Assembly (NCBI GenBank): GCA_019186825.1
Contig: JABARP010000015.1
Coordinates: forward strand, 1,367 to 65,366
Reading direction: 5' to 3'
Length of the DNA: 64,000 bases
Source: Pyrinomonadaceae bacterium
GTDB lineage: Bacteria > Acidobacteriota > Blastocatellia > Pyrinomonadales > Pyrinomonadaceae
Shown here: positions 1-64,000 of the stretch, one piece after another
Position numbering within the stretch: the first letter of the stretch is position 1
How the letters are laid out: every line of letters starts with the position of its first letter
Program-made: the position numbers and the translations under genes
The notes under the pieces: generated by a model
Seen by the model: only the letters and a program-made list of their open reading frames with translations
Databases searched by the model: none
What the model was told of the DNA's origin: nothing

Positions 1-117
1 GTTGCCGGTGAGGGGAAGGATTATTTGATCCCGTTCGCTTCTTCGATATGTGTCGAGGTGCTGCCGCAGAACCGATATATTCGGGTCGATCCGCCGGAGG
101 GGTTACTGGAGTTTTAG
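1..117 (+). CDS. rimM: Ribosome maturation factor RimM, C-terminal fragment
   Basis: The window opens inside an open frame that ends in TAG at 115-117 and encodes 38 residues. They include a LIPFASSICVEV stretch and end in DPPEGLLEF, which matches the end of the PRC-barrel domain of RimM, the 30S assembly factor that binds protein S19. The next gene, trmD, begins at the very next base, and rimM-trmD-rplS is a classic gene order. The 5' part lies outside the window, so length and start cannot be judged. The assignment rests on the C-terminal motif plus context. Confidence 0.85.
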   Translation, partial: VAGEGKDYLIPFASSICVEVLPQNRYIRVDPPEGLLEF

Positions 118-834
118 GTGAAGATCGATGTTTTGACAATTTTCCCTGAATACTTCGATTCGATCTTTGAATTCGGCATCATACGCCGAGCAAAATTGGC
201 AGAGATCGTGGAGATAAATGTCCACGATATTCGCGAATTCGCTGTCGATAAGCACAGGATGGTCGATGATCGGCCGTTCGGCGGCGGCGACGGAATGGTC
301 CTAAAGCCCGAACCGCTTTTTGCGGCGATCGAGCATTTGACGGGATCTTCCAGCCGCGAAGACTACGCTCCGGGAACGCGTGTCGTTCTCCTGACGCCGC
401 AAGGACGGCCGTTCAAGCAGCGTGTTGCAGCGGAGCTTGCGGGCGAGGTCGAGCATCTCGTACTCATTTGCGGGCGATACGAAGGCGTTGACGAAAGGGT
501 CAACGAGCGGCTCGTTAGCGAAGAGATCTCGATCGGGGATTATGTGCTTTCGGGCGGCGAACCCGCGGCATCGGTCGTCGTGGATGCGATCGTAAGACTG
601 CTTCCTGGTGCTTTGGGGAGCGAGACATCTGCCGAGAACGATTCGTTCTCAGACGGGCTGCTTGATTGCCCGCATTACACAAGACCTGCGGAATTTCGCG
701 GGATGAAGGTCCCCGAGGTTCTTCTGAACGGCCACCATGCCGAGATAGAAAAATGGCGCCGAAAAATGGCGCTCGAAAAAACACAAAGGGTCCGCGAGGA
801 CCTTATTATGGGAGAGAATGGTGAAAGTGAATAG
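118..834 (+). CDS. trmD: tRNA (guanine-N1)-methyltransferase TrmD
   Basis: This 238-residue protein begins at a GTG that directly abuts the preceding stop codon. It transfers a methyl group from S-adenosylmethionine to G37 of tRNAs with a G36pG37 sequence, which prevents +1 frameshifting. Visible family features are the start [12 protein letters not shown], the [13 protein letters not shown] segment, the trefoil-knot cofactor site around [13 protein letters not shown], and [13 protein letters not shown] followed by the acidic loop and the HYTRP segment. The family more often has GGELPA at the last site; here one residue is missing. It sits between rimM and rplS, as in many bacteria. Length is normal. 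Confidence 0.97.
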
Positions 835-886
835 ATAGTTGGAACAAATTTGGAGACTATCGATTGACCTCTGGCCGCACAACAAA

Positions 887-1255
887 ATGAATAGACTGGA
901 TATAGTCGAAAAGACTCAACTTAAAGAGAACATTCCTGCATTTCAGCCCGGCGATACGCTTCGCGTTCACGTCCGGATCAAAGAAGGCACAAAGGAACGC
1001 CTGCAGGCGTTCGAGGGCGTTTGCATTGCCCGCAAACATGGCGGCGTCCGCGAGACCGTAACCGTGCGAAAGGTGAGTTTCGGCGTCGGTGTCGAGCGTA
1101 TCTTCCCGCTACACGCGACGGTCGTCGATCATATCGACGTTGTCCGCCGCGGTAAGGTTCGCCGTGCCAAGCTTTATTATCTCCGCAACCTCCGCGGCAA
1201 AGCGGCCCGTATCAAAGAGAGAGATACGCGTAGCAAGGCTCAGGGCGGCAAGTAG
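887..1255 (+). CDS. rplS: 50S ribosomal protein L19
   Basis: This 122-residue protein is a component of the large ribosomal subunit at the 30S-50S interface. The ATG at 887 is chosen because the protein then starts [17 protein letters not shown], the usual L19 N-terminus; an open TTG upstream at 839 would add 16 residues that do not resemble the family. The [13 protein letters not shown] and [12 protein letters not shown] segments are typical. The C-terminus is slightly extended and basic. It lies about 50 bp after trmD and is probably co-transcribed with rimM and trmD. Confidence 0.97.
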
Positions 1256-1365
1256 GTTGTTGACAGCTTACCGTCTGACAGCGTCTACGCACTAGGCCGA
1301 TCTGGGTGGTTCCGATGTCGCAGTGAACGCTGATCGGGCCAACGGTAGTAGTACAGAAACGGTAG

Positions 1366-1761
1366 ATGAGATTGGGGCGTCGCGAATTCGTCGTAGCATC
1401 GGGCTCGGCGATCGCGTACGCCCTTTTGCCATCGTACATTGCAAGCGGAGAAACAAAGATGCACGGACTGATCGGAAAGATGATCGCGGTCGAAGGCAAA
1501 CGTGATGAACTCATCAAGATCCTTCTGGACGGTGTCTCCGACATGCCTGGATGTCTAAGCTATGTCGTGGCAAAGGACCCAACGGATAAGAATGCGATCT
1601 GGATCACCGAGGTTTGGGACAGCAAGGAAAGCCACGCAGCGTCGCTGCAACTGCCTGCAGTTAAGGAGGCGATCGCAAAAGGGAAACCTTTGATCGCGAG
1701 TTTTGGCGACTATCACACAACGGAGCCGGTCGGCGGCCACGGCTTGAAAACGAGTAGCTGA
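1366..1761 (+). CDS. ABM-domain (putative quinol) monooxygenase
   Basis: This 131-residue protein matches small antibiotic-biosynthesis-monooxygenase (ABM) domain proteins of the YgiN type: GLIGKMIAVEGKRDEL, then an MPGCLSYVV segment and AIWITEVWDSKESH. The family forms dimeric alpha/beta barrels that oxidise quinol-like compounds without a cofactor; the substrate here is unknown. From the ATG at 1366 the protein carries an N-terminal RRE plus a hydrophobic stretch (residues 5-27) that looks like a twin-arginine-type signal. The ATG at 1459 would give a cytosolic 100-residue form that starts exactly where the family usually starts. The sequence does not settle which start is used. It stands alone between rplS and rnhB. 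Confidence 0.8.
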   Translation: MRLGRREFVVASGSAIAYALLPSYIASGETKMHGLIGKMIAVEGKRDELIKILLDGVSDMPGCLSYVVAKDPTDKNAIWITEVWDSKESHAASLQLPAVKEAIAKGKPLIASFGDYHTTEPVGGHGLKTSS

Positions 1762-1806
1762 ACGCGCCCTTCGCCGTTTTGTGGATACCGCGTATAATTC
1801 ATTGTC

Positions 1807-2511
1807 GTGAATGCATTTCAGCTGTCCGCAACTAAGGAAACTTTCACGATCGGTCTCGACTTCGAACACGTTGCCCGCGAGGAAGGGTTTCTTTTTGTTG
1901 CTGGCGTCGATGAGGTCGGGCGGGGATGCCTTGCCGGGCCGGTCGTTGCGGCTGCCTGCATTCTCGATCTTTCGAAGCCGTTGCCGGACGGGCTCGACGA
2001 CTCGAAGAAGATCACGGCCGGGAAGCGTGCGGCGATCGCCGAAGAGTTAAAGGCAACGGCCATCGCATATTCGACCGGGCAGGTCGAGGCGGAAGAGATA
2101 GACCGCATCAACATCCTGGAAGCTACAAAAAAAGCGATGCTCGCCGCCATCGAAGCCCTTTCGCCCGCGGCAGATTATCTCCTCATCGACGCGTTACAGT
2201 TAAAAGGTACTAGGTTGCCGCAAAAGGCGATCATAAAGGGCGACTCGATCTCTGTTTCGATCGCGGCCGCTTCGATTATCGCAAAGACGTATCGCGACGC
2301 ACTGATGTGCGACTATCACAACGAGTTCCCGCAATACGGATTTGACGGCCACAAAGGTTACGGTTGTGCCTCGCATTTTGCCGCCCTGAGGGAGCACGGG
2401 CCATGCCGTCTGCATCGGTTGAGTTTTCGCGGTGTCCTCCCGGATGCGCGTCAAGGCGACGCCGAGACGCGATCCGAGTCTCTCATAGGCCTTTTCATCA
2501 AAAATACCTGA
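1807..2511 (+). CDS. rnhB: Ribonuclease HII
   Basis: This 234-residue protein removes ribonucleotides misincorporated in DNA and degrades RNA in RNA-DNA hybrids. The acidic metal site begins with VDEVGRGCLAGP (Asp35, Glu36), followed by DDSKKI, YLLIDAL and the SIIAKTYRD segment; HGPCRLHRLSFRG marks the C-terminal end of the core. A GTG start at 1807 is used; about 15 residues precede the conserved core. A further C-terminal tail of about 25 residues (ARQGDAETRSESL...) is not conserved and overlaps the end of the convergent TonB receptor gene by 14 bp. Confidence 0.96.
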   Translation: MNAFQLSATKETFTIGLDFEHVAREEGFLFVAGVDEVGRGCLAGPVVAAACILDLSKPLPDGLDDSKKITAGKRAAIAEELKATAIAYSTGQVEAEEIDRINILEATKKAMLAAIEALSPAADYLLIDALQLKGTRLPQKAIIKGDSISVSIAAASIIAKTYRDALMCDYHNEFPQYGFDGHKGYGCASHFAALREHGPCRLHRLSFRGVLPDARQGDAETRSESLIGLFIKNT

Positions 2512-4678
2512 CCGTATAAGTAAGCTTTACGCCGCGTCCCATCTCGGGTGAAATATCCTTGATGAAAGAGACGTGGTTGAAGTACAGCTTATTGTTGAGG
2601 TTAAAGGCACTTAGGCTGAATAGATGAGCCAGGTGCTTCTGCACGAAGACGTAGCTGGCCGTGAGATTCACAACGCCATAGCCGGCGGTCGGCGTTTCGT
2701 CCGTAAAGGTGCGCGTTTGTTTGGCGACCGCAACGAATTCCGGTTTGACGCTGAACGAATTGTAATGAAGATCGAGGCCGATGCGTCCGCGAAGCGGCGG
2801 GATCCTCGGAAGAGCGCGACCATCGGAAAGTTCCGCCTGTACATAATCGGCTCCCGCGAGGAGGGCCGCAAATTTCGACAGCTTTACCTGACCGTGAAGC
2901 TCGAGTCCCCAGAATCGACTCGTCCCTTGCAAGTACCTTGCGATCGGAAATCCGCTGTCAGCGTCGATGTCGCCGGTCGGTGCGAGGAAGATATAATCCT
3001 GCAGACGGTAATAGTAAAAGGCGGCTTGGCCCTGAAAACGGCTCACGGTCTGTGAGAACGAAAGGTCGATGCCGTCGCCGATCTCAGGCCGGAGGGCGTT
3101 GTTCCCGATCTCGTAGGCAAGCGTCCCGTCGTGCGGGCCGTGATTGTAGAGCTCATCGAGCGCCGGCGGGCGGTACGAATGCTTGTAGCTTGCAACGAAT
3201 CGGCCGCCTTCCCAGGCGTCGTATTTCGCGCTTGCAGCGCCGGAGAGTCCCGAGAATTTTCTATCCGGAAGGAGCGGATTTCGCGGGTCGTAGCGTCGAT
3301 GTTCGATACGGCCTGCGAACTCGAGCCCAAGTCGTCCGAACTTAAGTTCTTCGAACACGAATCCTGCATACGAGCCTTCCTTTACCGGGCCATCGATCAG
3401 CATCTCGTCACCGACGGTCGAAAAATCGCGGCCGGAAAATTCAAATCCGAACTTGCCGTTCAGATTTCGATACGGTTTTTGTTCGAAGATACCGCGTACC
3501 GAATTCGTATCGTTGCGGAATGTGGTTCCGACCTCGGAATCAGCGATCTCCTGGTGCCGATATCGCGAAATATCGACCGTAAAGCGTATCTTCGAAAAGG
3601 GAAGTTCGCCGTCGTTGTAGCCGAAACTGAATCGCGTGTCGTTCCGGTGCATACGAAGCGAACGCAATTCGGGCGAAGCTTCGCGGATGTCGAGCGGAAT
3701 GCCGTAGCGATTCTGCACGTATGAGAATGAGCCGTTGATGAACGCCTTTTCGCCGTAATAGCCAACACCGATCGTGCCTCCTGCCGAGCGTGTGAAGGTG
3801 TTCAGAACCTTGCCCCAGTTGCCGCCCGCCGAATATGCGCTGGAACGTTGTCCATTTGCGTTCGCCCAGACGAGCCACTTCTTATAGCCGTATTGGATGC
3901 CGCCTGCGGCCGACGCAGATGCTCCAGGTACACCACCAGAGGTTGAAAAATAGCCGCGAAGGCCGGGATGCCATTCCTCCTCACGGCCCGATACAGCGTT
4001 GACCACGCCGCCGATCGCACCGCTCGAATAGAGGAGAGTTTCAGGCCCTTTGATGACCTCGATCCGTTCGACCGAGAGCGTATCGACAGGTTCGGCGTGG
4101 TCGCCGGACTGTGCTCCAAGCGAGCCGACGCCGACGCCGTCTGCGGTCACCTTTACGCGGTCACCGTCGAAGCCGCGTATCACGGGCCGCGATGCCCCCG
4201 GGCCTGCGGAACGTTTTGCAACGCCTGCTTCACCCGCCAGAACGTCGCCAAGGCCAGTCGTTGGGCGTGCCGTGATCTGGACGGAATCGAGCGTGTTTAC
4301 ATTCGAAAATGCTACCTGCGGAGTCGCATCTTCGCCGGAGACGGTCACATCCGCAGCGACACCCGCAAGCTTGATGTCGAAATCGACCGTCGTTGTTTCG
4401 CCGCTACGGACGATGGCGACGCTTGTAACATCCTTGAAACCTTCGATATGGGTTGTCAGGTGATATGTGCCGGCGGCGAGGCCGGTGAAGCGATATGTCC
4501 CGAGGTCATCGGTCGCGGCTACGCGTTCGAGTTCCTTTATGCGTATAGAGACGTTATGAACGACCGCCTTGTCGGGCCCGTATGTAACGGTGCCGGAGAT
4601 CGTTCCTGTTGATTGTTGAGCGAATGCCGAGCTGCAAAATAGCAGTGCTGCGGCGATGAGAAGAATAAACCTTTTCAT
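2498..4678 (-). CDS. TonB-dependent outer-membrane receptor, ZnuD-like
   Basis: The 726-residue protein starts with a signal peptide (MKRFILLIAAALLFCSSAFA). An AGAAAGG Shine-Dalgarno lies just upstream of this ATG, which favours it over a start 16 codons earlier. Residues about 24-95 form a carboxypeptidase-regulatory-like beta domain, common in acidobacterial receptors. The plug follows (LAGEAGVAKRS, RPVIRGFDGDRVKV, RIEVIKGPETLLYSSGAIGG), then a 22-strand-type barrel ending in aromatic RYF. SGDHAEPVDTL in the plug and HVSFIKDISPEMGRG near the end resemble the zinc receptor ZnuD, so a zinc or other metal-chelate substrate is inferred. It is preceded on the same strand by a small exported protein and overlaps rnhB tail to tail. 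Confidence 0.88.
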   Translation of the reverse strand: MKRFILLIAAALLFCSSAFAQQSTGTISGTVTYGPDKAVVHNVSIRIKELERVAATDDLGTYRFTGLAAGTYHLTTHIEGFKDVTSVAIVRSGETTTVDFDIKLAGVAADVTVSGEDATPQVAFSNVNTLDSVQITARPTTGLGDVLAGEAGVAKRSAGPGASRPVIRGFDGDRVKVTADGVGVGSLGAQSGDHAEPVDTLSVERIEVIKGPETLLYSSGAIGGVVNAVSGREEEWHPGLRGYFSTSGGVPGASASAAGGIQYGYKKWLVWANANGQRSSAYSAGGNWGKVLNTFTRSAGGTIGVGYYGEKAFINGSFSYVQNRYGIPLDIREASPELRSLRMHRNDTRFSFGYNDGELPFSKIRFTVDISRYRHQEIADSEVGTTFRNDTNSVRGIFEQKPYRNLNGKFGFEFSGRDFSTVGDEMLIDGPVKEGSYAGFVFEELKFGRLGLEFAGRIEHRRYDPRNPLLPDRKFSGLSGAASAKYDAWEGGRFVASYKHSYRPPALDELYNHGPHDGTLAYEIGNNALRPEIGDGIDLSFSQTVSRFQGQAAFYYYRLQDYIFLAPTGDIDADSGFPIARYLQGTSRFWGLELHGQVKLSKFAALLAGADYVQAELSDGRALPRIPPLRGRIGLDLHYNSFSVKPEFVAVAKQTRTFTDETPTAGYGVVNLTASYVFVQKHLAHLFSLSAFNLNNKLYFNHVSFIKDISPEMGRGVKLTYTVRYF

Positions 4679-4810
4679 TTTTTGAACCTTTCTGATCTTC
4701 GATTGAGAACGGAAGGCTCCGTGCATCGTACTCTGGCACGAAACGTATCCTTTGCGAGGGCTGACGGGCTCGACCGCGCGTATTCGACGTGCACAAGGCG
4801 AGTCGATACA

Positions 4811-5242
4811 CTACGAGCAAGAATGGGCGCCGTTCAGCCGGTCAATGTTTCTATTTGATCGAGAGCAGGCTAGTTCCGGTGGGCGGAAGAGAAGGTCAGG
4901 CGGACGAAATCGTGGCCGTGTCTCCGGGAAAAAGAGCGGAGATGCGTCGGTCTGTAAGGCGTCGCCCGCTGGCAACAAAAAGCCGCCGATGAGTCCGTTG
5001 TGCTGAACCTTGTCATGGGCGAACGACGCAGCTTGACGATCCTTTTCTCGGGTATTCGAGCAGAGAACCAAGGTTTGGCAAGGGTCTTCGCTGTCATGGC
5101 CGGAGGCGGTCATTTCCGCTTCCGAATGGTGATAGACGACCGCACAGATAGCTCCGTGCGAAGCGAATTCAGCAAGCAGAATAAAGAGAAAGAGCCCCGC
5201 AAGGAGCCGCATCCACTTAATATTCTTTTCGTTGAACCGCAT
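4811..5242 (-). CDS. Small exported protein upstream of the ZnuD-like receptor
   Basis: I do not recognise this 143-residue protein. Its N-terminus has a basic start and one hydrophobic segment (WMRLLAGLFLFILLAEFA) that looks like a signal peptide or anchor. The mature part begins with AVVYHHSEAEMTASGHDSED, rich in His and acidic residues, and it has further cysteines (CQTLVLC). The C-terminal third is Pro/Arg-rich. It lies 132 bp before the ZnuD-like receptor on the same strand, so a role in periplasmic metal handling is plausible but is only inference. A palindrome lies just upstream of its start. That it is a real gene is supported by the signal sequence and gene spacing. Confidence 0.55.
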   Translation of the reverse strand: MRFNEKNIKWMRLLAGLFLFILLAEFASHGAICAVVYHHSEAEMTASGHDSEDPCQTLVLCSNTREKDRQAASFAHDKVQHNGLIGGFLLPAGDALQTDASPLFFPETRPRFRPPDLLFRPPELACSRSNRNIDRLNGAHSCS

Positions 5243-5260
5243 TTTGAGATCTTATCGTCC

Positions 5261-5274
5261 GCGTATTGATACGC
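5261..5274. promoter_or_regulatory. Palindrome upstream of the exported protein/TonB receptor pair
   Basis: GCGTAT-TG-ATACGC is a perfect 6+6 bp inverted repeat with a 2-bp centre, 19 bp upstream of the minus-strand start at 5242. The position fits an operator for the metal-uptake pair. The overlapping plus-strand stretch TTGATACGCATTCTG also has a partial likeness to a Fur-type site. No regulator can be named from this alone. Confidence 0.35.
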
Positions 5275-5400
5275 ATTCTGCACGAATAAGGTTGCAAGCC
5301 GCGGCTTTGCCCCGAAATTGACGAGCAGATAAGATGAAATTTTACACGTTTTGAAACATAGAGTTAACACGAGGCAGATAGATTCAGAATAGGCATTCAG

Positions 5401-6102
5401 ATGCCGAACGACGTTATGCATCAGAGAATTCTCGTCGTTGAAGACGACGCGGACATTGCAGAGAGCCTCGAATATAACCTTCAGCGTGCGGGCTTTTTGC
5501 CCGTCGTTGCAGAATCCGGCGAAAAAGGCCTGCATCTAGCGCTTGATAAACGGAACCGTCCAAAGCTGATCATTCTCGACCTTATGCTACCGGGTATGAG
5601 CGGGATGGAACTCTGCCGCAGGATCCGCCGCGAGCCGACTGCAGCGGAGACGCCGATAATCATGCTCACGGCCAAGTCCGCCGAAGCGGATCGGATCGCG
5701 GGCCTAAATATCGGGGCCGACGATTATATCGTCAAGCCATTTTCGGTAAAAGAGCTGATCGCACGCGTGAACGCCGTTCTCCGCCGGAGCGAAAAGGACA
5801 CCTCGCGCGTCTATTGCGACAAGAAGCTCGCCGTCGATCTCGATGCCTTCCGTGTCGAATGCGGCGGCACGCCGGTAAAACTCACGCGAAAAGAATTTTC
5901 CCTGCTCGAACATCTGATCAACAACATCGGCCGTGTAGCGACACGTCAGCAGCTGATCGACAGCATTTGGGGATACACCTATATGGGCGATTCGCGGACG
6001 CTCGATGTACACATTCGACGACTCAGGCAAAAGCTTGGGGATTGCGGTTCGGCGGTCGAGACTGTTATCGGTACGGGTTATAAGTTCGTGGGCTGCAAGT
6101 AG
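5401..6102 (+). CDS. OmpR/PhoB-type response regulator
   Basis: The 233-residue protein has a receiver domain (about residues 9-122) with acidic pocket EDD at 14-16, phosphoacceptor Asp60 in LIILDLMLPG, and Lys112 in IVKPF. A winged-helix DNA-binding domain follows (about 138-230; RKEFSLLEHL, RQQLIDSIWG, RTLDVHIRRLRQKLG). This architecture controls transcription after phosphorylation by a partner kinase. Its gene is followed 7 bp later by a histidine kinase, so the two form a two-component pair. Resemblance is closest to PhoB/PhoP-type regulators, but the signal cannot be read from the sequence. An alternative ATG lies five codons downstream. Confidence 0.93.
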   Translation: MPNDVMHQRILVVEDDADIAESLEYNLQRAGFLPVVAESGEKGLHLALDKRNRPKLIILDLMLPGMSGMELCRRIRREPTAAETPIIMLTAKSAEADRIAGLNIGADDYIVKPFSVKELIARVNAVLRRSEKDTSRVYCDKKLAVDLDAFRVECGGTPVKLTRKEFSLLEHLINNIGRVATRQQLIDSIWGYTYMGDSRTLDVHIRRLRQKLGDCGSAVETVIGTGYKFVGCK

Positions 6103-6109
6103 ATCGGCA

Positions 6110-7144
6110 ATGAAAGAGAACGGACACCGCGAGATCCTCGCTACGATACTCGACACCACGCGCGAGTGCGTGATCGTCGCCGGAGCGGATTCGCGGATCT
6201 CAGGCTGGAACGAGGCCGCGCGGCTCGCGTTCTCGCCGAATCTTTCGCCCGAAGGCCGCAGGATCAGCGAGGTCTTGCGTGACCTGGATCTTCACGAAGC
6301 ATTCCGCCGGGCTCTTGAGGACGGCGTCGAGTCGGAAATTCGGCTTGAGACGAATGGCGGAGACCGCAAGTTTGACGTTCACGTATCGCCGCTCGATCTT
6401 GGCGGCGAACGCGAGGCCATCGCATTCTTTTACGAAACAACGCGGCTCGACCGGCTTGAGGTCGTCCGGCAAGAATTCCTCTCGAATATCTCGCATGAAT
6501 TGCGCACTCCATTGACGTCGATCCTTGCGTTCGTAGAAACGCTCGAGGACGGCGGCATCGACGATGAGGGCAATAGCCGGCGATTTCTCGGCGTGATCCG
6601 GCGGAATGCCGAGCGGATGAATAGCCTCATCGCGGACATTCTAGAGCTTTCGCAGATCGAGGCCGGACGAGTCGCCGTCGAACCGAAGATGGTCGACCTT
6701 GGCTCGCTGGTGAACGAGATCTTTACGGCACTCGGCTCAAAAGCAGATTCGCGCGACGTCACACTCCGTTCAGCGGTCGGCGAGGGCGTGCGTGTTTTTG
6801 CTGACGCACGGCGGCTAGAACAGATGCTCGTCAATCTGATCGACAACGCGATTAAGTTCAACCGAACGGGCGGTGAGGTCAACGTTTCTCACGAAAGGCA
6901 GGGCGATATCGATCTGATAAGCGTATCGGACACCGGTGAAGGAATATTGCCCGAACATCTGGCACGCATCTTCGAGCGATTTTATCGGATCGACCGTGCC
7001 CGTTCGCGTGAGATGGGCGGCACGGGCCTAGGGCTTGCGATCGTCAAGCATCTCGCACGGCTCCACAATGGCGATGTGTCCGTCGAATCAGAGCTTGGGA
7101 AAGGTTCGACGTTTCGGATCGAGCTTCCTGCCCCGGCAAAATGA
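6110..7144 (+). CDS. PAS-domain sensor histidine kinase without membrane segments
   Basis: A 344-residue kinase partnered with the preceding regulator. Residues about 8-112 form a PAS-like sensor (DTTRECVIVAGADSRISGWN). The HisKA domain carries the phosphoacceptor His129 in NISHELRTPLTS. The ATPase domain shows the N box (LVNLIDNAIKFN), G1 (DTGEGI), F box (FERFYRID) and G2 (GGTGLGLAIVKH). An in-frame opening extends upstream into the regulator gene, but the ATG at 6110 is the sensible start. The C-terminal half is PhoR/WalK-like, yet there is no transmembrane segment or periplasmic domain, so it is probably cytosolic or relies on a partner to sense signals. Confidence 0.92.
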   Translation: MKENGHREILATILDTTRECVIVAGADSRISGWNEAARLAFSPNLSPEGRRISEVLRDLDLHEAFRRALEDGVESEIRLETNGGDRKFDVHVSPLDLGGEREAIAFFYETTRLDRLEVVRQEFLSNISHELRTPLTSILAFVETLEDGGIDDEGNSRRFLGVIRRNAERMNSLIADILELSQIEAGRVAVEPKMVDLGSLVNEIFTALGSKADSRDVTLRSAVGEGVRVFADARRLEQMLVNLIDNAIKFNRTGGEVNVSHERQGDIDLISVSDTGEGILPEHLARIFERFYRIDRARSREMGGTGLGLAIVKHLARLHNGDVSVESELGKGSTFRIELPAPAK

Positions 7145-7212
7145 CACTCGCAAATTCCCCTGCGTTGTGGTATCCTTACAATACTTTCTAAATTATCGTT
7201 TGCCCGCCGAAG

Positions 7213-7244
7213 CTTGTAAATACAAGGTTTGACAGCATTTGTCA
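7213..7244. promoter_or_regulatory. Two adjacent inverted repeats upstream of the CarD-family gene
   Basis: CTTGTA-AA-TACAAG (7213-7226) is followed 3 bp later by TGACA-N5-TGTCA (7230-7244), both perfect inverted repeats and 23 bp or more ahead of the ATG at 7267. Placement suggests an operator or a structured leader for the CarD-like gene. A weak promoter-like pair (TTGTGG at 7165, TAAATT at 7189) lies further upstream, which would place both repeats in the transcript. Confidence 0.35.
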
Positions 7245-7266
7245 CACGCATCGCCCAGTTTGAGGA

Positions 7267-7818
7267 ATGCGGAAAAAAGCGGCAGTGAAGCTCGAGATCG
7301 GAAAAAAAGTTTGCTATCCCGGACAGGGTGTATGCTCTGTCGAATCTCGAACTGAACGAAATATCGGCGACAGCAAGATCAAAGGATTTTACCTGCGTGT
7401 CGTCAGCGATAATTCCTCGATCTTCGTTCCTGAAACAAATGTCGATTCGGTCGGACTCCGGCCCGTTATCACGGGCTCGCAATGCAAACGGCTGATCACG
7501 CGTCTTGCAGAGGATTTTGAATCCGCCTCGTCAGATTGGAAATCGAGATCGCGTGAATTTATGCAAAAGCTGCAATCGGGCGATATCTTTGCGACGGCGG
7601 ACGTGCTTAAGAAGCTCACCTACCTAAGCCACGAAAAACGCCTGTCTTTCCGCGAACAAACACTGCTTGAGAAGGCAAAGTTCCTCATCGTTTCGGAGAT
7701 AACCAGCTCATCCGAGCAGGATCCGGCAGAGACCGAGGTGCAGGTGATCGCTCGTGTCGAAAGAGCGTGCGCCAAACACTCTGCGGCGCGTCCGCGTGCT
7801 GCGGTCGCCGGTTCTTGA
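7267..7818 (+). CDS. CarD/CdnL-family transcription regulator
   Basis: The 183-residue protein has the CarD-type Tudor-like RNA-polymerase-interacting domain at the N-terminus (EIGKKVCYPGQGVCSVES, FYLRVVSDNSSIFVPETN), followed by a helical C-terminal domain (WKSRSREFMQKLQSGDIF, ADVLKKLTYLSHEKRLSF). The family binds the RNA polymerase beta subunit and stabilises the open complex at rRNA and other promoters. The C-terminal 30 residues are Ala/Arg-rich and poorly conserved. It follows the two-component pair with a 122-bp gap that holds two inverted repeats and appears to be its own transcription unit. Confidence 0.9.
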   Translation: MRKKAAVKLEIGKKVCYPGQGVCSVESRTERNIGDSKIKGFYLRVVSDNSSIFVPETNVDSVGLRPVITGSQCKRLITRLAEDFESASSDWKSRSREFMQKLQSGDIFATADVLKKLTYLSHEKRLSFREQTLLEKAKFLIVSEITSSSEQDPAETEVQVIARVERACAKHSAARPRAAVAGS

Positions 7819-7844
7819 GCGCAACGCCCGGATCGAAACGACGA

Positions 7845-8270
7845 TCAGGCCCCGCCTTTCTTGTAACTTGTTCTTACTACGGTCTTTATATTCCCGCGGA
7901 CGTTGAAATCGCCTTCGATCTCGAGAGCGAGCGGGTCGCAAGCCTCGACAAAATCATCGCGAATTACGTTTATCACATGCTCGTGGAATATCTTCACATG
8001 GCGGAAAGAATTGATGTAGAGCTTCAAGCTTTTTAGCTCGACGCAGAGTTTGTTCGGGATGTAGCGAAGCCGTATCGTCGCAAAATCCGGGAAGTCCGAG
8101 AATGGACAGATCGCGGTGAATTCCGGAATCTCGAACTCGACCCAAATCTCTTTGCCCGGGAATTCGTACGGGAAAGAATCGAGCGGCGTAAGGTTCATTT
8201 CCTCACGCGGTGTCGGCCGAATATCGAGGCCTTGTGTATTGCTGCCCTCAGGCTGCCTTTCGTCTAGCAT
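7845..8270 (-). CDS. queF: NADPH-dependent 7-cyano-7-deazaguanine reductase (type I)
   Basis: The 141-residue enzyme reduces preQ0 to preQ1 in queuosine biosynthesis. With the ATG at 8270 the catalytic residues fall at Cys55 ([13 protein letters not shown]) and Asp62, the numbering of the Bacillus enzyme. The QueF motif ELKSLKLY, the NSFR segment, and the FHEHVINVI helix of this T-fold protein are all present. A longer frame begins at 8309, but it would extend further into the upstream gene. The chosen start already overlaps the end of the exonuclease gene by 23 bp, suggesting translational coupling. No other queuosine gene is in the window. Confidence 0.95.
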
Positions 8271-9078
8271 ATTTCCTGCGTCTTGAAGCGAGGTTGCGAA
8301 CGGTCGCAAGGTCCGTTACGCCGTTGCTTCGCAACTGATCCAATAGGTTTACAAACACGTGGGCCGTTGCATACGCATCGGCGCCGGCCCGGTGATGGTT
8401 CGAGAGGTCGATCGAGTAGTGTTCGGCGACGGTCTTGAGCTTGTGATTCTCGATGTCCGGGAGCAGACGCCGCGAAAGAGCCACCGTGCACAGGCATTGA
8501 TTCGCAAGCCTGTATTCGGGGAAGACGAGGCCGATCTCGTGATTGATAAAGCGCATATCGAACGCCGAATTGTGCGCAACGAGTACGGCATCGCCGATGA
8601 ATTCGAGAAAATCATTCACGATGTCGGCAAAACGCGGTGCGTCTGCCACCATCTCATCGTTGATGCCCGTAAGTGCCGTGATGAAGGGCGGGATACTCGT
8701 CTCCGGGTTTACGAGCGTCTGAAACGTGTCCTTTACCTCAAAGCCTTTTACGCGAAACGCACCGATCTCGGTAATTCGATGCGGCTCTTTTGCTCCCGTA
8801 GTTTCAAGGTCGAAAACGACGAACTCGGTCTCGGCGATCTCGCCGTCGAGATGATCGTCCGCGACAAGAAAGACTGTGTCTTCGCGAAGTTCTAGGCGCG
8901 GGTCGCGTTCGATGAGGTCGCCGACGAGCAGTTTTGCCATCAAAGGGTCCGGCCGGCGGATCTTCATCACGAAATCGACGACGCTGACGGCCGATGCCCG
9001 GCCATTAAAGGAGCGCAGGAGCGAGATCGTCTCGTTTATTAGCAAAGAGTTGGAAATTAGGTTAGGATACCGTTTCAC
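8248..9078 (-). CDS. DnaQ/DEDDh-family 3'-5' exonuclease
   Basis: A 276-residue protein starting at GTG, with AAGGAG three bases ahead. The exonuclease fold occupies about residues 85-250: motif I VFDLETTG, motif [13 protein letters not shown], and motif [11 protein letters not shown] with the general-base His of the DEDDh type. Members include the proofreading subunit of DNA polymerase III and free-standing DNA exonucleases. The N-terminal 80 residues ([18 protein letters not shown]..., a winged-helix-like stretch) are not part of a polymerase, so this is a stand-alone enzyme. It shares an operon with queF and is divergent from pyrE. Confidence 0.88.
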
Positions 9079-9130
9079 TTTCTCCTTGAGTTTAGCAAAC
9101 TTTTGGCAGCAGTTTAATTACCGAGAGCAT

Positions 9131-9712
9131 ATGGACGCCGAAAAACGAATTCTCGATATGTTTCGCGAACGAGGTGCTCTGCTCGAAGGGCATTTTGTGC
9201 TTTCGAGCGGCCGCCACAGCCGCGAATATCTGCAGTGTGCAAAGGCGCTTGAATTTCCCGCGGATGCGAATGCTCTTGGACGCGAGATCGCGCAGCTTTT
9301 CGTCGATCAGGATATCGAGACGGTCGCATCGCCCGCGATCGGCGGCCTTGTGATCGGTTATGCGGTCGCGTCCGCGATGAACGTTCGGTTCCTATGGACC
9401 GAAAGGCAGAACGGCGAAATGACGCTTCGACGCGGATTCGAGCTAAAGTCGAGGGAACGCATTCTCGTTGTGGAGGACGTGATCACGACGGGCGGTTCAA
9501 CGCGTGAGTGTATCGAGGAGCTGGAGCGGAACGGCGGGCAGGTCGTTGCCGCAGCCTCGATCATTGACCGCTCGAACGGAAAGGCAGACGTCGGCGTTCG
9601 AAGAAAGGCGCTCGTCGAAATGGACGTCGAAAGTTTCTCGGCGGAAGAATGCCCGATGTGCGCCGAAGGAATTCCTGCAATAAAACCCGGGAGCCGAACG
9701 ACGACTGCGTGA
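9131..9712 (+). CDS. pyrE: Orotate phosphoribosyltransferase
   Basis: The 193-residue enzyme makes orotidine 5'-monophosphate from orotate and PRPP in pyrimidine synthesis. The PRPP-binding motif is RILVVEDVITTGGS (about residues 112-125); the HFVLSSGRHSREYLQC segment near the N-terminus binds orotate. The ATG at 9131 gives the usual start (MDAEKRILDMFRERGAL); the frame is open much further upstream but that sequence is antisense to the divergent exonuclease gene. Its TGA overlaps the GTG of the next gene (GTGA). Confidence 0.95.
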   Translation: MDAEKRILDMFRERGALLEGHFVLSSGRHSREYLQCAKALEFPADANALGREIAQLFVDQDIETVASPAIGGLVIGYAVASAMNVRFLWTERQNGEMTLRRGFELKSRERILVVEDVITTGGSTRECIEELERNGGQVVAAASIIDRSNGKADVGVRRKALVEMDVESFSAEECPMCAEGIPAIKPGSRTTTA

Positions 9713-10563
9713 GAAAGGTTTGCTTCCTTTCGATGGATGATCTCACGGGCTACGTCTTTGACGACGAGTTAGCGATCGAGCCGTTGGAGAAACTCGGCAT
9801 TGCGGTCGAAACTCTTTCGTGGCGGCAAACTTCTCGTAAATGGAGCGAGTTCGACGCGGTCGTGATCCGCACGACGTGGGATTATCAACGTTTCCCGGTA
9901 GAGTTCTTGGGCGTTCTTGCGGAGATCGAGGCAGCGACGCGACTGTACAATCCGCTAAGCGTTGTTCGATGGAATTTCGATAAGATCTACTTGCGCGAGC
10001 TTGCGGAAAATGCCGTCAGAGTAGTTCCAACGCTTTTTGAGGCACAGTATTCTGCGGAGAATTTTGCGGCCTGGCAAGAGACGCTGAGCTCGCAGGAATT
10101 GATAATAAAACCGCGTGTGAGTGCGACGGCGGAGCACACATTCAGGCTTTGCGAATTTGACCCCGCAGTTTCCGAGAGCTTTGAGCATCGGCCGTTCCTT
10201 GTCCAGCCGTTTTTGGATACGATCGTCAATGAGGGCGAATATTCGCTCTTCTATTTCGATGGCGAATATAGCCACGCTATCTTGAAAGAGCCGAAGCAGC
10301 ACGATTTTCGCGTGCAGGAAGAACACGGCGGGATCCCGACGCCTGTCGAGGCGACGGATGCGATGAAGGATGCGGCGTCGCAGGCCCTTGCGGCCGTTAT
10401 CGAACCGCTGCTCTATGCCCGCGTCGATCTTGTGCGAGATGACCGAGGCGGCTTTCAGCTGATGGAACTTGAGCTGATCGAGCCTGCGCTATATTTCAGG
10501 ATGTGCGACCGTTCGCCGATGTTCTTTGCGGAAAAGCTCGATCTTCGAATGAGGTGTTCATAA
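9709..10563 (+). CDS. ATP-grasp family ligase of unknown substrate
   Basis: This 284-residue protein looks like an ATP-grasp enzyme of the glutathione-synthetase/cycloserine-ligase-like group. It has an N-terminal preATP-grasp region (VVIRTTWDYQR), a lysine in ELIIKPRVSATAEHTF, FLVQPFLDTIVNEGEYSL, and the metal-binding acidic segment ARVDLVRDDRGGFQLMELELIEPALYF (Glu and Glu/Pro near the end). These enzymes join a carboxylate to an amine or thiol through an acyl phosphate. The GTG start overlaps the pyrE stop by 4 bp, so it is translated with pyrE. Similar proteins are often annotated only as hypothetical; the substrate cannot be inferred. Confidence 0.8.
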   Translation: MRKVCFLSMDDLTGYVFDDELAIEPLEKLGIAVETLSWRQTSRKWSEFDAVVIRTTWDYQRFPVEFLGVLAEIEAATRLYNPLSVVRWNFDKIYLRELAENAVRVVPTLFEAQYSAENFAAWQETLSSQELIIKPRVSATAEHTFRLCEFDPAVSESFEHRPFLVQPFLDTIVNEGEYSLFYFDGEYSHAILKEPKQHDFRVQEEHGGIPTPVEATDAMKDAASQALAAVIEPLLYARVDLVRDDRGGFQLMELELIEPALYFRMCDRSPMFFAEKLDLRMRCS

Positions 10564-10600
10564 GAATGGCGATTCTTGTGCGTTAAGGTGTTTGTTGTCG

Positions 10601-11353
10601 ATGAATTATAAGCTTCTGATCCAATACGACGGCACGGATTTCCACGGTTGGCAGGTGCAGGAGAACGCCCGCACGATCCAGGGCGAGCTTGAGCGCGTTT
10701 GCCGAATGATCGAGGACGCCGATGTAAAGGTTATTGGTTCGGGCCGGACAGATGCGGGAGTTCACGCCGAGGGCCAGGTCGCGAACGTCGTGATGAACAA
10801 ACCATTCACGCCCGATAGTTTGCGTGCGGCGATCAACGGCAACCTCTGGCGTGACATCCGCGTGATGTCGGTTGAAAAGGCTGCGGACGACTTTCATGCG
10901 CGTTTTTCGGCGAAGCAAAAGACCTACGTGTACCGCATCGTGAACGCACCTGTGATGTCGCCGGTTTGGCGGCGTTTTGCTCACCACGAGGCAAAGCCGC
11001 TCGCGCTCGAACAGATGGTCGCGGCTGGAAGATTGTTCCTTGGCGAGCACGACTGGTCGGCGTTCGCTTCGGCGAACACGGAATCCGAAAACAAAGTGCG
11101 GCGGGTTACGGATGTAAGCCTTCGCTCTGTTTGGGACGCTCGGGCACGAGCCTCGCTCATCGAATTTCGCATCACCGCGACAGGCTTCCTGCGGTATATG
11201 GTGCGGTCCATAGTCGGTACGCTGCTTGATGTCGGACACGGCACAAAGAACGGTGATACAATTCAGACGGCGATCGTAACGGGAAATCGGACATTGTGCG
11301 GGCGCACGGCACCCGCGCAAGGGCTAACGCTCGAAAGCGTCGAATACGACTGA
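10601..11353 (+). CDS. truA: tRNA pseudouridine(38-40) synthase TruA
   Basis: The 250-residue enzyme converts uridines 38-40 of the anticodon stem-loop to pseudouridine. The catalytic Asp51 lies in GSGRTDAGVHAEGQ. YDGTDFHGWQ near the N-terminus, FHARFSAKQKTYVYRI and the C-terminal FLRYMVRSIVGTLLDVG are family hallmarks. The ATG at 10601 is preferred over a TTG three codons earlier because TAAGGTG lies about 10 bp ahead of it and the protein then begins in the canonical way. It belongs to the plus-strand cluster pyrE to cdsA. Confidence 0.96.
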   Translation: MNYKLLIQYDGTDFHGWQVQENARTIQGELERVCRMIEDADVKVIGSGRTDAGVHAEGQVANVVMNKPFTPDSLRAAINGNLWRDIRVMSVEKAADDFHARFSAKQKTYVYRIVNAPVMSPVWRRFAHHEAKPLALEQMVAAGRLFLGEHDWSAFASANTESENKVRRVTDVSLRSVWDARARASLIEFRITATGFLRYMVRSIVGTLLDVGHGTKNGDTIQTAIVTGNRTLCGRTAPAQGLTLESVEYD

Positions 11354-11361
11354 TCCTCTCG

Positions 11362-11658
11362 ATGCATATCTATCACATCGTTGAAAGAGAGGTTTGGGAG
11401 AACCTTAAGAGTGAGCTTTACAGCCCGCCGGGCCTCGAGCGTGAAGGTTTTATTCATTGCAGTTTTGCGGAACAGCTCACGGGTGTGATCGGGCGATATT
11501 ATGCGAAAGGCGCCGAACTTGTCGTGCTGGAAATAGATCCGCAATGCCTGATGTCACGCGTCGTGAATGAACCATCGACGAACGAAGAGATCTATCCGCA
11601 TATCTACGGACAAATAAATCTCGCGGCGGTAGTTGCCGTCGAATATCGGAAAGCATGA
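11362..11658 (+). CDS. DUF952 family protein
   Basis: The 98-residue protein begins MHIYHIVEREVWE and contains REGFIHCSFAEQ and EEIYPHIYGQIN, the pattern of DUF952, a small family of unknown biochemical role with an ADP-ribosyltransferase-like fold. It starts 8 bp after truA, and its TGA overlaps the ATG of uppS (ATGA), so it is co-translated with both. No function can be deduced. Confidence 0.85.
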   Translation: MHIYHIVEREVWENLKSELYSPPGLEREGFIHCSFAEQLTGVIGRYYAKGAELVVLEIDPQCLMSRVVNEPSTNEEIYPHIYGQINLAAVVAVEYRKA

Positions 11659-12416
11659 TCGAAGCTTTTGACGGCATCGTCAAACGAAATTCCACTGAGG
11701 CGAAACTGCTCGCTGAGATCGATATCGAGCGCATGCCGCGGCACATCGCGGTGATAATGGACGGCAATGGCCGCTGGGCAAAGCTGCGAGGTAAACCGAG
11801 GATCTTTGGCCATCGCGAAGGTGCAGAATCCGTGCGTGCGATCCTCGACACTTCAGCGCGTCTCGGCATCGAGGCCCTGACGCTTTATGCCTTTTCGACC
11901 GAGAATTGGAAACGGCCGAAGGCAGAGGTTTCGGCGCTGATGTCGATGTTAAAGCGCGTGCTCAAGCGTGAGCTCCGCGAGGTGCACGGTAACAATATTC
12001 GCTTTCGCACGATCGGTGACGTTACGGCGTTGAGCGACGATGTTCGAGAGCAGCTTGCCGCTGCGGAAAAGCTTACTGCCAATAATACCGGCACCGTAAT
12101 GAATGTCGCGTTGAACTACGGCTCAAGGGCAGAGATTGTGCGTGCGGCGAGGCTCGCAGCAAAGAGCGGCGAGATAACGGAAGAGAGCATTGAGGCGAAT
12201 CTTTACACGAGCGGAATGCCGGAGGTGGACCTTTTGATCCGGACGAGCGGAGAATTTCGCATCTCGAATTTTCTTTTGTGGCAGATCGCCTATAGCGAGA
12301 TCTATGTAACGCCGACGTTGTTCCCGGATTTTCGGCGGCGAGAGCTTTTCGAGGCGATCATTGATTTTCAGAAACGCGACAGGCGATATGGCGGTGTGAG
12401 CGCATCGTCGAAGTAA
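11655..12416 (+). CDS. uppS: Isoprenyl transferase (undecaprenyl diphosphate synthase)
   Basis: The 253-residue cis-prenyltransferase condenses isopentenyl diphosphate onto farnesyl diphosphate to make the C55 lipid carrier used in peptidoglycan and polysaccharide export. The signature HIAVIMDGNGRWAK holds catalytic Asp36; GHREGAESVRAI, LTLYAFSTENW and the C-terminal VDLLIRTSGEFRISNFLLWQ complete the active site (split here by natural spacing). About 25 extra N-terminal residues precede the core. The start overlaps the DUF952 stop, and cdsA follows after 5 bp, a common uppS-cdsA pairing. Confidence 0.96.
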   Translation: MIEAFDGIVKRNSTEAKLLAEIDIERMPRHIAVIMDGNGRWAKLRGKPRIFGHREGAESVRAILDTSARLGIEALTLYAFSTENWKRPKAEVSALMSMLKRVLKRELREVHGNNIRFRTIGDVTALSDDVREQLAAAEKLTANNTGTVMNVALNYGSRAEIVRAARLAAKSGEITEESIEANLYTSGMPEVDLLIRTSGEFRISNFLLWQIAYSEIYVTPTLFPDFRRRELFEAIIDFQKRDRRYGGVSASSK

Positions 12417-12421
12417 AGAAT

Positions 12422-13258
12422 ATGAAGACGCGCCTTTTGACAGCGGCGATCGCGATCCCGATCCTCATTGCGGCCATTATCCTGCCGATCTGGTTTCCGT
12501 GGGCAGTTTGGCTGTTCGTTGCCATCGCGGTTTTCGGGCTCGGAGCGGGATTGTTCGAATTCTTTTTGTTGACGAAAAAGCTTGAACTAAAGGCCGACGC
12601 CGGCATCGCGTATCTCGGAGCAGCGGCCCTCACGGTCTCGTTCATTTTTGATGCGCCGTCGAAAGCTCCGGACCTGCTCATCTGCGTGATCGTGGCGTTC
12701 GTCATGGCTGTTTTCATCTCGCAGGCGTTCCGATTTCAAAAGGATTTTACGAAGCTCCTTGCGGGGCTAGGTGTGACGATCGCGGGCGTTGTTTATCTTG
12801 CGTTGATAGGCGGTTTTTTGATCGCTGTCCGGATGGGATTTGACGGCGTCCTTTCTTCGAAGCTGCTTATATTCTTCTTTGCCGTGGTTTTTGGTTCGGA
12901 TGCCGGAGCGTATTTTGCCGGTCGAGCGCTCGGCAAGCACAAGCTGGCTCCCGCGATATCGCCCGGCAAGACCGTCGAAGGCCTGATCGGCGGGATACTT
13001 GCCGCGGCTGGCTTTGCTGCACTCACGATCTGGCTTTGGTTTCACGAACTCGCCTTCCTGCCCGGGATCGCCGTCGCGGTCGTAATAGCCGTCCTCGGTG
13101 TGCTCGGCGACCTCGCCGAAAGTGCGATAAAACGAGGCTCCGGGGCGAAAGACGCTGCCTCGATCCTGCCGGGCCACGGCGGTTTTCTCGACCGTTTGGA
13201 TAGTTTGCTCTTCGGTGCGCCCGTGCTGTATTATTTTGCTAGGTATTATTTCGGATGA
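12422..13258 (+). CDS. cdsA: Phosphatidate cytidylyltransferase
   Basis: This 278-residue integral membrane enzyme makes CDP-diacylglycerol from phosphatidic acid and CTP, the branch point of phospholipid synthesis. Several hydrophobic helices are visible (for example residues 5-40, 60-80, 100-135, 205-230). The family signature is intact near the C-terminus: SAIKRGSGAKDAAS followed by ILPGHGGFLDRLDSL. It ends the pyrE-truA-uppS-cdsA cluster and is followed by a hairpin terminator. Confidence 0.96.
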   Translation: MKTRLLTAAIAIPILIAAIILPIWFPWAVWLFVAIAVFGLGAGLFEFFLLTKKLELKADAGIAYLGAAALTVSFIFDAPSKAPDLLICVIVAFVMAVFISQAFRFQKDFTKLLAGLGVTIAGVVYLALIGGFLIAVRMGFDGVLSSKLLIFFFAVVFGSDAGAYFAGRALGKHKLAPAISPGKTVEGLIGGILAAAGFAALTIWLWFHELAFLPGIAVAVVIAVLGVLGDLAESAIKRGSGAKDAASILPGHGGFLDRLDSLLFGAPVLYYFARYYFG

Positions 13259-13322
13259 CAGCCGTTCGGTTCAATGACAATAATACGTAAGGCCCGATGC
13301 GCTGAACTTACAATCGCGTCGC

Positions 13323-13359
13323 GGCCCTTCGTTGTCATAAACTCGAAGGGCCTTTTTAT
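13323..13359 (+). terminator. Rho-independent terminator after cdsA
   Basis: A 9-bp perfect stem, GGCCCTTCG / CGAAGGGCC, with a 12-nt loop is followed by TTTTTATT. It lies 64 bp after the cdsA stop and points the same way, so it probably ends the pyrE-cdsA cluster. Confidence 0.85.
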
Positions 13360-13420
13360 TGGATGAATGCCCGAGCGAACCGTGTGTCTTGATCGCGTAT
13401 AGGGCAAATTTTGATAACGC

Positions 13421-13449
13421 TTTTTAGTTTGAGAGCGTGCAAATATACT
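13421..13449 (+). promoter_or_regulatory. Candidate promoter for aspS
   Basis: TATACT at 13444-13449 is a good -10 element. TTTTTA at 13421-13426 is a poor -35 at 17 bp. The predicted start of transcription is about 25 bp before the aspS ATG. The call rests mainly on the -10 hexamer and on the terminator upstream. Confidence 0.4.
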
Positions 13450-13480
13450 TATTAGCGGTCTTTTGCGGGCAATATTTTTT

Positions 13481-15283
13481 ATGCTGGATAATCTTGGAAG
13501 TTTGGAACGGACGCATACGTGCGGGGAATTGCGAAAGGAACACGTCGGAAGCGATGTTGTCTTGATGGGTTGGGTCGCGAAGAAGCGTGATTTCGGGCCG
13601 CTGACGTTCATCGACCTTCGCGACCGCGAAGGCGTTACGCAGGTTGTCCTTAACGAGGAGACCTCTGCTGAGGCTCACGCAAAGGCGAAAGACATTCGCG
13701 CGGAATTCGTACTCGGGATAAAGGGGAAGGTCGTCGAGCGCGAAGGCACACACAACGCAAAGCTTGCGACGGGCGATATCGAGGTCCACGCGAGCGAATT
13801 ACTCATCTTCAACGATTCAAAGGTTCCACCGTTCGAACTTGAAAAGGCCGGTTCGCAGAATCTCGCGTCCGAAGATCTGCGTCTAAAGTATCGTTACCTC
13901 GACCTCCGGCGGCCGCAGCTTCAGAACAATATCCGTATGCGTGCGAAGGCCGTAGCGGCGATCCGGCAATATTTTGACGGCCGCGGTTTCATCGAGATCG
14001 AGACGCCGATCCTGCTCAAATCGACGCCGGAAGGCGCGCGAGATTTTATCGTCCCTTCGCGGATCCACACAGGGAAGTTTTTCGCATTGCCGCAATCACC
14101 GCAGATCTTGAAACAGATAACGATGATCGCGGGCTTCGATAAATATTTTCAGATCGCGAGATGCTTCCGTGATGAGGATCTGCGTGCCGACAGACAGCCG
14201 GAGTTCACCCAGCTCGACATGGAAATGTCTTTCGTGAACCGTGAACAGGTCTATCACGAGATGGAAGGTATGTTCAATCACGTCATGCGGCTCATCGATG
14301 TCGAGTTTCCCGCCGAATGGCCGCGGATGACGCACGCTGAGGCGATGCGCCGGTACGGTTCGGACAAACCCGATCTACGTTTCGAGATGGAACTGCAGGA
14401 TCTCTCAACTGCCTTAAAGGACACGGATTTTGCACCATTCCGAGAGACGCTCGATAAAGGCGGTGAGGTGAAATGCATCGTTGTAAAGGGCCGTGCGGAC
14501 TATTCGCGAAAGCAGACAGATGAGCTTCAGGAATACGTAAAACGCTACGGTGCGGGAGCGCTTGCCTGGATAAAGGTCGGAGATGAGACGACATCGTCAC
14601 TCCTAAAAGTGCTCGGCCAGGCGAAGATCGACGAGCTCGTTTCGGCCGCAGGTGCGGAAAAAGGCGATGCGGTTCTCATCGTGGCGGGTCGAAAGTCGGT
14701 CGTCGCGGCATCGCTCGGAGCTCTACGGCTGGAAGTTGCAAGGCGCGAGGATCTGATCGACCGAGCGGCCTACAAGCCGCTGATCGTGACCGAGTTCCCG
14801 ATGTTTGAGCACGATGAGGAGAGCGACACATACGTTGCGGCCCACCATCCATTCACATCGCCGATGGACGAGGATATAGAGTTGTTCAAAACGGCGGTGA
14901 ATGACCCGTCGCAGCATCATCTGCTCGGGCAAGTGCGTGCGAAGGCGTATGATGCGGTCATCAACGGCTACGAGTGTGCGGGCGGCTCGATCCGTATCCA
15001 TCAGAAGGAAATTCAAGATCTGAACTTCAAGGCTCTTGGGATGACCGTGGAGAAGGCTCGCGAGCGGTTCGGGTTCTTCCTTGACGCGCTCGAATTCGGC
15101 ACGCCGCCGCACGGAGGCTTTGCCGCCGGCATCGAACGAACTTGTATGATCCTTTGCGGCACCGAGAACATACGCGATGTTATGGCGTTCCCAAAAACCG
15201 CGTCGGCACAGGATCTGATGATGGATTCACCAGGCGAGGTGGACGAGTCGCAGTTGGATGAGCTCGGCATTAGCGTGGAATGA
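13481..15283 (+). CDS. aspS: Aspartyl-tRNA synthetase
   Basis: The 600-residue class II synthetase charges tRNA-Asp. The order is an N-terminal OB-fold anticodon domain (GWVAKKRDFGPLTFIDLRDR), the catalytic core with motif 2 (FRDEDLRADRQPEFTQLDM), the bacterial GAD insertion (about residues 290-420), and motif 3 (GFAAGIERTCMIL). The length is typical for bacterial AspRS. An upstream in-frame TTG would add six residues; the ATG at 13481 gives the usual beginning. Whether it is discriminating or also charges tRNA-Asn was not determined. It stands as a single gene behind its own candidate promoter. Confidence 0.97.
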   Translation: MLDNLGSLERTHTCGELRKEHVGSDVVLMGWVAKKRDFGPLTFIDLRDREGVTQVVLNEETSAEAHAKAKDIRAEFVLGIKGKVVEREGTHNAKLATGDIEVHASELLIFNDSKVPPFELEKAGSQNLASEDLRLKYRYLDLRRPQLQNNIRMRAKAVAAIRQYFDGRGFIEIETPILLKSTPEGARDFIVPSRIHTGKFFALPQSPQILKQITMIAGFDKYFQIARCFRDEDLRADRQPEFTQLDMEMSFVNREQVYHEMEGMFNHVMRLIDVEFPAEWPRMTHAEAMRRYGSDKPDLRFEMELQDLSTALKDTDFAPFRETLDKGGEVKCIVVKGRADYSRKQTDELQEYVKRYGAGALAWIKVGDETTSSLLKVLGQAKIDELVSAAGAEKGDAVLIVAGRKSVVAASLGALRLEVARREDLIDRAAYKPLIVTEFPMFEHDEESDTYVAAHHPFTSPMDEDIELFKTAVNDPSQHHLLGQVRAKAYDAVINGYECAGGSIRIHQKEIQDLNFKALGMTVEKARERFGFFLDALEFGTPPHGGFAAGIERTCMILCGTENIRDVMAFPKTASAQDLMMDSPGEVDESQLDELGISVE

Positions 15284-15350
15284 AGCTCGCGCATTGCGGC
15301 TATTGGAATTTTCGAACCATTTCGGCCAAAATTTCGTTTAGAGTTTTGTA

Positions 15351-15980
15351 ATGCCGTCAAAATACGACACAAACCCACTTGATCCGGACTTTCCCGAAAA
15401 GGCGAAGGCTGCAGCGGCCGCACAAGAGCCGCAAGCGCCGGGCGGCGAGACGCGGCCGTTCGCCGGAGGGGAAAATTACGAGCAGGAGACGCGTGAATTC
15501 AGTGCGCGGGATTTTGGTGCGTATCAATCACCGCAGGGAGCCTACGCACCTGCGTATTACGCATCGACTGTACCGCCGGCTGTCGTCGAGGACACGCGAA
15601 AGCGACGCGTGGACAAGGTCGGGCTGCCGGAGAATATCGTTACGGCGGTGCCGTATATCCCGTGGTATTTTGGCCTTGTGGCCGGGATCATTTTGCTGAT
15701 CTTGCTGCCGAAGAGCGAGGCGAAGTCCCGATTTCACGCGGCTCAGGGCGTGGCGGCGCACCTCGGCATCCTCTTTGTATCATTCCTTCTCGGCATTGTC
15801 GGTTCGGTCGCGAGTATGGCCCGCCCGGCGAACGGCATCTTTATGCTCGTTACGACGATAATGCTGCTTGTTTTCGTGTTCAAAGCATGGCGTGGACGCC
15901 CGATCCATATAGAGTTTATCGAGGGCTTGACCGATTGGTTCGACGACAAGGTTACGCCGGATCTCTTCAACAAAAAATAA
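15351..15980 (+). CDS. DUF4870-type membrane protein
   Basis: This 209-residue protein has a disordered, Ala/Pro/Glu-rich N-terminal cytoplasmic tail (about 1-90) followed by a membrane domain: AVPYIPWYFGLVAGIILLIL, LGILFVSFLLGIVGSV and FMLVTTIMLLVFVFKAW. The KSRFHAAQGVAAHL segment between helices 1 and 2 is the hallmark of DUF4870/Tic20-like small membrane proteins, whose role is unknown. Its TAA overlaps the ATG of the thioesterase gene (TAATG), so the two are probably co-translated. Confidence 0.8.
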   Translation: MPSKYDTNPLDPDFPEKAKAAAAAQEPQAPGGETRPFAGGENYEQETREFSARDFGAYQSPQGAYAPAYYASTVPPAVVEDTRKRRVDKVGLPENIVTAVPYIPWYFGLVAGIILLILLPKSEAKSRFHAAQGVAAHLGILFVSFLLGIVGSVASMARPANGIFMLVTTIMLLVFVFKAWRGRPIHIEFIEGLTDWFDDKVTPDLFNKK

Positions 15981-16444
15981 TGTCCGATCTCTCAGTACAA
16001 CAGGAATATTCACCGAAAAGCATCTGTTTCGGCTGCGGCCCCGCGAATGAAAAAGGCTTGCGGATCAACAGCTTTCCAGACGGCGACGAACTCGTGATGG
16101 AGTTTCACGCCAAGCCCGAACATCAGGCCTTTCCCGGAATGCTGAACGGCGGCATCATCGGTACTTTGCTCGATTGCCACTCGAATTGGACCGCGGCGTA
16201 TTTTATGATGAAGCGCGACGGGAAGAGCCAGCCGGATTGCACCGTTACGGCTGATTTTCACGTAAAGCTGCTCAGACCCACGCCATTTGATGCGACGATA
16301 TATTTGCGCGCGCGAATTGTTGAATCAAAAGAAGATCGAGCGACCGTCGAAGCTGAATTGACCGCGAACGGTAAGGTTTGCGCGACCTGCCGCGGGACAT
16401 TTGTAGCCGTCAAAGAAGGCCATCCCGCATATCACCGTTGGTAG
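15980..16444 (+). CDS. PaaI-type hotdog thioesterase
   Basis: A 154-residue single-domain hotdog protein. It opens with a CFGCGPANEKGLRI segment, then the central helix HQAFPGMLNGGIIGTLLDCH carrying the catalytic-region Asp, followed by TVTADFHVKLLRPTPFD. This pattern fits PaaI/YiiD-like acyl-CoA thioesterases that act on small or medium acyl-CoAs; the real substrate is unknown. The ATG at 15980 overlaps the previous stop. The protein is convergent with the RNase D-like gene. Confidence 0.85.
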   Translation: MSDLSVQQEYSPKSICFGCGPANEKGLRINSFPDGDELVMEFHAKPEHQAFPGMLNGGIIGTLLDCHSNWTAAYFMMKRDGKSQPDCTVTADFHVKLLRPTPFDATIYLRARIVESKEDRATVEAELTANGKVCATCRGTFVAVKEGHPAYHRW

Positions 16445-16475
16445 TTCCCAAAGCGATCGAGAAAGACAAGATACG

Positions 16476-17060
16476 TTAGGACGCGTGTAGTTTTTCGATC
16501 GCTGCGTCATATTCTGACCGTAGCCCAAGCCTTTCCAGCCATGCCGTCTGCTCCTGCATCAGCCGCGGGAGGTGCAGCACGTCCGAGAGAGCGTAATCGA
16601 CGAGTTCGCGGGTCCAGACGCCGTCCCAACGCGAATTGAACTTTTTCCGCTGAGACTTGTCCAAATCGACGGCAAAATACCGGTAGAGCGTGTCGGCGAG
16701 CGATGCTGATTGGTGTGCGCCGCGCGTCAAGACCTTCTCGGCGATCATCGTGTCGAAGATATTTGCGGTCGCTACGCCCACAGCATTCAAAAAATCGAGG
16801 TCGAATTTCGCATTGTGGAAGATCTTCGTTATCTGAGGATCGGCAAGGAGCGTGGCAAACGGGCCGAGCTCGACGCCTTCGCTGAGCGGCACGAGCACCG
16901 AAATCTCGCCGTCAGAGAACTGGATGGAAAAAAGCTTTCCGGTACGCGAACTTAGGCCGGACGTCTCCGTATCGCAGCCGAGAGATCCGGCTGCGGAGAG
17001 GCGCGCGACCGCGGCTTCGATCTCGGAGTGCGTTCGCGGGATTAGTATTTCCATCCGCAT
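16476..17060 (-). CDS. RNase D-like 3'-5' exonuclease
   Basis: The 194-residue protein is a compact DEDD exonuclease: motif I GCDTETSG (Asp30, Glu32), motif II IFHNAKFDLDFL, and motif III VDYALSDVLHLPRL with a Tyr (DEDDy type). This matches the catalytic domain of RNase D, which trims tRNA 3' ends, but the HRDC domains of full RNase D are absent, so the target may be RNA or DNA. An open frame extends to 17210 but overlaps the divergent gene; ATG 17060 (or 17054) gives the natural start. It is divergent from the YceH-type gene with only 30 bp between. Confidence 0.85.
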   Translation of the reverse strand: MRMEILIPRTHSEIEAAVARLSAAGSLGCDTETSGLSSRTGKLFSIQFSDGEISVLVPLSEGVELGPFATLLADPQITKIFHNAKFDLDFLNAVGVATANIFDTMIAEKVLTRGAHQSASLADTLYRYFAVDLDKSQRKKFNSRWDGVWTRELVDYALSDVLHLPRLMQEQTAWLERLGLRSEYDAAIEKLHAS

Positions 17061-17090
17061 AGATTGTAAATTAGGAACTGCTAAAGTTAC

Positions 17091-17741
17091 ATGCTCGATA
17101 CACTCAATGAAATCGAAGCGAGGGTCGTCGGAGCCCTTGTCGAAAAACAGCTGACCACTCCCGAATACTATCCGCTTACGCTTAACGCCCTGGTCAGTGC
17201 CTGCAATCAAAAGAATAATCGCGAACCCGTGATGACGCTCGATGCGGACACGGTCTCGGCGGCGATTGAGAATCTACGCGACCGGAACCTCGTTTATGTC
17301 TTTTACGGCAGCACGAGCCGCGTTCCGAAATACAAACATATGCTGCCGAGCTATTACACGCTCGAGCCGGATGAGACGGCCTTGCTGGCCGTCCTGATGC
17401 TTCGTGGGCCGCAGACGCTTGGAGAGCTTCGCGAACGCACCGGGCGAATGCACACATTCAGCGACCTTGGCGAGGTGCAGGAAGCGCTCGACCGCCTGGC
17501 CCGCCGTGATGAGCCGCTTGTTGTAAAGCTTGACCGTCAGCCGGGCCGAAAGGAAGCTCGGTTTGCACACCTTTTGTCGGGCGAAGTAACGCAAGCGGAA
17601 GTTGCCGAGATCGGTTCTGCTTCTGCCTCAAGGCATTCCGCGAATGGGCTTGCCGAGGTACGCGCCGAGGTTGCGGGGCTGCGAGCCGAGATCGAGGCGA
17701 TCAAGGCCGAATTCGCTGAGTTTCGAAAGCAGTTCGAGTGA
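17091..17741 (+). CDS. YceH-like (DUF480) protein
   Basis: This 216-residue protein matches the DUF480/YceH family: LNEIEARVVGALVEKQLTTPEYYPLTLN, then NQKNNREPVM, then a second winged-helix-like half (LRGPQTLGELRERTGRMHTF). The fold is two tandem winged helices, which suggests nucleic-acid or protein binding, but the role is not established. The last 35 residues are a heptad-like coiled coil (EVRAEVAGLRAEIEAIKAEF). Its stop is followed within 24 bp by the next gene. Confidence 0.9.
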   Translation: MLDTLNEIEARVVGALVEKQLTTPEYYPLTLNALVSACNQKNNREPVMTLDADTVSAAIENLRDRNLVYVFYGSTSRVPKYKHMLPSYYTLEPDETALLAVLMLRGPQTLGELRERTGRMHTFSDLGEVQEALDRLARRDEPLVVKLDRQPGRKEARFAHLLSGEVTQAEVAEIGSASASRHSANGLAEVRAEVAGLRAEIEAIKAEFAEFRKQFE

Positions 17742-17764
17742 AAGAAGAGCAGCAGGAGAGCCTT

Positions 17765-18031
17765 ATGAACATTCGAAAGATACGCCGTTTCTTAGGTATT
17801 TGCACCCTCCTCAACTATGCGATCCTCATCTTTTGGTTCGCGGTCTTCTCTTTGAGCTACGACTGGCTCTATCGAGTCCACACATCGTGGTTCCTGATGT
17901 CAAAAGAGAACTACAACGTCATAAACTTCCTCGCGATGGCGGTGTACAAGATCCTCGTCCTGGTGCTGAACCTGGTCCCGTACGTAGCACTCACGATAGT
18001 TGGTTCCCGTGCGGAAAAAGAAAATAGCTGA
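17765..18031 (+). CDS. Small two-helix membrane protein (DUF6868-like)
   Basis: An 88-residue protein with two hydrophobic helices (GICTLLNYAILIFWFAVFSL and ILVLVLNLVPYVALTIV) joined by a hydrophilic DWLYRVHTSWFLMSKENYN loop. It resembles short membrane proteins annotated as DUF6868; no function is known. A GTG at 17738 overlapping the yceH stop is open in frame, but AGGAGA lies six bases before the ATG at 17765, which decides the start. It is the last gene of a plus-strand pair. Confidence 0.75.
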   Translation: MNIRKIRRFLGICTLLNYAILIFWFAVFSLSYDWLYRVHTSWFLMSKENYNVINFLAMAVYKILVLVLNLVPYVALTIVGSRAEKENS

Positions 18032-18052
18032 CGGCCGGTTTGGCCATCAGCT
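18014..18052 (-). terminator. Terminator of the repeat-protein gene (minus strand)
   Basis: Read on the minus strand, AGCTGATGGCC / GGCCGTCAGCT forms a strong stem with one mismatch and a 5-nt loop, followed by ATTTTCTTTTTC. It ends the minus-strand gene that stops at 18081. Its tail overlaps the last codons of the convergent small membrane protein. Confidence 0.75.
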
Positions 18053-18080
18053 ATCTTGCTGAAAGAAGTATTATTCGAGC

Positions 18081-19091
18081 TTAGAACTCGTCCTGCTTGA
18101 ACATTCTGCCGAGGCCGAGCTTTATTTTGACGATGTCCTCGATCGATGCGTTCGGGTCTTTTGCACGAGCGTTGCGGACGTATTCAGCGTCGATATTGAA
18201 GATACGGCATTTGACGATGTCTTCAGCCGAAATGTTCGCAAGCCCTGCAGCTCGAAGTTCATTCAGGAACTCCGGCGTTACCTTGAAGATCCGGAATTTG
18301 ACCAGCGCCTGAAAATCACCTTTGTCATAGCCCATCGAGCGGATCTGGCTTACGTAGTTCGCGTCGATCCTGAAGATACGGGCCTTTACGAGGTCTTCCA
18401 TCGAGAGGTCGGGGTAGCCGGTCGCCTTCATCTCGGACATAAATTTGCCGTCGATCTTGAAGATCGTTGCCTTCAGGAGGTCATCGCGGTCGAGCTTGCC
18501 GAAGTTGGCCGAAAGAAGGTCGTTTGCCCTTTCGGAAGTAACATTCACAAAGAATGCCGTCAACGCGCGATCCTCGAAGGTCGATTGTCGAACATACTTT
18601 TCGGACGACTCTTCCTTGTAAAAATCAAATCCGAGCTGCTGCATTCTGTCAAAGAACGCACGATCAGGCGTGAATGTAAAGGTTCCGGAACCGCGGCCGT
18701 CGGTGAAGTTTCCCGAAAAGACGGCTCGGCCCGCTTCGCGCTGAATTGTAAAACTCACCGGGCCGTTCTGCGTCTGTGCCTGCGTAAGGCCGGAGAGCTC
18801 CTCGAAGCGATAGCTCTGGCCATTTGACCAGCTATCACCGCGTTGTTCGCGCCGTAAGTTGATCTGGAGCCTGGGCTCGTTCGAATTTGAATCGTTGCCG
18901 AAATCGCCAAAATCGTCGTCATCATCGCCATCGTGACTGCGGCGATGTTTATCGGCGGATGTGCGGATCTTTGCGGTCCATGTACCGGTTACTTCACTCT
19001 TTTGGGCAACGATTACGATGTTGCCAAAAACAATGATTATCACCAAAAGGCTCGAAAGAATTGCGGCTGAGGTTGTTAGTTTTGATCGCAT
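18081..19091 (-). CDS. Exported protein with four ~34-residue C-terminal repeats
   Basis: The 336-residue protein begins with a signal sequence or anchor (LTTSAAILSSLLVIIIVFGNIVIVA). It is followed by a lipocalin-like start (EVTGTWTAKI), a strongly acidic patch (GDDDDDFGDFG, preceded by His/Arg), and a beta-rich segment (SFTIQREAGRAVFSGNFTDG). The C-terminal 130 residues hold at least four copies of a unit that reads roughly DLVKARIFRIDANYV-x4-MGY, alternating helix and strand. Similar units occur at the end of some BlaR1/M56-type and exported proteins of acidobacteria; the role is unknown. ATG 19091 with AAAGGA upstream is chosen over the frame start at 19217. Confidence 0.75.
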   Translation of the reverse strand: MRSKLTTSAAILSSLLVIIIVFGNIVIVAQKSEVTGTWTAKIRTSADKHRRSHDGDDDDDFGDFGNDSNSNEPRLQINLRREQRGDSWSNGQSYRFEELSGLTQAQTQNGPVSFTIQREAGRAVFSGNFTDGRGSGTFTFTPDRAFFDRMQQLGFDFYKEESSEKYVRQSTFEDRALTAFFVNVTSERANDLLSANFGKLDRDDLLKATIFKIDGKFMSEMKATGYPDLSMEDLVKARIFRIDANYVSQIRSMGYDKGDFQALVKFRIFKVTPEFLNELRAAGLANISAEDIVKCRIFNIDAEYVRNARAKDPNASIEDIVKIKLGLGRMFKQDEF

Positions 19092-19176
19092 AAATTGAGT
19101 TATTCCTTTAGTTGCTTGCTTTGTAACAGGAGAACACCGGAAACGGTGGGTTTGTGACAAAAAATACTGCAAGGGA

Positions 19177-19214
19177 CGAAAAAGGCTGTCCGGAGAGATC
19201 CGAACAGCCCTTTT
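19177..19214 (-). terminator. Terminator of the TPR-protein gene (minus strand)
   Basis: On the minus strand GGCTGTTCGGA and TCCGGACAGCC pair around a 4-nt TCTC loop (one mismatch) and are followed by TTTTTCG. It lies 27 bp after the stop at 19241 and separates the two minus-strand genes. Confidence 0.8.
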
Positions 19215-19240
19215 CATTTGCGATCGCGGAATGATCTTGC

Positions 19241-20521
19241 CTAGTTCTTTATCTTCTGAGGCGTGATCTTTTCAGCCTTTAGGGTCGTGAGCAGGCCTTC
19301 AGCATCCTTCTTCAGGCGATGAGTATCGGGCGCCGACGACACGAACTTGCCAAGATAGTTGGCGCCTTCCTGCAGCTGAGCTTTATCACCGCTGGCATAG
19401 CCCGAATTTACGAGGCTAAGGCCGAGGCCGACAAGGCCGTCAATATTATTCGGGTCGGCGGTAAGGGCTTCGCGATATGTCTTGATAGCCTTCTCGATAT
19501 CGCCTGTCGCTAAGTACATATCTGCAAGGTTCACGAGAGCCGCATTCTTCTTGGTGACGTCGGTTTCCGAAGCGATATATTTCGGCACGAATTCCTCAGC
19601 GATCACCGGCAAACGAGGATCGACCTGGCCAGTAAGCCCGGCGATGCGGACGAGTTCCTTTATCTGGAAGAGTGAAAAGGTCGTAAGGCTTTTCGCATTC
19701 TCCGGCGTGATGTCCTTTGCGGGAGCATTAGCGACCATATCCAGGGCCTTTTTATAATTCTCGGCCGCGTCGCCCATATCCTTTCGAGCAGTTGCGAACA
19801 TCTCGTATTTTACGGTGCGGTCCGCCTTAGCACCCTTGTTGTAGGTTTCGATACCGCGACGGCGGAGAGCATCGGCCTTTTTCGCAAGGAAGGTCGGAGC
19901 CGTTCCGGCAAATTCAGGATCGCTATTGAATCCTTCTTCGTATTTGGCGATCGCAAGGTCGAAGTTGTTAGCGTCAAGAGCGGCATCACCCTCTTTAACG
20001 AGACGCTGTGCGGTTGCAAAATTCGCTTCGCTCTTGGCCTTTGCCTCTTCGTAAGCTTTCTTCTTTGCCTCGTATTCGGCCTGAGCTTTCTTCGCCTCTT
20101 CCTCGTTCTGGGGTTCGGCAGTTGTTCCGCTCTTTGCCTTTTCAAGGGCGTCGCGAACCTCTGCTTCGGTGTAATGTCTGCCGTCGCCCTCTTTTACCTC
20201 GATCTCCATACGGGTCGTGCCCGCAGAGACACCCGGCTGGATCTCTGGCCCGATGCCTGCGCCGCTGACGACCAAGGTGTACTTGTAGCCCCACATCAGT
20301 CCTGCGAAGCTAAAAAAGCCCTTTTTGTCGGTCTTGACAGGTGTCATCGCGTTGCTCTGACCATAGGCTTCGACGAGAGCGCCTTCGACCGGCACCTTCT
20401 TGCCGTCTTTCTTCATAAAGACGGTACCGCTCGTTACAGCCGTCTGAGCCGACGCGGTCAACGCGAGTCCCGCCGCAAGTGCAAACAGTGCAGCGACGGA
20501 AAAAATTCTTTTACGAAACAT
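19241..20521 (-). CDS. Exported TPR protein with N-terminal beta-sandwich domain
   Basis: The 426-residue protein starts with a signal peptide (MFRKRIFSVAALFALAAG, cleavage near ASAQ). Residues about 27-110 form a carboxypeptidase-regulatory-like beta domain (GTVFMKKDGKKVPVEGALVEAYG). An Ala/Lys/Glu coiled coil follows (about 135-165, EEEAKKAQAEYEAKKKAYEE), then tetratricopeptide repeats (VKEGDAALDANNFDLAIAKYEE; LADMYLATGDIEKAIKTYREAL). A periplasmic scaffold role is likely but unproven. A TTG four codons upstream is also open; GGAGG lies 2 bp before that TTG and 13 bp before the ATG, so neither spacing is ideal. Confidence 0.8.
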   Translation of the reverse strand: MFRKRIFSVAALFALAAGLALTASAQTAVTSGTVFMKKDGKKVPVEGALVEAYGQSNAMTPVKTDKKGFFSFAGLMWGYKYTLVVSGAGIGPEIQPGVSAGTTRMEIEVKEGDGRHYTEAEVRDALEKAKSGTTAEPQNEEEAKKAQAEYEAKKKAYEEAKAKSEANFATAQRLVKEGDAALDANNFDLAIAKYEEGFNSDPEFAGTAPTFLAKKADALRRRGIETYNKGAKADRTVKYEMFATARKDMGDAAENYKKALDMVANAPAKDITPENAKSLTTFSLFQIKELVRIAGLTGQVDPRLPVIAEEFVPKYIASETDVTKKNAALVNLADMYLATGDIEKAIKTYREALTADPNNIDGLVGLGLSLVNSGYASGDKAQLQEGANYLGKFVSSAPDTHRLKKDAEGLLTTLKAEKITPQKIKN

Positions 20522-20703
20522 TACTTTTTTCAATCCTCCGAAATTCGATAGAAACTACCGGGTATTTGATGCCGAAAGCCCCGTATCGCGTTTGTATATT
20601 AAACAGAAGATTCTATCGCAACATTGGGTCAAATGCGAACCAAACAAGGCTTCTGGCGGCCGGAGGCAGACCGTGGCGCGAATGTGCTATTGTCGGAACT
20701 AAG

Positions 20704-21792
20704 ATGAGCGAAAGAATTTACAATTTCTCAGCAGGCCCGGCGACGATGCCGACCGAGATGCTGGAGCGGGCAAAGGCCGAGTTTTTGAGCGTTCGCGGTT
20801 CCGGGATGAGCGTTATGGAGATCAGCCACCGGTCCAAACTTTTTGACGAGATCCTCGAAAAAGCCGAAAAAGGCATTCGTGCCGCTCTGAAAGTTCCGAA
20901 CAACTACCGCGTACTCTTCATACAGGGTGGTGCGACCCTGCAATTCTCAATGATCCCGATGAATCTTTTGTCGCCGGATAACTCCGCCGACCACATCGTA
21001 ACGGGGCATTGGGGTGCGTTGGCAGTGGAAGAGGCGAGCTGCATCGGCGACATCAACGTCGTTTATTCCGGCGGCGAAAACGGCTTTTCGGACGTGCCAA
21101 AGCAGGGCGAGGTACGATTCTCGCAGAATGCGTCGTATGTCCACTACACTTCGAATGAAACCGTCGATGGAGTGCAATTCGACTACGCATTGGATGCCGG
21201 TGCTCTGCCCGTCGTGTGCGATATGTCATCGGACATCCTTTCGCGGCCGATAGATGTCGAGAAATACGCCTTGATCTATGCCGGCGCTCAGAAGAATCTC
21301 GGGCCGAGCGGCGTCGTGGTGGTCGTGATCCGCGAAGACCTTCTCGACTGGGCCCCACGCCGTTTGCCGAAGCAGCTGACGTATAAAGCCTATGCTGACA
21401 ACGTCTCGATGCCGAATACGCCGAATACCTGGGCGATCTATCTGCTGGGGCTTATGTGCGATTGGCTTGAAGAGCAGGGCGGCACCGAAGGCATCGAGAA
21501 GGTCAATCGCGAGAAAGCCCGCCTCATGTACGAAGCGATAGACAAAAGCGACGGCTTCTACAAGGGCCGAGCGAAGCGATCGGCACGCTCGCTGATGAAT
21601 GTTACGTTTTCGCTCCCGACCCCTGAGCTTGACGCAAAGTTCGTTGAAGAGGGCGAGAAGAACGGCTTTAGCGGCCTTAAGGGCCACAGATCGACCGGCG
21701 GGATACGAGCGTCGATCTACAACGCGTTCCCGCTCAAGGGCGTCGAGCTGTTCGTTGATTTTATGGCGGAATTCGAACGCAAGAACGGCTAA
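20704..21792 (+). CDS. serC: Phosphoserine aminotransferase
   Basis: The 362-residue PLP enzyme converts 3-phosphohydroxypyruvate to phosphoserine in serine synthesis, and can act in pyridoxine synthesis. YNFSAGPATMPTEML at the N-terminus, LFIQGGATLQFSMIPMNL, and the PLP lysine in LIYAGAQKNLGPSG identify it; KGHRSTGGIRASIYNAFP near the end binds the substrate phosphate. The frame is open upstream to 20479, but the ATG at 20704 is the family start. It meets selA tail to tail with a 4-bp overlap. Confidence 0.97.
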   Translation: MSERIYNFSAGPATMPTEMLERAKAEFLSVRGSGMSVMEISHRSKLFDEILEKAEKGIRAALKVPNNYRVLFIQGGATLQFSMIPMNLLSPDNSADHIVTGHWGALAVEEASCIGDINVVYSGGENGFSDVPKQGEVRFSQNASYVHYTSNETVDGVQFDYALDAGALPVVCDMSSDILSRPIDVEKYALIYAGAQKNLGPSGVVVVVIREDLLDWAPRRLPKQLTYKAYADNVSMPNTPNTWAIYLLGLMCDWLEEQGGTEGIEKVNREKARLMYEAIDKSDGFYKGRAKRSARSLMNVTFSLPTPELDAKFVEEGEKNGFSGLKGHRSTGGIRASIYNAFPLKGVELFVDFMAEFERKNG

Positions 21793-23198
21793 CTGCGTCC
21801 TGCAACCAATGCGATAAGAGCCTCGGTCAGGGCGTTGTCGTCATCGACGGTGCGAAGGTCGAGGCAAACGGCATTGTCCTCGATACGAGAGATAACGGCG
21901 ATCTCACCGGAGCGAAGGACGGCGGCGATCGCGTCGGCGGAAAGCGTAGCGTGCGTGAGGGCAAGCAGGCTTGTCGCGATCCGAGCAAGCGGAGCGGTCC
22001 CTCCGCCCGTGGTCGAAAAGCCATCACGCAGTTCGACCGTAAAACCGGCGTCTTCCAACGAAGTTCGAACCTTTTCGGCAATTGCCGCGGCCCGTCCGTG
22101 GATCGCCTCTTTGGGCTCAGCTAACATTCGGATCACAGGAATTTCGCTTGACGCGGTTTCGCGTGAATATGCAGCGAGAGTTGCCTCAAGTGCAGCAGAA
22201 ATGACCTTGCCCGGGCGAAACGCACGATAGAGCGGATGCCGCCGCAGCTTTTCGACAAACTCGCGTTTCCCGACGACGATGCCCGCCTGCGGCCCGCCGA
22301 GCAGCTTATCGGCGCTGAACGCAACTATATGCACGCCCGCGTTGACCGAATCGCGAACGGTCGGTTCGTCCTGTACGCCGAGCGGCGCGAGGTCGATCAA
22401 AGCACCGGAGCCGAGGTCTTCGAACAATATGATGCCTTTCTTTTCGGCAAGCTTGGCCAACTCCGCGAGCGACGCGCTTTCCGTAAACCCGACAACGCGG
22501 TAGTTCGACGGATGAACGCGCAGTATCATTGCGGTCGCGGGATCGACTGCCACCTCGTAATCGTCGATGCTCGTGCGGTTCGTCGTCCCGACCTCGCGCA
22601 TCACGGCGCCGGATTCGGCCAGGATCTCCGGCACGCGAAAGTCGCCGCCGATCTCGACAAGCTCACCACGGGAGACGATAACTTCCTTGCTGGCGGCGAA
22701 CGCCTTCAGAACAAGATAAGCCGCTGCGGCACAATTGTTTACAACGACTGCGTCCTCGGCACCCGTGATCTCGGCAAGGAGCTTTTCCGCAAGCGGAGCG
22801 CGAACGCCGCGGCCGCCGGTGTTGAGGTCGTATTCGAGCGTGCAGTACGCGGACGCATCCGCGATCGCTTGCTGAGCTTCTGCGGAGAGCGGTGCGCGGC
22901 CGAGATTCGTGTGGATGATGACGCCGGTCGCGTTTATTACTTTCCGAAGCCTCCGCGCGAGGCTGAGGTTAGCGAGTTCGACGGTACGCGTCTCGACAGC
23001 AACGGAAACGTCGGCGAATGTCTCGCCTGCGACGAGAGCCCGGCGGGTATCAGCGATCGCCTGGCGGATCAAGTCGGTAAGGCGGCGTTTTCCGAGCCTT
23101 GCGGCCAGGTCGCTTTCGGCAAACTGCTGCAGCCATTCGTCAACTGACGGGAGCGACCGCAGCGCTGACCCTTTATCCGGCGAGACGCTATTTTTCAT
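21789..23198 (-). CDS. selA: L-seryl-tRNA(Sec) selenium transferase
   Basis: This 469-residue PLP enzyme converts seryl-tRNA(Sec) to selenocysteinyl-tRNA using selenophosphate. The first 70 residues (LPSVDEWLQ...) form the tRNA-binding N-terminal domain. VINATGVIIHTNLGRAPL, the EYDLNTGGRG segment, VVNNCAAAAYLVL and the PLP lysine in FSADKLLGGPQAG are all present, and the length is typical. selB, selD and a tRNA-Sec gene were not seen in the window; selB is commonly next door. The protein therefore implies selenocysteine use elsewhere in this genome, or an orphan gene. Confidence 0.94.
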   Translation of the reverse strand: MKNSVSPDKGSALRSLPSVDEWLQQFAESDLAARLGKRRLTDLIRQAIADTRRALVAGETFADVSVAVETRTVELANLSLARRLRKVINATGVIIHTNLGRAPLSAEAQQAIADASAYCTLEYDLNTGGRGVRAPLAEKLLAEITGAEDAVVVNNCAAAAYLVLKAFAASKEVIVSRGELVEIGGDFRVPEILAESGAVMREVGTTNRTSIDDYEVAVDPATAMILRVHPSNYRVVGFTESASLAELAKLAEKKGIILFEDLGSGALIDLAPLGVQDEPTVRDSVNAGVHIVAFSADKLLGGPQAGIVVGKREFVEKLRRHPLYRAFRPGKVISAALEATLAAYSRETASSEIPVIRMLAEPKEAIHGRAAAIAEKVRTSLEDAGFTVELRDGFSTTGGGTAPLARIATSLLALTHATLSADAIAAVLRSGEIAVISRIEDNAVCLDLRTVDDDNALTEALIALVAGRS

Positions 23199-23322
23199 TG
23201 GATTTATTCTAACCCAAACGCTGTTTGAGGAAACTTAGGCCCAATCGCAATTTCTTTCTATAGGCGCCGGAATGCGTCCGCCGCCTAACTCACCCCACGG
23301 ACCGCTCTGATCGAGAAAATTT

Positions 23323-23637
23323 ATGGCAATGATCGGCAACAGGCTTTATCGCGGCTCGAAATCGGAAGAGTCGCTCGAGATCGACCAGCAGCTTGCTCGG
23401 CTCGAAGAAGACATTCGGCGGCTGAAGATCGAATTCGATATCTATTTCAACGGTGCCACAAAACGTCCTCCGCTCGAGATGCGCGCCCGCCTCGATTCCG
23501 TCATTCGACGCATCTCCGACAACCGCTCTCTCAATTACGCGCAACGCTATCAATTCAACACGCTCGTCGCAAGATTTACGTCCTATCGCGAACTCTGGCG
23601 CCGCGGCATGAAAGCAAAAGGCGAAGACTTGATCTGA
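23323..23637 (+). CDS. Small helical hypothetical protein
   Basis: A 104-residue protein, mostly charged helix (SLEIDQQLARLEEDIRRLKIEFDIYFNG) followed by a second helical region (RARLDSVIRRISDNRSLNYAQRYQFNTLVARFTSYRELW). There is no signal, membrane segment or known motif. The composition and codon pattern look like real coding sequence, and the opposite-strand frame here is less convincing. Function unknown. It stands alone between selA and the intergenic repeat region. Confidence 0.65.
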   Translation: MAMIGNRLYRGSKSEESLEIDQQLARLEEDIRRLKIEFDIYFNGATKRPPLEMRARLDSVIRRISDNRSLNYAQRYQFNTLVARFTSYRELWRRGMKAKGEDLI

Positions 23638-23722
23638 CATCCTGGCCAGGTTGGGCTTGGGCCACGGCGTCCACGTACTAAAGCAACTCGGCAATTCTCC
23701 GGGAACTTCGTCTGTCGCCGAG

Positions 23723-23866
23723 CGGCGAAGCTCCGCTTCGCCGTCGTCAGAACTAGATCTCCATGGCGGCTTAGCCGCCGGGATGTTTGGGTGAACGGGA
23801 CGGAAAAGCGAAGCTTTCCCGCTCGGCGACGGGGTACGGCTGGCAGAGTGAAAGCCTAAGGCTTTC
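23723..23866. repeat. Cluster of four short hairpins with trinucleotide loops
   Basis: CGGCGAAGC-TCC-GCTTCGCCG (23723-23743), GGCGGC-TTA-GCCGCC (23765-23779), GGAAAAGC-GAA-GCTTTCCC (23802-23820, one mismatch) and GAAAGCC-TAA-GGCTTTC (23850-23866) follow one another at intervals of roughly 20-30 bp between one repeat and the next. All have 6-9 bp arms and exactly 3-base loops. None has a T-tract, so they are not typical terminators. Confidence 0.75.
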
Positions 23867-23925
23867 CTGCTCGGTTGGCGGAGTGAAAGGCTGAACGGGG
23901 ATTGGCGGCGATGCTGCGCCCTTTT

Positions 23926-23986
23926 TGTGCATTTTGTATCAATTTGTGCATTCTGTGCATTTTCATACAATTCGTGCAAAGTGTGC
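23926..23986. repeat. Tract with a 9-10 bp TGTGC period
   Basis: TGTGC or close variants start at 23926, 23935 (TGTAT), 23945, 23954, 23963 (degenerate), 23973 (CGTGC) and 23982, spaced 9-10 bp apart with AT-rich fill. It is non-coding and directly follows the hairpin cluster. Biological role unknown. Confidence 0.6.
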
Positions 23987-24100
23987 TTCAAATGGATGAG
24001 AGGGTCGGCTATGCTTGTTCGGTGGATGAGGATGCCGGCCTCAACTTTTGACTTTTTATTGGCTTCCGGCTTCGTAGCCGTGATAAAACTTATTTCGGAA

Positions 24101-25348
24101 ATGCTTTACGTCTCACAACTCGTCGGCCGCCCTGTCTTTGACAAGAGCAACGACAAGATCGCGGTCATTCACGACGTGATCGTGCGATACGGCCGCGATG
24201 AATATCCGCCGCTCGTCGGGTTGGTGGCGCGATACCGCCGCAGGAATTTCTTCCTGCCGCGGCAGAATGTCGCAGAGCTTTCCTCTCACGGTGCGAAGAT
24301 GCGGCTTGCCGTGCTCGATCTGACGCCGTTCATCCGCCGAGAAGGCGAAGTGCTCCTGAGAAAGGACGTGCTTGATAACCAGCTGATCGACGTCGATGGC
24401 AAACGTGTGGTTCGCGTTAACGACGTGCAGCTGATCGACACGGGCCACGTGTGGCGCGTGAGCGGAGCGGACGTTTCGCTCCAAGGGTTTGTCCGACGCC
24501 TGATGCCGCAGGGATTTTTCGGCAGCGATCGGCCGGTCGAGGTGATCGATTGGGCGGACGTCGGGTATCTTGCGACCGATACGACGACCGTTACCGTGCA
24601 GCTAAAGTCCTCAAAGGATAAGCTTTCCCGGCTTCACCCGGTTGAGATCGCGCAGCTTGCCGAGACGCTTTCGCCGATCCACCGGACAGAGGTCGTCGAG
24701 AGTCTCGATGACGAGATCGCCGCCGACACGCTCGAAGAGATGTCCACAGAGGCACAGGCCCGCATCCTCGAAGGGCTCGACGAAGAGCGTGCGGCTGACA
24801 TTCTCGAAGAGATGTCGCCGGACGATGCGGTCGATGTTCTCGACGAAATGGACGACGAGAAGAGCGAGCAGCTTTTCGCTTTGATGGAAGAGGATGAGAA
24901 GGCCGACGTCGCAGAACTGATGGCGTTCGAACACGACACGGCCGGCGGCTTGATGACGACCGAATTCGTACATTTGCCGCGTGACCTGACGGTCGCCGAA
25001 GCGATCGTCTCCCTTCGCGAGATGGCCGAGACGCCGAATATGATCTATTACCTCTACGTCGTGGAGGCGGCCGATAGCTGGAAGATCTGCGGCCTGATCA
25101 GTCTGCGTTCGCTGATACTCGCGGACCCGACGAAGAAGCTTTCGGAGGTAATGCGAACGGATTTTCGCAGTGCGCATCCGTCGGATTCCGCTCTCGATGC
25201 AGCGCAGATGATCGCGGAATACAACCTCCTGGCGTTGCCGGTCGTCGATGATGAAGGCGACATCGCGGGCATCATAACGGTCGATGATGCAATGGAGATA
25301 CTCCTTCCCAGGAACCTCGAAAGCCGTCTGCCGCGTTTGTTCGGTTAG
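24101..25348 (+). CDS. Soluble MgtE N-domain / CBS-pair protein
   Basis: The 415-residue protein has an N-terminal PRC-barrel-like half (MLYVSQLVGRPVFDKSNDKI), an MgtE_N superhelix of acidic repeats (about residues 195-285; SLDDEIAADTLEEMS, EEMSPDDAVDVLDEMDDEK), and a CBS pair (about 285-405; DTAGGLMTTEFVHL, DYNLLAL-like YNLLALPVVDDEGDIAGII). In MgtE the same cytoplasmic modules sense magnesium and gate the channel, but here there is no transmembrane channel domain. It may regulate a separate transporter. The start at 24101 is chosen by family likeness; an ATG at 24011 would add a hydrophobic 30-residue leader. Confidence 0.8.
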   Translation: MLYVSQLVGRPVFDKSNDKIAVIHDVIVRYGRDEYPPLVGLVARYRRRNFFLPRQNVAELSSHGAKMRLAVLDLTPFIRREGEVLLRKDVLDNQLIDVDGKRVVRVNDVQLIDTGHVWRVSGADVSLQGFVRRLMPQGFFGSDRPVEVIDWADVGYLATDTTTVTVQLKSSKDKLSRLHPVEIAQLAETLSPIHRTEVVESLDDEIAADTLEEMSTEAQARILEGLDEERAADILEEMSPDDAVDVLDEMDDEKSEQLFALMEEDEKADVAELMAFEHDTAGGLMTTEFVHLPRDLTVAEAIVSLREMAETPNMIYYLYVVEAADSWKICGLISLRSLILADPTKKLSEVMRTDFRSAHPSDSALDAAQMIAEYNLLALPVVDDEGDIAGIITVDDAMEILLPRNLESRLPRLFG

Positions 25349-25367
25349 TTTTTAGATCGAGACTCAG

Positions 25368-26243
25368 ATGAATTTCACTCGTATTTTTTCGGTTCTCGCG
25401 GTGCTCGTTCTTGCAACGAGCGCTTTTTTTGCTCAGGGAAATATTCCTATCAAGCGTGTCGGCCCGACGGTTCTGAAGGTCGATGCTGCGGGCTTGAAAA
25501 AGGTGCTGCGGCCGATGAACCGCCCGATGGTGATCAACTTTTGGGCGACGTGGTGCGACCCGTGCCGCGATGAATTTCCGGAGCTTGTAAAGCTTCATCA
25601 AAAGCATCGTGCGAAGGTCGATTTCATCACGGTCTCACTCGACGACCTGGCGGAGATCGGCCGCGACGTGCCGAAGTTCCTCGCGGAGATGCATTCGGAA
25701 ATGCCTGCGTATCTGCTAAAGACGAGCAACGAGGATGAGGACAACCTCGCGTATCGAACGGTCAGCGATAAATGGGCGGGGAATCTTCCGCTAACCATCA
25801 TCAAGGACGAACGCGGCTTTACGGTCTATGAGCGGAATGGCAGGTTTCGCCCGGAGACGCTTGAGGCCGAGATCAACAAGGTGATCGCCCTCACAGAAGC
25901 TCCGATCTACACGATCATCGAATTCGTAAAATTCAAGAACGGGAACGGCAAACAGGCAGAGTATTTTTACGAGAATAATTGGAAGCCCTATCGCGAAGAG
26001 GCGAAGAAGCGGAACGTGATCGCCTCGTTCGATATGCTGCCGGCGGATAAGGAGAGCGCGGGTGCGTTCGACCTGATACTGATAACGCGTTATCGCGGAA
26101 AGGAGCAGTTCGACGCGTCGGAGAAAGGATTTGAGCCGATACTGAAAGCCCTGCACCCGAACGGCCCCGCGTTGCTCGATGCGTTGAAGCCGGACGAGTT
26201 TCGCGAGACCGTTTTTGTATATCGGGGACGTCAGATACCGTAG
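25368..26243 (+). CDS. Exported TlpA-like thioredoxin with extra C-terminal domain
   Basis: A 291-residue protein with a signal peptide (residues 1-22, ending near FFAQG). The thioredoxin-like domain (about 35-175) has the active site FWATWCDPC (Cys63, Cys66) and NLPLTIIKD with the conserved cis-proline. The remaining 115 residues (about 176-291; YTIIEFVKFKNGNGKQAEYF ... FDLILITRYRG) look like a ferredoxin-like alpha/beta domain of the NIPSNAP/ABM kind; that is inference. A periplasmic thiol-disulfide or redox role is likely. It is followed 3 bp later by a convergent lipoprotein gene. Confidence 0.82.
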   Translation: MNFTRIFSVLAVLVLATSAFFAQGNIPIKRVGPTVLKVDAAGLKKVLRPMNRPMVINFWATWCDPCRDEFPELVKLHQKHRAKVDFITVSLDDLAEIGRDVPKFLAEMHSEMPAYLLKTSNEDEDNLAYRTVSDKWAGNLPLTIIKDERGFTVYERNGRFRPETLEAEINKVIALTEAPIYTIIEFVKFKNGNGKQAEYFYENNWKPYREEAKKRNVIASFDMLPADKESAGAFDLILITRYRGKEQFDASEKGFEPILKALHPNGPALLDALKPDEFRETVFVYRGRQIP

Positions 26244-26246
26244 GCG

Positions 26247-26612
26247 CTATTCCAGCTCGAGGATCACGCCGGTATTGTTGAAATCATAAACCTCGAGCTT
26301 CATCTTCTGGCCTGCCTTTTCGAACTCGAAGAAGTGCGATGTATCGCGCAGATCAGGTGCAGCTGACATCTTCCAGCCGTTCTTTTCGATGGCTTTCATA
26401 AAGGCCTCCCCGACCTCGGCCTTTCCGGCCTTGAGGGCAACTTTCAGCTTCTTTGCGTCGCTAGCCCAAACGACCGCATTGTCCTTTACGGGCAGGTCCA
26501 TCTTGTCCCAAGGCGCTGTGATCGGGACGGCAGTAACGCTCGGGTTCCAACACGCGGCCATCGCTAATGTGAGCATTGCGAGAGCGGCGAAGGCTACAAA
26601 GGTTTTCTTCAT
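26247..26612 (-). CDS. Small lipoprotein of unknown function
   Basis: The 121-residue protein starts KKTFVAFAALAMLTLAMAAC, which reads as a lipoprotein signal with Cys21 as the lipidated residue. The mature part is about 100 residues of mixed alpha/beta (VALKAGKAEVGEAFMKAIEKNGWK, SHFFEFEKAGQKMKLEVYDF). GGAGG lies five bases before the ATG. I do not recognise the family. The gene is divergent from purL and convergent with the TlpA-like gene. Confidence 0.7.
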   Translation of the reverse strand: MKKTFVAFAALAMLTLAMAACWNPSVTAVPITAPWDKMDLPVKDNAVVWASDAKKLKVALKAGKAEVGEAFMKAIEKNGWKMSAAPDLRDTSHFFEFEKAGQKMKLEVYDFNNTGVILELE

Positions 26613-26877
26613 CTATTCCTCCAAGTTGTTGATATATAAGGCCTTTACGCAGGAATACTGCGGCAAATGGCATCCTCGATGCGTATTCGCCCGGAATAAG
26701 CTGAACGGCGAAAAAGGCTGTATTTTTGTCCAGGCACCCGACAACGTCGATCCGGCAATGGATGACGTTTGCGGGTACGCAGGTGCGACATTATTGCACA
26801 GTTCTGCTTCGACATTCACCACCCGAACGCGGTAAAGTATCTGTTTTATTTTCGAGCACCGAAAACAGACATTCCAG

Positions 26878-29133
26878 ATGAGCGAACCAACTATCACATC
26901 CGAGACGATCGAGCAGCACAATTTAACAACAGAAGAATACGCACGGATCTGCGAACTCTTGGGCCGCGAACCGAATTTGACGGAGCTTGGCGTTTTCAGC
27001 GTGATGTGGTCGGAGCATTGTTCGTATAAATCATCGCGAGTGCATCTGAAGCGCCTTCCGACGCGCGGCCCGCGTGTGATCGTGCCGCCGGGCGAGAATG
27101 CCGGTGTTGTAGATATCGGCGATGATTGGTGTGTCGCTTTTAAGGTCGAATCGCACAACCATCCTTCATTCATCGAACCTTTTCAGGGAGCGGCGACAGG
27201 CGTCGGCGGAATTCTGCGTGATGTTTTCACGATGGGAGCGCGTCCGGTTGCAGCGATGAATTCGCTACGCTTCGGCCCGTTGTCCGGGGGCGATGAAAAG
27301 GTCGCAAATCGGAATAAGTCGATCCTCAAGGGCTGTGTCTCGGGAATCGGGCATTACGGGAATTGCTTCGGCGTGCCGACGATCGGCGGCGAGGTCGTTT
27401 TTGACGATTCATACAGCCTGAATCCGCTCGTGAATGCATTCGCGCTTGGGCTTGTGCGGCAGGATCAGATCTTTTTCGGCAAGGCGTCCGGCATCGGGAA
27501 CCCCGTAATGTACGTCGGTGCGAAAACCGGACGCGACGGCATTCACGGTGCGACGATGGCGTCGGCAGAGTTCGACGAAGAGGCTCTCGAAAAGCGTCCG
27601 ACCGTGCAGGTCGGCGACCCATTCCTAGAAAAGCTTCTGCTCGAAGCCTGTCTCGAAGCGATGCGTTCCGGCGCGATCGAAGGCATACAGGATATGGGTG
27701 CCGCGGGGCTGACGAGTTCGTCGGTCGAGATGGCGGCACGCGCCGGCACGGGGCTCGAGATCGACCTAACGCTTGTGCCGCAGCGTGAGACTGGAATGAC
27801 GGCGTACGAGATGCTGCTTTCGGAATCGCAGGAGCGGATGCTGATCGTCGCTCGCCGAGGCCGCGAAAAAGAGGTCGTCGAGATCTTCAATAAATGGGAC
27901 CTCGATGCGGTCGTTATCGGCAAGGTCGTCGAAGGCGACCGCTTGAAGATCATTCACAACGGCAAGCTCGAGGCCGACCTTCCCGTGCTCGCTCTGACGG
28001 ACGAAGCTCCGAAATACGAGCGGGAAATGAGCCCGAAGGTCCGGGATAAGAAAGCGGCAGGGAAGCTCGACCTTGGACAGTTGGACGCTGACCTCGGAGG
28101 CGTTCTGCGGACGCTGCTTGCTTCGCCGAATATCTGCTCGAAACACTGGGTCTATGAGCAATACGATTCGATGGTTCGTACGAACACGGCGGTTCTTCCC
28201 GGTGCGGATGCGGCCGTGATCCGCGTAAAAGAGACTCGGCGTGCGATCGCGATGTGCCTCGATGGCAACGGCAGGTACGTCGGTGTGAATGCCTTTGAAG
28301 GCGCAAAACTCACGGTCGCCGAAGCAGCGCGAAATGTCGTTTGCGTCGGCGCAAAGCCGATCGCGATCACGAACTGTCTGAATTTTGCTTCGCCCGAAAG
28401 GCCGGAGGTGATGCGTTCGTTTGCGGACGTTATCGACGGGCTGATCGAGGCGTGCGAGACGTTTGAGACGCCGGTCGTCTCGGGCAACGTTTCTTTTTAT
28501 AACGAGACGGACGGCCGCGGCATCTTGCCGACGCCCGTGATCGGGATGGTCGGCGTTGTCGAGGACGTTCGCAAGCTCGTAACGCAGGGCTTTAAGGCGG
28601 AAGGCGATGTTATCGCCCTGCTCGGCGAGACACGCGATGACGTTTCGGTGAGCGAATTTGCGGCGACGATCGCGGGCCTCTCGTTCGACGAGATGGCGGC
28701 GAAAGGCGCGGTTCCGGAGCTTGACCTCACGCTCGAAAAACGGGTTCAGGACGCGTGCCTTCGGCTTGCGGACGAGAGCCTTCTCAAGTCCGCACACGAT
28801 TGTTCGGACGGCGGACTTGCGGTCGCACTGGCAGAAAGCTGCTTCTCGTCGCTTGGCCGCGAAGCGGTAGGTGCCGAGATCTCGCTCGAAGCGAACGGCC
28901 TTTCGGAAGCTGCACTGCTCTTTGGCGAAACTCCGTCGCGGATAATCATCAGCTTTGCCGCCGACCGGCTCGGCGATGTCGAAAAGGCGGTCGGCGATGC
29001 GCCGTTCAAGGTGATCGGCAAGGTTACGGGCACGAACCTTAAGGTCAGCGTCGATGGCGCGGTCGCGATCAACGAGGCTGTATCCGAACTCGAAAGCGGC
29101 TGGAAGAATTCGTTGGAAAAAGAGCTTGAATAA
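26878..29133 (+). CDS. purL: Phosphoribosylformylglycinamidine synthase subunit II
   Basis: The 751-residue protein is the small, multi-subunit type PurL, which makes formylglycinamidine ribonucleotide from FGAR with ATP and ammonia supplied by PurQ. Recognisable segments are [15 protein letters not shown], the [20 protein letters not shown] nucleotide site (split by natural sequence), [31 protein letters not shown] and, in the second half, [12 protein letters not shown] and [16 protein letters not shown]. Length is typical for this type. purQ and purS are not adjacent. It is a single gene with a 265-bp spacer upstream in which I see no riboswitch. Confidence 0.97.
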
Positions 29134-29138
29134 GATGC

Positions 29139-29154
29139 CACGAATGCACGAATA
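29139..29154. repeat. Two tandem 8-mers after purL (CACGAAT unit)
   Basis: CACGAATG is followed directly by CACGAATA just after the purL stop. A short hairpin GAGCAG-GATA-CTGCTC (29160-29175) follows, without a T-tract. The period-8 character matches the tract at 32529. Function unknown. Confidence 0.5.
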
Positions 29155-29183
29155 AAGCGGAGCAGGATACTGCTCGGCTGGAT

Positions 29184-29786
29184 TCAAAGTTTCAGGAACG
29201 GCACTAGGGCCGGCACTTCTTCTTTCCACGAGCGGAATTCGTTGCCGAATGCTTCGCTTAGAAGTCGGTCTTCGCTTGCGGTGCGGATCTGCGTGCCGAT
29301 GATGAAGAGGCAGGCAGCGACGGCCAATGCGATCCAATGGCTGACGATAAGGCCGGTCGCGAGTGTCATCGCGAAAAATGCCGTGTAGATCGGGTGCCTA
29401 ACGATGCCGTAAACGCCGGTGGTGATGAGTTCGTGCCCTTCGATCAGGCGTGCCTGTAGAGCGAACTGCTTGCCGAGTTCCTTTACGGCAGAATGTGCGA
29501 ACCAGATCGCACCGACCTCGAGGAGGATCGCGAGTGTTACGAGCACGATGTTCGCGAGATACTGTCCTTCGACAATCGGCGAGAGGAACGGCACGCGGTA
29601 GAACGTCCAAACAACTCCGACCGCGACAGCCTGCAGAGCGATGCCGATAAACGACTGCGGTGCGCGTTTGCTGTCCGGAGCCGCCGCGGGCTTCCTTCTG
29701 ACGACGAACACGCCTAGAAAGACGACCCATGCCGGGATCAGCAACGCAAACGCGACGATCGTGTAATAGTGGGAAAGCTGCTGCAT
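29184..29786 (-). CDS. Isoprenylcysteine carboxyl methyltransferase-like membrane protein
   Basis: A 200-residue integral membrane protein with about five hydrophobic helices (residues 5-25, 42-62, 72-95, 135-155, 160-175). The C-terminal half carries LITTGVYGIVRHPIYTAFF and EAFGNEFRSWKEEVPALVPF, the signature of the ICMT/PEMT-like phospholipid or isoprenylcysteine methyltransferases that use S-adenosylmethionine. The bacterial substrate is unknown. The ATG at 29786 has AAGG upstream; an open extension to 29864 overlaps the divergent hemW leader. Confidence 0.82.
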   Translation of the reverse strand: MQQLSHYYTIVAFALLIPAWVVFLGVFVVRRKPAAAPDSKRAPQSFIGIALQAVAVGVVWTFYRVPFLSPIVEGQYLANIVLVTLAILLEVGAIWFAHSAVKELGKQFALQARLIEGHELITTGVYGIVRHPIYTAFFAMTLATGLIVSHWIALAVAACLFIIGTQIRTASEDRLLSEAFGNEFRSWKEEVPALVPFLKL

Positions 29787-29865
29787 CGAGACCTTATCCT
29801 TGCGGGATAGATGAATTGTAGCGCGGTTGTGTCGGACTTTTGCGGGCTTTAGAATACAAGCCACG

Positions 29866-30996
29866 ATGACCGCCGGCGTTTATTTACACATTCCGTTTTG
29901 CAAGTCGCGCTGTTCGTACTGCGATTTTGCAACGGACGTGTATCGAGACAGCGGCGCGGTCGAGAGATATGTGGACGCGATCTGCGCGGAGATCGGAACT
30001 TCGAAGGCCGAGATAACGCCATTCGTTGACACGATCTATTTTGGTGGCGGGACGCCGTCGCTGCTGACTCCGGCTCAGCTTGAGCGGATCTTGGAGGCGG
30101 TGCGGGCGAGGTTTGAGGTTGCGGGCGATGCGGAGATCACGGTCGAGATGAATCCTGCGACGGTCACGCCCGAGAAGCTCACGGGGTATCGGGCGCTTGG
30201 CGTTAACCGTGCGAGCTTTGGCGTGCAGACGTTCAACGATCGTGACCTTAAGCTGCTTGCACGCGGACACGATGCGAATGACGCACGGAATACGTTCAAG
30301 ATGCTGCGCGATGCGGGGTTTTCGAACATCAGCTTTGACCTGATCATCGGCCTTCCGGGGCAGACGCTCGAAGACTGGCAGAGGAATCTTGACGAAGCTC
30401 TCGCTCTCGATCCCGAACATCTGTCGCTGTACATTCTAGAAGTGCACGAGGCGACGCCGCTCGCCGAACAGATCCGCAGCGGCAGACGCACCGCGCCGGA
30501 CGAAGAGCTTGCCGCAGAGATGTACGAGCATCTGCTTGATAGGATCGCCGCGACCGAGTTCGAGCAGTACGAGATATCGAATTTTGCGAAACCGGGTTTT
30601 GCCTCGCGGCATAACACGAAATATTGGCGGCTCGAACCCGTTCATGGCTTCGGCGTTTCGGCACACAGTTTTGACGGCAAAGCGAGGTATTGGAACGTGC
30701 GTGACACGGCCGCGTATGTTGATGCGGTCGCGGGCGGCAGGTCGGCGGAAGCGGGACGCGATGAGATCGATCCTGCGAGGTTCGCGAGCGAGTTCGCCTT
30801 TCTCAATCTTCGCTTGACGCGCGGGCTCTCGCTGGTGAAGTATCAGCAACGCACGGGCATCGATCTTGAAAGGGAATACGCCGCCGACCTCGAACGCCTT
30901 GCGGATGCAGGGCTGATCGAGATCAACGGCGATGTCTTGCGGCTTACGCGTCGCGGAATGCTTTTTTCGAACGAAGTTTTCGCCGTCTTCGCCTAG
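29866..30996 (+). CDS. hemW: Radical SAM heme chaperone HemW
   Basis: The 376-residue protein begins MTAGVYLHIPFCKSRCSYC; Cys12, Cys16 and Cys19 bind the [4Fe-4S] cluster of radical SAM enzymes. FGGGTPSLL, ITVEMNPATVTPEKL, SFGVQTFND and SFDLIIGLPGQT follow in the order known for the HemN-like family, and the HemW C-terminal domain (about 285-376) is present. HemW lacks the extra Cys of true coproporphyrinogen oxidase HemN after the CxxxCxxC motif and delivers heme to membrane enzymes. The ATG at 29866 is the usual start. It overlaps the convergent dioxygenase gene by 4 bp. Confidence 0.93.
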   Translation: MTAGVYLHIPFCKSRCSYCDFATDVYRDSGAVERYVDAICAEIGTSKAEITPFVDTIYFGGGTPSLLTPAQLERILEAVRARFEVAGDAEITVEMNPATVTPEKLTGYRALGVNRASFGVQTFNDRDLKLLARGHDANDARNTFKMLRDAGFSNISFDLIIGLPGQTLEDWQRNLDEALALDPEHLSLYILEVHEATPLAEQIRSGRRTAPDEELAAEMYEHLLDRIAATEFEQYEISNFAKPGFASRHNTKYWRLEPVHGFGVSAHSFDGKARYWNVRDTAAYVDAVAGGRSAEAGRDEIDPARFASEFAFLNLRLTRGLSLVKYQQRTGIDLEREYAADLERLADAGLIEINGDVLRLTRRGMLFSNEVFAVFA

Positions 30997-31799
30997 GCTG
31001 CCGAAGCACCCGCGGGCGAAATGGAAAGATGCGTACGCGCTTCCCAAAGCTCGGGGAAGAATTTCTTCGAGAGCGTCGTCCGCAAATATCCGACGCCGTC
31101 GGAGCCGCCCGTGCCGCGTTTCATTCCGAGCATCCTTTCGACCATAAGCACGTGATCGTAACGCCAACTCGAGATCAGCTCGTCGTGTTCGATAAGCAGA
31201 TCCTGGAGCAGGTAAAGTTCGGCGTATTTCTCCGGATGCGTCAGTATCTCGACGATCGAAGCAACGCGATCTTCTTCGCTGGTGACCGCAAAACCGTTGC
31301 GTTCGAGCAGGCTCCAGAACGCATCGGCGACCGACGGCGTATTGAAGCGTTTTGAGAGGCGTTCGTAAGCGAGGTCATCGTGCTTGAAGGTTTCGAGGAT
31401 ACGCCCGTCTTTCGCACCCGAAGAGAATTCAAGCTCGCGGAACTGCATCGATTGAAAGCCGCTCGCGGGGTTCAACTTGTCGCGGAATTCGAGAAAGCCG
31501 ATCGGCGCCATCGATTCGAGAATGTGTATCTGCTTTACGAGGATCTTCTCGATCGAGATCACGCCGCGCAGGCTGTGGTTCGCGCGGAAGACGCGGCCTT
31601 CGCCGAGCCAGCCTAGAACGGCATCGATCTCATGCAGTATCTGCTTGAACCAAAGCTCGTATGTTTGATGTATAACGATGAAGAGCAGCTCGTCGTGGCT
31701 CTCCGGTTCCGAGAGGGTTTCCTGCAGCTTGATGAGCTCGTGGACCTTCAGATATTTGTTGTAGGAGAGCGGCGCGTCGCCGCCGTAATTCTGGGTCAT
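30993..31799 (-). CDS. kynA: Tryptophan 2,3-dioxygenase
   Basis: The 268-residue heme enzyme opens the indole ring of L-tryptophan to N-formylkynurenine. SYNKYLKVHELIKLQ, FIVIHQTYELWFKQ (active-site His), LNPASGFQSMQFRELEF and RYDHVLMVERMLGMKRGTGG (heme-ligand His in the DHV position) are characteristic. The length matches bacterial TDO. Other kynurenine-pathway genes (kynB, kynU) are not in the window. GAGG lies upstream of the ATG. It is divergent from the cold-shock gene. Confidence 0.96.
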   Translation of the reverse strand: MTQNYGGDAPLSYNKYLKVHELIKLQETLSEPESHDELLFIVIHQTYELWFKQILHEIDAVLGWLGEGRVFRANHSLRGVISIEKILVKQIHILESMAPIGFLEFRDKLNPASGFQSMQFRELEFSSGAKDGRILETFKHDDLAYERLSKRFNTPSVADAFWSLLERNGFAVTSEEDRVASIVEILTHPEKYAELYLLQDLLIEHDELISSWRYDHVLMVERMLGMKRGTGGSDGVGYLRTTLSKKFFPELWEARTHLSISPAGASAA

Positions 31800-31898
31800 A
31801 TTAGGTTACCTCGATAATTCGATCTGTTTTGCTAATTTTCAGCGAGAAGGGAGCTTAAGTCAATTTGATCGTTCGATGCGTTCAGGGCAAAAAGGCTC

Positions 31899-31927
31899 TT
31901 GACAGCAAGTTATATTTTCGTTAAATT
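31899..31927 (+). promoter_or_regulatory. Sigma-70-type promoter of the cold-shock gene
   Basis: A perfect -35 TTGACA (31899-31904), a 17-bp spacer and a -10 TAAATT (31922-31927) lie about 245 bp before the cold-shock start codon. Transcription would begin near 31934. Confidence 0.65.
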
Positions 31928-31933
31928 CCTTTC

Positions 31934-32172
31934 GTCAACCTAAAAACACCGAACCATTCATCACGGATCTTGCAGTTTAAGATTTGTTTGTTTTTAGAAC
32001 GAATGAAGCAGGATAAGCGTGCCCACCTCGGTCCATTTACCGTAGATCGACGCATTGTCTGGGTCAGATCTGCTTTTTCTCGAGCGACAGCCTTTCCTGG
32101 GGAAGCGTCATCGGCGCCTCTCCGCACCGGCAAAACGGAATTTTGTTTTTACTTCTAGGAGGAGTTTTTTTG
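31934..32172 (+). promoter_or_regulatory. Long 5' leader of the cold-shock mRNA
   Basis: From the predicted transcription start to the ATG is about 240 nt. It begins AT-rich and ends with a strong AGGAGGAG Shine-Dalgarno (32157-32164) eight bases before the start codon. Long structured leaders are known to control cspA-type mRNAs by temperature-dependent folding. No alternative gene in this stretch is convincing. The structure itself could not be computed here. Confidence 0.5.
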
Positions 32173-32394
32173 ATGTCAAGGACAGTTGGTAAAGTAAAGT
32201 GGTTCAACAACGCAAAGGGTTACGGGTTTATCGAGCAACCGGGCGAACAGGATATCTTTGTTCACTACAGCGCGATCTCGGGTGACGGCTACAAGAGCCT
32301 GATTCAGGGCCAGGAAGTCGAATTCGAAGTTACCAACGGGCCTAAAGGCCCTCAAGCCGAAAATGTTGCGTCCCTGTCGGCCGCGACAGCCTAA
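32173..32394 (+). CDS. Cold-shock-domain protein
   Basis: The 73-residue protein is a single cold-shock OB-fold: [20 protein letters not shown] holds RNP1 (KGYGFI) and DIFVHYSAI holds RNP2. Such proteins bind single-stranded RNA/DNA and act as RNA chaperones. The ATG at 32173 is fixed by the AGGAGGAG site eight bases upstream; an in-frame ATG at 32143 precedes that site. It has its own promoter, a long leader and a terminator, so it is a single-gene unit. Confidence 0.96.
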
Positions 32395-32457
32395 AACATT
32401 TAACTTACGATCTTCTAACCCGTGCCGCGTCGTCGGTGCGAGCAATTTATGACATGG

Positions 32458-32494
32458 AGCTGAATGGAACCCACCGTTCCCTTCAGCTTTTTTG
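32458..32494 (+). terminator. Terminator of the cold-shock gene
   Basis: AGCTGAA-T-GGAAC and GTTCC-C-TTCAGCT pair with one mismatch around a CCACC loop and are followed by a run of T (32488-32493). It lies 64 bp after the stop codon. Confidence 0.85.
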
Positions 32495-32794
32495 TTTCCA
32501 TTAGAGACGAAGAGAAAGGACTCATTCCCGCAGAGACGCAAAGCCGCAGAGAACGAAGAAAGAAGATCTCCCGCAGAGGTGCGGATTGCATATTTGAGGA
32601 GGTAGCAACATTATTTAACTTTTCTAAATCTTTTTGTGGAATATCTTCCGGCTTAGACGTTTTCTTTCTAAAGGAGGCACTGGCGACGGCTTTTGCTTCC
32701 GACGGACGCGAACGGGATATCCAACACAGGCCGACAACGCAAATGGCCGCCCTTCCCGCTCGAAACCCTTCCAACCTGACAAAAACTGATAATA
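32495..32794. other. 300-bp spacer with a period-8 tract, no gene
   Basis: Between the cold-shock terminator and the transglycosylase gene there is no convincing coding sequence; the open frames present have no family likeness. It contains the short CGCAGAGA-type tract at 32529 and an AT-rich section (about 32600-32680) that may hold the promoter of the next gene, although no clear hexamer pair was identified. Confidence 0.55.
32529..32552. repeat. Three tandem 8-mers, CGCAGAGA type
   Basis: CGCAGAGA, CGCAAAGC and CGCAGAGA follow each other without gaps, and a related CCGCAGAGGTGCGG lies 20 bp further on. The tract is intergenic. Its period and GC/purine pattern recall dispersed short intergenic tags; copies elsewhere in the genome cannot be checked here. 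Confidence 0.6.
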
Positions 32795-33658
32795 ATGAGA
32801 AGAAGCAACCTGCTTATTTTGGCGACCTGTCTTTTAGCTTGTGTCCCTGCCTTTGCACAAGAAAGACCGAGATATTCACTGGACAATTTTGACACGGCGC
32901 GCGGCGTGCACGTTACGCCGAAGCCTACACCGGAGCCCGTCATCGCTCGCAGCCGCCGTTCGAGACGGAACTCGCGTTCGCGGCTCGTCGAAAAGACCGC
33001 CATGGTCAATTCGACGGCGCCCAAGGGCCTTGCCGACCGCGAGATCGCACGTACGTTGACGTCGAACCTGCCGTCAACGCGGCTCGTAATGGGCACTGTT
33101 ACCGGTATGAAGGGCTTTACGACGGGCGATCCTGCGATCGATTCCTACATTGTGGATTCGAGCCGTAGGTACCGCATCGACCCGCTCCTGATATACGCAC
33201 AGATGCATCAGGAATCGTCCTTTAAGCTCCGTGCGCTGTCGAATAAGGGTGCTCGCGGCCTGATGCAGCTTATGCCGGGCACGGCCCGCAGAATGGGCGT
33301 AACGAACATCTACGACCCGAAGCAGAATATCGAGGGCGGCGTGAAATATATGCGTTTTCTGCTCGACCTGTTCGGGCAGGACGTAAACCTCGCGCTTGCC
33401 GGGTATAACGCCGGCGAAGGTGCGGTAATGAAGTACGGCAATTCGATCCCGCCTTACAGCGAGACGCGCGAATACGTTCGCCGGATATCGACGCGATACC
33501 TCTCGATCTCAGATGGTTCTTATGCGCGAACGGTCAAGAAGGTCTCAAACAGCAAAGCGCAAAAGATGGAAGAGAAAAAGGCTCTGTCCCTCGATTTTCA
33601 ACAAGATGCGGTCGTTATCCGCACGGCAGACGGGCGTATGCGGCTCGTGAATCAGTAA
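32795..33658 (+). CDS. Exported lytic transglycosylase (SLT domain)
   Basis: The 287-residue protein starts with a signal peptide (NLLILATCLLACVPAFAQ). Residues about 35-110 are basic and disordered. The SLT domain (about 115-235) has catalytic Glu in IYAQMHQESSFKLRALS, then GARGLMQLMPGTARRMG and NLALAGYNAGEGAV. These enzymes cut peptidoglycan glycan strands to 1,6-anhydro ends in the periplasm. The C-terminal 45 residues are not conserved. It stands alone with a strong terminator behind it. The DNA match to slt/mltC-type domains is clear, but which class it belongs to is open. Confidence 0.92.
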   Translation: MRRSNLLILATCLLACVPAFAQERPRYSLDNFDTARGVHVTPKPTPEPVIARSRRSRRNSRSRLVEKTAMVNSTAPKGLADREIARTLTSNLPSTRLVMGTVTGMKGFTTGDPAIDSYIVDSSRRYRIDPLLIYAQMHQESSFKLRALSNKGARGLMQLMPGTARRMGVTNIYDPKQNIEGGVKYMRFLLDLFGQDVNLALAGYNAGEGAVMKYGNSIPPYSETREYVRRISTRYLSISDGSYARTVKKVSNSKAQKMEEKKALSLDFQQDAVVIRTADGRMRLVNQ

Positions 33659-33710
33659 AAGATCCTACAAGTTTCCCACAGCTCTTCTCCATTGGTCCTT
33701 CAAAAGACAT

Positions 33711-33743
33711 GCGGCCGGATGCGTTGTCCGGCCGCCTTTTTTT
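33711..33743 (+). terminator. Terminator of the transglycosylase gene
   Basis: GCGGCCGGA and TCCGGCCGC form a perfect 9-bp stem around a 7-nt loop, followed by C and seven T residues. It also separates this gene from the convergent surface-protein gene that ends at 33752. Confidence 0.92.
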
Positions 33744-33751
33744 GTCGTGCT

Positions 33752-36700
33752 CTAGTTTAGGTAAGAGTGCATTACAGGGAAGTCGCCTTGGATCCCGAAC
33801 GGATAGGCGTAGAAGCCGCTCGAAGTGCCAAGGATATAGAAGACCCCTTGCCCTCCGGGCCTGTACACGGCTTGATCGACCCGGCCATCCCCATCGAAGT
33901 CTCCGGGAGCAGCTATGTCGCCATTCTGCCCAAAGGCTGTGTAGCTAACAGAACCGTCGTCGCTTCGCAGAATGAACCACACTCCGGTTGTTTTCCGCCA
34001 GATCGCGATATCGGTCTTACCGTCTCCGGTGTAATCAGCAGGCACCACCGTGTCTCCAAATTGCCCGAATTGGGCGGCGTAGAAAGAGCCGTCGGCGGAG
34101 TTGTACCTATACCAAACGCCGGTCGACGGCCGATAGACGGCAATGTCTTGTTTACCATCGCCATCGAAATCACCAAGGGTGGGAAGGTCTTCCGCCAACC
34201 CGAACCCTACGGCACGGAAGCCTGTCGAGCTGCCCTGAATATAGAAGGTGCTATGGGTCTCTGGTCGATAGACTGCTAGATCCGTCTTACCATCGCCGTC
34301 ATAGTCGCCAGGAATCGGCTTGTCCCCGTCCATGCCGAACTGTGCGGCTCTGAAAGTATAGCCTTGCGTTTCGAGGATGTACCACGTCCCCGTCGCCTGT
34401 CGAAACACTCCTATATCCGTGAGAAAGTCCGCATCATAGTCGGCCGGGGCGAGCACATCTCCAGGGGCCCCGAACTGGAAGGCTCGGAAGCCCGAATCAC
34501 TGCTTTTTATACGGTACCAGACGTTGGTTGATGGTCTGAAGACGGCAATGTCGGTCTTCCCATCACCATCGAAATCAAGGAGAGGTTTTGTTATCGTGTT
34601 CGCCGTGAGTAGGCGGGCCATACTGGTTCGCGGAAACCCGCTTATCGATTCGAATTGGCCGGCGGCAACGATCTTCCCATCGGGCTGGATCCCGAGTTGG
34701 AAGACCCAGGGAGAGTTGGCCGCATTTGAAAGATCGCTTACTTCAAAGCTATAGTCCACGCGGCCATCATCGAGGAGACGTATTACTCCTTCTCTGGGAG
34801 TTGCGTCCACGGCTGCCAGGAGCTGTCCACCGACCAGGACCTTCCCGTCAGGAAGTCCGACGATCGCATTGACCGATGTCGATATATGCCTAGAGGTAAA
34901 CGTCAGATCCAGCGAACCATCAGCGTTCAGCCGAGCGACCGAGAACCTCGGATGCCCGTCGAATGAACTAAAGGTTCCCCCGACATAGATCTTTCCGTCA
35001 GGTGCGCGGTAAAGGGCGTATATCGACCGGTTTGCTCCGGTCCCTACATTGAATGTTCCATCCAGGGATCCATCGGGGTTCAACCTTGCCACGCCTTGAG
35101 ACCCCATCTGAAAACCAAGCTGTCCGGAGACCAATATCTTTCCGTCGGGTTCGACAAGTATCTTGGAAACGCTTGACGAAGAGACCGCCGGTTGGAAACT
35201 AAGATCCAACGACCCATCGGCGTTCAACCGGGCAAAGTTTTGTCGGGCCGTCCCATTGACACTAGCAAAGGATCCGCCAATAAGGATCTTCCCATCCGCC
35301 TGCACCGCGATAGCCACGATTCGCGCTTGTAGAGGACCGATCTGGGTGGTGAAGCTCGGATCGATACTACCGTCAGGGTTCATTCGCCAACACCCCCTTT
35401 GGGGCGGACCTCCACCGAAGGTGAAGTTAATTGATCCGCCTAGAATGAATTGTCCATTCGATTGGCGGGCGATAGCGTTTATGGGGCTGTTGATCGCATT
35501 GCTTGGAGCGAATGAAGCGTCCGGAACACCATCCGCCGTCAAAAGTCCAACGTATCGCTGACGGACGGCTCCAAGGGAATCAAAAAGTCCCCCGATCAGG
35601 AGATTGCCGTTAGGCAAGATCTCGAGTGCGTGTATAGCACCGATCGAGCCAGCGAAGGCTGAGTAGCCTGAATCCAATACTCCTGCCGAAGTAATACGAG
35701 CGAGTCCTCCGGTCGAGACACCATTCAGAGTCCAAAAATTACCTCCAACGATGACCTTCTCGGATTGGTCCCGAGTCAGCGTCCAAATGGCTCCGCTCAC
35801 AGTAACCGGAAAAGAATTGTCTCGCGTCCCGTCCGGATTCAAGCGGATCAGTAGATCAAAGCTCGTGCCGATAAGAAGTCCACCGTTCTGCTGGACAAGG
35901 ATAGTTCGGATAACCCCGGTTGCATTTGGCTCATATACAGGGAAGGTTGGGTCGAGACTGCCGTCCGTGTTCAGTCGATAGACCTCATCGTATTCGGCCA
36001 CATATAGCTTTCCATCAGCGGTAAGTTCAGCGTCAGAGTTAATAAATCCGAGGTGGCGCTGAGGAGGTATGTAAGCGGTATCAAGGCTCCCATCGGATGC
36101 AAGCTTTACGACACCCCACCTCGCGACGCCGTTGAAAGCTGTGAAATTACCGACGAGGATCAACGAACCGTCTGAGAGAACAAAAGCTCTAGAGATAGAC
36201 GGCGAGTCTGGGCCTGCTCCAGGATCAAAGGTTGGGTCCACGGACCCATCCGGCTGCAGACGTGCGATGTGATTTCTCGGCACCCCGCTCACAACGGTGA
36301 AAACGCCCACCACGATGATCTTTCCATCGGGTTGTACGGCGACGACCGATGCCACTGATCCGCCGAAATCCGGCGCGAATGACTGGTCTAGGGTGCCGTC
36401 GGAGTTGATCCTGGCCATTCCTGGTCTTGGAACACCCGCATACTTGCTGAAGCTCCCGGAAATGAGAGCCTTTCCATCGGAGAGCGGGAAAATTGCGGAA
36501 ATCATTCCCTCGCCTGCACCAATGAATGATGGATCAGCAGTTCCGTCGACATTGATCCGTCCAATGTTCCTGGTAACTATCCCACTCAATGCATTGAATG
36601 TCCCGCCGACCAAGAACTGTCCATTCTCGAGTGGGACTATGGACATTGCGACTGCAGTATCATTGATCGCCATTGGCGTGATCGTAAAAAGTGGATCGAC

Positions 36701-36802
36701 CTGGCCATCATGTTGTACTGCTTTCGTTCGGGAAACAGAGAACAGAACGGTCAAAAGCAGGCCAATGCACAAGATCGACCGGTGAGGTAGGTTCCTATTC
36801 AT
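33752..36802 (-). CDS. Large exported delta-60 repeat / FG-GAP repeat protein
   Basis: The 1016-residue protein has a signal peptide (SILCIGLLLTVLFS, residues about 10-25). About fourteen delta-60-type repeats of some 50 residues follow, each reading roughly VQPDGKIIVVGxF ... ARLxxDGSLDxSF (residues about 45-740). The last 270 residues hold six FG-GAP/VCBS-like repeats with DFDGDGKTDIAVFRPS-type calcium-binding loops. Both repeat types form beta-propellers, so a secreted or surface-attached adhesin-like protein is inferred. No anchor or sorting motif was seen at the C-terminus. ATG 36802 with AGGA upstream is preferred over a frame start at 36871. It forms its own minus-strand unit. Confidence 0.85.
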   Translation of the reverse strand: MNRNLPHRSILCIGLLLTVLFSVSRTKAVQHDGQVDPLFTITPMAINDTAVAMSIVPLENGQFLVGGTFNALSGIVTRNIGRINVDGTADPSFIGAGEGMISAIFPLSDGKALISGSFSKYAGVPRPGMARINSDGTLDQSFAPDFGGSVASVVAVQPDGKIIVVGVFTVVSGVPRNHIARLQPDGSVDPTFDPGAGPDSPSISRAFVLSDGSLILVGNFTAFNGVARWGVVKLASDGSLDTAYIPPQRHLGFINSDAELTADGKLYVAEYDEVYRLNTDGSLDPTFPVYEPNATGVIRTILVQQNGGLLIGTSFDLLIRLNPDGTRDNSFPVTVSGAIWTLTRDQSEKVIVGGNFWTLNGVSTGGLARITSAGVLDSGYSAFAGSIGAIHALEILPNGNLLIGGLFDSLGAVRQRYVGLLTADGVPDASFAPSNAINSPINAIARQSNGQFILGGSINFTFGGGPPQRGCWRMNPDGSIDPSFTTQIGPLQARIVAIAVQADGKILIGGSFASVNGTARQNFARLNADGSLDLSFQPAVSSSSVSKILVEPDGKILVSGQLGFQMGSQGVARLNPDGSLDGTFNVGTGANRSIYALYRAPDGKIYVGGTFSSFDGHPRFSVARLNADGSLDLTFTSRHISTSVNAIVGLPDGKVLVGGQLLAAVDATPREGVIRLLDDGRVDYSFEVSDLSNAANSPWVFQLGIQPDGKIVAAGQFESISGFPRTSMARLLTANTITKPLLDFDGDGKTDIAVFRPSTNVWYRIKSSDSGFRAFQFGAPGDVLAPADYDADFLTDIGVFRQATGTWYILETQGYTFRAAQFGMDGDKPIPGDYDGDGKTDLAVYRPETHSTFYIQGSSTGFRAVGFGLAEDLPTLGDFDGDGKQDIAVYRPSTGVWYRYNSADGSFYAAQFGQFGDTVVPADYTGDGKTDIAIWRKTTGVWFILRSDDGSVSYTAFGQNGDIAAPGDFDGDGRVDQAVYRPGGQGVFYILGTSSGFYAYPFGIQGDFPVMHSYLN

Positions 36803-36904
36803 AATGTGAAGTCCTAATTTACGACGATGATAGTCCAGACCCAAAAATAAAGGCAAGACTTTTGTTCTCAATGAATGCGATCCGTTGCCCCGAGTGTGCG
36901 CCGG

Positions 36905-36933
36905 TTGCCTCGAAAACGGTTCGGGAATAGAAT
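36905..36933 (+). promoter_or_regulatory. Promoter of the cystathionine beta-synthase gene, almost no leader
   Basis: TTGCCT (36905-36910), a 17-bp spacer and TAGAAT (36928-36933) give a sigma-70-type pair. Transcription would start near 36940, only about five bases before the ATG at 36945, and no Shine-Dalgarno fits between. The mRNA would be nearly leaderless. Confidence 0.5.
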
Positions 36934-36944
36934 CGTTCTAAATT

Positions 36945-38312
36945 ATGAATTATCAAGAGAACGTACTTGGGCTGATCGGTAACACGCCGCTCGTTAAGAT
37001 CAATAAACTCACAAAGGAAAGGAAGATAAAAGCACAGGTTTTTGCGAAAATGGAGAGCCTGAATCCTGGCTATTCGGTGAAGGACCGCATCGGCGTGTCG
37101 ATGATCGATTGGGCAGAGGAAAAGGGCGTCCTAAAGAAAGGCGGCACGATCATCGAAGCAACGAGCGGCAACACGGGCATCGGGCTCGCGTTGACGGCAG
37201 CCGTGCGGGGATACAAATGCATCTTCGTGCTAACGGAGAAGGTTTCAATCGAGAAGATGCGTTATTTGAAGGGTTTAGGGGCGGATATCGTTGTTTGTCC
37301 TGCGGCGGCAAAGGCCGGCTCGCCGGACCATTACGTCGAGACCGCGAAACGCATCAGCGAGGAAACGCCGAATTCCTTTTACCCGGATCAATACAATCAT
37401 CCCGCGAATCCTGCGGCACATTACCGGACGACCGGCCCCGAGATCTGGCGCGATACCGAGGGTAAGGTCACGCATTTTGTCGCCGGCATCGGTACGGGCG
37501 GGACGATCAGCGGCACGGGACGCTATCTGAAGGAACAGAATCCGAATGTCCGCGTGATCGGCGCCGACCCTTACGGTTCGATCTTCAAGACCTACAAGGA
37601 ATCAGGCCACGTGCCGGAGGCGACGCCGTATCTCGTCGAGGGTATCGGACAATCGAACCCGACCGGAAACGCCGATATGACGACGATCGACGAAGTGGTG
37701 AACATCACGGATCGCGAGTCGTTCGACATGGCGCGTCAGCTTGCGCGAACGGAGGGCATCTTCTGCGGCGGTTCGACGGGGACGAACCTTGCTGGAGCAT
37801 TCAAGATCGCAAAGGACCTCGATGAATCGGCTGTGGTCGTTTTCATCGTGGCCGACACAGGCGAGCATTACCTGACGAAATTCCATTCGGACGAGTGGAT
37901 GAAGGAGAAACTCCTGCTCGAACCGCAGCGTATTACGGCAAGCCTGATCGCGGATACTAAGAGCGAGAATTCGCCCGCCGAGCTGATCTCCGTTTCTCCG
38001 AATGACATTGTGAGCGACGCTCTCACGCGTATGACGGAGGCAGGCATCACGCAGATGCCGGTGCTTGAGGACAATGTCCCGGTCGGTTCATTCCACGAGA
38101 GCTCGATACTTGCAAAGCTGCTTGGCGACAGGGAATTGTTCAACGCGAAGGTTTCCGAGATAATGGATAAGAGTTTTCCGGTCGTCGCGGTCGATACTAG
38201 CCTGAAGGTCATTAAAGAAAAATTGCAAAAACATCCTGCTGTTCTCGTCGAGGATTTTAAGCGAATTACAGGTATAATCACCCGGTCGGACGTTTTGGAT
38301 ATTCACGACTAA
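36945..38312 (+). CDS. Cystathionine beta-synthase (PLP domain plus CBS pair)
   Basis: The 455-residue protein joins a cysteine-synthase-type PLP domain (1-330) to a C-terminal CBS pair (about 338-455). The PLP lysine is Lys46 in NPGYSVKDRIG; EATSGNTGIGLAL binds substrate and GIGTGGTISGTGRYL binds the cofactor phosphate. It condenses serine (or O-acetylserine) with homocysteine or sulfide; the CBS pair suggests control by an adenosyl ligand such as SAM. CBS with this arrangement is common in bacteria. It leads the long plus-strand run to rfbD, though a downstream promoter for the FHA genes cannot be excluded. Confidence 0.93.
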   Translation: MNYQENVLGLIGNTPLVKINKLTKERKIKAQVFAKMESLNPGYSVKDRIGVSMIDWAEEKGVLKKGGTIIEATSGNTGIGLALTAAVRGYKCIFVLTEKVSIEKMRYLKGLGADIVVCPAAAKAGSPDHYVETAKRISEETPNSFYPDQYNHPANPAAHYRTTGPEIWRDTEGKVTHFVAGIGTGGTISGTGRYLKEQNPNVRVIGADPYGSIFKTYKESGHVPEATPYLVEGIGQSNPTGNADMTTIDEVVNITDRESFDMARQLARTEGIFCGGSTGTNLAGAFKIAKDLDESAVVVFIVADTGEHYLTKFHSDEWMKEKLLLEPQRITASLIADTKSENSPAELISVSPNDIVSDALTRMTEAGITQMPVLEDNVPVGSFHESSILAKLLGDRELFNAKVSEIMDKSFPVVAVDTSLKVIKEKLQKHPAVLVEDFKRITGIITRSDVLDIHD

Positions 38313-38328
38313 CCATTTTCACTGGCAG

Positions 38329-38787
38329 ATGAGCGACGCTTGGCAAATGCAGGAGCCGGTTTTCCGCACCTCGGAAGGCGAGATCGTAAAGCCTCGTGCC
38401 AAAGAGGCCGGTGTTCCGCCGCCGCTTCCGCAGGCCGAAGCGGCAAGCTCCAGCGAGGATGCGGCCGTACTCGAGGCTCTCTATGCACCCCCGGAAAACG
38501 TAAAGGCTGAGAGTTCTGATGCGGCGGCGGCTGCGCCTGCTCCGATGGCATTTGCGTCCGCTGAGCCTGCTTTTGTTGAGGCCGGCGGTGTGATCGTTGA
38601 GCAGCCGTATGTTTCGGAAGAATATGACGTCGAGGAGATAAACGCCGCTGTAGCTGCCGCCTCACCTAGAAAGAGGTCGATGGGCGGATTGATCTTCAAG
38701 CTTCTGGCGGCGGCCGTCGTACTCGGAGCCTTAGCGGTTGCCATCATCTTTCTAGCCTGGTTCTTGTTTATGCGGCCGACGGAATAG
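38329..38787 (+). CDS. Tail-anchored, disordered small protein before the FHA genes
   Basis: A 152-residue protein with an Ala/Pro/Glu-rich disordered N-terminal part (1-115) and a single hydrophobic helix close to the C-terminus (LIFKLLAAAVVLGALAVAII, about 122-147) followed by only a few residues. It therefore looks tail-anchored with a cytoplasmic body. No domain is recognised. It is placed 16 bp after the cystathionine synthase gene and 64 bp before the first FHA gene, in the same orientation. A role together with the FHA proteins is possible but unproven. Confidence 0.65.
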   Translation: MSDAWQMQEPVFRTSEGEIVKPRAKEAGVPPPLPQAEAASSSEDAAVLEALYAPPENVKAESSDAAAAAPAPMAFASAEPAFVEAGGVIVEQPYVSEEYDVEEINAAVAAASPRKRSMGGLIFKLLAAAVVLGALAVAIIFLAWFLFMRPTE

Positions 38788-38851
38788 GTTCGCGAAAGGG
38801 CACGATGCCCGGAACACACGAACCTTGAACATTGACCCACTAACCCCTCCA

Positions 38852-40549
38852 ATGCAGTTCGCAACCCTAAAAACTGAAGATGGCGAGGTCGAGCTTTCAA
38901 AGCCCGTAACTTCGATCGGACGCACCTCAGAGAATGACGTTGCGTTCACGGGCGACTCGAATGTCTCGCGTTCGCATGCCGAGATCGAGCTGCGGGACGG
39001 CTTATACTTTTTGATCGATCCGGGCAGCAGCAACGGCACGACCGTCAACGGCGAACCGGTGAAGGGCGAAGTTCAGCTTGCTGACGGTGACAAGATCGTT
39101 TTCGGCGGCTCGGCCAGTGCGGAGTTTCTCTTCGGCTCTCAGACGCCGCAGACGGCATCTGAAAGCGGCGCGCAGGGTGCAGGAGATCCGGCAGCTGACC
39201 TTTCGGGCCAGGCAGGCGGAAATCCGCTTTCGGAGGCGGGCGAACAGATCGGCTATCAGGCTGATTATGCCCTGAACCAGGGCTTGTACGATGTCGGGAG
39301 CGCGGTGCGAAGCGGTGTGACCGGCTCGGCAGGTTCGGCCGCGGGCTCGGCTGCTGGTTCGGTAGGTTCCGCAGGCGTTGCGAGTTCGGCAGGTGCGGCG
39401 GCAGCAAGCGAAACTGCGGCGGCAAGTTCCGGTTCGACGGTGATGGTCGCGGGCCTAGTCGGCGGACTCGCTGTGGTCGCGATGGTCGGCGCAGGCGCAT
39501 ATTACTTTACACGCGGAGCGTCTGCGTGCTCGGCCACTGCGAAGATCGTCAGTCCTGCACAGGGCGATACGATAAACAAACCTACGGATGTACGGCTCGA
39601 CGTCTCGGACACTGACGGCTGCGTTGCGAAGGCTGTTCTGCTCGTCGATCAAAAGCCGGTCGCACAGGCCGAACCGCCGAATTTTGACGCCAGCATCGAT
39701 CCGCAGGCGCTTCCTGAATTGGCAGACGGCGACCTGCATGACCTAACCGTCGCGCTTTATGACAATAACGGCGGCGAGGCGGTTCAGGATAGCTCGGTGA
39801 TGCTTGCGTTCGATTCCCGCTCGGTCGTAAAGCCGGACGAGCAAAAGACGCCGTTGCCCGGACAGACGCCGCCGCCGCAGAATCCTACGGTCGCGAAGGT
39901 TTCGCTGCTTGATGTGCAAAAAATGTCCCAGGCGCTGGTCAAACAGTTTACGGGCGGGCTCGCATACGACCTCTCGGACAAGCAGTTTATGCAGGAGATC
40001 CAAAAACGGACGGCAGAATACGCAGTCCCGGGCTACACGGAGAGAGCCGCGAAATACCGCGACGCGATAAATGTTGCGTTCACGCACGAGCAGAATCTCG
40101 ACGCGCCGCTCGGTTTCATCCTCGCGATGAGCCGCAGCCGGTTCGATCCTGCAAAAAAGGGCGATCTTGCAGGGCTTTGGCAGATGAGCGACGCGTTCGT
40201 TGCCGACAACAAATACAACGGTTCGTGCGGGACGGAGACGATCGCCGATCCGGCACAGAATTGTGCCGCGAAGGCCTGTGCTTTGTATATGAAAGCCCTT
40301 GTTTTCGGCGTTTTCGATTCGGATCCGGTCTATGCCGCCGCCGCATTTGGCAAGGCGCCGGCCGAAGCCGCAGCGTGGAAGGCAACATTTACTGCGGATA
40401 GGTCGAAAATTTGGAGTAATATAAAACAAGCACCTGAACGCGAGCAGCTCGTTAGGTTCTTTGCCGCCGGCATCGTTGCCGAAAATCCGCAAAAATTCGG
40501 GCTAGCGAACGAGCGGCCGCTTTCGGAGCTGTATCGGGTTACGATGTAG
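38852..40549 (+). CDS. FHA - membrane helix - Ig-like - degenerate transglycosylase protein (paralogue 1)
   Basis: The 565-residue protein starts with a cytoplasmic FHA domain (1-95) with an intact core: SIGRTSENDV, SRSHAEI and SSNGTTVNG. A low-complexity Ala/Ser/Gly linker (about 140-195) leads to one membrane helix (VMVAGLVGGLAVVAMVGAG, about 200-222). A periplasmic Ig-like region (about 230-325) and a lysozyme-like domain (about 350-565) follow. In the latter, LAMSRSRFDP aligns with LAMIESEHCP of the next gene, so the catalytic Glu is replaced by Arg428; GLWQMSDAF is kept. It is probably a non-catalytic binder of peptidoglycan or of a partner. Start ATG 38852 gives an FHA beginning; a TTG at 38825 is less likely. 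Confidence 0.82.
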   Translation: MQFATLKTEDGEVELSKPVTSIGRTSENDVAFTGDSNVSRSHAEIELRDGLYFLIDPGSSNGTTVNGEPVKGEVQLADGDKIVFGGSASAEFLFGSQTPQTASESGAQGAGDPAADLSGQAGGNPLSEAGEQIGYQADYALNQGLYDVGSAVRSGVTGSAGSAAGSAAGSVGSAGVASSAGAAAASETAAASSGSTVMVAGLVGGLAVVAMVGAGAYYFTRGASACSATAKIVSPAQGDTINKPTDVRLDVSDTDGCVAKAVLLVDQKPVAQAEPPNFDASIDPQALPELADGDLHDLTVALYDNNGGEAVQDSSVMLAFDSRSVVKPDEQKTPLPGQTPPPQNPTVAKVSLLDVQKMSQALVKQFTGGLAYDLSDKQFMQEIQKRTAEYAVPGYTERAAKYRDAINVAFTHEQNLDAPLGFILAMSRSRFDPAKKGDLAGLWQMSDAFVADNKYNGSCGTETIADPAQNCAAKACALYMKALVFGVFDSDPVYAAAAFGKAPAEAAAWKATFTADRSKIWSNIKQAPEREQLVRFFAAGIVAENPQKFGLANERPLSELYRVTM

Positions 40550-40569
40550 TAACTCGTAGTGTTACGGGT

Positions 40570-42042
40570 ATGAAGTTCTTGTTCGTACAAGAAGTTGACG
40601 GTGAGCCGCACGAGATCGTGTTCGAGAAAGAGCACACGACGATCGGGCGTGCGACGGACAATGATATCCAGCTTGACGACCAGGGACTCTCACGCCTGAA
40701 TTCGACCGTCTATATCGATGGAGAAACGGTGCGGATCGTCGATAACGATTCGACGAACGGAACGCTCGTAAACGACGAACCAGCGGCAAAGGACGGCACG
40801 ATCCTTGAGGACGGCGACACGATCAAGGTCGGCAGTTCGACCGTTTTGACCTTCAAAAAGGTACCGGAGCCGGCAGCGGAAGAAGCATCGGGCGACCAGA
40901 CTGCTGCGGCCGCGGTCGGATCGGCTTCAGCACCAGCACCTGTACCGGCGGCCGTTCAGCCGCCTGCACCGGCACCGAAGCCGCTGAATCTGTTGCCGTT
41001 GGCGATCATCGTCGGGGCGATATTCGTGATCGGCATTTCGGCGGCGGTGATCGCGATGACCGCGTTGACCGGCAAGAACGGGACCGCTTCGACAAATCCG
41101 TACACGGGCGATGACCCGACATTGACGTCGGGCCGCAGCGACGATGCGAATTCAACGACAACATCGAGCACGCCGACAAACTTAGGTTCGACCACAACCA
41201 CGACGACGGCAACTCCAACGGGCGGTGACTTGCCGGTAACCACCTCCACGCCGACGAAGCCTGAATTGCCCGCAAAACAGTATTCTGCGATGTCGGACGC
41301 GGAAAAGCGTGCGTATATCGAGGACCGGGCGATGCGGATCGCACAGGTGATAGGGAATTCGTCAAGCGAAAAGATCCCGCCCGATGCCGTTACGAGGATA
41401 AAGAGCTTCGTTGACGCATACGTTTCGCGGACAAAGGTAAAACCGCTTTCAGGCTGCCGCTTTGGCGACAACCTGCTCGCAACCTATACGCGCGCGAGCA
41501 AGAACGCGCCGTTCATCATTCGGGCGTTCAATGAAAAGGGAATGGACCCGCGCATCGGGCTTTACCTTGCGATGATCGAGAGCGAACACTGCCCGTGTCT
41601 GCAGAGCCACACCGGGCCGCTCGGAATGTTTCAGTTCACGCAGGCGACGGGCCGCCTCCACGGACTCAATACCATTCCCGGTGCGTCGCCTTCAAACCCG
41701 GACGAACGCTGCGAGCCGGAACCGGCTTCGCGTGCCGCGGCCTCGTATATGAAGGCTTTGGCAGGACGTTACGGCACGGGGCCTGCAAGCGTTCCGCTTG
41801 CGATCGGCAGTTATAACAGCGGCGAGGGCGGATTGAGCACGAATCTCGAAAAAGCACTGTCCTCGGGCACGGGGTTGCCGCGCGAATTTTGGACGCTGAT
41901 CGAAAAGAGCGATATGCTCTCGAAACAATTTCAAGCGGAGAACTTCAAATACGTACCGAAGTTCTTTGCAGCGGCGATCATTGGCGAAAATCCGCGCGAT
42001 TTTGGCTTGGATCTGAACCCGATCTCTACTTACACAAAATAG
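40570..42042 (+). CDS. FHA - membrane helix - transglycosylase protein (paralogue 2, catalytic Glu kept)
   Basis: A 490-residue protein of the same plan. The FHA domain (1-95) has TIGRATDNDI and STNGTLVND, but the usual Ser-x-x-His reads SRLNS, so the conserved His is lost. A Pro/Ala linker leads to one membrane helix (LLPLAIIVGAIFVIGISAAV, about 141-160). A Thr/Ser-rich periplasmic spacer (about 175-235) follows, then the SLT-like domain (about 280-490) with Glu337 in YLAMIESEHCPC, GPLGMFQFTQATG, AIGSYNSGEGGL and a C-terminal YVPKFFAAAIIGENP segment as in MltD-type enzymes. It is the only one of the trio likely to cut peptidoglycan. It starts 20 bp after paralogue 1. Confidence 0.85.
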   Translation: MKFLFVQEVDGEPHEIVFEKEHTTIGRATDNDIQLDDQGLSRLNSTVYIDGETVRIVDNDSTNGTLVNDEPAAKDGTILEDGDTIKVGSSTVLTFKKVPEPAAEEASGDQTAAAAVGSASAPAPVPAAVQPPAPAPKPLNLLPLAIIVGAIFVIGISAAVIAMTALTGKNGTASTNPYTGDDPTLTSGRSDDANSTTTSSTPTNLGSTTTTTTATPTGGDLPVTTSTPTKPELPAKQYSAMSDAEKRAYIEDRAMRIAQVIGNSSSEKIPPDAVTRIKSFVDAYVSRTKVKPLSGCRFGDNLLATYTRASKNAPFIIRAFNEKGMDPRIGLYLAMIESEHCPCLQSHTGPLGMFQFTQATGRLHGLNTIPGASPSNPDERCEPEPASRAAASYMKALAGRYGTGPASVPLAIGSYNSGEGGLSTNLEKALSSGTGLPREFWTLIEKSDMLSKQFQAENFKYVPKFFAAAIIGENPRDFGLDLNPISTYTK

Positions 42043-42068
42043 CCCGCCGGTATTTTCCCGTTTTTTGA

Positions 42069-43265
42069 ATGGCTGATCTCCGACTAAAGTTCATTGACGC
42101 CGAGGGCAGCGACGTCTGCTTCGAGACCAGTGAGCAGGTCGTGATCGTCGGCCGGCTCTCGAGCAATACGCTTGTGATCGCCGATGGACGGCTTTCGCGG
42201 GAGCATTTGCGCATCGAACGCGAAGGCTCGGCATGGTATGCCGAAGACCTTGGTTCGAGCAACGGCACGACCCTTAACGGCGAACCGCTGCGAGACCAGC
42301 AGCGAATAAAGGACGGCGACAAACTGAACCTCGGCGGGCTTGAGATCTCGGTCGAGATCGAGCAGCCGCAGCCGGTCGAGCAAGCACCGGTGGTACAAGC
42401 TGCGGTAGTGAACACGCTGGCCGCTCCGCCGCCAGTCGCTGCGGCAACTCCGCCCGCTTCGAGCGACAATTCCGTTAAGTTCTTTCTAATACTCGCGCCG
42501 ATCTTGGGGCTTGTGGTGATCTTGATCGCAGGCGGAGCTTTATTTCTTTCGCGCAATAAAAAAACGGACATCGACGCGAACGATATCTCGTATTCGACGC
42601 CTGAGATCTCGAGCACGCCGACTGCCGACAATACGCCCGCAGCATCGCAGACCGACACGACGGCGACGCCTGAGGTGCCGAGCGGTACGCCTGTGAAGGA
42701 AGATACCGCGACGCAAAAGGTCGAGAAATACACGGCGCAATTCATGCGAAAGGCGGCAAAGAATGATCCGCGATATTTCCTGACGAGTGCACAGGCGGGC
42801 GAGGTCGCAAAACGCATTCAAAGCATGAGCGGCGCCGTGAAGGCGAATCTTCCTTCGATAACGAAAAACTCGGCTGAACTGAGTAAACTCGGGGCTTCAA
42901 GCGGCCTGAATTCGGATTTTCTGGCTGCGGCGGCCCTTGCGAAGCTCGGCACGAGCCGAGGCGATGCGATCGCGGCCGCGAGGTCGATGTCCGGCGTACT
43001 TTCGCGGCTAACGATCCCGATCGGCAACGAGTTGGGTGATGACTGCCTACTGATGATCGCGGCATACGACCAGGGTGCAGCGGGCGATTTTATGAAGATG
43101 AGGAATATGCTCCAGGACGTTGCGACAAAGTCGAACGCACCGGCGCGTGAGATCCGCTCGATCTGGTTCCTGAATAAGTCTGGTAAGATAACGCCGCAGG
43201 AATATGAGTTCGCTCTGCGTTTCCTTGCGGCAGGTGCGATAATGCAGGCACCGACGGAATTTTGA
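42069..43265 (+). CDS. FHA - membrane helix - relic transglycosylase protein (paralogue 3)
   Basis: A 398-residue protein with an intact FHA core (VIVGRLSSNTL, LSREHLRI, GSSNGTTLNG), a Pro/Ala linker and one membrane helix (FFLILAPILGLVVILIAGGA, about 138-157). The periplasmic part (about 160-398) keeps the general helical plan and the terminal RFLAAGAIMQAP segment shared with paralogues 1 and 2, but shows neither the ESxF-type catalytic glutamate nor the GLMQ-like motif; AAYDQGAAGDF replaces the usual AxYNxGEG. It is thus a relic or binding module. It follows paralogue 2 by 26 bp and precedes the YkgJ-type gene by 15 bp. Confidence 0.8.
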   Translation: MADLRLKFIDAEGSDVCFETSEQVVIVGRLSSNTLVIADGRLSREHLRIEREGSAWYAEDLGSSNGTTLNGEPLRDQQRIKDGDKLNLGGLEISVEIEQPQPVEQAPVVQAAVVNTLAAPPPVAAATPPASSDNSVKFFLILAPILGLVVILIAGGALFLSRNKKTDIDANDISYSTPEISSTPTADNTPAASQTDTTATPEVPSGTPVKEDTATQKVEKYTAQFMRKAAKNDPRYFLTSAQAGEVAKRIQSMSGAVKANLPSITKNSAELSKLGASSGLNSDFLAAAALAKLGTSRGDAIAAARSMSGVLSRLTIPIGNELGDDCLLMIAAYDQGAAGDFMKMRNMLQDVATKSNAPAREIRSIWFLNKSGKITPQEYEFALRFLAAGAIMQAPTEF

Positions 43266-43280
43266 GAGTGTGCAAAAGAG

Positions 43281-44117
43281 ATGAGCGATGAATGGATAAC
43301 AGGTAATTTTACGCTTCGCGTTCACGGTGAACCGATCGAGATGCAGGTCACCGTACCGACGGCTAAGGTGAAGCCGCAGCGGATGCTGCCGCTCTTTCAG
43401 CAGATGGCGTCGAGCGTTGTCGATGCGTGTGTCGCCGTGGTCGAGGGCGAAGGCGAAAAGGTATCGTGCAAGGCGGGGTGCGGAGCTTGCTGCACTCAGG
43501 CGGTGCCCATCTCCGAGGTCGAGGCATATCGCATTGCCGAGATCGTCAACGAGATGCCGGAGGAGCGTCAGGCCGTTGTTCGCAAGCGTTTTGCAGAATC
43601 CCTTGCACATTTTCGAAAGATAAAGTGGTTTGACGAACTCATCGGCCTGAAGGATATGGCGTACGAAGGTTCGCCCGATTTTTCGGCGGAAAAGTATGCC
43701 GACGTCGTGACTAGGTATATGAAGCAGGGATATTCCTGCCCGTTCCTTGAGAATGGATCATGCTCGATCTACGAAGAGCGGCCTGCGGTCTGTCGCGAGT
43801 ATCTCGTAACGTCACCCGCGGAAAATTGTTCCGACCCGCGTCCCGAAACGATCAAGAAGGTGCCGATCTTCCTAAGGCCGTCAAAGGCACTGCTGAAACT
43901 TGGGAAAACGGAGACGACCGAGAATTGGTCTTCCGTGATCTTGATCGAGGCCCTGGACCTTGTTGAGAAGAATCCCGACCGGTTGGAAATGAAAACAGGG
44001 CCCGAATGGACCGAAGAATTCTTTAATGCATTGGCGTCGACCGATCGGATCCTGAAGGACGATCCCGAACCCGCCCGACGCCGCAAAAAACCGCGACATT
44101 CAAAGAAGGGACGCTAG
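43281..44117 (+). CDS. YkgJ-type cysteine-cluster (Fe-S/zinc) protein
   Basis: The 278-residue protein has the cysteine arrangement of the YkgJ/UPF0153 family: SCKAGCGACCTQAVPI in the N-terminal third, then SCPFLENGSCSIYEERPAVCREY and a final Cys in NCSDP. The cluster is taken to bind iron-sulfur or zinc; some members are linked to flagellin lysine methylation and others to protein modification, but the activity here is unknown. The C-terminal 25 residues are strongly basic (RRRKKPRHSKKGR). It sits between the FHA trio and tssK on the same strand. Confidence 0.8.
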   Translation: MSDEWITGNFTLRVHGEPIEMQVTVPTAKVKPQRMLPLFQQMASSVVDACVAVVEGEGEKVSCKAGCGACCTQAVPISEVEAYRIAEIVNEMPEERQAVVRKRFAESLAHFRKIKWFDELIGLKDMAYEGSPDFSAEKYADVVTRYMKQGYSCPFLENGSCSIYEERPAVCREYLVTSPAENCSDPRPETIKKVPIFLRPSKALLKLGKTETTENWSSVILIEALDLVEKNPDRLEMKTGPEWTEEFFNALASTDRILKDDPEPARRRKKPRHSKKGR

Positions 44118-44205
44118 AAACACGCTGCCGGAGACAAGTGCGGTTTACTAAAAGGCATAAGTCGGTTTACTATCTTATTGCTTTTACAAGCGTTATCCCG
44201 AAGCT

Positions 44206-45558
44206 ATGAGCAAATATAGAAAGATCGTCTGGAACGAAGGAATGCTGCTGACTCCGCAGCATTTCCAGCAATGGGATAATTATCACGAGGAACTCGTGAA
44301 TTCGCGCGTGCGCTCGGTCGCACCGTATTCCTGCGGCGTTCTGAGCATGCAGATCAACCACGAAGCCATCGGCAATGCGAATTTTCAGATCACTGCCTGC
44401 CGTGCCGTGATGCCCGATGGCCTGTTCCTAAATTTCCCTGATCAGGAAGGCGCACCGGACCTGCGGCCCGTGGGCGATCATTTTCACGCCGAGCAGGAGA
44501 AGCTCGGTGTTTATCTCGCGATCCCTGCAAAGAAGATGGGTGAGGCGAATTTTCAGGGAAGCGGTGCCGCACCGCAGCCGAATATTCGCTATCTGCAGGA
44601 AGGCGCGCTTGTCCGCGACGAGACGAGCGGCACGAACGAACAGCCGATCGCCTACGCACGCAACAATGTCCGGATCGTCTTTGACGACGAGATCCGCGAC
44701 GGATTCTCATCGATAAAGATCGCTGAATTGACGCGGACGCCGACCGGACAGCTACAGATCTCGAACGAATATATTCCGCCGATCCTCGACGTTACGGCGT
44801 CGGACTGGCTCGTCAGTATGCTGCGGCAGCTTGTCGAGGTGCTTATCACAAAGAGCGGCAGCCTCGGCGAACAGCGACGCCAGCGGCAAGCGGGCCTCGC
44901 GGACTTTACAACGTCGGACGCAGGCGTTTTTTGGCTGCTGCACACGATAAATTCGTCGATCCCGACGATCTCGCATTATTTCCGCGCGCAGCTCGTTCAT
45001 CCCGAAAAGCTCTATCTCGAGATGGCGACACTTGCGGGCAAGCTGATGACCTTCTCGACGGATCACAATCCGAAGGACATCGTAAAATACGATCACGACG
45101 ATCTTTATTTCACTTTCTATACGCTGAACGCGCAGCTTCGCCTGCTGCTCGAAACCGTCATCCCGAGCCGCTGCGTTCCGATACCGCTCGAGAAGGTTCG
45201 CGATGCGCTGTATGTCGGCCGCGTCGAGGACGAGCGTCTCTTGAAAGAGGCAGGATTCTTCCTCGCCGTCCGCTCGCAGATACCCGAAGCAAAGCTCATC
45301 GAGGGCGTGCCGCGTGTCGTGAAGATCGCATCGCGCGATGTTATCGATACGGTGATCGGGTCGGCGCTTCCGGGCGTTGTGCTCTCGTATTCGAATCCGC
45401 CGCCGGCACCGATCCCGGCCCGCATCGGGTTCAAATATTTCAGTCTCGATTCCCACGGCCCTTATTGGGACGGCATACGCGGTTCGAAGGTTCTCGCGGT
45501 CTATGTGCCTGACGAGATACCGGGCGAAAAGCTCGAGATGTACGCCGTAAAGCCTTAA
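44206..45558 (+). CDS. tssK: Type VI secretion baseplate protein TssK homologue
   Basis: The 450-residue protein matches TssK in length and order: IVWNEGMLLTPQHFQQWDNY at the N-terminus is the hallmark, followed by LLHTINSSIPTISHYFR in the middle and a C-terminal KYFSLDSHGPYWDGIRGSK segment. TssK is a trimer that joins the baseplate (TssF/G) to the membrane complex (TssJLM) and is related to phage receptor-binding proteins. No tssA, B, C, E, F, G, L, M, clpV, hcp or vgrG was found in the 44 kb before or the 18 kb after. The gene may belong to a dispersed T6SS or to a different envelope assembly with the FHA proteins. An 88-bp gap precedes it. Confidence 0.88.
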   Translation: MSKYRKIVWNEGMLLTPQHFQQWDNYHEELVNSRVRSVAPYSCGVLSMQINHEAIGNANFQITACRAVMPDGLFLNFPDQEGAPDLRPVGDHFHAEQEKLGVYLAIPAKKMGEANFQGSGAAPQPNIRYLQEGALVRDETSGTNEQPIAYARNNVRIVFDDEIRDGFSSIKIAELTRTPTGQLQISNEYIPPILDVTASDWLVSMLRQLVEVLITKSGSLGEQRRQRQAGLADFTTSDAGVFWLLHTINSSIPTISHYFRAQLVHPEKLYLEMATLAGKLMTFSTDHNPKDIVKYDHDDLYFTFYTLNAQLRLLLETVIPSRCVPIPLEKVRDALYVGRVEDERLLKEAGFFLAVRSQIPEAKLIEGVPRVVKIASRDVIDTVIGSALPGVVLSYSNPPPAPIPARIGFKYFSLDSHGPYWDGIRGSKVLAVYVPDEIPGEKLEMYAVKP

Positions 45559-45576
45559 AAGGCTTATAATAGTTAA

Positions 45577-46215
45577 ATGTTTTGCGATAAATGCGGACTT
45601 GAGAACGCCGACGATGCAGCTTTTTGCAGAAGCTGCGGGCGTGAGCTGAAGGAGATTGAAACGCGGGTCGCCGCACGGCCTGCAGCTGTAAGCACGCCTG
45701 AATATCGTGCACCGCTCGCAGACGCAAAACCGGTCGAGGCCCGCGCTAATGATGGACACGACGAGCAGATCGTCTTCTCGATCGGCCCGACGGTAAAATT
45801 TGTCTATGCAGGATATCTTGCGGCCCTTCTAGGTGCCTTTGTCATTGCGGCGTTGCTCGGTGGTTTCTTTCAGTCGCCGTGGCTAGGCGTCGGGCTTGGT
45901 TTCCTGATCCTGTTGATACCTGTTTACTTTCATATCAAGACGAAGCTCGTCCGCTACACCCTGACAGACAATAAGCTTGAGATCGACAGCGGATTCATCG
46001 CGAGGACGCGAAGGAATATCCCACTGCGGCGTGTGCAGGATGTAACGGTCTCGTCCACGTTCCTACAGCGTTTGCTCGGATTCGGCGACATCGTTATTGA
46101 CAACGCGAGCGAAGGCGGCGAACGCATCATCCTTGACGACATCGACGCACCGCAGACGCGTGCAGACCAGATCCTCAAGGAGATGCGGCTGCTCGATACT
46201 CATTCGGACTTTTAA
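45577..46215 (+). CDS. Zinc-ribbon and PH-domain (bPH2) membrane protein
   Basis: The 212-residue protein starts with a zinc ribbon (MFCDKCGLENADDAAFCRSCGREL, cysteines 3, 6, 17, 20), then a Pro/Ala linker. Two hydrophobic helices (about 70-93 and 97-117) follow, and then a bacterial PH-like (YdbS/YdbT, bPH2) domain with RYTLTDNKLEIDSGFIARTRRNIPLRRVQDV. It is probably a membrane-associated scaffold of unknown function. It begins 18 bp after tssK and ends 6 bp before rfbB. Confidence 0.8.
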   Translation: MFCDKCGLENADDAAFCRSCGRELKEIETRVAARPAAVSTPEYRAPLADAKPVEARANDGHDEQIVFSIGPTVKFVYAGYLAALLGAFVIAALLGGFFQSPWLGVGLGFLILLIPVYFHIKTKLVRYTLTDNKLEIDSGFIARTRRNIPLRRVQDVTVSSTFLQRLLGFGDIVIDNASEGGERIILDDIDAPQTRADQILKEMRLLDTHSDF

Positions 46216-46221
46216 CGACAG

Positions 46222-47244
46222 ATGCCCAAGAAGATATTCGTGACCGGCGGTGCCGGATTTATCGGCTCAGCATTCGTGCGCTTAGTGCTTGAGCGCGAGC
46301 CGGACACGCAGATCGTAAATTACGACGCTCTCACCTATGCCGGAAATCCAAAAAATCTTGAAGGGATCGACGCGGCACGCCATGCCTTCGTAAAAGGCGA
46401 CATCTGCGACCGAAAGGCCGTTCTCGACGCATTGCCGAACGACGCGGACGCGATATTCAACTTCGCCGCTGAATCGCACGTTGATCGCAGCATCTACTCG
46501 GCGGACGAATTCCTAAGGACGAATATCATCGGTACGCAAGTTTTGCTCGACGCGGCGCGTGAGAAAGGCGTTCGGCGTTTTGTTCAGGTATCGACCGACG
46601 AGGTGATGGGAACGCTGCCGGAAGAAAGCGACGCATTCTTTACCGAGGCGTCTCCACTACAACCAAATTCTCCTTACGCAGCGTCAAAAGCGGCGGCGGA
46701 ATTCGTCGTACGCGCGGCGCGTGAGACGCACGGCGTTGATACCGTCGTAACGCGTTGCGGCAACAATTACGGGCCGCGACAATTCCCCGAAAAACTTATT
46801 CCGCTGATGATCGCAAATGCCGTGAACGACGAACCGCTGCCCGTCTATGGCGACGGCAAGAACGTGCGCGACTGGATCTATGTGGACGATCATTGCCGCG
46901 GGATCTGGGCCGCATACGAGAGGGGAGCGTCGGGCGAGGCATATAATCTTGGCTCTCGGAACGAGCGGCAGAACATCGACGTTGTAACGTCGATCCTTGA
47001 CGCACTCGGTAAACCTCACTCGCTGATCAAGTACGTGACCGACCGCCTCGGACACGACCGTCGATATGCGATCGACGCGACAAAGGCTGAACAAGAGCTT
47101 GGCTTCCGGCCGGAGATGTCCTGGGAGAATGGCCTGCGGGCGACGATCGATTGGTATCTGAATAATCGCGAATGGGTCGAAGAGATCCGTAGCGGCGAAT
47201 ACCGAAACTATTACCAAAAAATGTACGGGTCGAGCCTCGGATGA
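46222..47244 (+). CDS. rfbB: dTDP-glucose 4,6-dehydratase
   Basis: The 340-residue extended SDR enzyme makes dTDP-4-keto-6-deoxyglucose in the dTDP-rhamnose pathway. VTGGAGFIGSAFVR is the NAD-binding motif; NFAAESHVDRSI, VSTDEVMGTLP and the catalytic YAASKAAAE (Tyr-x3-Lys) are the expected signatures, followed by RCGNNYGPRQFPEKLIP. Length is typical. Its stop overlaps the ATG of rfbD (ATGA). rfbA and rfbC are not present nearby. Confidence 0.94.
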   Translation: MPKKIFVTGGAGFIGSAFVRLVLEREPDTQIVNYDALTYAGNPKNLEGIDAARHAFVKGDICDRKAVLDALPNDADAIFNFAAESHVDRSIYSADEFLRTNIIGTQVLLDAAREKGVRRFVQVSTDEVMGTLPEESDAFFTEASPLQPNSPYAASKAAAEFVVRAARETHGVDTVVTRCGNNYGPRQFPEKLIPLMIANAVNDEPLPVYGDGKNVRDWIYVDDHCRGIWAAYERGASGEAYNLGSRNERQNIDVVTSILDALGKPHSLIKYVTDRLGHDRRYAIDATKAEQELGFRPEMSWENGLRATIDWYLNNREWVEEIRSGEYRNYYQKMYGSSLG

Positions 47245-48083
47245 AGATCCTCGTAACAGGCGCAAAAGGAATGGTCGCGCGTGCCGTTGCGGAACATTGC
47301 CGATCGATCGGTGATGACGTAGCGGCTCTTGACCGTACGCGGCTCGATATCGCGGACAGAGAGCAATGCCTTTCGGTCGTCGGCGAACTGCGGCCTGATG
47401 CCGTCATCAACTGCGCGGCATACACGGACGTTGACGGTGCCGAAAGCAACGAGGCTGCGGCGTACGCGGCGAATTCCGACGGGCCCGCGAACCTCGCAGC
47501 TGCGTGCCGCGAGCACAACGCGAAGTTCATCACGATCTCGACCGATTACGTTTTTGACGGCACGAACACAGGTTTCTATACAGAGGATGACGCCCCGGCA
47601 CCGCTGGGCATTTACGCGAAGTCAAAATTTGACGGTGAGCTGCGCGTCGCAAAAGAGAACGCGAACGCCATCATCGTGCGTTCGGGCTGGATCTACGGCG
47701 AGGGTGGCACGAATTTTCTGAGCGTGATCCGCGATCTTTTAAGTTCGGGAAAACACATTACGGCGATCAGCGACAGCTTTGGGACGCCTACCTTCGCGGG
47801 CGATCTTGCAAGGCGTCTGCGTGAGCTCGTCGAACGCGATGTTTCGGGCTTCGTTCACGTAACGAACAGCGGCGAAGGCTCGACCTATTACGGCGTCGCG
47901 TGCGAGACGGCCAAGCTGCTCGGCATCGATGCATCGGTCGTTACTCCGATCTCGGACGCAGATCTGAAAAGGCCCGCACCGCGCCCACGATATTCACGGC
48001 TTGCATCAAAAAGGCTCGCCGAGTTAGGACTCGACGAGCTTCCTGATTGGCGCGATGCACTTCGCCGTTTTGTTAAGGCCTGA
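47241..48083 (+). CDS. rfbD: dTDP-4-dehydrorhamnose reductase
   Basis: The 280-residue reductase uses NAD(P)H to form dTDP-L-rhamnose. ILVTGAKGMVARAV is the cofactor motif; VINCAAYTDVDGAE, STDYVFDG and YAKSKFDGE with Tyr-x3-Lys are in place, and RSGWIYGEGGTNFL follows. It is translationally coupled to rfbB by a 4-bp overlap. Its last 11 bp overlap the end of the Wzc-type gene on the other strand. Confidence 0.93.
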   Translation: MKILVTGAKGMVARAVAEHCRSIGDDVAALDRTRLDIADREQCLSVVGELRPDAVINCAAYTDVDGAESNEAAAYAANSDGPANLAAACREHNAKFITISTDYVFDGTNTGFYTEDDAPAPLGIYAKSKFDGELRVAKENANAIIVRSGWIYGEGGTNFLSVIRDLLSSGKHITAISDSFGTPTFAGDLARRLRELVERDVSGFVHVTNSGEGSTYYGVACETAKLLGIDASVVTPISDADLKRPAPRPRYSRLASKRLAELGLDELPDWRDALRRFVKA

Positions 48084-50619
48084 AGCTGCTGCCTTGATCC
48101 CGCGGAGGCTCGGACGGGCCCATGTCCTCCATAATGGGCGTCGCATCGTCGGTGCGGTGCTGGTAATAGTGATAATAACCAGTGCCGTAATAGTCGTACT
48201 CGACGGATTCGCTCGTAATGCCGTTCAGCACGACGCCATAGATGCGTGCTCCGAGAGCGGAGATGCGTGTGCGGAATTGCCGCATCAGATGCATCGAACT
48301 CTTGCCCGCCATCGCGATCAGCACAACACCGTCAACTTGGGTTGAAAGGATCGCCGCGTCCGTGAATGAGATCGCGGGCGGCGAGTCGATGATGATGTGT
48401 TTGAAACGCCCGCGCAGGAACTGCAGGAGATTTCGCATCTCATTGGATGAGAGAAGCTCTGCCGGATTCGGCGGGATAGGCCCGCTCGTGATGATCTTCA
48501 AATGCGGCAAACCCGGGGCTGCCTTTATAAGATTCTCCGTCGATTTTTCGCCTGAAAGATAGTTCGTCAGGCCCTGCGTATTCGACAATCCGAAATGCGA
48601 GTGCATACGCGGCCGGCGAAGGTCGCAATCGATCAGAACAACGTCGGCATCGGCCTGAGCGAGCGTGACCGCGGTGTTGATCGCCGTCGTCGTCTTGCCC
48701 TCGGAAGGCTGCGAAGACGTAACGAGGATCGATTGCGGCGGTTTACCCGCGCTCGAGAACAGGAGCGATGTGCGAAGATGCCGATATGCTTCTGCCATTG
48801 GCGAATGACGGTCTTCGAGCGTGATGAGCGCCGTGCTTGCGGCCGTACTCTTGCCGTTGCTTTCGCCCGCGATGCCGCGAAGGCTCAGACGCTTTTTCTC
48901 GTTGATTCCATGATGCGGGATCATTGCGAGCGTTGGCAGTCCCAACGCACGCGAGACATCGTCGCTCGTGCGGACGGAATCGTCGAGATAATCGAGCAGG
49001 AACGCGAGGCCGATGCCGGCACCGAGCGAAGCAAGAAGAGCGATGAAGATATTGCGTGCGCGCTTCGGGCCGTCTGGCGACGTCGGGACGACAGCCCGAT
49101 TCGAGATCTTGATGTTGTTCGGCTTGCCGGCGGCGAGCGAAAGTTCCTGCTCTTTTTGACGCTGCGTATATGTGTCGAGCAGGCCGCGATTCGTTTCAAG
49201 TGCACGCTTTAGCGTCGTCAATGTCGTCGTCGCCTGGCCCTGCACATTCGCACGTTCGGCCTCGACCTCGTATGCGTTCAGCAGCTGATCTTCACGACGT
49301 TTCGCGGCATCGAGCTGCGAACGGAGCGAGACAAGCGCACCGCTCACGGCGTCTTTCTCGATCTTCTTCTGGTCGCGGTCGATGATCTGCGAAACCTCTG
49401 ATTCGGTCTGCTGCTTCGTGTTCTTCAAGGAGACGATCTTTTCTTCGACCTGCTTAACCTTTACATATTCGGGCGTGTATTTTACGAGCAGCTCAGCCTT
49501 TTCGGTCTCGGCGTCCTTGATCTGTTTCTCGATGTCGCGGATCTGATCCTGGAGTTTTGCCTTGCGCTCGGTGTTCAGGCGAACCGTGTCCTGATAGACC
49601 TTGTTCTCGTAAAGATCGGGAATATTCTGGCCCTGTCCGCGAGAGCTTGCCGTAACGGCACCGTTATAGCGGGCTTCAAGTTTGCGTCGATCGTCGGCTG
49701 CCGAAAGCCATTGCTCGCTCAACGTCTGAAGGCGGCTCGCTGCGAGGTCCGCGCCTTTCTCCTGCAGCGGAAGATTGCTCGAACGCATATATTCGGTGAG
49801 CTTATTTTCCTGGTCGGCGATCGTGACCTTAAGGTCGGCAATGGATTTTGTGAGCTCGTCGTAGGCGGACTGCGTGCCTTCGAGTTCGCGTTTTGCGTCC
49901 TCTTCGATAAAGACCTCGGCGACCTTGTCGGAGACCGCCGCGGCAAGCTGCGGATTTGTACTGCTCACGGAAACCGTGAACAAGCTCGTCCGCTCTGTCT
50001 GATCGACGCGCAATCCGCCCGAAAGAGCGGCCGCGTATTGATTCGCACGCGCAGATTCCTCGGGCGAAAGCTGAGCGGCCGTCGGGTCCGCGTTCTCAGT
50101 TCCGGTAAGCACGGGCAGAGTACCTTGCGGGGCCTGAGCCTTCGCAGGGCCCGAGAAAAGAGACTTTATCGTCGCGAAAAAGCCGCGGTCGCTTTGCCCA
50201 AGAAGGTCCGGGTCGCGCTGAAGCCCGAGAGCAAGCACGACCTTCTTCATCAGGTCGGGATTCTGCAAAAGCTGCAGCTGCGTGTTGTAATACGTGGTCT
50301 CGTCGCCGCCGAGGTTGATATTGATCGCGTCCTTTGCGGTCGGTGCCGCCTTTCGCGGTTCGATCAGCATCTCGGTGCTTGCCGAGTAGATCGAAGGCTG
50401 GCGAAACGAGTAGAATGCCGCAGCCGCCGTAACGACGATCGCGATGGCACCGATCAGCGGAAGGCGTTTCGTAATAACGCGCACGTACTGGCGGAGCGTC
50501 CGCTGGCCGGATTGGCTCTCGTGGTCGTAATACGCAGTGTAGGCTGCCGGAAGTTCGCCGTGCGGCTGATTCAGATCGAGCCCCCGCGGCAACGGCGTCA
50601 GTCTTTGGTCCTGATCCAT
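48073..50619 (-). CDS. Wzc-type polysaccharide co-polymerase / BY-kinase
   Basis: The 848-residue protein combines a Wzz-like chain-length region (about 45-560), with two membrane helices (LIGAIAIVVTAAAAFYSF near residue 55 and NIFIALLASLGAGIGLAFLL near 525) and a long coiled coil between, with a cytoplasmic bacterial tyrosine kinase. The kinase shows Walker A SSQPSEGKTTTAI, Walker A' VLIDCDLRRPRMH and Walker B IIIDSPPAI. The C-terminal tail holds a tyrosine cluster (YDYYGTGYYHYY) for autophosphorylation. It controls export and length of capsule or exopolysaccharide and lies opposite rfbBD. Confidence 0.92.
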   Translation of the reverse strand: MDQDQRLTPLPRGLDLNQPHGELPAAYTAYYDHESQSGQRTLRQYVRVITKRLPLIGAIAIVVTAAAAFYSFRQPSIYSASTEMLIEPRKAAPTAKDAININLGGDETTYYNTQLQLLQNPDLMKKVVLALGLQRDPDLLGQSDRGFFATIKSLFSGPAKAQAPQGTLPVLTGTENADPTAAQLSPEESARANQYAAALSGGLRVDQTERTSLFTVSVSSTNPQLAAAVSDKVAEVFIEEDAKRELEGTQSAYDELTKSIADLKVTIADQENKLTEYMRSSNLPLQEKGADLAASRLQTLSEQWLSAADDRRKLEARYNGAVTASSRGQGQNIPDLYENKVYQDTVRLNTERKAKLQDQIRDIEKQIKDAETEKAELLVKYTPEYVKVKQVEEKIVSLKNTKQQTESEVSQIIDRDQKKIEKDAVSGALVSLRSQLDAAKRREDQLLNAYEVEAERANVQGQATTTLTTLKRALETNRGLLDTYTQRQKEQELSLAAGKPNNIKISNRAVVPTSPDGPKRARNIFIALLASLGAGIGLAFLLDYLDDSVRTSDDVSRALGLPTLAMIPHHGINEKKRLSLRGIAGESNGKSTAASTALITLEDRHSPMAEAYRHLRTSLLFSSAGKPPQSILVTSSQPSEGKTTTAINTAVTLAQADADVVLIDCDLRRPRMHSHFGLSNTQGLTNYLSGEKSTENLIKAAPGLPHLKIITSGPIPPNPAELLSSNEMRNLLQFLRGRFKHIIIDSPPAISFTDAAILSTQVDGVVLIAMAGKSSMHLMRQFRTRISALGARIYGVVLNGITSESVEYDYYGTGYYHYYQHRTDDATPIMEDMGPSEPPRDQGSSFRP

Positions 50620-50759
50620 AGGAATTACAACAAGCGAAGCGGCCTTTTGCCCGGAATAAGCCTTGTGAGAAAAGTCAAACTAAACGGTCGTGCAAAAAAG
50701 CGCGCTTATCCTTGATTTATATCACATTAAGCCGAGAAAAGCAGAAGAATTCGTGAGGT

Positions 50760-51764
50760 TCAACGGCTCTTTCGCGCCTGGGACTGAACGGCGGTGATCG
50801 CGACGGCATCCACGATATCCTCCGCCTTACAGCCGCGCGAGAGGTCGTTGCACGGTCGATCGAGTCCCTGGAGTATCGGGCCGATCGCGGTTCCGCCAGT
50901 TAGACGCTCGGTCAGCTTGTACGCAATGTTCCCCGAATTGAGGTCGGGGAAGATAAGCACGTTCGCGCGGCCGGCGACGGGCGAACCCGGTGCCTTTGAC
51001 GCCGCAACTGCCTCGACAAGTGCCGCGTCGGCCTGGAGTTCGCCGTCGATAATGAGTTCGGGGCGGCGGACGCGGACGGTTTTTACCGCTTCGACGATCT
51101 TGTCAAGAGACTGATGCTTTGCACTGCCCTTTGTCGAAAACGAAAGCATCGCGACACGCGGCTCTGCTCCGAGAAGTGCCTGTGCGGAATCCGCGGACGC
51201 CATTGCGATCTCGGCGAGTGCCGCAGAGTCCGGATCGATCACGACGCCGCAGTCCGCGTAGATGATCGAACCTTTTTCGCCGAACTTTTTGTCCGGCACG
51301 ACCATTAGGAAGAAGCTCGAAACCGTCTTGAAACCCTTTGCCGGGCCGACGCAGCGAAGAGCAGCGGCGACCGTGTGTGCCGTCGTGTTCGTTGCTCCGG
51401 CGACGGAGCCATCAGCTTTTCCCTCGAAAACAAGAAGATTCGCAAAGTAGAGCGGGTCCTTGACAGCCTGCTCGGCCTCCTCAAGGGTCATCCCCTTTGC
51501 GCGCCGAAGTTCGTGGTAAAGAGCCGCAACTCGTCCGACATCGGCTGACTTTCGGTGGTCGAGAATGCTTACGCCGTTCAGGTTCGCTCCGGCTTTCTCT
51601 GCAAGATCGCGGACGACTTCTTCGCGGCCGAGGATGGTGATCTTCGCGATGCCGTCGCGTGCGCAGAGCGAGGCGGCCTCGACCGTTCGCGGGTCTTCGC
51701 CCTCGGGCAGGATAATGTGCTGCGGATCGGCGGCCGCGCGGCGGCGTATATCTTCGAGGATCAT
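50760..51764 (-). CDS. pta: Phosphate acetyltransferase
   Basis: The 334-residue enzyme is the short form (Pta domain only) and interconverts acetyl-CoA and acetyl phosphate. Segments such as [62 protein letters not shown], and [21 protein letters not shown] followed by [18 protein letters not shown] identify it. No ackA is adjacent. The upstream region of 166 bp (51765-51930), shared with a divergent DUF1232 gene, has no clear promoter motif. Confidence 0.96.
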
Positions 51765-51930
51765 AAGATTCTTAAGAACCTGAATTTATCACAACCCGAA
51801 CCGCGTGCATAAATCGCGACACGGCCGCGTAATCAAGAGCAGTAACTTCACGCCGTCAGCTAGAGAGGCCGCTGACTAGTGCGGGCTTCGCTTGCCTTGC
51901 GGATAGTTTGCTCTTAGACTTTGTCAAGAA

Positions 51931-52434
51931 ATGGGAAAGTTGGCACGACGCGAAAAAAGCGAACTTAAGGGCCGTATGCGGACCTTCGTGATGTTTCTGC
52001 CGAATATGGCGAAGTTGCTCGCACGGCTTTTGAAGGATGCGCGTGTCCCGACGGCGGAAAAAGCCTTGTTCGTCGCGGCGATCGTCTATGTGATCTCGCC
52101 GCTCGACCTCATACCGGACGTTTTCCCCTTTATCGGCCAGGTCGATGATATTTATATGGTCGCCCTTGTCCTGCTGCGGCTGATAAACCGGACGGATGCC
52201 GATGTCGTTCGCGAACATTGGTCGGGCGGCGGTGACATCGCGTCCCTTGCCGAATCGATAGCGAATCTTGCGCCGAAATTCCTGCCGAAACGCATCTCTC
52301 GCGTGCTCAAATCGAATGTCGAACTCGCTCCCGCGGGCAAGATCATCAAGGGCATCACAAAACGCGATGAAGCCGTGGTCATTGAGGTTCCGGATGACCG
52401 CCAGATCGAATCAGTCTCCTCAATGAACAACTGA
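51931..52434 (+). CDS. DUF1232 (YkvA-like) protein
   Basis: The 167-residue protein carries the DUF1232 signature AAIVYVISPLDLIPDVFPFIGQVDDI in its centre (a hydrophobic helix followed by the D-x-x-PD motif; the central part is about residues 46-75). The family is small and membrane-associated with unknown function. The N-terminal part is basic and amphipathic (LPNMAKLLARLLKDARVP). It stands alone between pta and dinB. Confidence 0.85.
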   Translation: MGKLARREKSELKGRMRTFVMFLPNMAKLLARLLKDARVPTAEKALFVAAIVYVISPLDLIPDVFPFIGQVDDIYMVALVLLRLINRTDADVVREHWSGGGDIASLAESIANLAPKFLPKRISRVLKSNVELAPAGKIIKGITKRDEAVVIEVPDDRQIESVSSMNN

Positions 52435-52491
52435 TCCCGAGGTAGAACCGCGTTTCTTGGATATCGCGGCCCTTCCCTCGGTATTTTGCTT

Positions 52492-52968
52492 TTAGGCGGC
52501 GGCAGTTTCATGCTTTGCAGTGGCGCTTTTCAACAAAGCGATCTGCGCGGCATGGTGGACGTTGTGACGCACCGCACCGTGCAAAAAGAAGCTGAGTGTG
52601 TAGTCGTTGTCCTCAAACCTTTCCGCGAACTCGCTCTCCGAATGCAGCTCGATACCGCTGATCAGATTTGCGAATGAATCCGCAAGCCGTGTCTGCAGGC
52701 CTTGCCACGCGACCTCTGCGACCACTTTTTCCTCCGGAAAGTTACCATCCGCAGGTTCGCTGACCGGATTTCCGCGTAGGCGTTCGGCCCATACGTTATT
52801 CCAGCCGGCGATGTGGCCTGCGAGTTCCCAGATGCTGTGCGTTCCGGGAAGTCTGAGTGCCGCCCGCTCGCCGCTTATCCCATTTAGAGTCTCCTTTAGG
52901 CTTGCCGCGTGCCACGGGTCGCCGTCCAAGAGCATTTTTAGTTCGTCGATGATCTGTTGTTTTTCCAT
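52492..52968 (-). CDS. DinB-like metal-dependent protein
   Basis: The 158-residue protein has the DinB/YfiT four-helix bundle pattern: the HSIWELAGHIAGWNNVW segment with a His, and the C-terminal LHGAVRHNVHHAAQIALLK segment with two further His that complete a typical 3-His metal site. Members include thiol transferases with bacillithiol or mycothiol and enzymes of unknown use. GGGAG lies ahead of the ATG. It is divergent from a CGNR regulator and shares an operator region with it, so the pair is probably co-regulated. Confidence 0.85.
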   Translation of the reverse strand: MEKQQIIDELKMLLDGDPWHAASLKETLNGISGERAALRLPGTHSIWELAGHIAGWNNVWAERLRGNPVSEPADGNFPEEKVVAEVAWQGLQTRLADSFANLISGIELHSESEFAERFEDNDYTLSFFLHGAVRHNVHHAAQIALLKSATAKHETAAA

Positions 52969-52980
52969 CGTATTTCTCCC

Positions 52981-53062
52981 TTGTAACCGTTAATATGCGT
53001 GAGAGTGGTTACAAAAGTATCATCGAAAATGTAACCTGTCAAGTGGATATTGGCGGTTACAA
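52981..53062. promoter_or_regulatory. Two identical-architecture inverted repeats between dinB-like and CGNR genes
   Basis: TTGTAACC (52981) and GGTTACAA (53007) form an 8-bp inverted repeat with an 18-bp spacer. A second copy, TGTAACC (53030) to GGTTACA (53055), has the same 18-bp spacer. The four half-sites start at 52982, 53007, 53030 and 53055, so the two units are exactly 48 bp apart. They flank or overlap the candidate promoters of both divergent genes. A single repressor or activator binding as a pair of dimers is the natural reading; the CGNR protein encoded here is the prime candidate. Confidence 0.8.
53037..53042 (-). promoter_or_regulatory. -35 element of the dinB-like gene
   Basis: On the minus strand TTGACA is perfect, directly next to the half-site at 53030-53036. 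The -10 element is uncertain: GATACT (53016-53021) at 15 bp or TACTTT (53014-53019) at 17 bp. Confidence 0.45.
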
Positions 53063-53078
53063 GCGAGTGAGATATAAT
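53050..53078 (+). promoter_or_regulatory. Promoter of the CGNR gene, leaderless
   Basis: TTGGCG (53050-53055), a 17-bp spacer and a perfect TATAAT (53073-53078). Transcription would begin near 53085, at or just before the ATG at 53086, so the message would have no leader. The -35 overlaps the last half-site of the operator pair. Confidence 0.65.
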
Positions 53079-53085
53079 CAATTCG

Positions 53086-53712
53086 ATGGAGTTACGGCCG
53101 GAGAAATTCAAGCTGATCGCCGGGGACTTGAGCCTTGACCTCGTGAACACTGCGTCGCAGTGGCAGCGGACGGATAAAGCGTACGCCCCTGCGGGCGAAA
53201 GCATCGGCGACATCGCCGATCTGATCTCATGGGCATTGAAGGCGAACGCTATCGATGAGAAGGCTGCGCGTGTGCTTGCTGCAAAGACGGCAAACGGCGG
53301 AACGCAGAGTTTGCGTCGGGCACGCAAGCTAAGGGCTGCGATCTACGGCCTTGCGGTTGCGGTGATCGACGGGAAACATCCTGCGGCCGACGACCTTAGA
53401 TATCTCGACAAAGAGCGCTTACGGGCACTTGAGCGTCAAGCTTTCGCATTCGCGGGCGGAAAGTTTGAGCTAAAACGTCGTCCCGGCGCCGAACCTTTGG
53501 ATGCGATCATCGATACGATCGCGCTTGCGGCGGTCGAACTTCTGACCTCGGATCGATCGAAACGAATTCGCAGGTGCGGCGGCGAATCGTGCGGGTGGCT
53601 TTTTGTGGATGATAGCCGCGGGCGCAATCGTCATTGGTGCGATATGCGGGATTGCGGAAACCTCGCAAAGGTGCGGCGATTTCGCAAAAAAGCGGCAAAA
53701 GTGGCGAGCTGA
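53086..53712 (+). CDS. CGNR zinc-finger transcription regulator
   Basis: The 208-residue protein has the ABATE-like N-terminal domain (LDLVNTASQWQRTDKAY ... IGDIADLISWAL) and a C-terminal CGNR zinc finger (residues about 163-202): CGGESCGWLFVDDSRGRNR followed by HWCDMRDCGNLAK with four Cys ligands. CGNR proteins are predicted DNA-binding regulators that sense stress ligands. Here the finger reads MRDCGNLAKVRRFRKK, the family hallmark. Its likely target is its own operator shared with the divergent dinB-like gene. Confidence 0.9.
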   Translation: MELRPEKFKLIAGDLSLDLVNTASQWQRTDKAYAPAGESIGDIADLISWALKANAIDEKAARVLAAKTANGGTQSLRRARKLRAAIYGLAVAVIDGKHPAADDLRYLDKERLRALERQAFAFAGGKFELKRRPGAEPLDAIIDTIALAAVELLTSDRSKRIRRCGGESCGWLFVDDSRGRNRHWCDMRDCGNLAKVRRFRKKAAKVAS

Positions 53713-53878
53713 TTTCTCCGCTGTCAGCCGACCTTGCGTCCTGCGCCGCAAAATACCAGCAATTTTCTGCCTTGCGAGGCACTTTTCTTCTGGATTTCCG
53801 TGTGCTTTGAATCTATTTCTGTTGGGTAAGCTCGGATTTATTCGAAAATTTAATTACACGATCGAACTCCGCTTTCGA

Positions 53879-53884
53879 TATAAT
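53879..53884 (+). promoter_or_regulatory. -10 element upstream of clpC
   Basis: A perfect TATAAT ends 43 bp before the clpC ATG. The best -35-like hexamer, TTACAC at 53854, is 19 bp upstream, which is long, so only the -10 is called. The rest of the 215-bp spacer after the CGNR gene shows no gene. Confidence 0.4.
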
Positions 53885-53927
53885 CGCAGTACGTCGAAAA
53901 GCGATAGTTAGCGTATTTTCCCTCTTT

Positions 53928-56318
53928 ATGTTCGAACGCTACACAGAAAGGTCACGCCGCGTTATTTTTTTCGCGCGTTACGAAGCCCTTCAATATGGCT
54001 CCCAATCGATCGCTCCCGAACACATTCTGCTTGGGCTATTGCGAGAAGATAAGACGCTCTCGGCGAAGTATTTCCCTTACAGACATTCATTGACGGTCGA
54101 TTCGGTCCGCAAAGAGATCGAGGACCGGATAGTTGTCCGCGACCGCATACCGCAATCGAGCGAACTGCACCTTTCCGCCGTCACAAAACGCATACTCTTT
54201 TACGCAAATGAAGAGAGCCGTCAGCTCAAGAATCGGCACATCGGCCCGGAGCATATTCTGCTTGGGCTGATACGCGAAGAGCGTTCGGTTGCCGCCGAGA
54301 TACTTTTCGGCTATGGCGTAAGGCTTGACGATATTCGCGAAAAGCTCGGCCAGCAGCAGCGTGCGATGCCGAACCTTTTTGCGCCTGCAAAAGAAGCGTC
54401 GAAGACACCGAGCCTTACAGAATTCACGCGCGATCTGACGAACGAAGCTGCCGAGGGACGTCTCGACCCGCTTATCGGCCGCCAGCAAGAGACCGAACGC
54501 CTGATCGAGCTTATCTGCAGACGGACGAAGAATAATCCTGTGTTGATCGGCGAGGCCGGCGTCGGGAAAACGGCGATCGTCGAGGGGCTAGCACAGCGGA
54601 TCGTCGATAAGAATGTTCCGTCATTCCTGGAGAACAAACGCATACTCGCGCTCGATCTGTCGCTCGTTGTCGCCGGGACGAAATATCGCGGACAGTTCGA
54701 AGAGCGCCTTAAGAAGATCATTGGCGAGCTGAAAGAGAATCGAGACAACATCGTTTTTATCGACGAGATACACACGCTTGTCGGCGCCGGTTCCGCAGAA
54801 GGCACGCTCGATGCCGCGAACATCCTAAAGCCCGCACTTTCACGCGGCGAGATACAATGTATCGGAGCGACAACGCCTTCGGAATATCGCAGGACGATCG
54901 AGAAGGACCGTGCGCTTGAGAGACGTTTTCAGGCCGTAAGGGTCGAGCCCGCGAACGAAGACGATGCCCTGCAGATCGTAAAAGGCATCATCGAGCGATA
55001 CGAAGCTTACCATCAGATCCGCTACACGCAAGATGCCCTCTCGGCGGCTGTCGAACAATCGAACCGCTACATTTCCGATCGATTTTTACCCGACAAGGCG
55101 ATCGACGTCCTGGATGAGGCCGGTGCACGTGCAAAGCTGCGTTACAGGAATGAGAATCCGGGCGAACCTTCGTGGAAAGAGACCGTCGAGAATTGGAAAC
55201 GTGCATCCGCGAACGAGGATCAGCTGATCTCTTTTGAACTACAGACGCTCGAGGATTCGTTCTTCGCGGTCGAGGTGACGAGGGACGATATCGACGACGT
55301 GATCGCACGGTGGACGGGCATTCCCGTTGCGTCGATCAAGGAAGAAGAAGCCCAAAAATTGCTCAAGATCGAGAATGTCCTGGGCGAGCAGATCATATCT
55401 CAGCGTCCGGCACTCTCGGCACTTGCAAGAGCAATAAGACGTTCGCGTGCGGGCATCAAATCGCCAAAACGGCCGGTCGGTTCATTCCTTTTCCTCGGGC
55501 CGACGGGCGTCGGCAAAACAGAGGTTGCAAGGCGGCTCGCCGAATTCCTCTTCGGTTCTGAAAGATCGCTCATCCGTTTTGATATGAGCGAATTCATGGA
55601 GCGGCATTCCGTTTCGAAATTCATCGGATCGCCTCCGGGATACGTCGGCCACGAAGAAGGCGGACAGTTGACGGAAAGACTGCGTCGCTCGCCGTATTCG
55701 ATCGTGCTTTTTGATGAGATCGAAAAGGCACATCCCGATACCTTCAACCTCTTGCTGCAAGTTTTTGAGGACGGCGTTTTGACGGACTCGACCGGCCAGA
55801 CGATCGATTGCAAACATTCGATCTTCATAATGACGTCGAACATCGGCGCGCGAATGATCCAGAAGACCGCTTCGCTAGGTTTTCAGGCATCGGGCGATGC
55901 CACGCGTGCAAAACGCGAGGACGAAGTGATGACGGCCGTCCGCCAGACATTTGCTCCCGAGTTCATAAACCGTCTCGACGAGATCCTGATCTTTGACGAA
56001 CTCTCGCTCGATGACCTGATGGCGATCGCCGACCTCCAGATCGCAAACCTTAATTCGATCCTTGCCGACCGCTGTTTGAAGGTTTCGCTCACGCTCGAAG
56101 CCAAGAAATGGCTTGTCGACAAGACGTGCAGCGACCGAAAATACGGAGCAAGGCCGCTGAAACGTGCGATCCAAAAGCACATCGAGGACGAGCTTTCCGA
56201 AGCATTGATCCAGGGAAGGATAACTGATGCGGCGGATATCACGATCACGGTCGAGGATGATTCGCTTCGAATTCAGCTGCCCGCAATGCGCGAACTTTCT
56301 GCAAAAGGCGTAGAATAG
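53928..56318 (+). CDS. clpC: ATP-dependent Clp protease ATPase subunit ClpC
   Basis: The 796-residue AAA+ unfoldase has a double Clp N-domain (about 1-145; MFERYTERSRRVIFFAR, EHILLGLLRED and a second EHILLGLIREE), AAA domain 1 with Walker A GEAGVGKTA near residue 208 and Walker B IVFIDEIHTL, a short middle region (about 410-455), and AAA domain 2 with Walker A GPTGVGKTEVARR near residue 524 and IVLFDEIEKAHPD. It unfolds proteins for ClpP. The middle region is short, as in ClpC rather than ClpB. No clpP, mcsA or mcsB is nearby. A 65-residue protein follows 8 bp later. Confidence 0.93.
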   Translation: MFERYTERSRRVIFFARYEALQYGSQSIAPEHILLGLLREDKTLSAKYFPYRHSLTVDSVRKEIEDRIVVRDRIPQSSELHLSAVTKRILFYANEESRQLKNRHIGPEHILLGLIREERSVAAEILFGYGVRLDDIREKLGQQQRAMPNLFAPAKEASKTPSLTEFTRDLTNEAAEGRLDPLIGRQQETERLIELICRRTKNNPVLIGEAGVGKTAIVEGLAQRIVDKNVPSFLENKRILALDLSLVVAGTKYRGQFEERLKKIIGELKENRDNIVFIDEIHTLVGAGSAEGTLDAANILKPALSRGEIQCIGATTPSEYRRTIEKDRALERRFQAVRVEPANEDDALQIVKGIIERYEAYHQIRYTQDALSAAVEQSNRYISDRFLPDKAIDVLDEAGARAKLRYRNENPGEPSWKETVENWKRASANEDQLISFELQTLEDSFFAVEVTRDDIDDVIARWTGIPVASIKEEEAQKLLKIENVLGEQIISQRPALSALARAIRRSRAGIKSPKRPVGSFLFLGPTGVGKTEVARRLAEFLFGSERSLIRFDMSEFMERHSVSKFIGSPPGYVGHEEGGQLTERLRRSPYSIVLFDEIEKAHPDTFNLLLQVFEDGVLTDSTGQTIDCKHSIFIMTSNIGARMIQKTASLGFQASGDATRAKREDEVMTAVRQTFAPEFINRLDEILIFDELSLDDLMAIADLQIANLNSILADRCLKVSLTLEAKKWLVDKTCSDRKYGARPLKRAIQKHIEDELSEALIQGRITDAADITITVEDDSLRIQLPAMRELSAKGVE

Positions 56319-56326
56319 TCTGCAAG

Positions 56327-56524
56327 ATGTATCGACGCCCGAAATTTATCGAAGAACTGCACAGGATCCGTCAGGAGATGGCCGCAAATGCCGATCATGA
56401 CGTGATCCTTTTTGCCGAAAAGGCACGCAGCGGTGAATTTACCGAAGCTCGGCGGCCCGCCGAGATCGACAAGGAAGACGCGGCATTCGAAAAAACGAAT
56501 GATGCCGTGCTGCCGAAACGGTAG
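56327..56524 (+). CDS. Small hypothetical protein after clpC
   Basis: A 65-residue charged protein (MYRRPKFIEELHRIRQEMAA, ILFAEKARSGEF) with no known motif. The spacing (8 bp after clpC, same strand) and a composition typical of coding sequence support it. It could be a short adaptor of ClpC, but only position suggests this. Evidence is limited, as any small open frame may occur by chance. Confidence 0.5.
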   Translation: MYRRPKFIEELHRIRQEMAANADHDVILFAEKARSGEFTEARRPAEIDKEDAAFEKTNDAVLPKR

Positions 56525-56596
56525 CGGCCTTTCGCCAAAACGGGCTTTCATTCGCAACGACCTTCGGCGTAAAATCGAACCAAACATTTTGGAAGA

Positions 56597-57172
56597 ATGG
56601 TCAGATATTTAATATCGCTCGCTATTGTTCTGCTTACGATCCTGGGAGCGGCGGCCGTTTTCTTTCCGGATTACTGGATACATCGATACGATGATCTGAT
56701 CGAACGGCAGGCGCGCATCTACCGCCTCGATGAAAAGCTCGTTTGGAGTTTGATCTACGAAGAGACGTACTTTCGAGCATGGAAACACGGTGCGGCGGAT
56801 GAGGTCGGGTTGATGCAGGTGCGGCCCGCGATCGTTCGCGAATGGGCAAAGGCCACGGGGTTGAAGGAATACGAAAAAGCGGCGGAGAACCCTGAGCAGG
56901 TACTTCTTGACCCTGAGCAGAATATTCAGATCGGCTGCTGGTATCTTGAAAAACTACGCGAGATGTACCGCGGCGTTCCTGCCGAAACGGCATTGACGCT
57001 TGCCGCGTACAATGCGGGCCCAAGCCGCGTTGAAGGCTGGACCGCCGGCGCGAAAATATCGGACATCACCGAGGATGAATTCATCTCTCGGATCACCATC
57101 CCGTCAACGAAAAGCTACGTGACAAAGATCCTCGAACGCTATCGAATGCAGACCTCCGAGGTCAGAAAATGA
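56597..57172 (+). CDS. Membrane-anchored lytic transglycosylase (SLT)
   Basis: A 191-residue protein with an N-terminal membrane helix (LISLAIVLLTILGAAAVFF) and an SLT domain: catalytic Glu in LVWSLIYEETYFRAW, EVGLMQVRPAI and LTLAAYNAGPSRVEGW. It resembles the EmtA/Slt70 C-terminal domain and would cut peptidoglycan in the periplasm. The last codons overlap the amidohydrolase start by 4 bp (ATGA). It is the third gene with a credible SLT active site in the window. Confidence 0.9.
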   Translation: MVRYLISLAIVLLTILGAAAVFFPDYWIHRYDDLIERQARIYRLDEKLVWSLIYEETYFRAWKHGAADEVGLMQVRPAIVREWAKATGLKEYEKAAENPEQVLLDPEQNIQIGCWYLEKLREMYRGVPAETALTLAAYNAGPSRVEGWTAGAKISDITEDEFISRITIPSTKSYVTKILERYRMQTSEVRK

Positions 57173-58446
57173 CGACGCTCCATTTTGCAGACCATGTTGT
57201 TCCGGTTTCGCGTGAGCCATTCGAGGACGGCGGCGTTGCCGTCGATGGCACGAAGATCTTGCGGGTCGGGACGCGAAGTGAGCTTGCGGCGGAATTTCCC
57301 GATGCCGAAACCGTCGAACACGGGAAGGCAGCGATCACGCCGGGTTTCGTGAATGTGCACTCGCATCTCGAGGTTTCGGCAATGCGTGGAGCGCTCGATT
57401 CTGTCGAGGATAATTTTTCCGCGTGGCTTTTGAAATTGAACGCGATCCGCACGGAACTAGGGCACGACGGCGTCCTCAAAGGTGCGCTTGTCGGCGCACG
57501 CGAAGGTGCGGCGGCCGGCGTTACTTGCTTCGGTGACATCGGGCGAATGGGTAGCGTCGGGCTTGAGGCTCTGAAGACGACAGGCCTCCGCGGGATAATT
57601 TTTCAGGAGACGGAATTTTCGCCCGATAACCGCACGGCAAAAGATGATTTTCTTGCGCTTGCGGAGAAATTCGAAGCGTTGAAGCAGGAGGAGACCGAGC
57701 TTGTCCGGGTCGCTCTCTCACCGCACTCGCCATATACGGTCGGCTCGGAACTATTCGAACTGCTTGCGCAATATTCGATCCTCAACCGTATACCGCTCTC
57801 GATACACGCTGCAGAATCTGCCGACGAGATCGAGCTGCTGCGGCAAGGAACGGGCCTTTTTTCGACGTTCTATGAGAAGTTTGACGTCGAATGGTCGAGC
57901 CCGTTCTCGACGCCGATCGAATACCTCGAACGGCTCGGTGTTCTTGCGACGCGGCCGCTGCTTGCGCACTGCGTACGCGTTACGGATACCGACATCGAAC
58001 GGATCGCGGCCAACGGTGCGACTATCGCTCATTGCCCGAAATCCAATGCGAAATTCGGCCATGGTGCTGCACCCTTCGAGAAGTTTTTGGAGAGCGGGAT
58101 CGCGGTCGGCCTCGGCAGCGATTCGGTCGCGAGCAATAATGTTTGCGACCTTCTTGAGGAATCGCGTTTTGCGGCGCTTACTGCACGGAATCGACAGGAT
58201 TCGACGCGGCTAATTACTGCAAAAGAGGCGTTCGAGTGCGCAACGCTCGGCGGTGCAAGGGCGTTGGGAATGGAAGATTCTATCGGCTCGCTCGAAGCCG
58301 GAAAAGAGGCCGACCTCGCCGTTATCGACCTCACGCACGACGCGCAAGATCCCGTTTCGGATATCTATGCCGCGCTCGTATTCTCTTCGAACGCCCGCGA
58401 CGTGAAATCAACGATCGTCGCGGGCCGCACTATTTATTCTCGATAA
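57169..58446 (+). CDS. Amidohydrolase of the MtaD/SsnA-like deaminase group
   Basis: The 425-residue protein is a metallo-dependent hydrolase: first His pair in NVHSHLEVSAMRG, third metal His in LSIHAAES, active-site HC in LLAHCVRVTDTDIE, and the metal Asp in VGLGSDSVASNN. The barrel lies between N- and C-terminal beta sheets (KEADLAVIDLTHD at the C-terminus). The group holds S-adenosylhomocysteine/5'-methylthioadenosine deaminases, aminofutalosine deaminases and chlorohydrolases; substrate unknown. It starts within the SLT gene's stop and is convergent with the SCO gene. Confidence 0.85.
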   Translation: MTTLHFADHVVPVSREPFEDGGVAVDGTKILRVGTRSELAAEFPDAETVEHGKAAITPGFVNVHSHLEVSAMRGALDSVEDNFSAWLLKLNAIRTELGHDGVLKGALVGAREGAAAGVTCFGDIGRMGSVGLEALKTTGLRGIIFQETEFSPDNRTAKDDFLALAEKFEALKQEETELVRVALSPHSPYTVGSELFELLAQYSILNRIPLSIHAAESADEIELLRQGTGLFSTFYEKFDVEWSSPFSTPIEYLERLGVLATRPLLAHCVRVTDTDIERIAANGATIAHCPKSNAKFGHGAAPFEKFLESGIAVGLGSDSVASNNVCDLLEESRFAALTARNRQDSTRLITAKEAFECATLGGARALGMEDSIGSLEAGKEADLAVIDLTHDAQDPVSDIYAALVFSSNARDVKSTIVAGRTIYSR

Positions 58447-58465
58447 GCGATCTTGCGTAGAGAGC

Positions 58466-59362
58466 CTACTTCTCGGCCGCCTTTAGAGCATCGACGAGTT
58501 GGGTCGGGGTCCAGTCGTTGCCTGCGAAGATCTTCGTAACTTTGCCGTCGGGCGAGATCACGGCCGTGCGCAGGCTGTGGTCGATGATCGCCTTGTTTTC
58601 GGGATTTACCTCGTAGCGAAGGCCGAAGAAATCGGCGATCTTACGCACTTCCGCATCCGAGCCGACAGCGAGCTGCCAGATGTCGAATTTCGCGTTCGGA
58701 TCGTTGCCCATATACGTAATTCCGTACGCACGTAGCTTTTCGGGCGTGTCGTTCTCTGGGTCGAACGAGATCGAGAGCAGTCGGAGTTTTTCGCTGAGTT
58801 GCGGGTCCGTTTTTATGAGACGGGCAGCGTCGCGAAAGTTCGATGACATCTTGATGCAAAATTCCGGCAGCGGGCATTTTGCGTAAATGAAGGTGATCGC
58901 GAATGCCTTGCCCTGGAACGTCTTGAGCGAGATCTTCTGGCCGTCCTGATTCGTTAGCGAAAAATCAGGTGCGGGCTGGCCGATCTGTGCAAATTTCGTG
59001 TCCGGTGCCGGAGCGTTCGGGTCCGGCGGCGAGACGACGACAATGTTCTCGAGGAAGTACGGATCCTTCGCGGTGTTATCAACGACGAGTTCGCCGCTGA
59101 TCTCCGAACCGGGTTTCAGGCTGTCCCACGCCCAATCTGCATGGATCGGAAAGTCCATCGTCATTGCCTCCATATAGCCTTCGATCGCTTCGTGATCGAT
59201 CGACGCGGTCTTTTTCGCCCGATCGACCGAAACGACCTTGCCTTTGAACGGATAGCGTTTTGCGTTCGGAGAGACGGCATTCGACGAGTTTGTTGAGGCA
59301 CCGCCGCAGCCGATGAGGCCGAGAAGCGATGCGAGTACAAGCAAAATAAGAGCTTTTCGCAT
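58466..59362 (-). CDS. SCO1/SenC lipoprotein with N-terminal CusF-like domain
   Basis: The 298-residue protein has a lipoprotein signal (LLVLASLLGLIGCGG). Residues about 38-112 resemble the CusF-type copper-binding domain (YPFKGKVVSVDRAKKTA, GYMEAMTMDFPI with Met-x2-Met-x-Met). The SCO thioredoxin-like domain follows with the cysteines in KCPLPEFCIKM, spaced Cys-x5-Cys rather than the usual Cys-x3-Cys, and the metal His in IDHSLRTAVI. SCO proteins insert copper into cytochrome c oxidase CuA. The oxidase itself is not in the window. The ATG at 59362 is preferred over an opening at 59479 that overlaps the divergent folD leader. Confidence 0.87.
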   Translation of the reverse strand: MRKALILLVLASLLGLIGCGGASTNSSNAVSPNAKRYPFKGKVVSVDRAKKTASIDHEAIEGYMEAMTMDFPIHADWAWDSLKPGSEISGELVVDNTAKDPYFLENIVVVSPPDPNAPAPDTKFAQIGQPAPDFSLTNQDGQKISLKTFQGKAFAITFIYAKCPLPEFCIKMSSNFRDAARLIKTDPQLSEKLRLLSISFDPENDTPEKLRAYGITYMGNDPNAKFDIWQLAVGSDAEVRKIADFFGLRYEVNPENKAIIDHSLRTAVISPDGKVTKIFAGNDWTPTQLVDALKAAEK

Positions 59363-59487
59363 AAAAGTATTCAAAAGAATATTGTCCCCCAAATCTCGAT
59401 GCGTGTCCAAATCGGGGCCGAGAACCCTCGCCTTTGGAAACCGTCGGCCAAATTGCGGTAAACTCTTCCTTTCGAGCAATTTACTTT

Positions 59488-60426
59488 ATGACCGCAAAAA
59501 TTCTCAGCGGAAAGCCGATCGCCGATGCGATAAAGAAAGAGGTCTCTGCCGAGGTCGCAGAGCTTTTCGAAGTACATTCGGTAAGGCCGACGCTCGTCGT
59601 TGTGCGTGTCGGCGAAGACCCGGCGTCGGCGGTCTATGTCGGCAACAAGGTCCGCACGGCCGAAGAGATCGGCATCCGAAGCGAGCACATACATTTTGAC
59701 GCAAACGTCACGCAGGCCGAGCTCGTTAACACGATCCGCGATCTCAATACGCGGGACGACGTTGATGGCATTCTCGTGCAGCTCCCTTTGCCGAAGCATA
59801 TCGAGGAACGCGAGGTGATCGAGCTGATCGACCCGAAAAAGGACGTCGATGGATTCCATCCGGTGAACATCGGACGGCTTTTGCAAGGTTTTGAGGCACT
59901 GACGCCGTGTACGCCTGCGGGCGTGATCGAGGTATTGAAACGCTCGAATATCGAGATCGCAGGACAGCGTGCGGTTGTCGTCGGACGCAGCAATATAGTC
60001 GGAAAGCCGCTTGCCGCAATGCTTTTGCGTGAGAATGCCACGGTAACGATCTGCCATTCGCGGACGCGGAACCTGGCGAGCGTTACGCAGGAAGCCGACA
60101 TTCTGATCGCCGCGATCGGCCGGGCCGGATTCATCTGCCGCGAACATATTCGCGAGGGAGCGGTCGTCATCGATGTCGGGATCAATTCGGTCGAGAGTGC
60201 AGACGAGGTACGCGAGCTTTTTGCGGGCGAGGAACTAGATAAGAGGCTCGATACGCTCGATAATCGCGGAGCGACGCTCGTCGGCGATGTTTGCCCGCGT
60301 GATGCCGCAAAGGCCGCAGGTGCGATCACGCCGGTTCCGGGCGGCATCGGCCTGCTGACGGTCGCGATGTTGATGAAGAACACGGTCATAGCCGCAAAAA
60401 TGCGTCGCGGGATCGCGGAAAATTAA
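59488..60426 (+). CDS. folD: Bifunctional methylene-THF dehydrogenase/cyclohydrolase
   Basis: The 312-residue enzyme oxidises 5,10-methylene-tetrahydrofolate and hydrolyses the product to 10-formyl-THF. VGEDPASAVYVGNKVRTAEE holds the catalytic Tyr and Lys; GILVQLPLPKHI and the NADP site VVGRSNIVGKPLAAML are intact, and AITPVPGGIGLLTVAMLM ends the core. The sequence is about 25 residues longer than usual, mostly a segment near ELDKRLDTLDNRGATL. ATG 59488 is the normal start. It leads folD-mazG-coaE-oppA-like. Confidence 0.95.
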   Translation: MTAKILSGKPIADAIKKEVSAEVAELFEVHSVRPTLVVVRVGEDPASAVYVGNKVRTAEEIGIRSEHIHFDANVTQAELVNTIRDLNTRDDVDGILVQLPLPKHIEEREVIELIDPKKDVDGFHPVNIGRLLQGFEALTPCTPAGVIEVLKRSNIEIAGQRAVVVGRSNIVGKPLAAMLLRENATVTICHSRTRNLASVTQEADILIAAIGRAGFICREHIREGAVVIDVGINSVESADEVRELFAGEELDKRLDTLDNRGATLVGDVCPRDAAKAAGAITPVPGGIGLLTVAMLMKNTVIAAKMRRGIAEN

Positions 60427-60430
60427 CCTT

Positions 60431-60736
60431 ATGAATTTCGAAGACTATCAAACGGCGGCAAGCAAGACCGCACTTTATCCGCGGCGTATGTCGAACGTCG
60501 AATACCCGACGCTCGGGCTTGCGGGCGAGGCCGGCGAGGTCGCAAATATCGTCAAAAAGATCCAGCGCGACCACAACGGCGTTCTGACGGACGAGACGCG
60601 TGCGAAGCTGAAGGACGAGCTTGGCGATGTCCTCTGGTACATCTCTGCGTGCGCGGACGAACTCGGGCTTACGCTCGCGGAGATCGCGGATTTTAACATC
60701 CAAAAGCTCGCAAAACGCCATTCGGCAAAAGGATAA
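60431..60736 (+). CDS. MazG-like nucleotide pyrophosphohydrolase
   Basis: The 101-residue protein has the all-alpha NTP-PPase fold of small MazG-like enzymes: GLAGEAGEVANIVKK supplies the E-x2-E metal motif, and LKDELGDVLWYISACADE the E-x2-D motif. Such enzymes hydrolyse non-canonical or excess NTPs. It starts 5 bp after folD and ends 5 bp before coaE, so it is in an operon with them. Confidence 0.9.
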   Translation: MNFEDYQTAASKTALYPRRMSNVEYPTLGLAGEAGEVANIVKKIQRDHNGVLTDETRAKLKDELGDVLWYISACADELGLTLAEIADFNIQKLAKRHSAKG

Positions 60737-60741
60737 TTCGC

Positions 60742-61362
60742 GTGCTGGCAGTCGGCTTGACAGGTTCTATCGCAACGGGTAAATCCTTTGTTACCAGATA
60801 TTTACGCGAGCTCGGGGCCGAGGTGATCGATGCTGACCAGGCAGCGCGTATGGTTGTCGAGAAGGGCACGCCGGGGCTTGAGGCCGTCGTGCGGGAGTTC
60901 GGTACGGAGGTTCTCGCACCTGACGGGACGCTCGATAGGAAGAAGCTCGGTTCGATCGTTTTCGCCGACGAAGCGAAACGTTTGAAGCTAAATTCTATAA
61001 TTCACCCGCTCGTGATCGAGATGCAGGATGAGTGGCTCGCCTCGGTCGAGGAGCGAAACAGGGACGCCATTGCGGTCGTTGATGCCGCCCTTATGATCGA
61101 ATCAGGCGGGTACAAACGGTTCGATAAGCTAATTGTTGTCGTTGCCGAACCTGCGGTACAATTGGCGCGCCTTATGGCACGCGACAATTTGAGCGAAAAT
61201 GAGGCCAGACGCCGCATTGACGCCCAAATGCCGCAAGACGAAAAAAGAAAGTTTGCCGATCACGTTATTGATACATCTAATGGATATGAGGACACGAAGC
61301 GGCAGACACGAGAGGTCTTCGCGTCCCTGACGGAACTCTTAAGGCATGGCAAGGCGGGATAA
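60742..61362 (+). CDS. coaE: Dephospho-CoA kinase
   Basis: The 206-residue kinase phosphorylates dephospho-CoA in the last step of coenzyme A synthesis. The P-loop GLTGSIATGKSFV, the DADQAARMVV segment (EVIDADQ), DAALMIESG and the lid region RLMARDNLSENEARRRID are typical. It starts with GTG, 5 bp after the MazG-like gene. Its last 17 bp overlap the start of the following binding-protein gene. Confidence 0.94.
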   Translation: MLAVGLTGSIATGKSFVTRYLRELGAEVIDADQAARMVVEKGTPGLEAVVREFGTEVLAPDGTLDRKKLGSIVFADEAKRLKLNSIIHPLVIEMQDEWLASVEERNRDAIAVVDAALMIESGGYKRFDKLIVVVAEPAVQLARLMARDNLSENEARRRIDAQMPQDEKRKFADHVIDTSNGYEDTKRQTREVFASLTELLRHGKAG

Positions 61363-63178
61363 GAGATATAAGCTTCCTATTTTCAGCTATTTACGGCTGA
61401 ATGGGAGGCTTGTGTTCATTCTCGCCGCCGCACTGCTCGCAGCCTCTTGCGCGGAAATAAAACAGCCGCAGCCCGAAGCATTCATTTCAAAGACCAAGCC
61501 GCCGCTCAAACAGGAGATCCGTTGGAGCAACGGAGACCTGCCGAAGAGTTTTGACCCCGCGAAAGCGGCCGCGCCGCCCGAAACCGACGTCGTCCGAGCT
61601 GTTTTTGAGGGCCTGACGGCACTCGACCCAAAGACGCTCGACGTTCGCCCCGCCGTCGCTGAAAGTTGGACGAGCGAAGACAGCCGAGTTTGGACGTTTC
61701 GCCTGCGTGATGACGCACGCTGGACGAACGGAAAGCCCGTAACGGCACAGGATTTTGTCGATTCGTGGAAGCGGATCGCGGCCGCGCCGAAAGATGTCGC
61801 GCATCGCGAACTGCTTTCGAACATCAAGGGTTTCGGCGACGTAACGGTAAAGATCCCGGAAACGGCGGCCGACGCGTCGGCCGATCAGAAGGCCGAGCCA
61901 TTGCCGGCCAATGCGGCTCCGAAGCCTGTTCAACAAAGCGCGGAAGCAAAGACCGAGACAAAGCCAAACGAGACGGGCAAGGCCGAAGCGGCAGACGCTG
62001 CGGGCGTTGAAGCCGTGAGCGAGCTTGAATTCAGAGTTACGCTGAAGCGGCCTGACCCGGATTTTCCGAAGCTCGTTGCGAATCCCGTTTTCTATCCGGT
62101 GTACGGCAAGGCGGCGGAATTCAACTCTGCCGATGCGGTGCCGCCTGCGGTCTCGAACGGCCCGTTCACCGTTGCTTCGAGCGACAAGACGGGCGTTGTC
62201 CTCGAACGCTCAAAGACGTATTGGAATAAGAACGCCGTCGTTCTTGACCGCGTGGAATTTGTCCCGCACACGTCGGCGGATGCGGCACTTGAGGCTTATA
62301 AGAACGGCGATATCGACGTTCTGACGAATGCCGCATTTTCGCCGCTTGCGTTGAAGCTGCTGGCTCCGTATGACGATTTCCGACAAACGACGCACTCGGC
62401 GTTGAACCTTTACGAGGTCAATACGAATAACAAGATCCTTTCCGACCGCCGCGTTCGCGAGGCACTCGCGATCTCTATCGACCGGCAGAAGATCGCCGAG
62501 GGCGAACTTGATGGTTCGACGAGTCCTGCGCCGCGTTTTCTGCCTTCCGAAAAGCCTGATGCGGGCACAGGGCTTGTGTTTGATGCGGAACGTGCTAAAG
62601 AGCTTCTTGAACGGTCGGGTTTCCCCGATGGTGAGAATTTTCCGGAGCTGAGGCTTGTTGTGAACCGCAATGACGCACAGCAGCGGATCGCACGCACTGC
62701 CGCGCGTATGTGGAAACAGAACCTGAACATTCAGGTCAACGTCGTGCCTGTTGAACCGAGCGAGATCGACGCGATTCGCTCGGCTGGAGATTACGACCTG
62801 CTTCGGCGCGGAGTCGTCCTGCCGACGATGGATGAACTCGTCGGAATGGAAACGATCTTCGGGCCGGAGAAGAAAGCGAGCAAGAAAAACGAGCCGAGTG
62901 CAGGGCCGCTCGCGCTTCAAGCGACACCGACACCGACGCCCGCTCCGCAGATCTTGACGGACTCGATTCCGTCCAAATCCTTGCCGCCGATCGTCCAGAC
63001 GCCGGAATATTCTCAGGAAGCCGCGTTGTACGACCTTTCGGCGATCCCGATCTATTTCCCGCGGTCGTTCGCACTTGTAAAGCCTTATGTTACCGGCTTC
63101 GAACTGAACAGCCTTGATGCCGTGCTGCTCAACGACGTCAAGATCGATCCAAACTGGCAGCCTGCCGCAACAAAATAA
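61346..63178 (+). CDS. Oligopeptide-type ABC transporter substrate-binding lipoprotein
   Basis: A 610-residue family 5 solute-binding protein. The N-terminus carries a lipoprotein signal (LVFILAAALLAASC). NGDLPKSFDPAKAA, VFEGLTALDPKT, ESWTSEDSRVWTFRLRDDA and TNGKPVTAQDFVDSW are typical OppA/DppA segments; REALAISIDRQKIAEG is the C-terminal lobe start. Two low-complexity stretches (about residues 172-225, Ala/Glu/Lys-rich, and about 510-552, Thr/Pro-rich) are inserted in the fold. The start at 61346 lies in coaE. The ABC ATPase follows 16 bp later; permeases are not in the window before it. Confidence 0.88.
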   Translation: MARRDKRYKLPIFSYLRLNGRLVFILAAALLAASCAEIKQPQPEAFISKTKPPLKQEIRWSNGDLPKSFDPAKAAAPPETDVVRAVFEGLTALDPKTLDVRPAVAESWTSEDSRVWTFRLRDDARWTNGKPVTAQDFVDSWKRIAAAPKDVAHRELLSNIKGFGDVTVKIPETAADASADQKAEPLPANAAPKPVQQSAEAKTETKPNETGKAEAADAAGVEAVSELEFRVTLKRPDPDFPKLVANPVFYPVYGKAAEFNSADAVPPAVSNGPFTVASSDKTGVVLERSKTYWNKNAVVLDRVEFVPHTSADAALEAYKNGDIDVLTNAAFSPLALKLLAPYDDFRQTTHSALNLYEVNTNNKILSDRRVREALAISIDRQKIAEGELDGSTSPAPRFLPSEKPDAGTGLVFDAERAKELLERSGFPDGENFPELRLVVNRNDAQQRIARTAARMWKQNLNIQVNVVPVEPSEIDAIRSAGDYDLLRRGVVLPTMDELVGMETIFGPEKKASKKNEPSAGPLALQATPTPTPAPQILTDSIPSKSLPPIVQTPEYSQEAALYDLSAIPIYFPRSFALVKPYVTGFELNSLDAVLLNDVKIDPNWQPAATK

Positions 63179-63194
63179 CTAGCCGCAAACTCGG

Positions 63195-64000
63195 ATGAGT
63201 TCAACGCCAAAAGCACAAGCCGCACTCCTTTCGATCGAAGGCCTTTGCGTCGAATTCGATGACGGGAAAGGGCGCGTCGTAAAGGCAGTTAGAGATGTTT
63301 CGCTCGACGTGGACAAGGGCGAGATGGCGGCGGTCGTCGGCGAATCCGGCAGCGGAAAGACGGCGTTGGGAATGTCGATCGTGCGGCTTTTGCCGAAGGC
63401 AGGGCGAATTACCTCAGGGAAAATTCGCCTTGACGGAGTCGATCTTTTGAGCGCGGATGACGCACATCTGCGATCCGTACGCGGCAAACGCGTCGGCGTG
63501 ATCTTTCAGGATCCGATGTCGTCGCTCAATCCGTTCCTGACGATCGGAAGGCAGATCACGGAGGTTACCGAGCTTCATCTCGGGCTTTCTCGACGGGAGG
63601 CACGCGAACATGCGTCCGAGATGCTCGATCTTGTCGGTATCAAGGATGCGGCAAAACGCCTCGATCAATATCCGCACGAATTTTCGGGCGGAATGCGCCA
63701 GCGTGTGATGATCGCGATCGCTGTCAGCTGCAAGCCTGACCTGGTTATCGCGGACGAACCGACCACTGCCCTTGATACGACGATACAGGCACAGGTGCTC
63801 GATCTGCTCGATGACCTGCGCGCGAAAATGGGGATGAGCGTTATCCTGATCTCGCACGATCTTGCGTTGGTTGCGGGGCGTGCAGATCGGGTCGCGGTGA
63901 TGTACGGCGGCCGCATTTTTGAAGAGGCGGCAGCTCGTGAGCTTTTTGCGCACCCCGCAAATCCGTATACTCGTGCTTTACTTGCCGCAATGCCCGAGAA
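63195..64000 (+). CDS. Oligopeptide/dipeptide ABC transporter ATPase, N-terminal part
   Basis: The frame runs from ATG 63195 to the window edge without a stop (268 complete codons). Walker A is VVGESGSGKTAL, the Q-loop VIFQDPMSSLNPFLTIG, the ABC signature FSGGMRQRVMIAIA and Walker B LVIADEPTTALDTTIQ, followed by ILISHDLALVAGRADRVAVMY. The N-terminal SIEGLCVEFDDGKGRVVKAV and the FAHPANPYTRALLAAMP segment at the end show the OppD/DppD type. It should energise uptake with the preceding binding protein. The C-terminal part lies outside the window. Confidence 0.93.
   Translation, partial: MSSTPKAQAALLSIEGLCVEFDDGKGRVVKAVRDVSLDVDKGEMAAVVGESGSGKTALGMSIVRLLPKAGRITSGKIRLDGVDLLSADDAHLRSVRGKRVGVIFQDPMSSLNPFLTIGRQITEVTELHLGLSRREAREHASEMLDLVGIKDAAKRLDQYPHEFSGGMRQRVMIAIAVSCKPDLVIADEPTTALDTTIQAQVLDLLDDLRAKMGMSVILISHDLALVAGRADRVAVMYGGRIFEEAAARELFAHPANPYTRALLAAMPE

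What the first reader, a model, noticed from the sequence alone, without database searches (positions are those of the whole stretch)
38329..45558. Putative envelope system: three FHA - membrane helix - transglycosylase-like paralogues next to a YkgJ-type protein and an isolated TssK
Seen: three consecutive genes (38852, 40570, 42069) share the order FHA domain, one membrane helix, extracytoplasmic lysozyme-like domain, spaced 20-26 bp apart, and are followed on the same strand by a cysteine-cluster protein and a TssK homologue; a tail-anchored small protein precedes them. Known: FHA domains bind phosphothreonine; FHA proteins and kinases control type VI secretion by phosphorylation; transglycosylases open peptidoglycan for envelope-spanning machines; TssK links baseplate to membrane complex. 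Inference: the cluster could be a phosphorylation-gated peptidoglycan-remodelling station for a T6SS-like or other contractile or envelope machine. I know of no described system with this set of genes.
Basis: partly seen in the sequence, partly recalled or inferred. Interest (0 to 1): 0.8.

Follow-up and report, generated by a model that had tools for sequence, protein, structure and literature searches.

The report
FHA-tethered wall-enzyme trio of T6SS
Three linked genes in an uncultured bacterium (Acidobacteriota, Blastocatellia) are the dispersed front end of a complete type VI secretion system, and appear to give that molecular harpoon its own membrane-tethered, phosphorylation-responsive cell-wall-cutting module, an arrangement I found no description of in the literature I could search.

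Summary
Three consecutive genes encode FHA domain, one membrane helix and a periplasmic domain, followed by a CxxCxxCC protein and a full-length TssK. TssK is not an orphan. The same genome holds a complete T6SS in three pieces: the window piece, TssL-TssM-TagJ on contig C2, and TssA-B-C-Hcp-E-F-G-ClpV-VgrG on contig C19. In most relatives these form one contiguous cluster, with the trio directly upstream of TssK-TssL-TssM. The split happened once, in an ancestor of eight sampled genomes. Among 37 congeneric genomes the trio is in 27 of 28 T6SS carriers and 0 of 9 non-carriers (p = 8e-8). Elsewhere in Acidobacteriota the slot before TssK can hold the classical FHA protein TagH; in Blastocatellia the trio sits there. 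Only the middle paralogue keeps the lytic-transglycosylase glutamate (25/25); the first has lost it (0/24) and the third is degenerate. The phosphothreonine-binding residues are conserved. No TssJ was detected. Best reading: an FHA-linked, T6SS-dedicated peptidoglycan-opening module with one likely enzyme and two pseudoenzyme partners. T6SS membership is firm (about 0.95). The phospho-gated enzyme mechanism is inferred (about 0.5). New variant of a known kind.

The parts
36945..38312 (+). Cystathionine beta-synthase/cysteine synthase-CBS gene; conserved upstream flank of the T6SS cluster in the genus, probably not part of the machine
   Evidence: PALP 7e-82 and two CBS stretches; same gene upstream of the trio in nearly all relatives
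38329..38787 (+). sTM: small tail-anchored protein with a short cytoplasmic motif W-x-[ML]-[PQ]-x-P-x-F-[RQ]-x-[ST]-x-G and one C-terminal membrane helix
   Evidence: Motif in 20 of 20 clusters where an sTM ORF was found, position conserved; helix 125-143
38852..40549 (+). FHA1: FHA - TM - Big_7 Ig domain - degenerate SLT domain (pseudo-transglycosylase)
   Evidence: Pfam; catalytic Glu replaced by Arg in 23/24 and Gln in 1/24 orthologues; C-domain matches FHA2 C-domain 99.5%
40570..42042 (+). FHA2: FHA - TM - SLT/MltD-like lytic transglycosylase, catalytic Glu337 retained
   Evidence: SLT 2.5e-14; E in 25/25 orthologues; MltD structure 8rhe E 1.2e-10, T7 gp16 2.6e-10
42069..43265 (+). FHA3: FHA - TM - helical periplasmic domain, strongly degenerate SLT relative
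   Evidence: FHA 1.6e-17; no Pfam SLT match in 20 of 20 members; hhalign to FHA1/FHA2 C-domains 84-95% vs controls 0-0.5%; confident helical model
43281..44117 (+). CxxCxxCC (YkgJ-type) metal-cluster protein; accessory, absent from four of the related clusters
   Evidence: PF03692 1.6e-9; missing between FHA3 and TssK in G009, G015, G017, G028
44206..45558 (+). TssK, T6SS baseplate subunit, full length
   Evidence: PF05936 1.1e-126, TIGR03353 1.7e-115; only copy in the genome
45577..46215 (+). Zinc-ribbon + bacterial PH (bPH_2) membrane protein; follows TssK only in the clade with the split cluster, so probably a neighbour rather than a T6SS part
   Evidence: Pfam; found only in G000, G003, G014, G018, G022 in that position

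Best explanation
The window holds the front third of a dispersed, otherwise complete type VI secretion system. The FHA-TM-SLT trio is a T6SS-dedicated envelope module that sits where other Acidobacteriota encode TagH. Proposed mechanism: (1) shown by sequence: three single-pass proteins carry a cytoplasmic FHA domain with conserved phosphothreonine-binding residues and a periplasmic SLT-family domain; only FHA2 keeps the catalytic glutamate. (2) Inferred: when a Ser/Thr kinase encoded elsewhere phosphorylates a T6SS membrane or baseplate protein (TssL, the small tail-anchored protein, or a trio member), the FHA domains dock there and gather the trio around the nascent TssL-TssM complex and TssK. 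(3) Inferred: FHA2 then cleaves peptidoglycan locally so the TssM periplasmic part can pass, while FHA1 and FHA3, as pseudoenzymes, bind glycan or protein partners to position and restrain FHA2 or to brace the complex in the wall, possibly helping to make up for the missing TssJ. Confidence: T6SS component about 0.95; dedicated peptidoglycan-opening role about 0.65; phospho-FHA gating about 0.5. The figure below is for the combined mechanism.
For: Complete T6SS in the same genome: TssL, TssM and TagJ/ImpE on C2; TssA, B, C, Hcp, E, F, G, ClpV, VgrG on C19; TssK in the window. One contiguous cluster sTM-FHA1-FHA2-FHA3-(YkgJ)-TssK-TssL-TssM-TagJ-TssA-B-C-Hcp-E-F-G-ClpV-VgrG in relatives, e.g. 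G020 and G033; by my count 39 named contigs carry trio genes and TssK together. Co-occurrence 27/28 vs 0/9, p = 8e-8, and the trio persists where it has moved away from TssK (G248, G349). TagH stands next to TssK in other Acidobacteriota. Catalytic Glu 25/25 in FHA2, 0/24 in FHA1; FHA Arg/Ser/Asn nearly invariant. FHA2 C-domain matches MltD. Precedents: phospho-TssL-Fha docking (PMC3953482), PpkA-dependent TssK assembly (PMC6657622), MltE required for T6SS assembly and dedicated LTGs exceptional in T6SS clusters (PMC10433429).
Against: No kinase or phosphatase recognised in the cluster; 14 or more strong kinase hits elsewhere in the genome, none on C2, C14 or C19. No enzyme activity, interaction or phosphosite has been shown. 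FHA3's SLT ancestry rests on profile comparison only; Foldseek lists were filled by the FHA domain and did not test the periplasmic domains. In the window's own clade FHA2 has Asn in place of the conserved FHA His. In this genome the pieces are unlinked, so co-regulation is not shown.
Confidence: 0.5

Rival explanations
1. The trio belongs to the T6SS but is mainly structural: the FHA proteins form an inner-membrane to peptidoglycan scaffold that stands in for TssJ and TagH, and the FHA2 enzyme is secondary.
For: No TssJ by profile in any T6SS-carrying relative; TagH replaced in position; two of three paralogues have lost the catalytic Glu but keep the domain; TssJ-less T6SSs elsewhere use lineage-specific membrane proteins (PMC10564176).
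Against: The catalytic Glu of FHA2 is invariant in 25/25 sequences down to about 30% identity, which a pure scaffold would not need.
Confidence: 0.25
2. The FHA proteins are a signalling module: the periplasmic SLT-like domains sense peptidoglycan damage or an incoming attack and the FHA side switches T6SS assembly on, as TagQRST-PpkA-Fha does in Pseudomonas.
For: Two of three SLT domains are degenerate, as expected of sensors; relatives encode Ser/Thr kinases fused to SLT domains of the same family, so this domain serves as a kinase ectodomain in the family.
Against: FHA domains read phosphorylation rather than write it; no cognate kinase is linked; FHA2 looks catalytically intact.
Confidence: 0.2
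3. Chance neighbourhood: the FHA trio serves a general cell-wall or division role and sits next to tssK by accident.
For: In the window genome the rest of the T6SS is on other contigs.
Against: Strict co-occurrence with T6SS and conserved synteny in dozens of genomes; genomes without T6SS lack full-length FHA2.
Confidence: 0.03

Closest known systems
TagH/Fha (TIGR03354), T6SS-associated FHA protein of the threonine phosphorylation pathway
   Same: N-terminal FHA domain, gene directly beside tssK; related Acidobacteriota have true TagH in that slot
   Different: No TagH C-terminal domain; instead a membrane helix and a periplasmic SLT-family domain; three paralogues instead of one
MltE recruited to the EAEC T6SS (housekeeping lytic transglycosylase; PMC10433429)
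   Same: Lytic transglycosylase used to pass a T6SS membrane complex through peptidoglycan (function inferred here)
   Different: Here the enzyme is encoded in the T6SS cluster, MltD/SLT-like, inner-membrane tethered and fused to an FHA domain, with two pseudoenzyme paralogues
TagX of Acinetobacter T6SS (cluster-encoded peptidoglycan hydrolase, TssJ-less T6SS; PMC10433429, PMC10564176)
   Same: Cluster-encoded wall hydrolase in a T6SS without recognisable TssJ
   Different: TagX is not described as an FHA protein, and is called an endopeptidase in one source and a transglycosylase in the other; no trio, no phospho-binding domain
Evolved TssL/TagL with peptidoglycan-binding domains (PMC10433429)
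   Same: T6SS membrane protein reaching the wall
   Different: Wall-binding only, no catalytic domain, no FHA

Membership tests
Type VI secretion system | Contractile sheath TssB-TssC, tube Hcp, spike VgrG, ClpV | tested here: met
   C19: TIGR03358 2e-58, TIGR03355 4e-223, Hcp 2e-11 (below its curated cut-off), VgrG 2e-161, ClpV 1312 bits
Type VI secretion system | Baseplate TssE, TssF, TssG, TssK | tested here: met
   TssE 1e-31, TssF 2e-204, TssG 1e-106 on C19; TssK 2e-115 in window
Type VI secretion system | Membrane complex TssL-TssM | tested here: met
   DotU 8e-45 and IcmF domains on C2
Type VI secretion system | Outer-membrane lipoprotein TssJ (lacking in some accepted T6SSs) | tested here: inconclusive
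   No PF12790 match above cut-off in any of 60 relatives including all T6SS carriers; a diverged TssJ cannot be excluded
TagH (TIGR03354) | N-terminal FHA domain | tested here: met
   FHA in all three
TagH (TIGR03354) | TagH C-terminal domain and whole-protein score above cut-off | tested here: not met
   Matches cover essentially the FHA and linker region, 34-53 bits against a cut-off of 120; true TagH of other Acidobacteriota score 303-315
Family 1 (SLT/MltD) lytic transglycosylase: FHA2 | SLT domain with catalytic Glu in an E-S/T motif | tested here: met
   PF01464 2.5e-14; Glu invariant 25/25
Family 1 (SLT/MltD) lytic transglycosylase: FHA1 | Catalytic Glu | tested here: not met
   Arg in 23/24, Gln in 1/24
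Family 1 (SLT/MltD) lytic transglycosylase: FHA3 | Recognisable SLT domain with catalytic Glu | tested here: not met
   No Pfam SLT in 20 members; no conserved Glu in the aligned region
Phosphothreonine-binding FHA domain | Conserved Arg, Ser and Asn of the phosphothreonine pocket | tested here: met
   FHA1 24/24 for each; FHA2 23/24 for each; FHA3 23, 23 and 20 of 24
Threonine phosphorylation pathway (PpkA/PppA) | Dedicated kinase encoded with the T6SS | tested here: not met
   No kinase hit on the contigs that hold the T6SS pieces; PppA not searched

The most novel reading that the evidence does not exclude
A T6SS lineage in Blastocatellia has replaced both TagH and TssJ by a heteromeric assembly of FHA-TM-(pseudo)transglycosylase proteins, so that phosphothreonine signalling in the cytoplasm directly licenses hole-cutting in the wall at the T6SS assembly site, with two pseudoenzymes as built-in regulators or anchors of one active enzyme.
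Probability: 0.25. Interest if true: 0.78.

Novelty: new variant of a known kind. Interest (0 to 1): 0.6.

Why it matters
How the wide T6SS membrane complex crosses peptidoglycan, and how that step is timed, is an open question: dedicated lytic transglycosylases are described as exceptional in T6SS clusters (PMC10433429). Here several families of one bacterial class appear to have hard-wired one into the system, on the same polypeptide as a phospho-reader that sits in TagH's place. If true, one point mutation (FHA2 E337) and one FHA pocket mutation would separate wall-opening from signalling. The conserved loss of the catalytic residue in two sister proteins also offers a natural test of pseudoenzyme function.

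Tried and rejected
Orphan TssK: rejected, since a full T6SS is present in the genome. The trio as TagH homologues: rejected by domain content. Cell-division or general wall role: rejected by co-occurrence. Foldseek and VIA-align of the FHA1 and FHA3 models: lists filled by FHA domains, so nothing learned about the periplasmic domains; absence of SLT rows there is not evidence. PDB profile searches with the C-domains of FHA1 and FHA3 alone gave no credible relatives, so their SLT kinship rests on hhalign to FHA2 and on 7 of 19 FHA1 members with weak Pfam SLT matches. Literature searches for FHA plus T6SS plus transglycosylase, and for Acidobacteriota or Blastocatellia T6SS, found no description of this arrangement in the open-access library; subscription papers are not covered. 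The TssL N-terminus carries a Thr in a motif K-N/K-D-L-x-[TA]-F-A-G-P that is common but not invariant in the genus (Ala in G026), so TssL is only a weak candidate ligand.
Full report
Observation. Pfam and NCBIfam support FHA in all three paralogues, SLT clearly in the second, a Big_7 Ig domain and a weak SLT match in the first, none in the third, a CxxCxxCC protein, and a full-length TssK. One membrane helix per paralogue and a C-terminal helix in the small upstream protein were found by hydropathy.

TssK is not an orphan. The window lies in a 3.2-Mb, 95%-complete genome in 28 contigs. The same genome carries TssL, TssM and TagJ/ImpE together on C2 and TssA, B, C, Hcp, E, F, G, ClpV and VgrG together on C19. 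One TssK, one TssC and one TssM were found.

The pieces belong together. In relatives of the same genus the order is CysK/CBS, small tail-anchored protein, FHA1, FHA2, FHA3, usually the CxxCxxCC gene, TssK, TssL, TssM, TagJ, TssA, TssB, TssC, Hcp, TssE, TssF, TssG, ClpV, VgrG in one run (G020: L084/L085; G033: L099/L100). The named contigs are Pyrinomonadaceae and other Blastocatellia MAGs of the Acidobacteriota; by my count 39 of them carry both trio genes and TssK. On a TssK tree the eight genomes in which TssL no longer follows TssK form one side of a branch (support 92/96; 94% of bootstrap trees), so one break explains them. In the window's closest relatives the second piece is broken again, with TssM and TssC lying far apart. 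After the break the zinc-ribbon/PH gene and dTDP-sugar genes lie next to TssK in the window's close relatives.

Co-occurrence. Of 37 congeneric genomes, 28 have T6SS genes and 27 of these have a high-scoring FHA2; the exception, G002, is 89% complete and also lacks the TssK piece. None of the 9 T6SS-free genomes has FHA2 (Fisher p = 8e-8; the genomes are related, so the p-value is indicative only). In G248 and G349 the trio is on a different contig from TssK but still present, while six T6SS-free members of the family lack full-length FHA2. At phylum scale FHA-SLT genes beside TssK were seen only in the window's class; other Acidobacteriota T6SS loci examined lack them, and at least three have a classical TagH beside TssK.

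One enzyme, two pseudoenzymes. The FHA2 C-domain matches MltD (8rhe, E 1.2e-10) and T7 gp16. Its catalytic Glu (Glu337) is kept in 25/25 orthologues reaching into other families of the class. In FHA1 the same column is Arg in 23/24 and Gln in 1/24; its C-domain is nevertheless a clear relative of FHA2's (hhalign 99.5%, E 4e-23). FHA3 has no SLT match in 20 members but aligns to FHA1 and FHA2 C-domains at 84-95% against 0-0.5% for reversed and unrelated controls, and its model is confidently helical. Fold searches could not test this further because the FHA domain filled the lists.

Phospho-reading. The Arg, Ser and Asn of the FHA phosphothreonine pocket are near-invariant (FHA1 24/24 each; FHA2 23/24 each; FHA3 23, 23 and 20 of 24). 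The window's own clade has Asn instead of His in FHA2. No kinase lies on the contigs that hold T6SS pieces, though the genome has many, so any gating would use a kinase encoded elsewhere.

No TssJ. PF12790 gives nothing above cut-off in any relative. TssJ-less T6SSs exist, with lineage-specific membrane proteins thought to compensate (PMC10564176).

Mechanism. Published work shows Fha docking on phospho-TssL in Agrobacterium (PMC3953482), kinase-dependent TssK assembly in Pseudomonas (PMC6657622), and a need for the transglycosylase MltE in enteroaggregative E. coli T6SS, with cluster-encoded transglycosylases called exceptional (PMC10433429). The simplest synthesis is that the trio combines these roles: phospho-dependent docking at the membrane complex and baseplate on the inside, and local wall opening by FHA2 on the outside, with FHA1 and FHA3 as positioning or restraining partners. 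Steps shown: gene content, synteny, co-occurrence, residue conservation. Steps inferred: docking partners, kinase, enzyme activity, role of the pseudoenzymes and of the small tail-anchored protein with its conserved W-x-M-P-x-P-x-F motif (20/20).

Verdict. Real, conserved, and a part of a T6SS. A new variant of a known kind rather than a new kind of machine.

Noticed in passing
L249:7750-10617, L250:8880-10973 (also likely several of L175-L198): Ser/Thr protein kinases with a C-terminal (presumably extracytoplasmic) SLT domain related to FHA2's, one also with an FGE-sulfatase domain; in L250 beside a divergent stand-alone SLT gene. Occurs also in genomes without T6SS. Kinase and FHA reader thus share one wall-domain family in this clade.
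   Followed up: partly
L245:9330-10904, L247:9250-10797, L246:9267-10850, L248:8791-10365, L177:25-1620: A fused TssB-TssC-like sheath protein (VipA plus VipB in one chain; both domains checked in L177, L245 and L247), in the four genus loci next to a gene that by its start looks like mnmG and near parA/parB-like genes, often also near an mnmE-like gene, without other T6SS genes; a second PF05943 hit of this score class occurs in about 17 of 37 genus members but not in the window genome.
   Followed up: partly
L177:8966-10516 and 10701-12200: An FHA-Big_7-SLT and FHA-SLT pair about 7 kb from the fused TssBC gene, with no canonical T6SS genes recognised on that contig stretch.
   Followed up: partly
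L081:12710-14221 (G000:C19:47710-49221): A fourth FHA-membrane protein ending in DUF5715, followed by a large VWA-domain protein; about 7 kb from the VgrG end of the T6SS piece on C19, but its homologue in G026 lies about 260 kb from the T6SS genes.
   Followed up: partly
window 38329-38787: Small tail-anchored protein with an invariant short cytoplasmic motif (W-x-M-P-x-P-x-F-[RQ]-x-[ST]-x-G), including an invariant Ser/Thr position; possible docking peptide.
   Followed up: yes
window 33752-36871 (-): 1039-aa protein of repeated 'LNPDGSLD..F' units followed by FG-GAP-like 'DYDGDGKTD' repeats; typical large surface or secreted protein, not examined.
   Followed up: no
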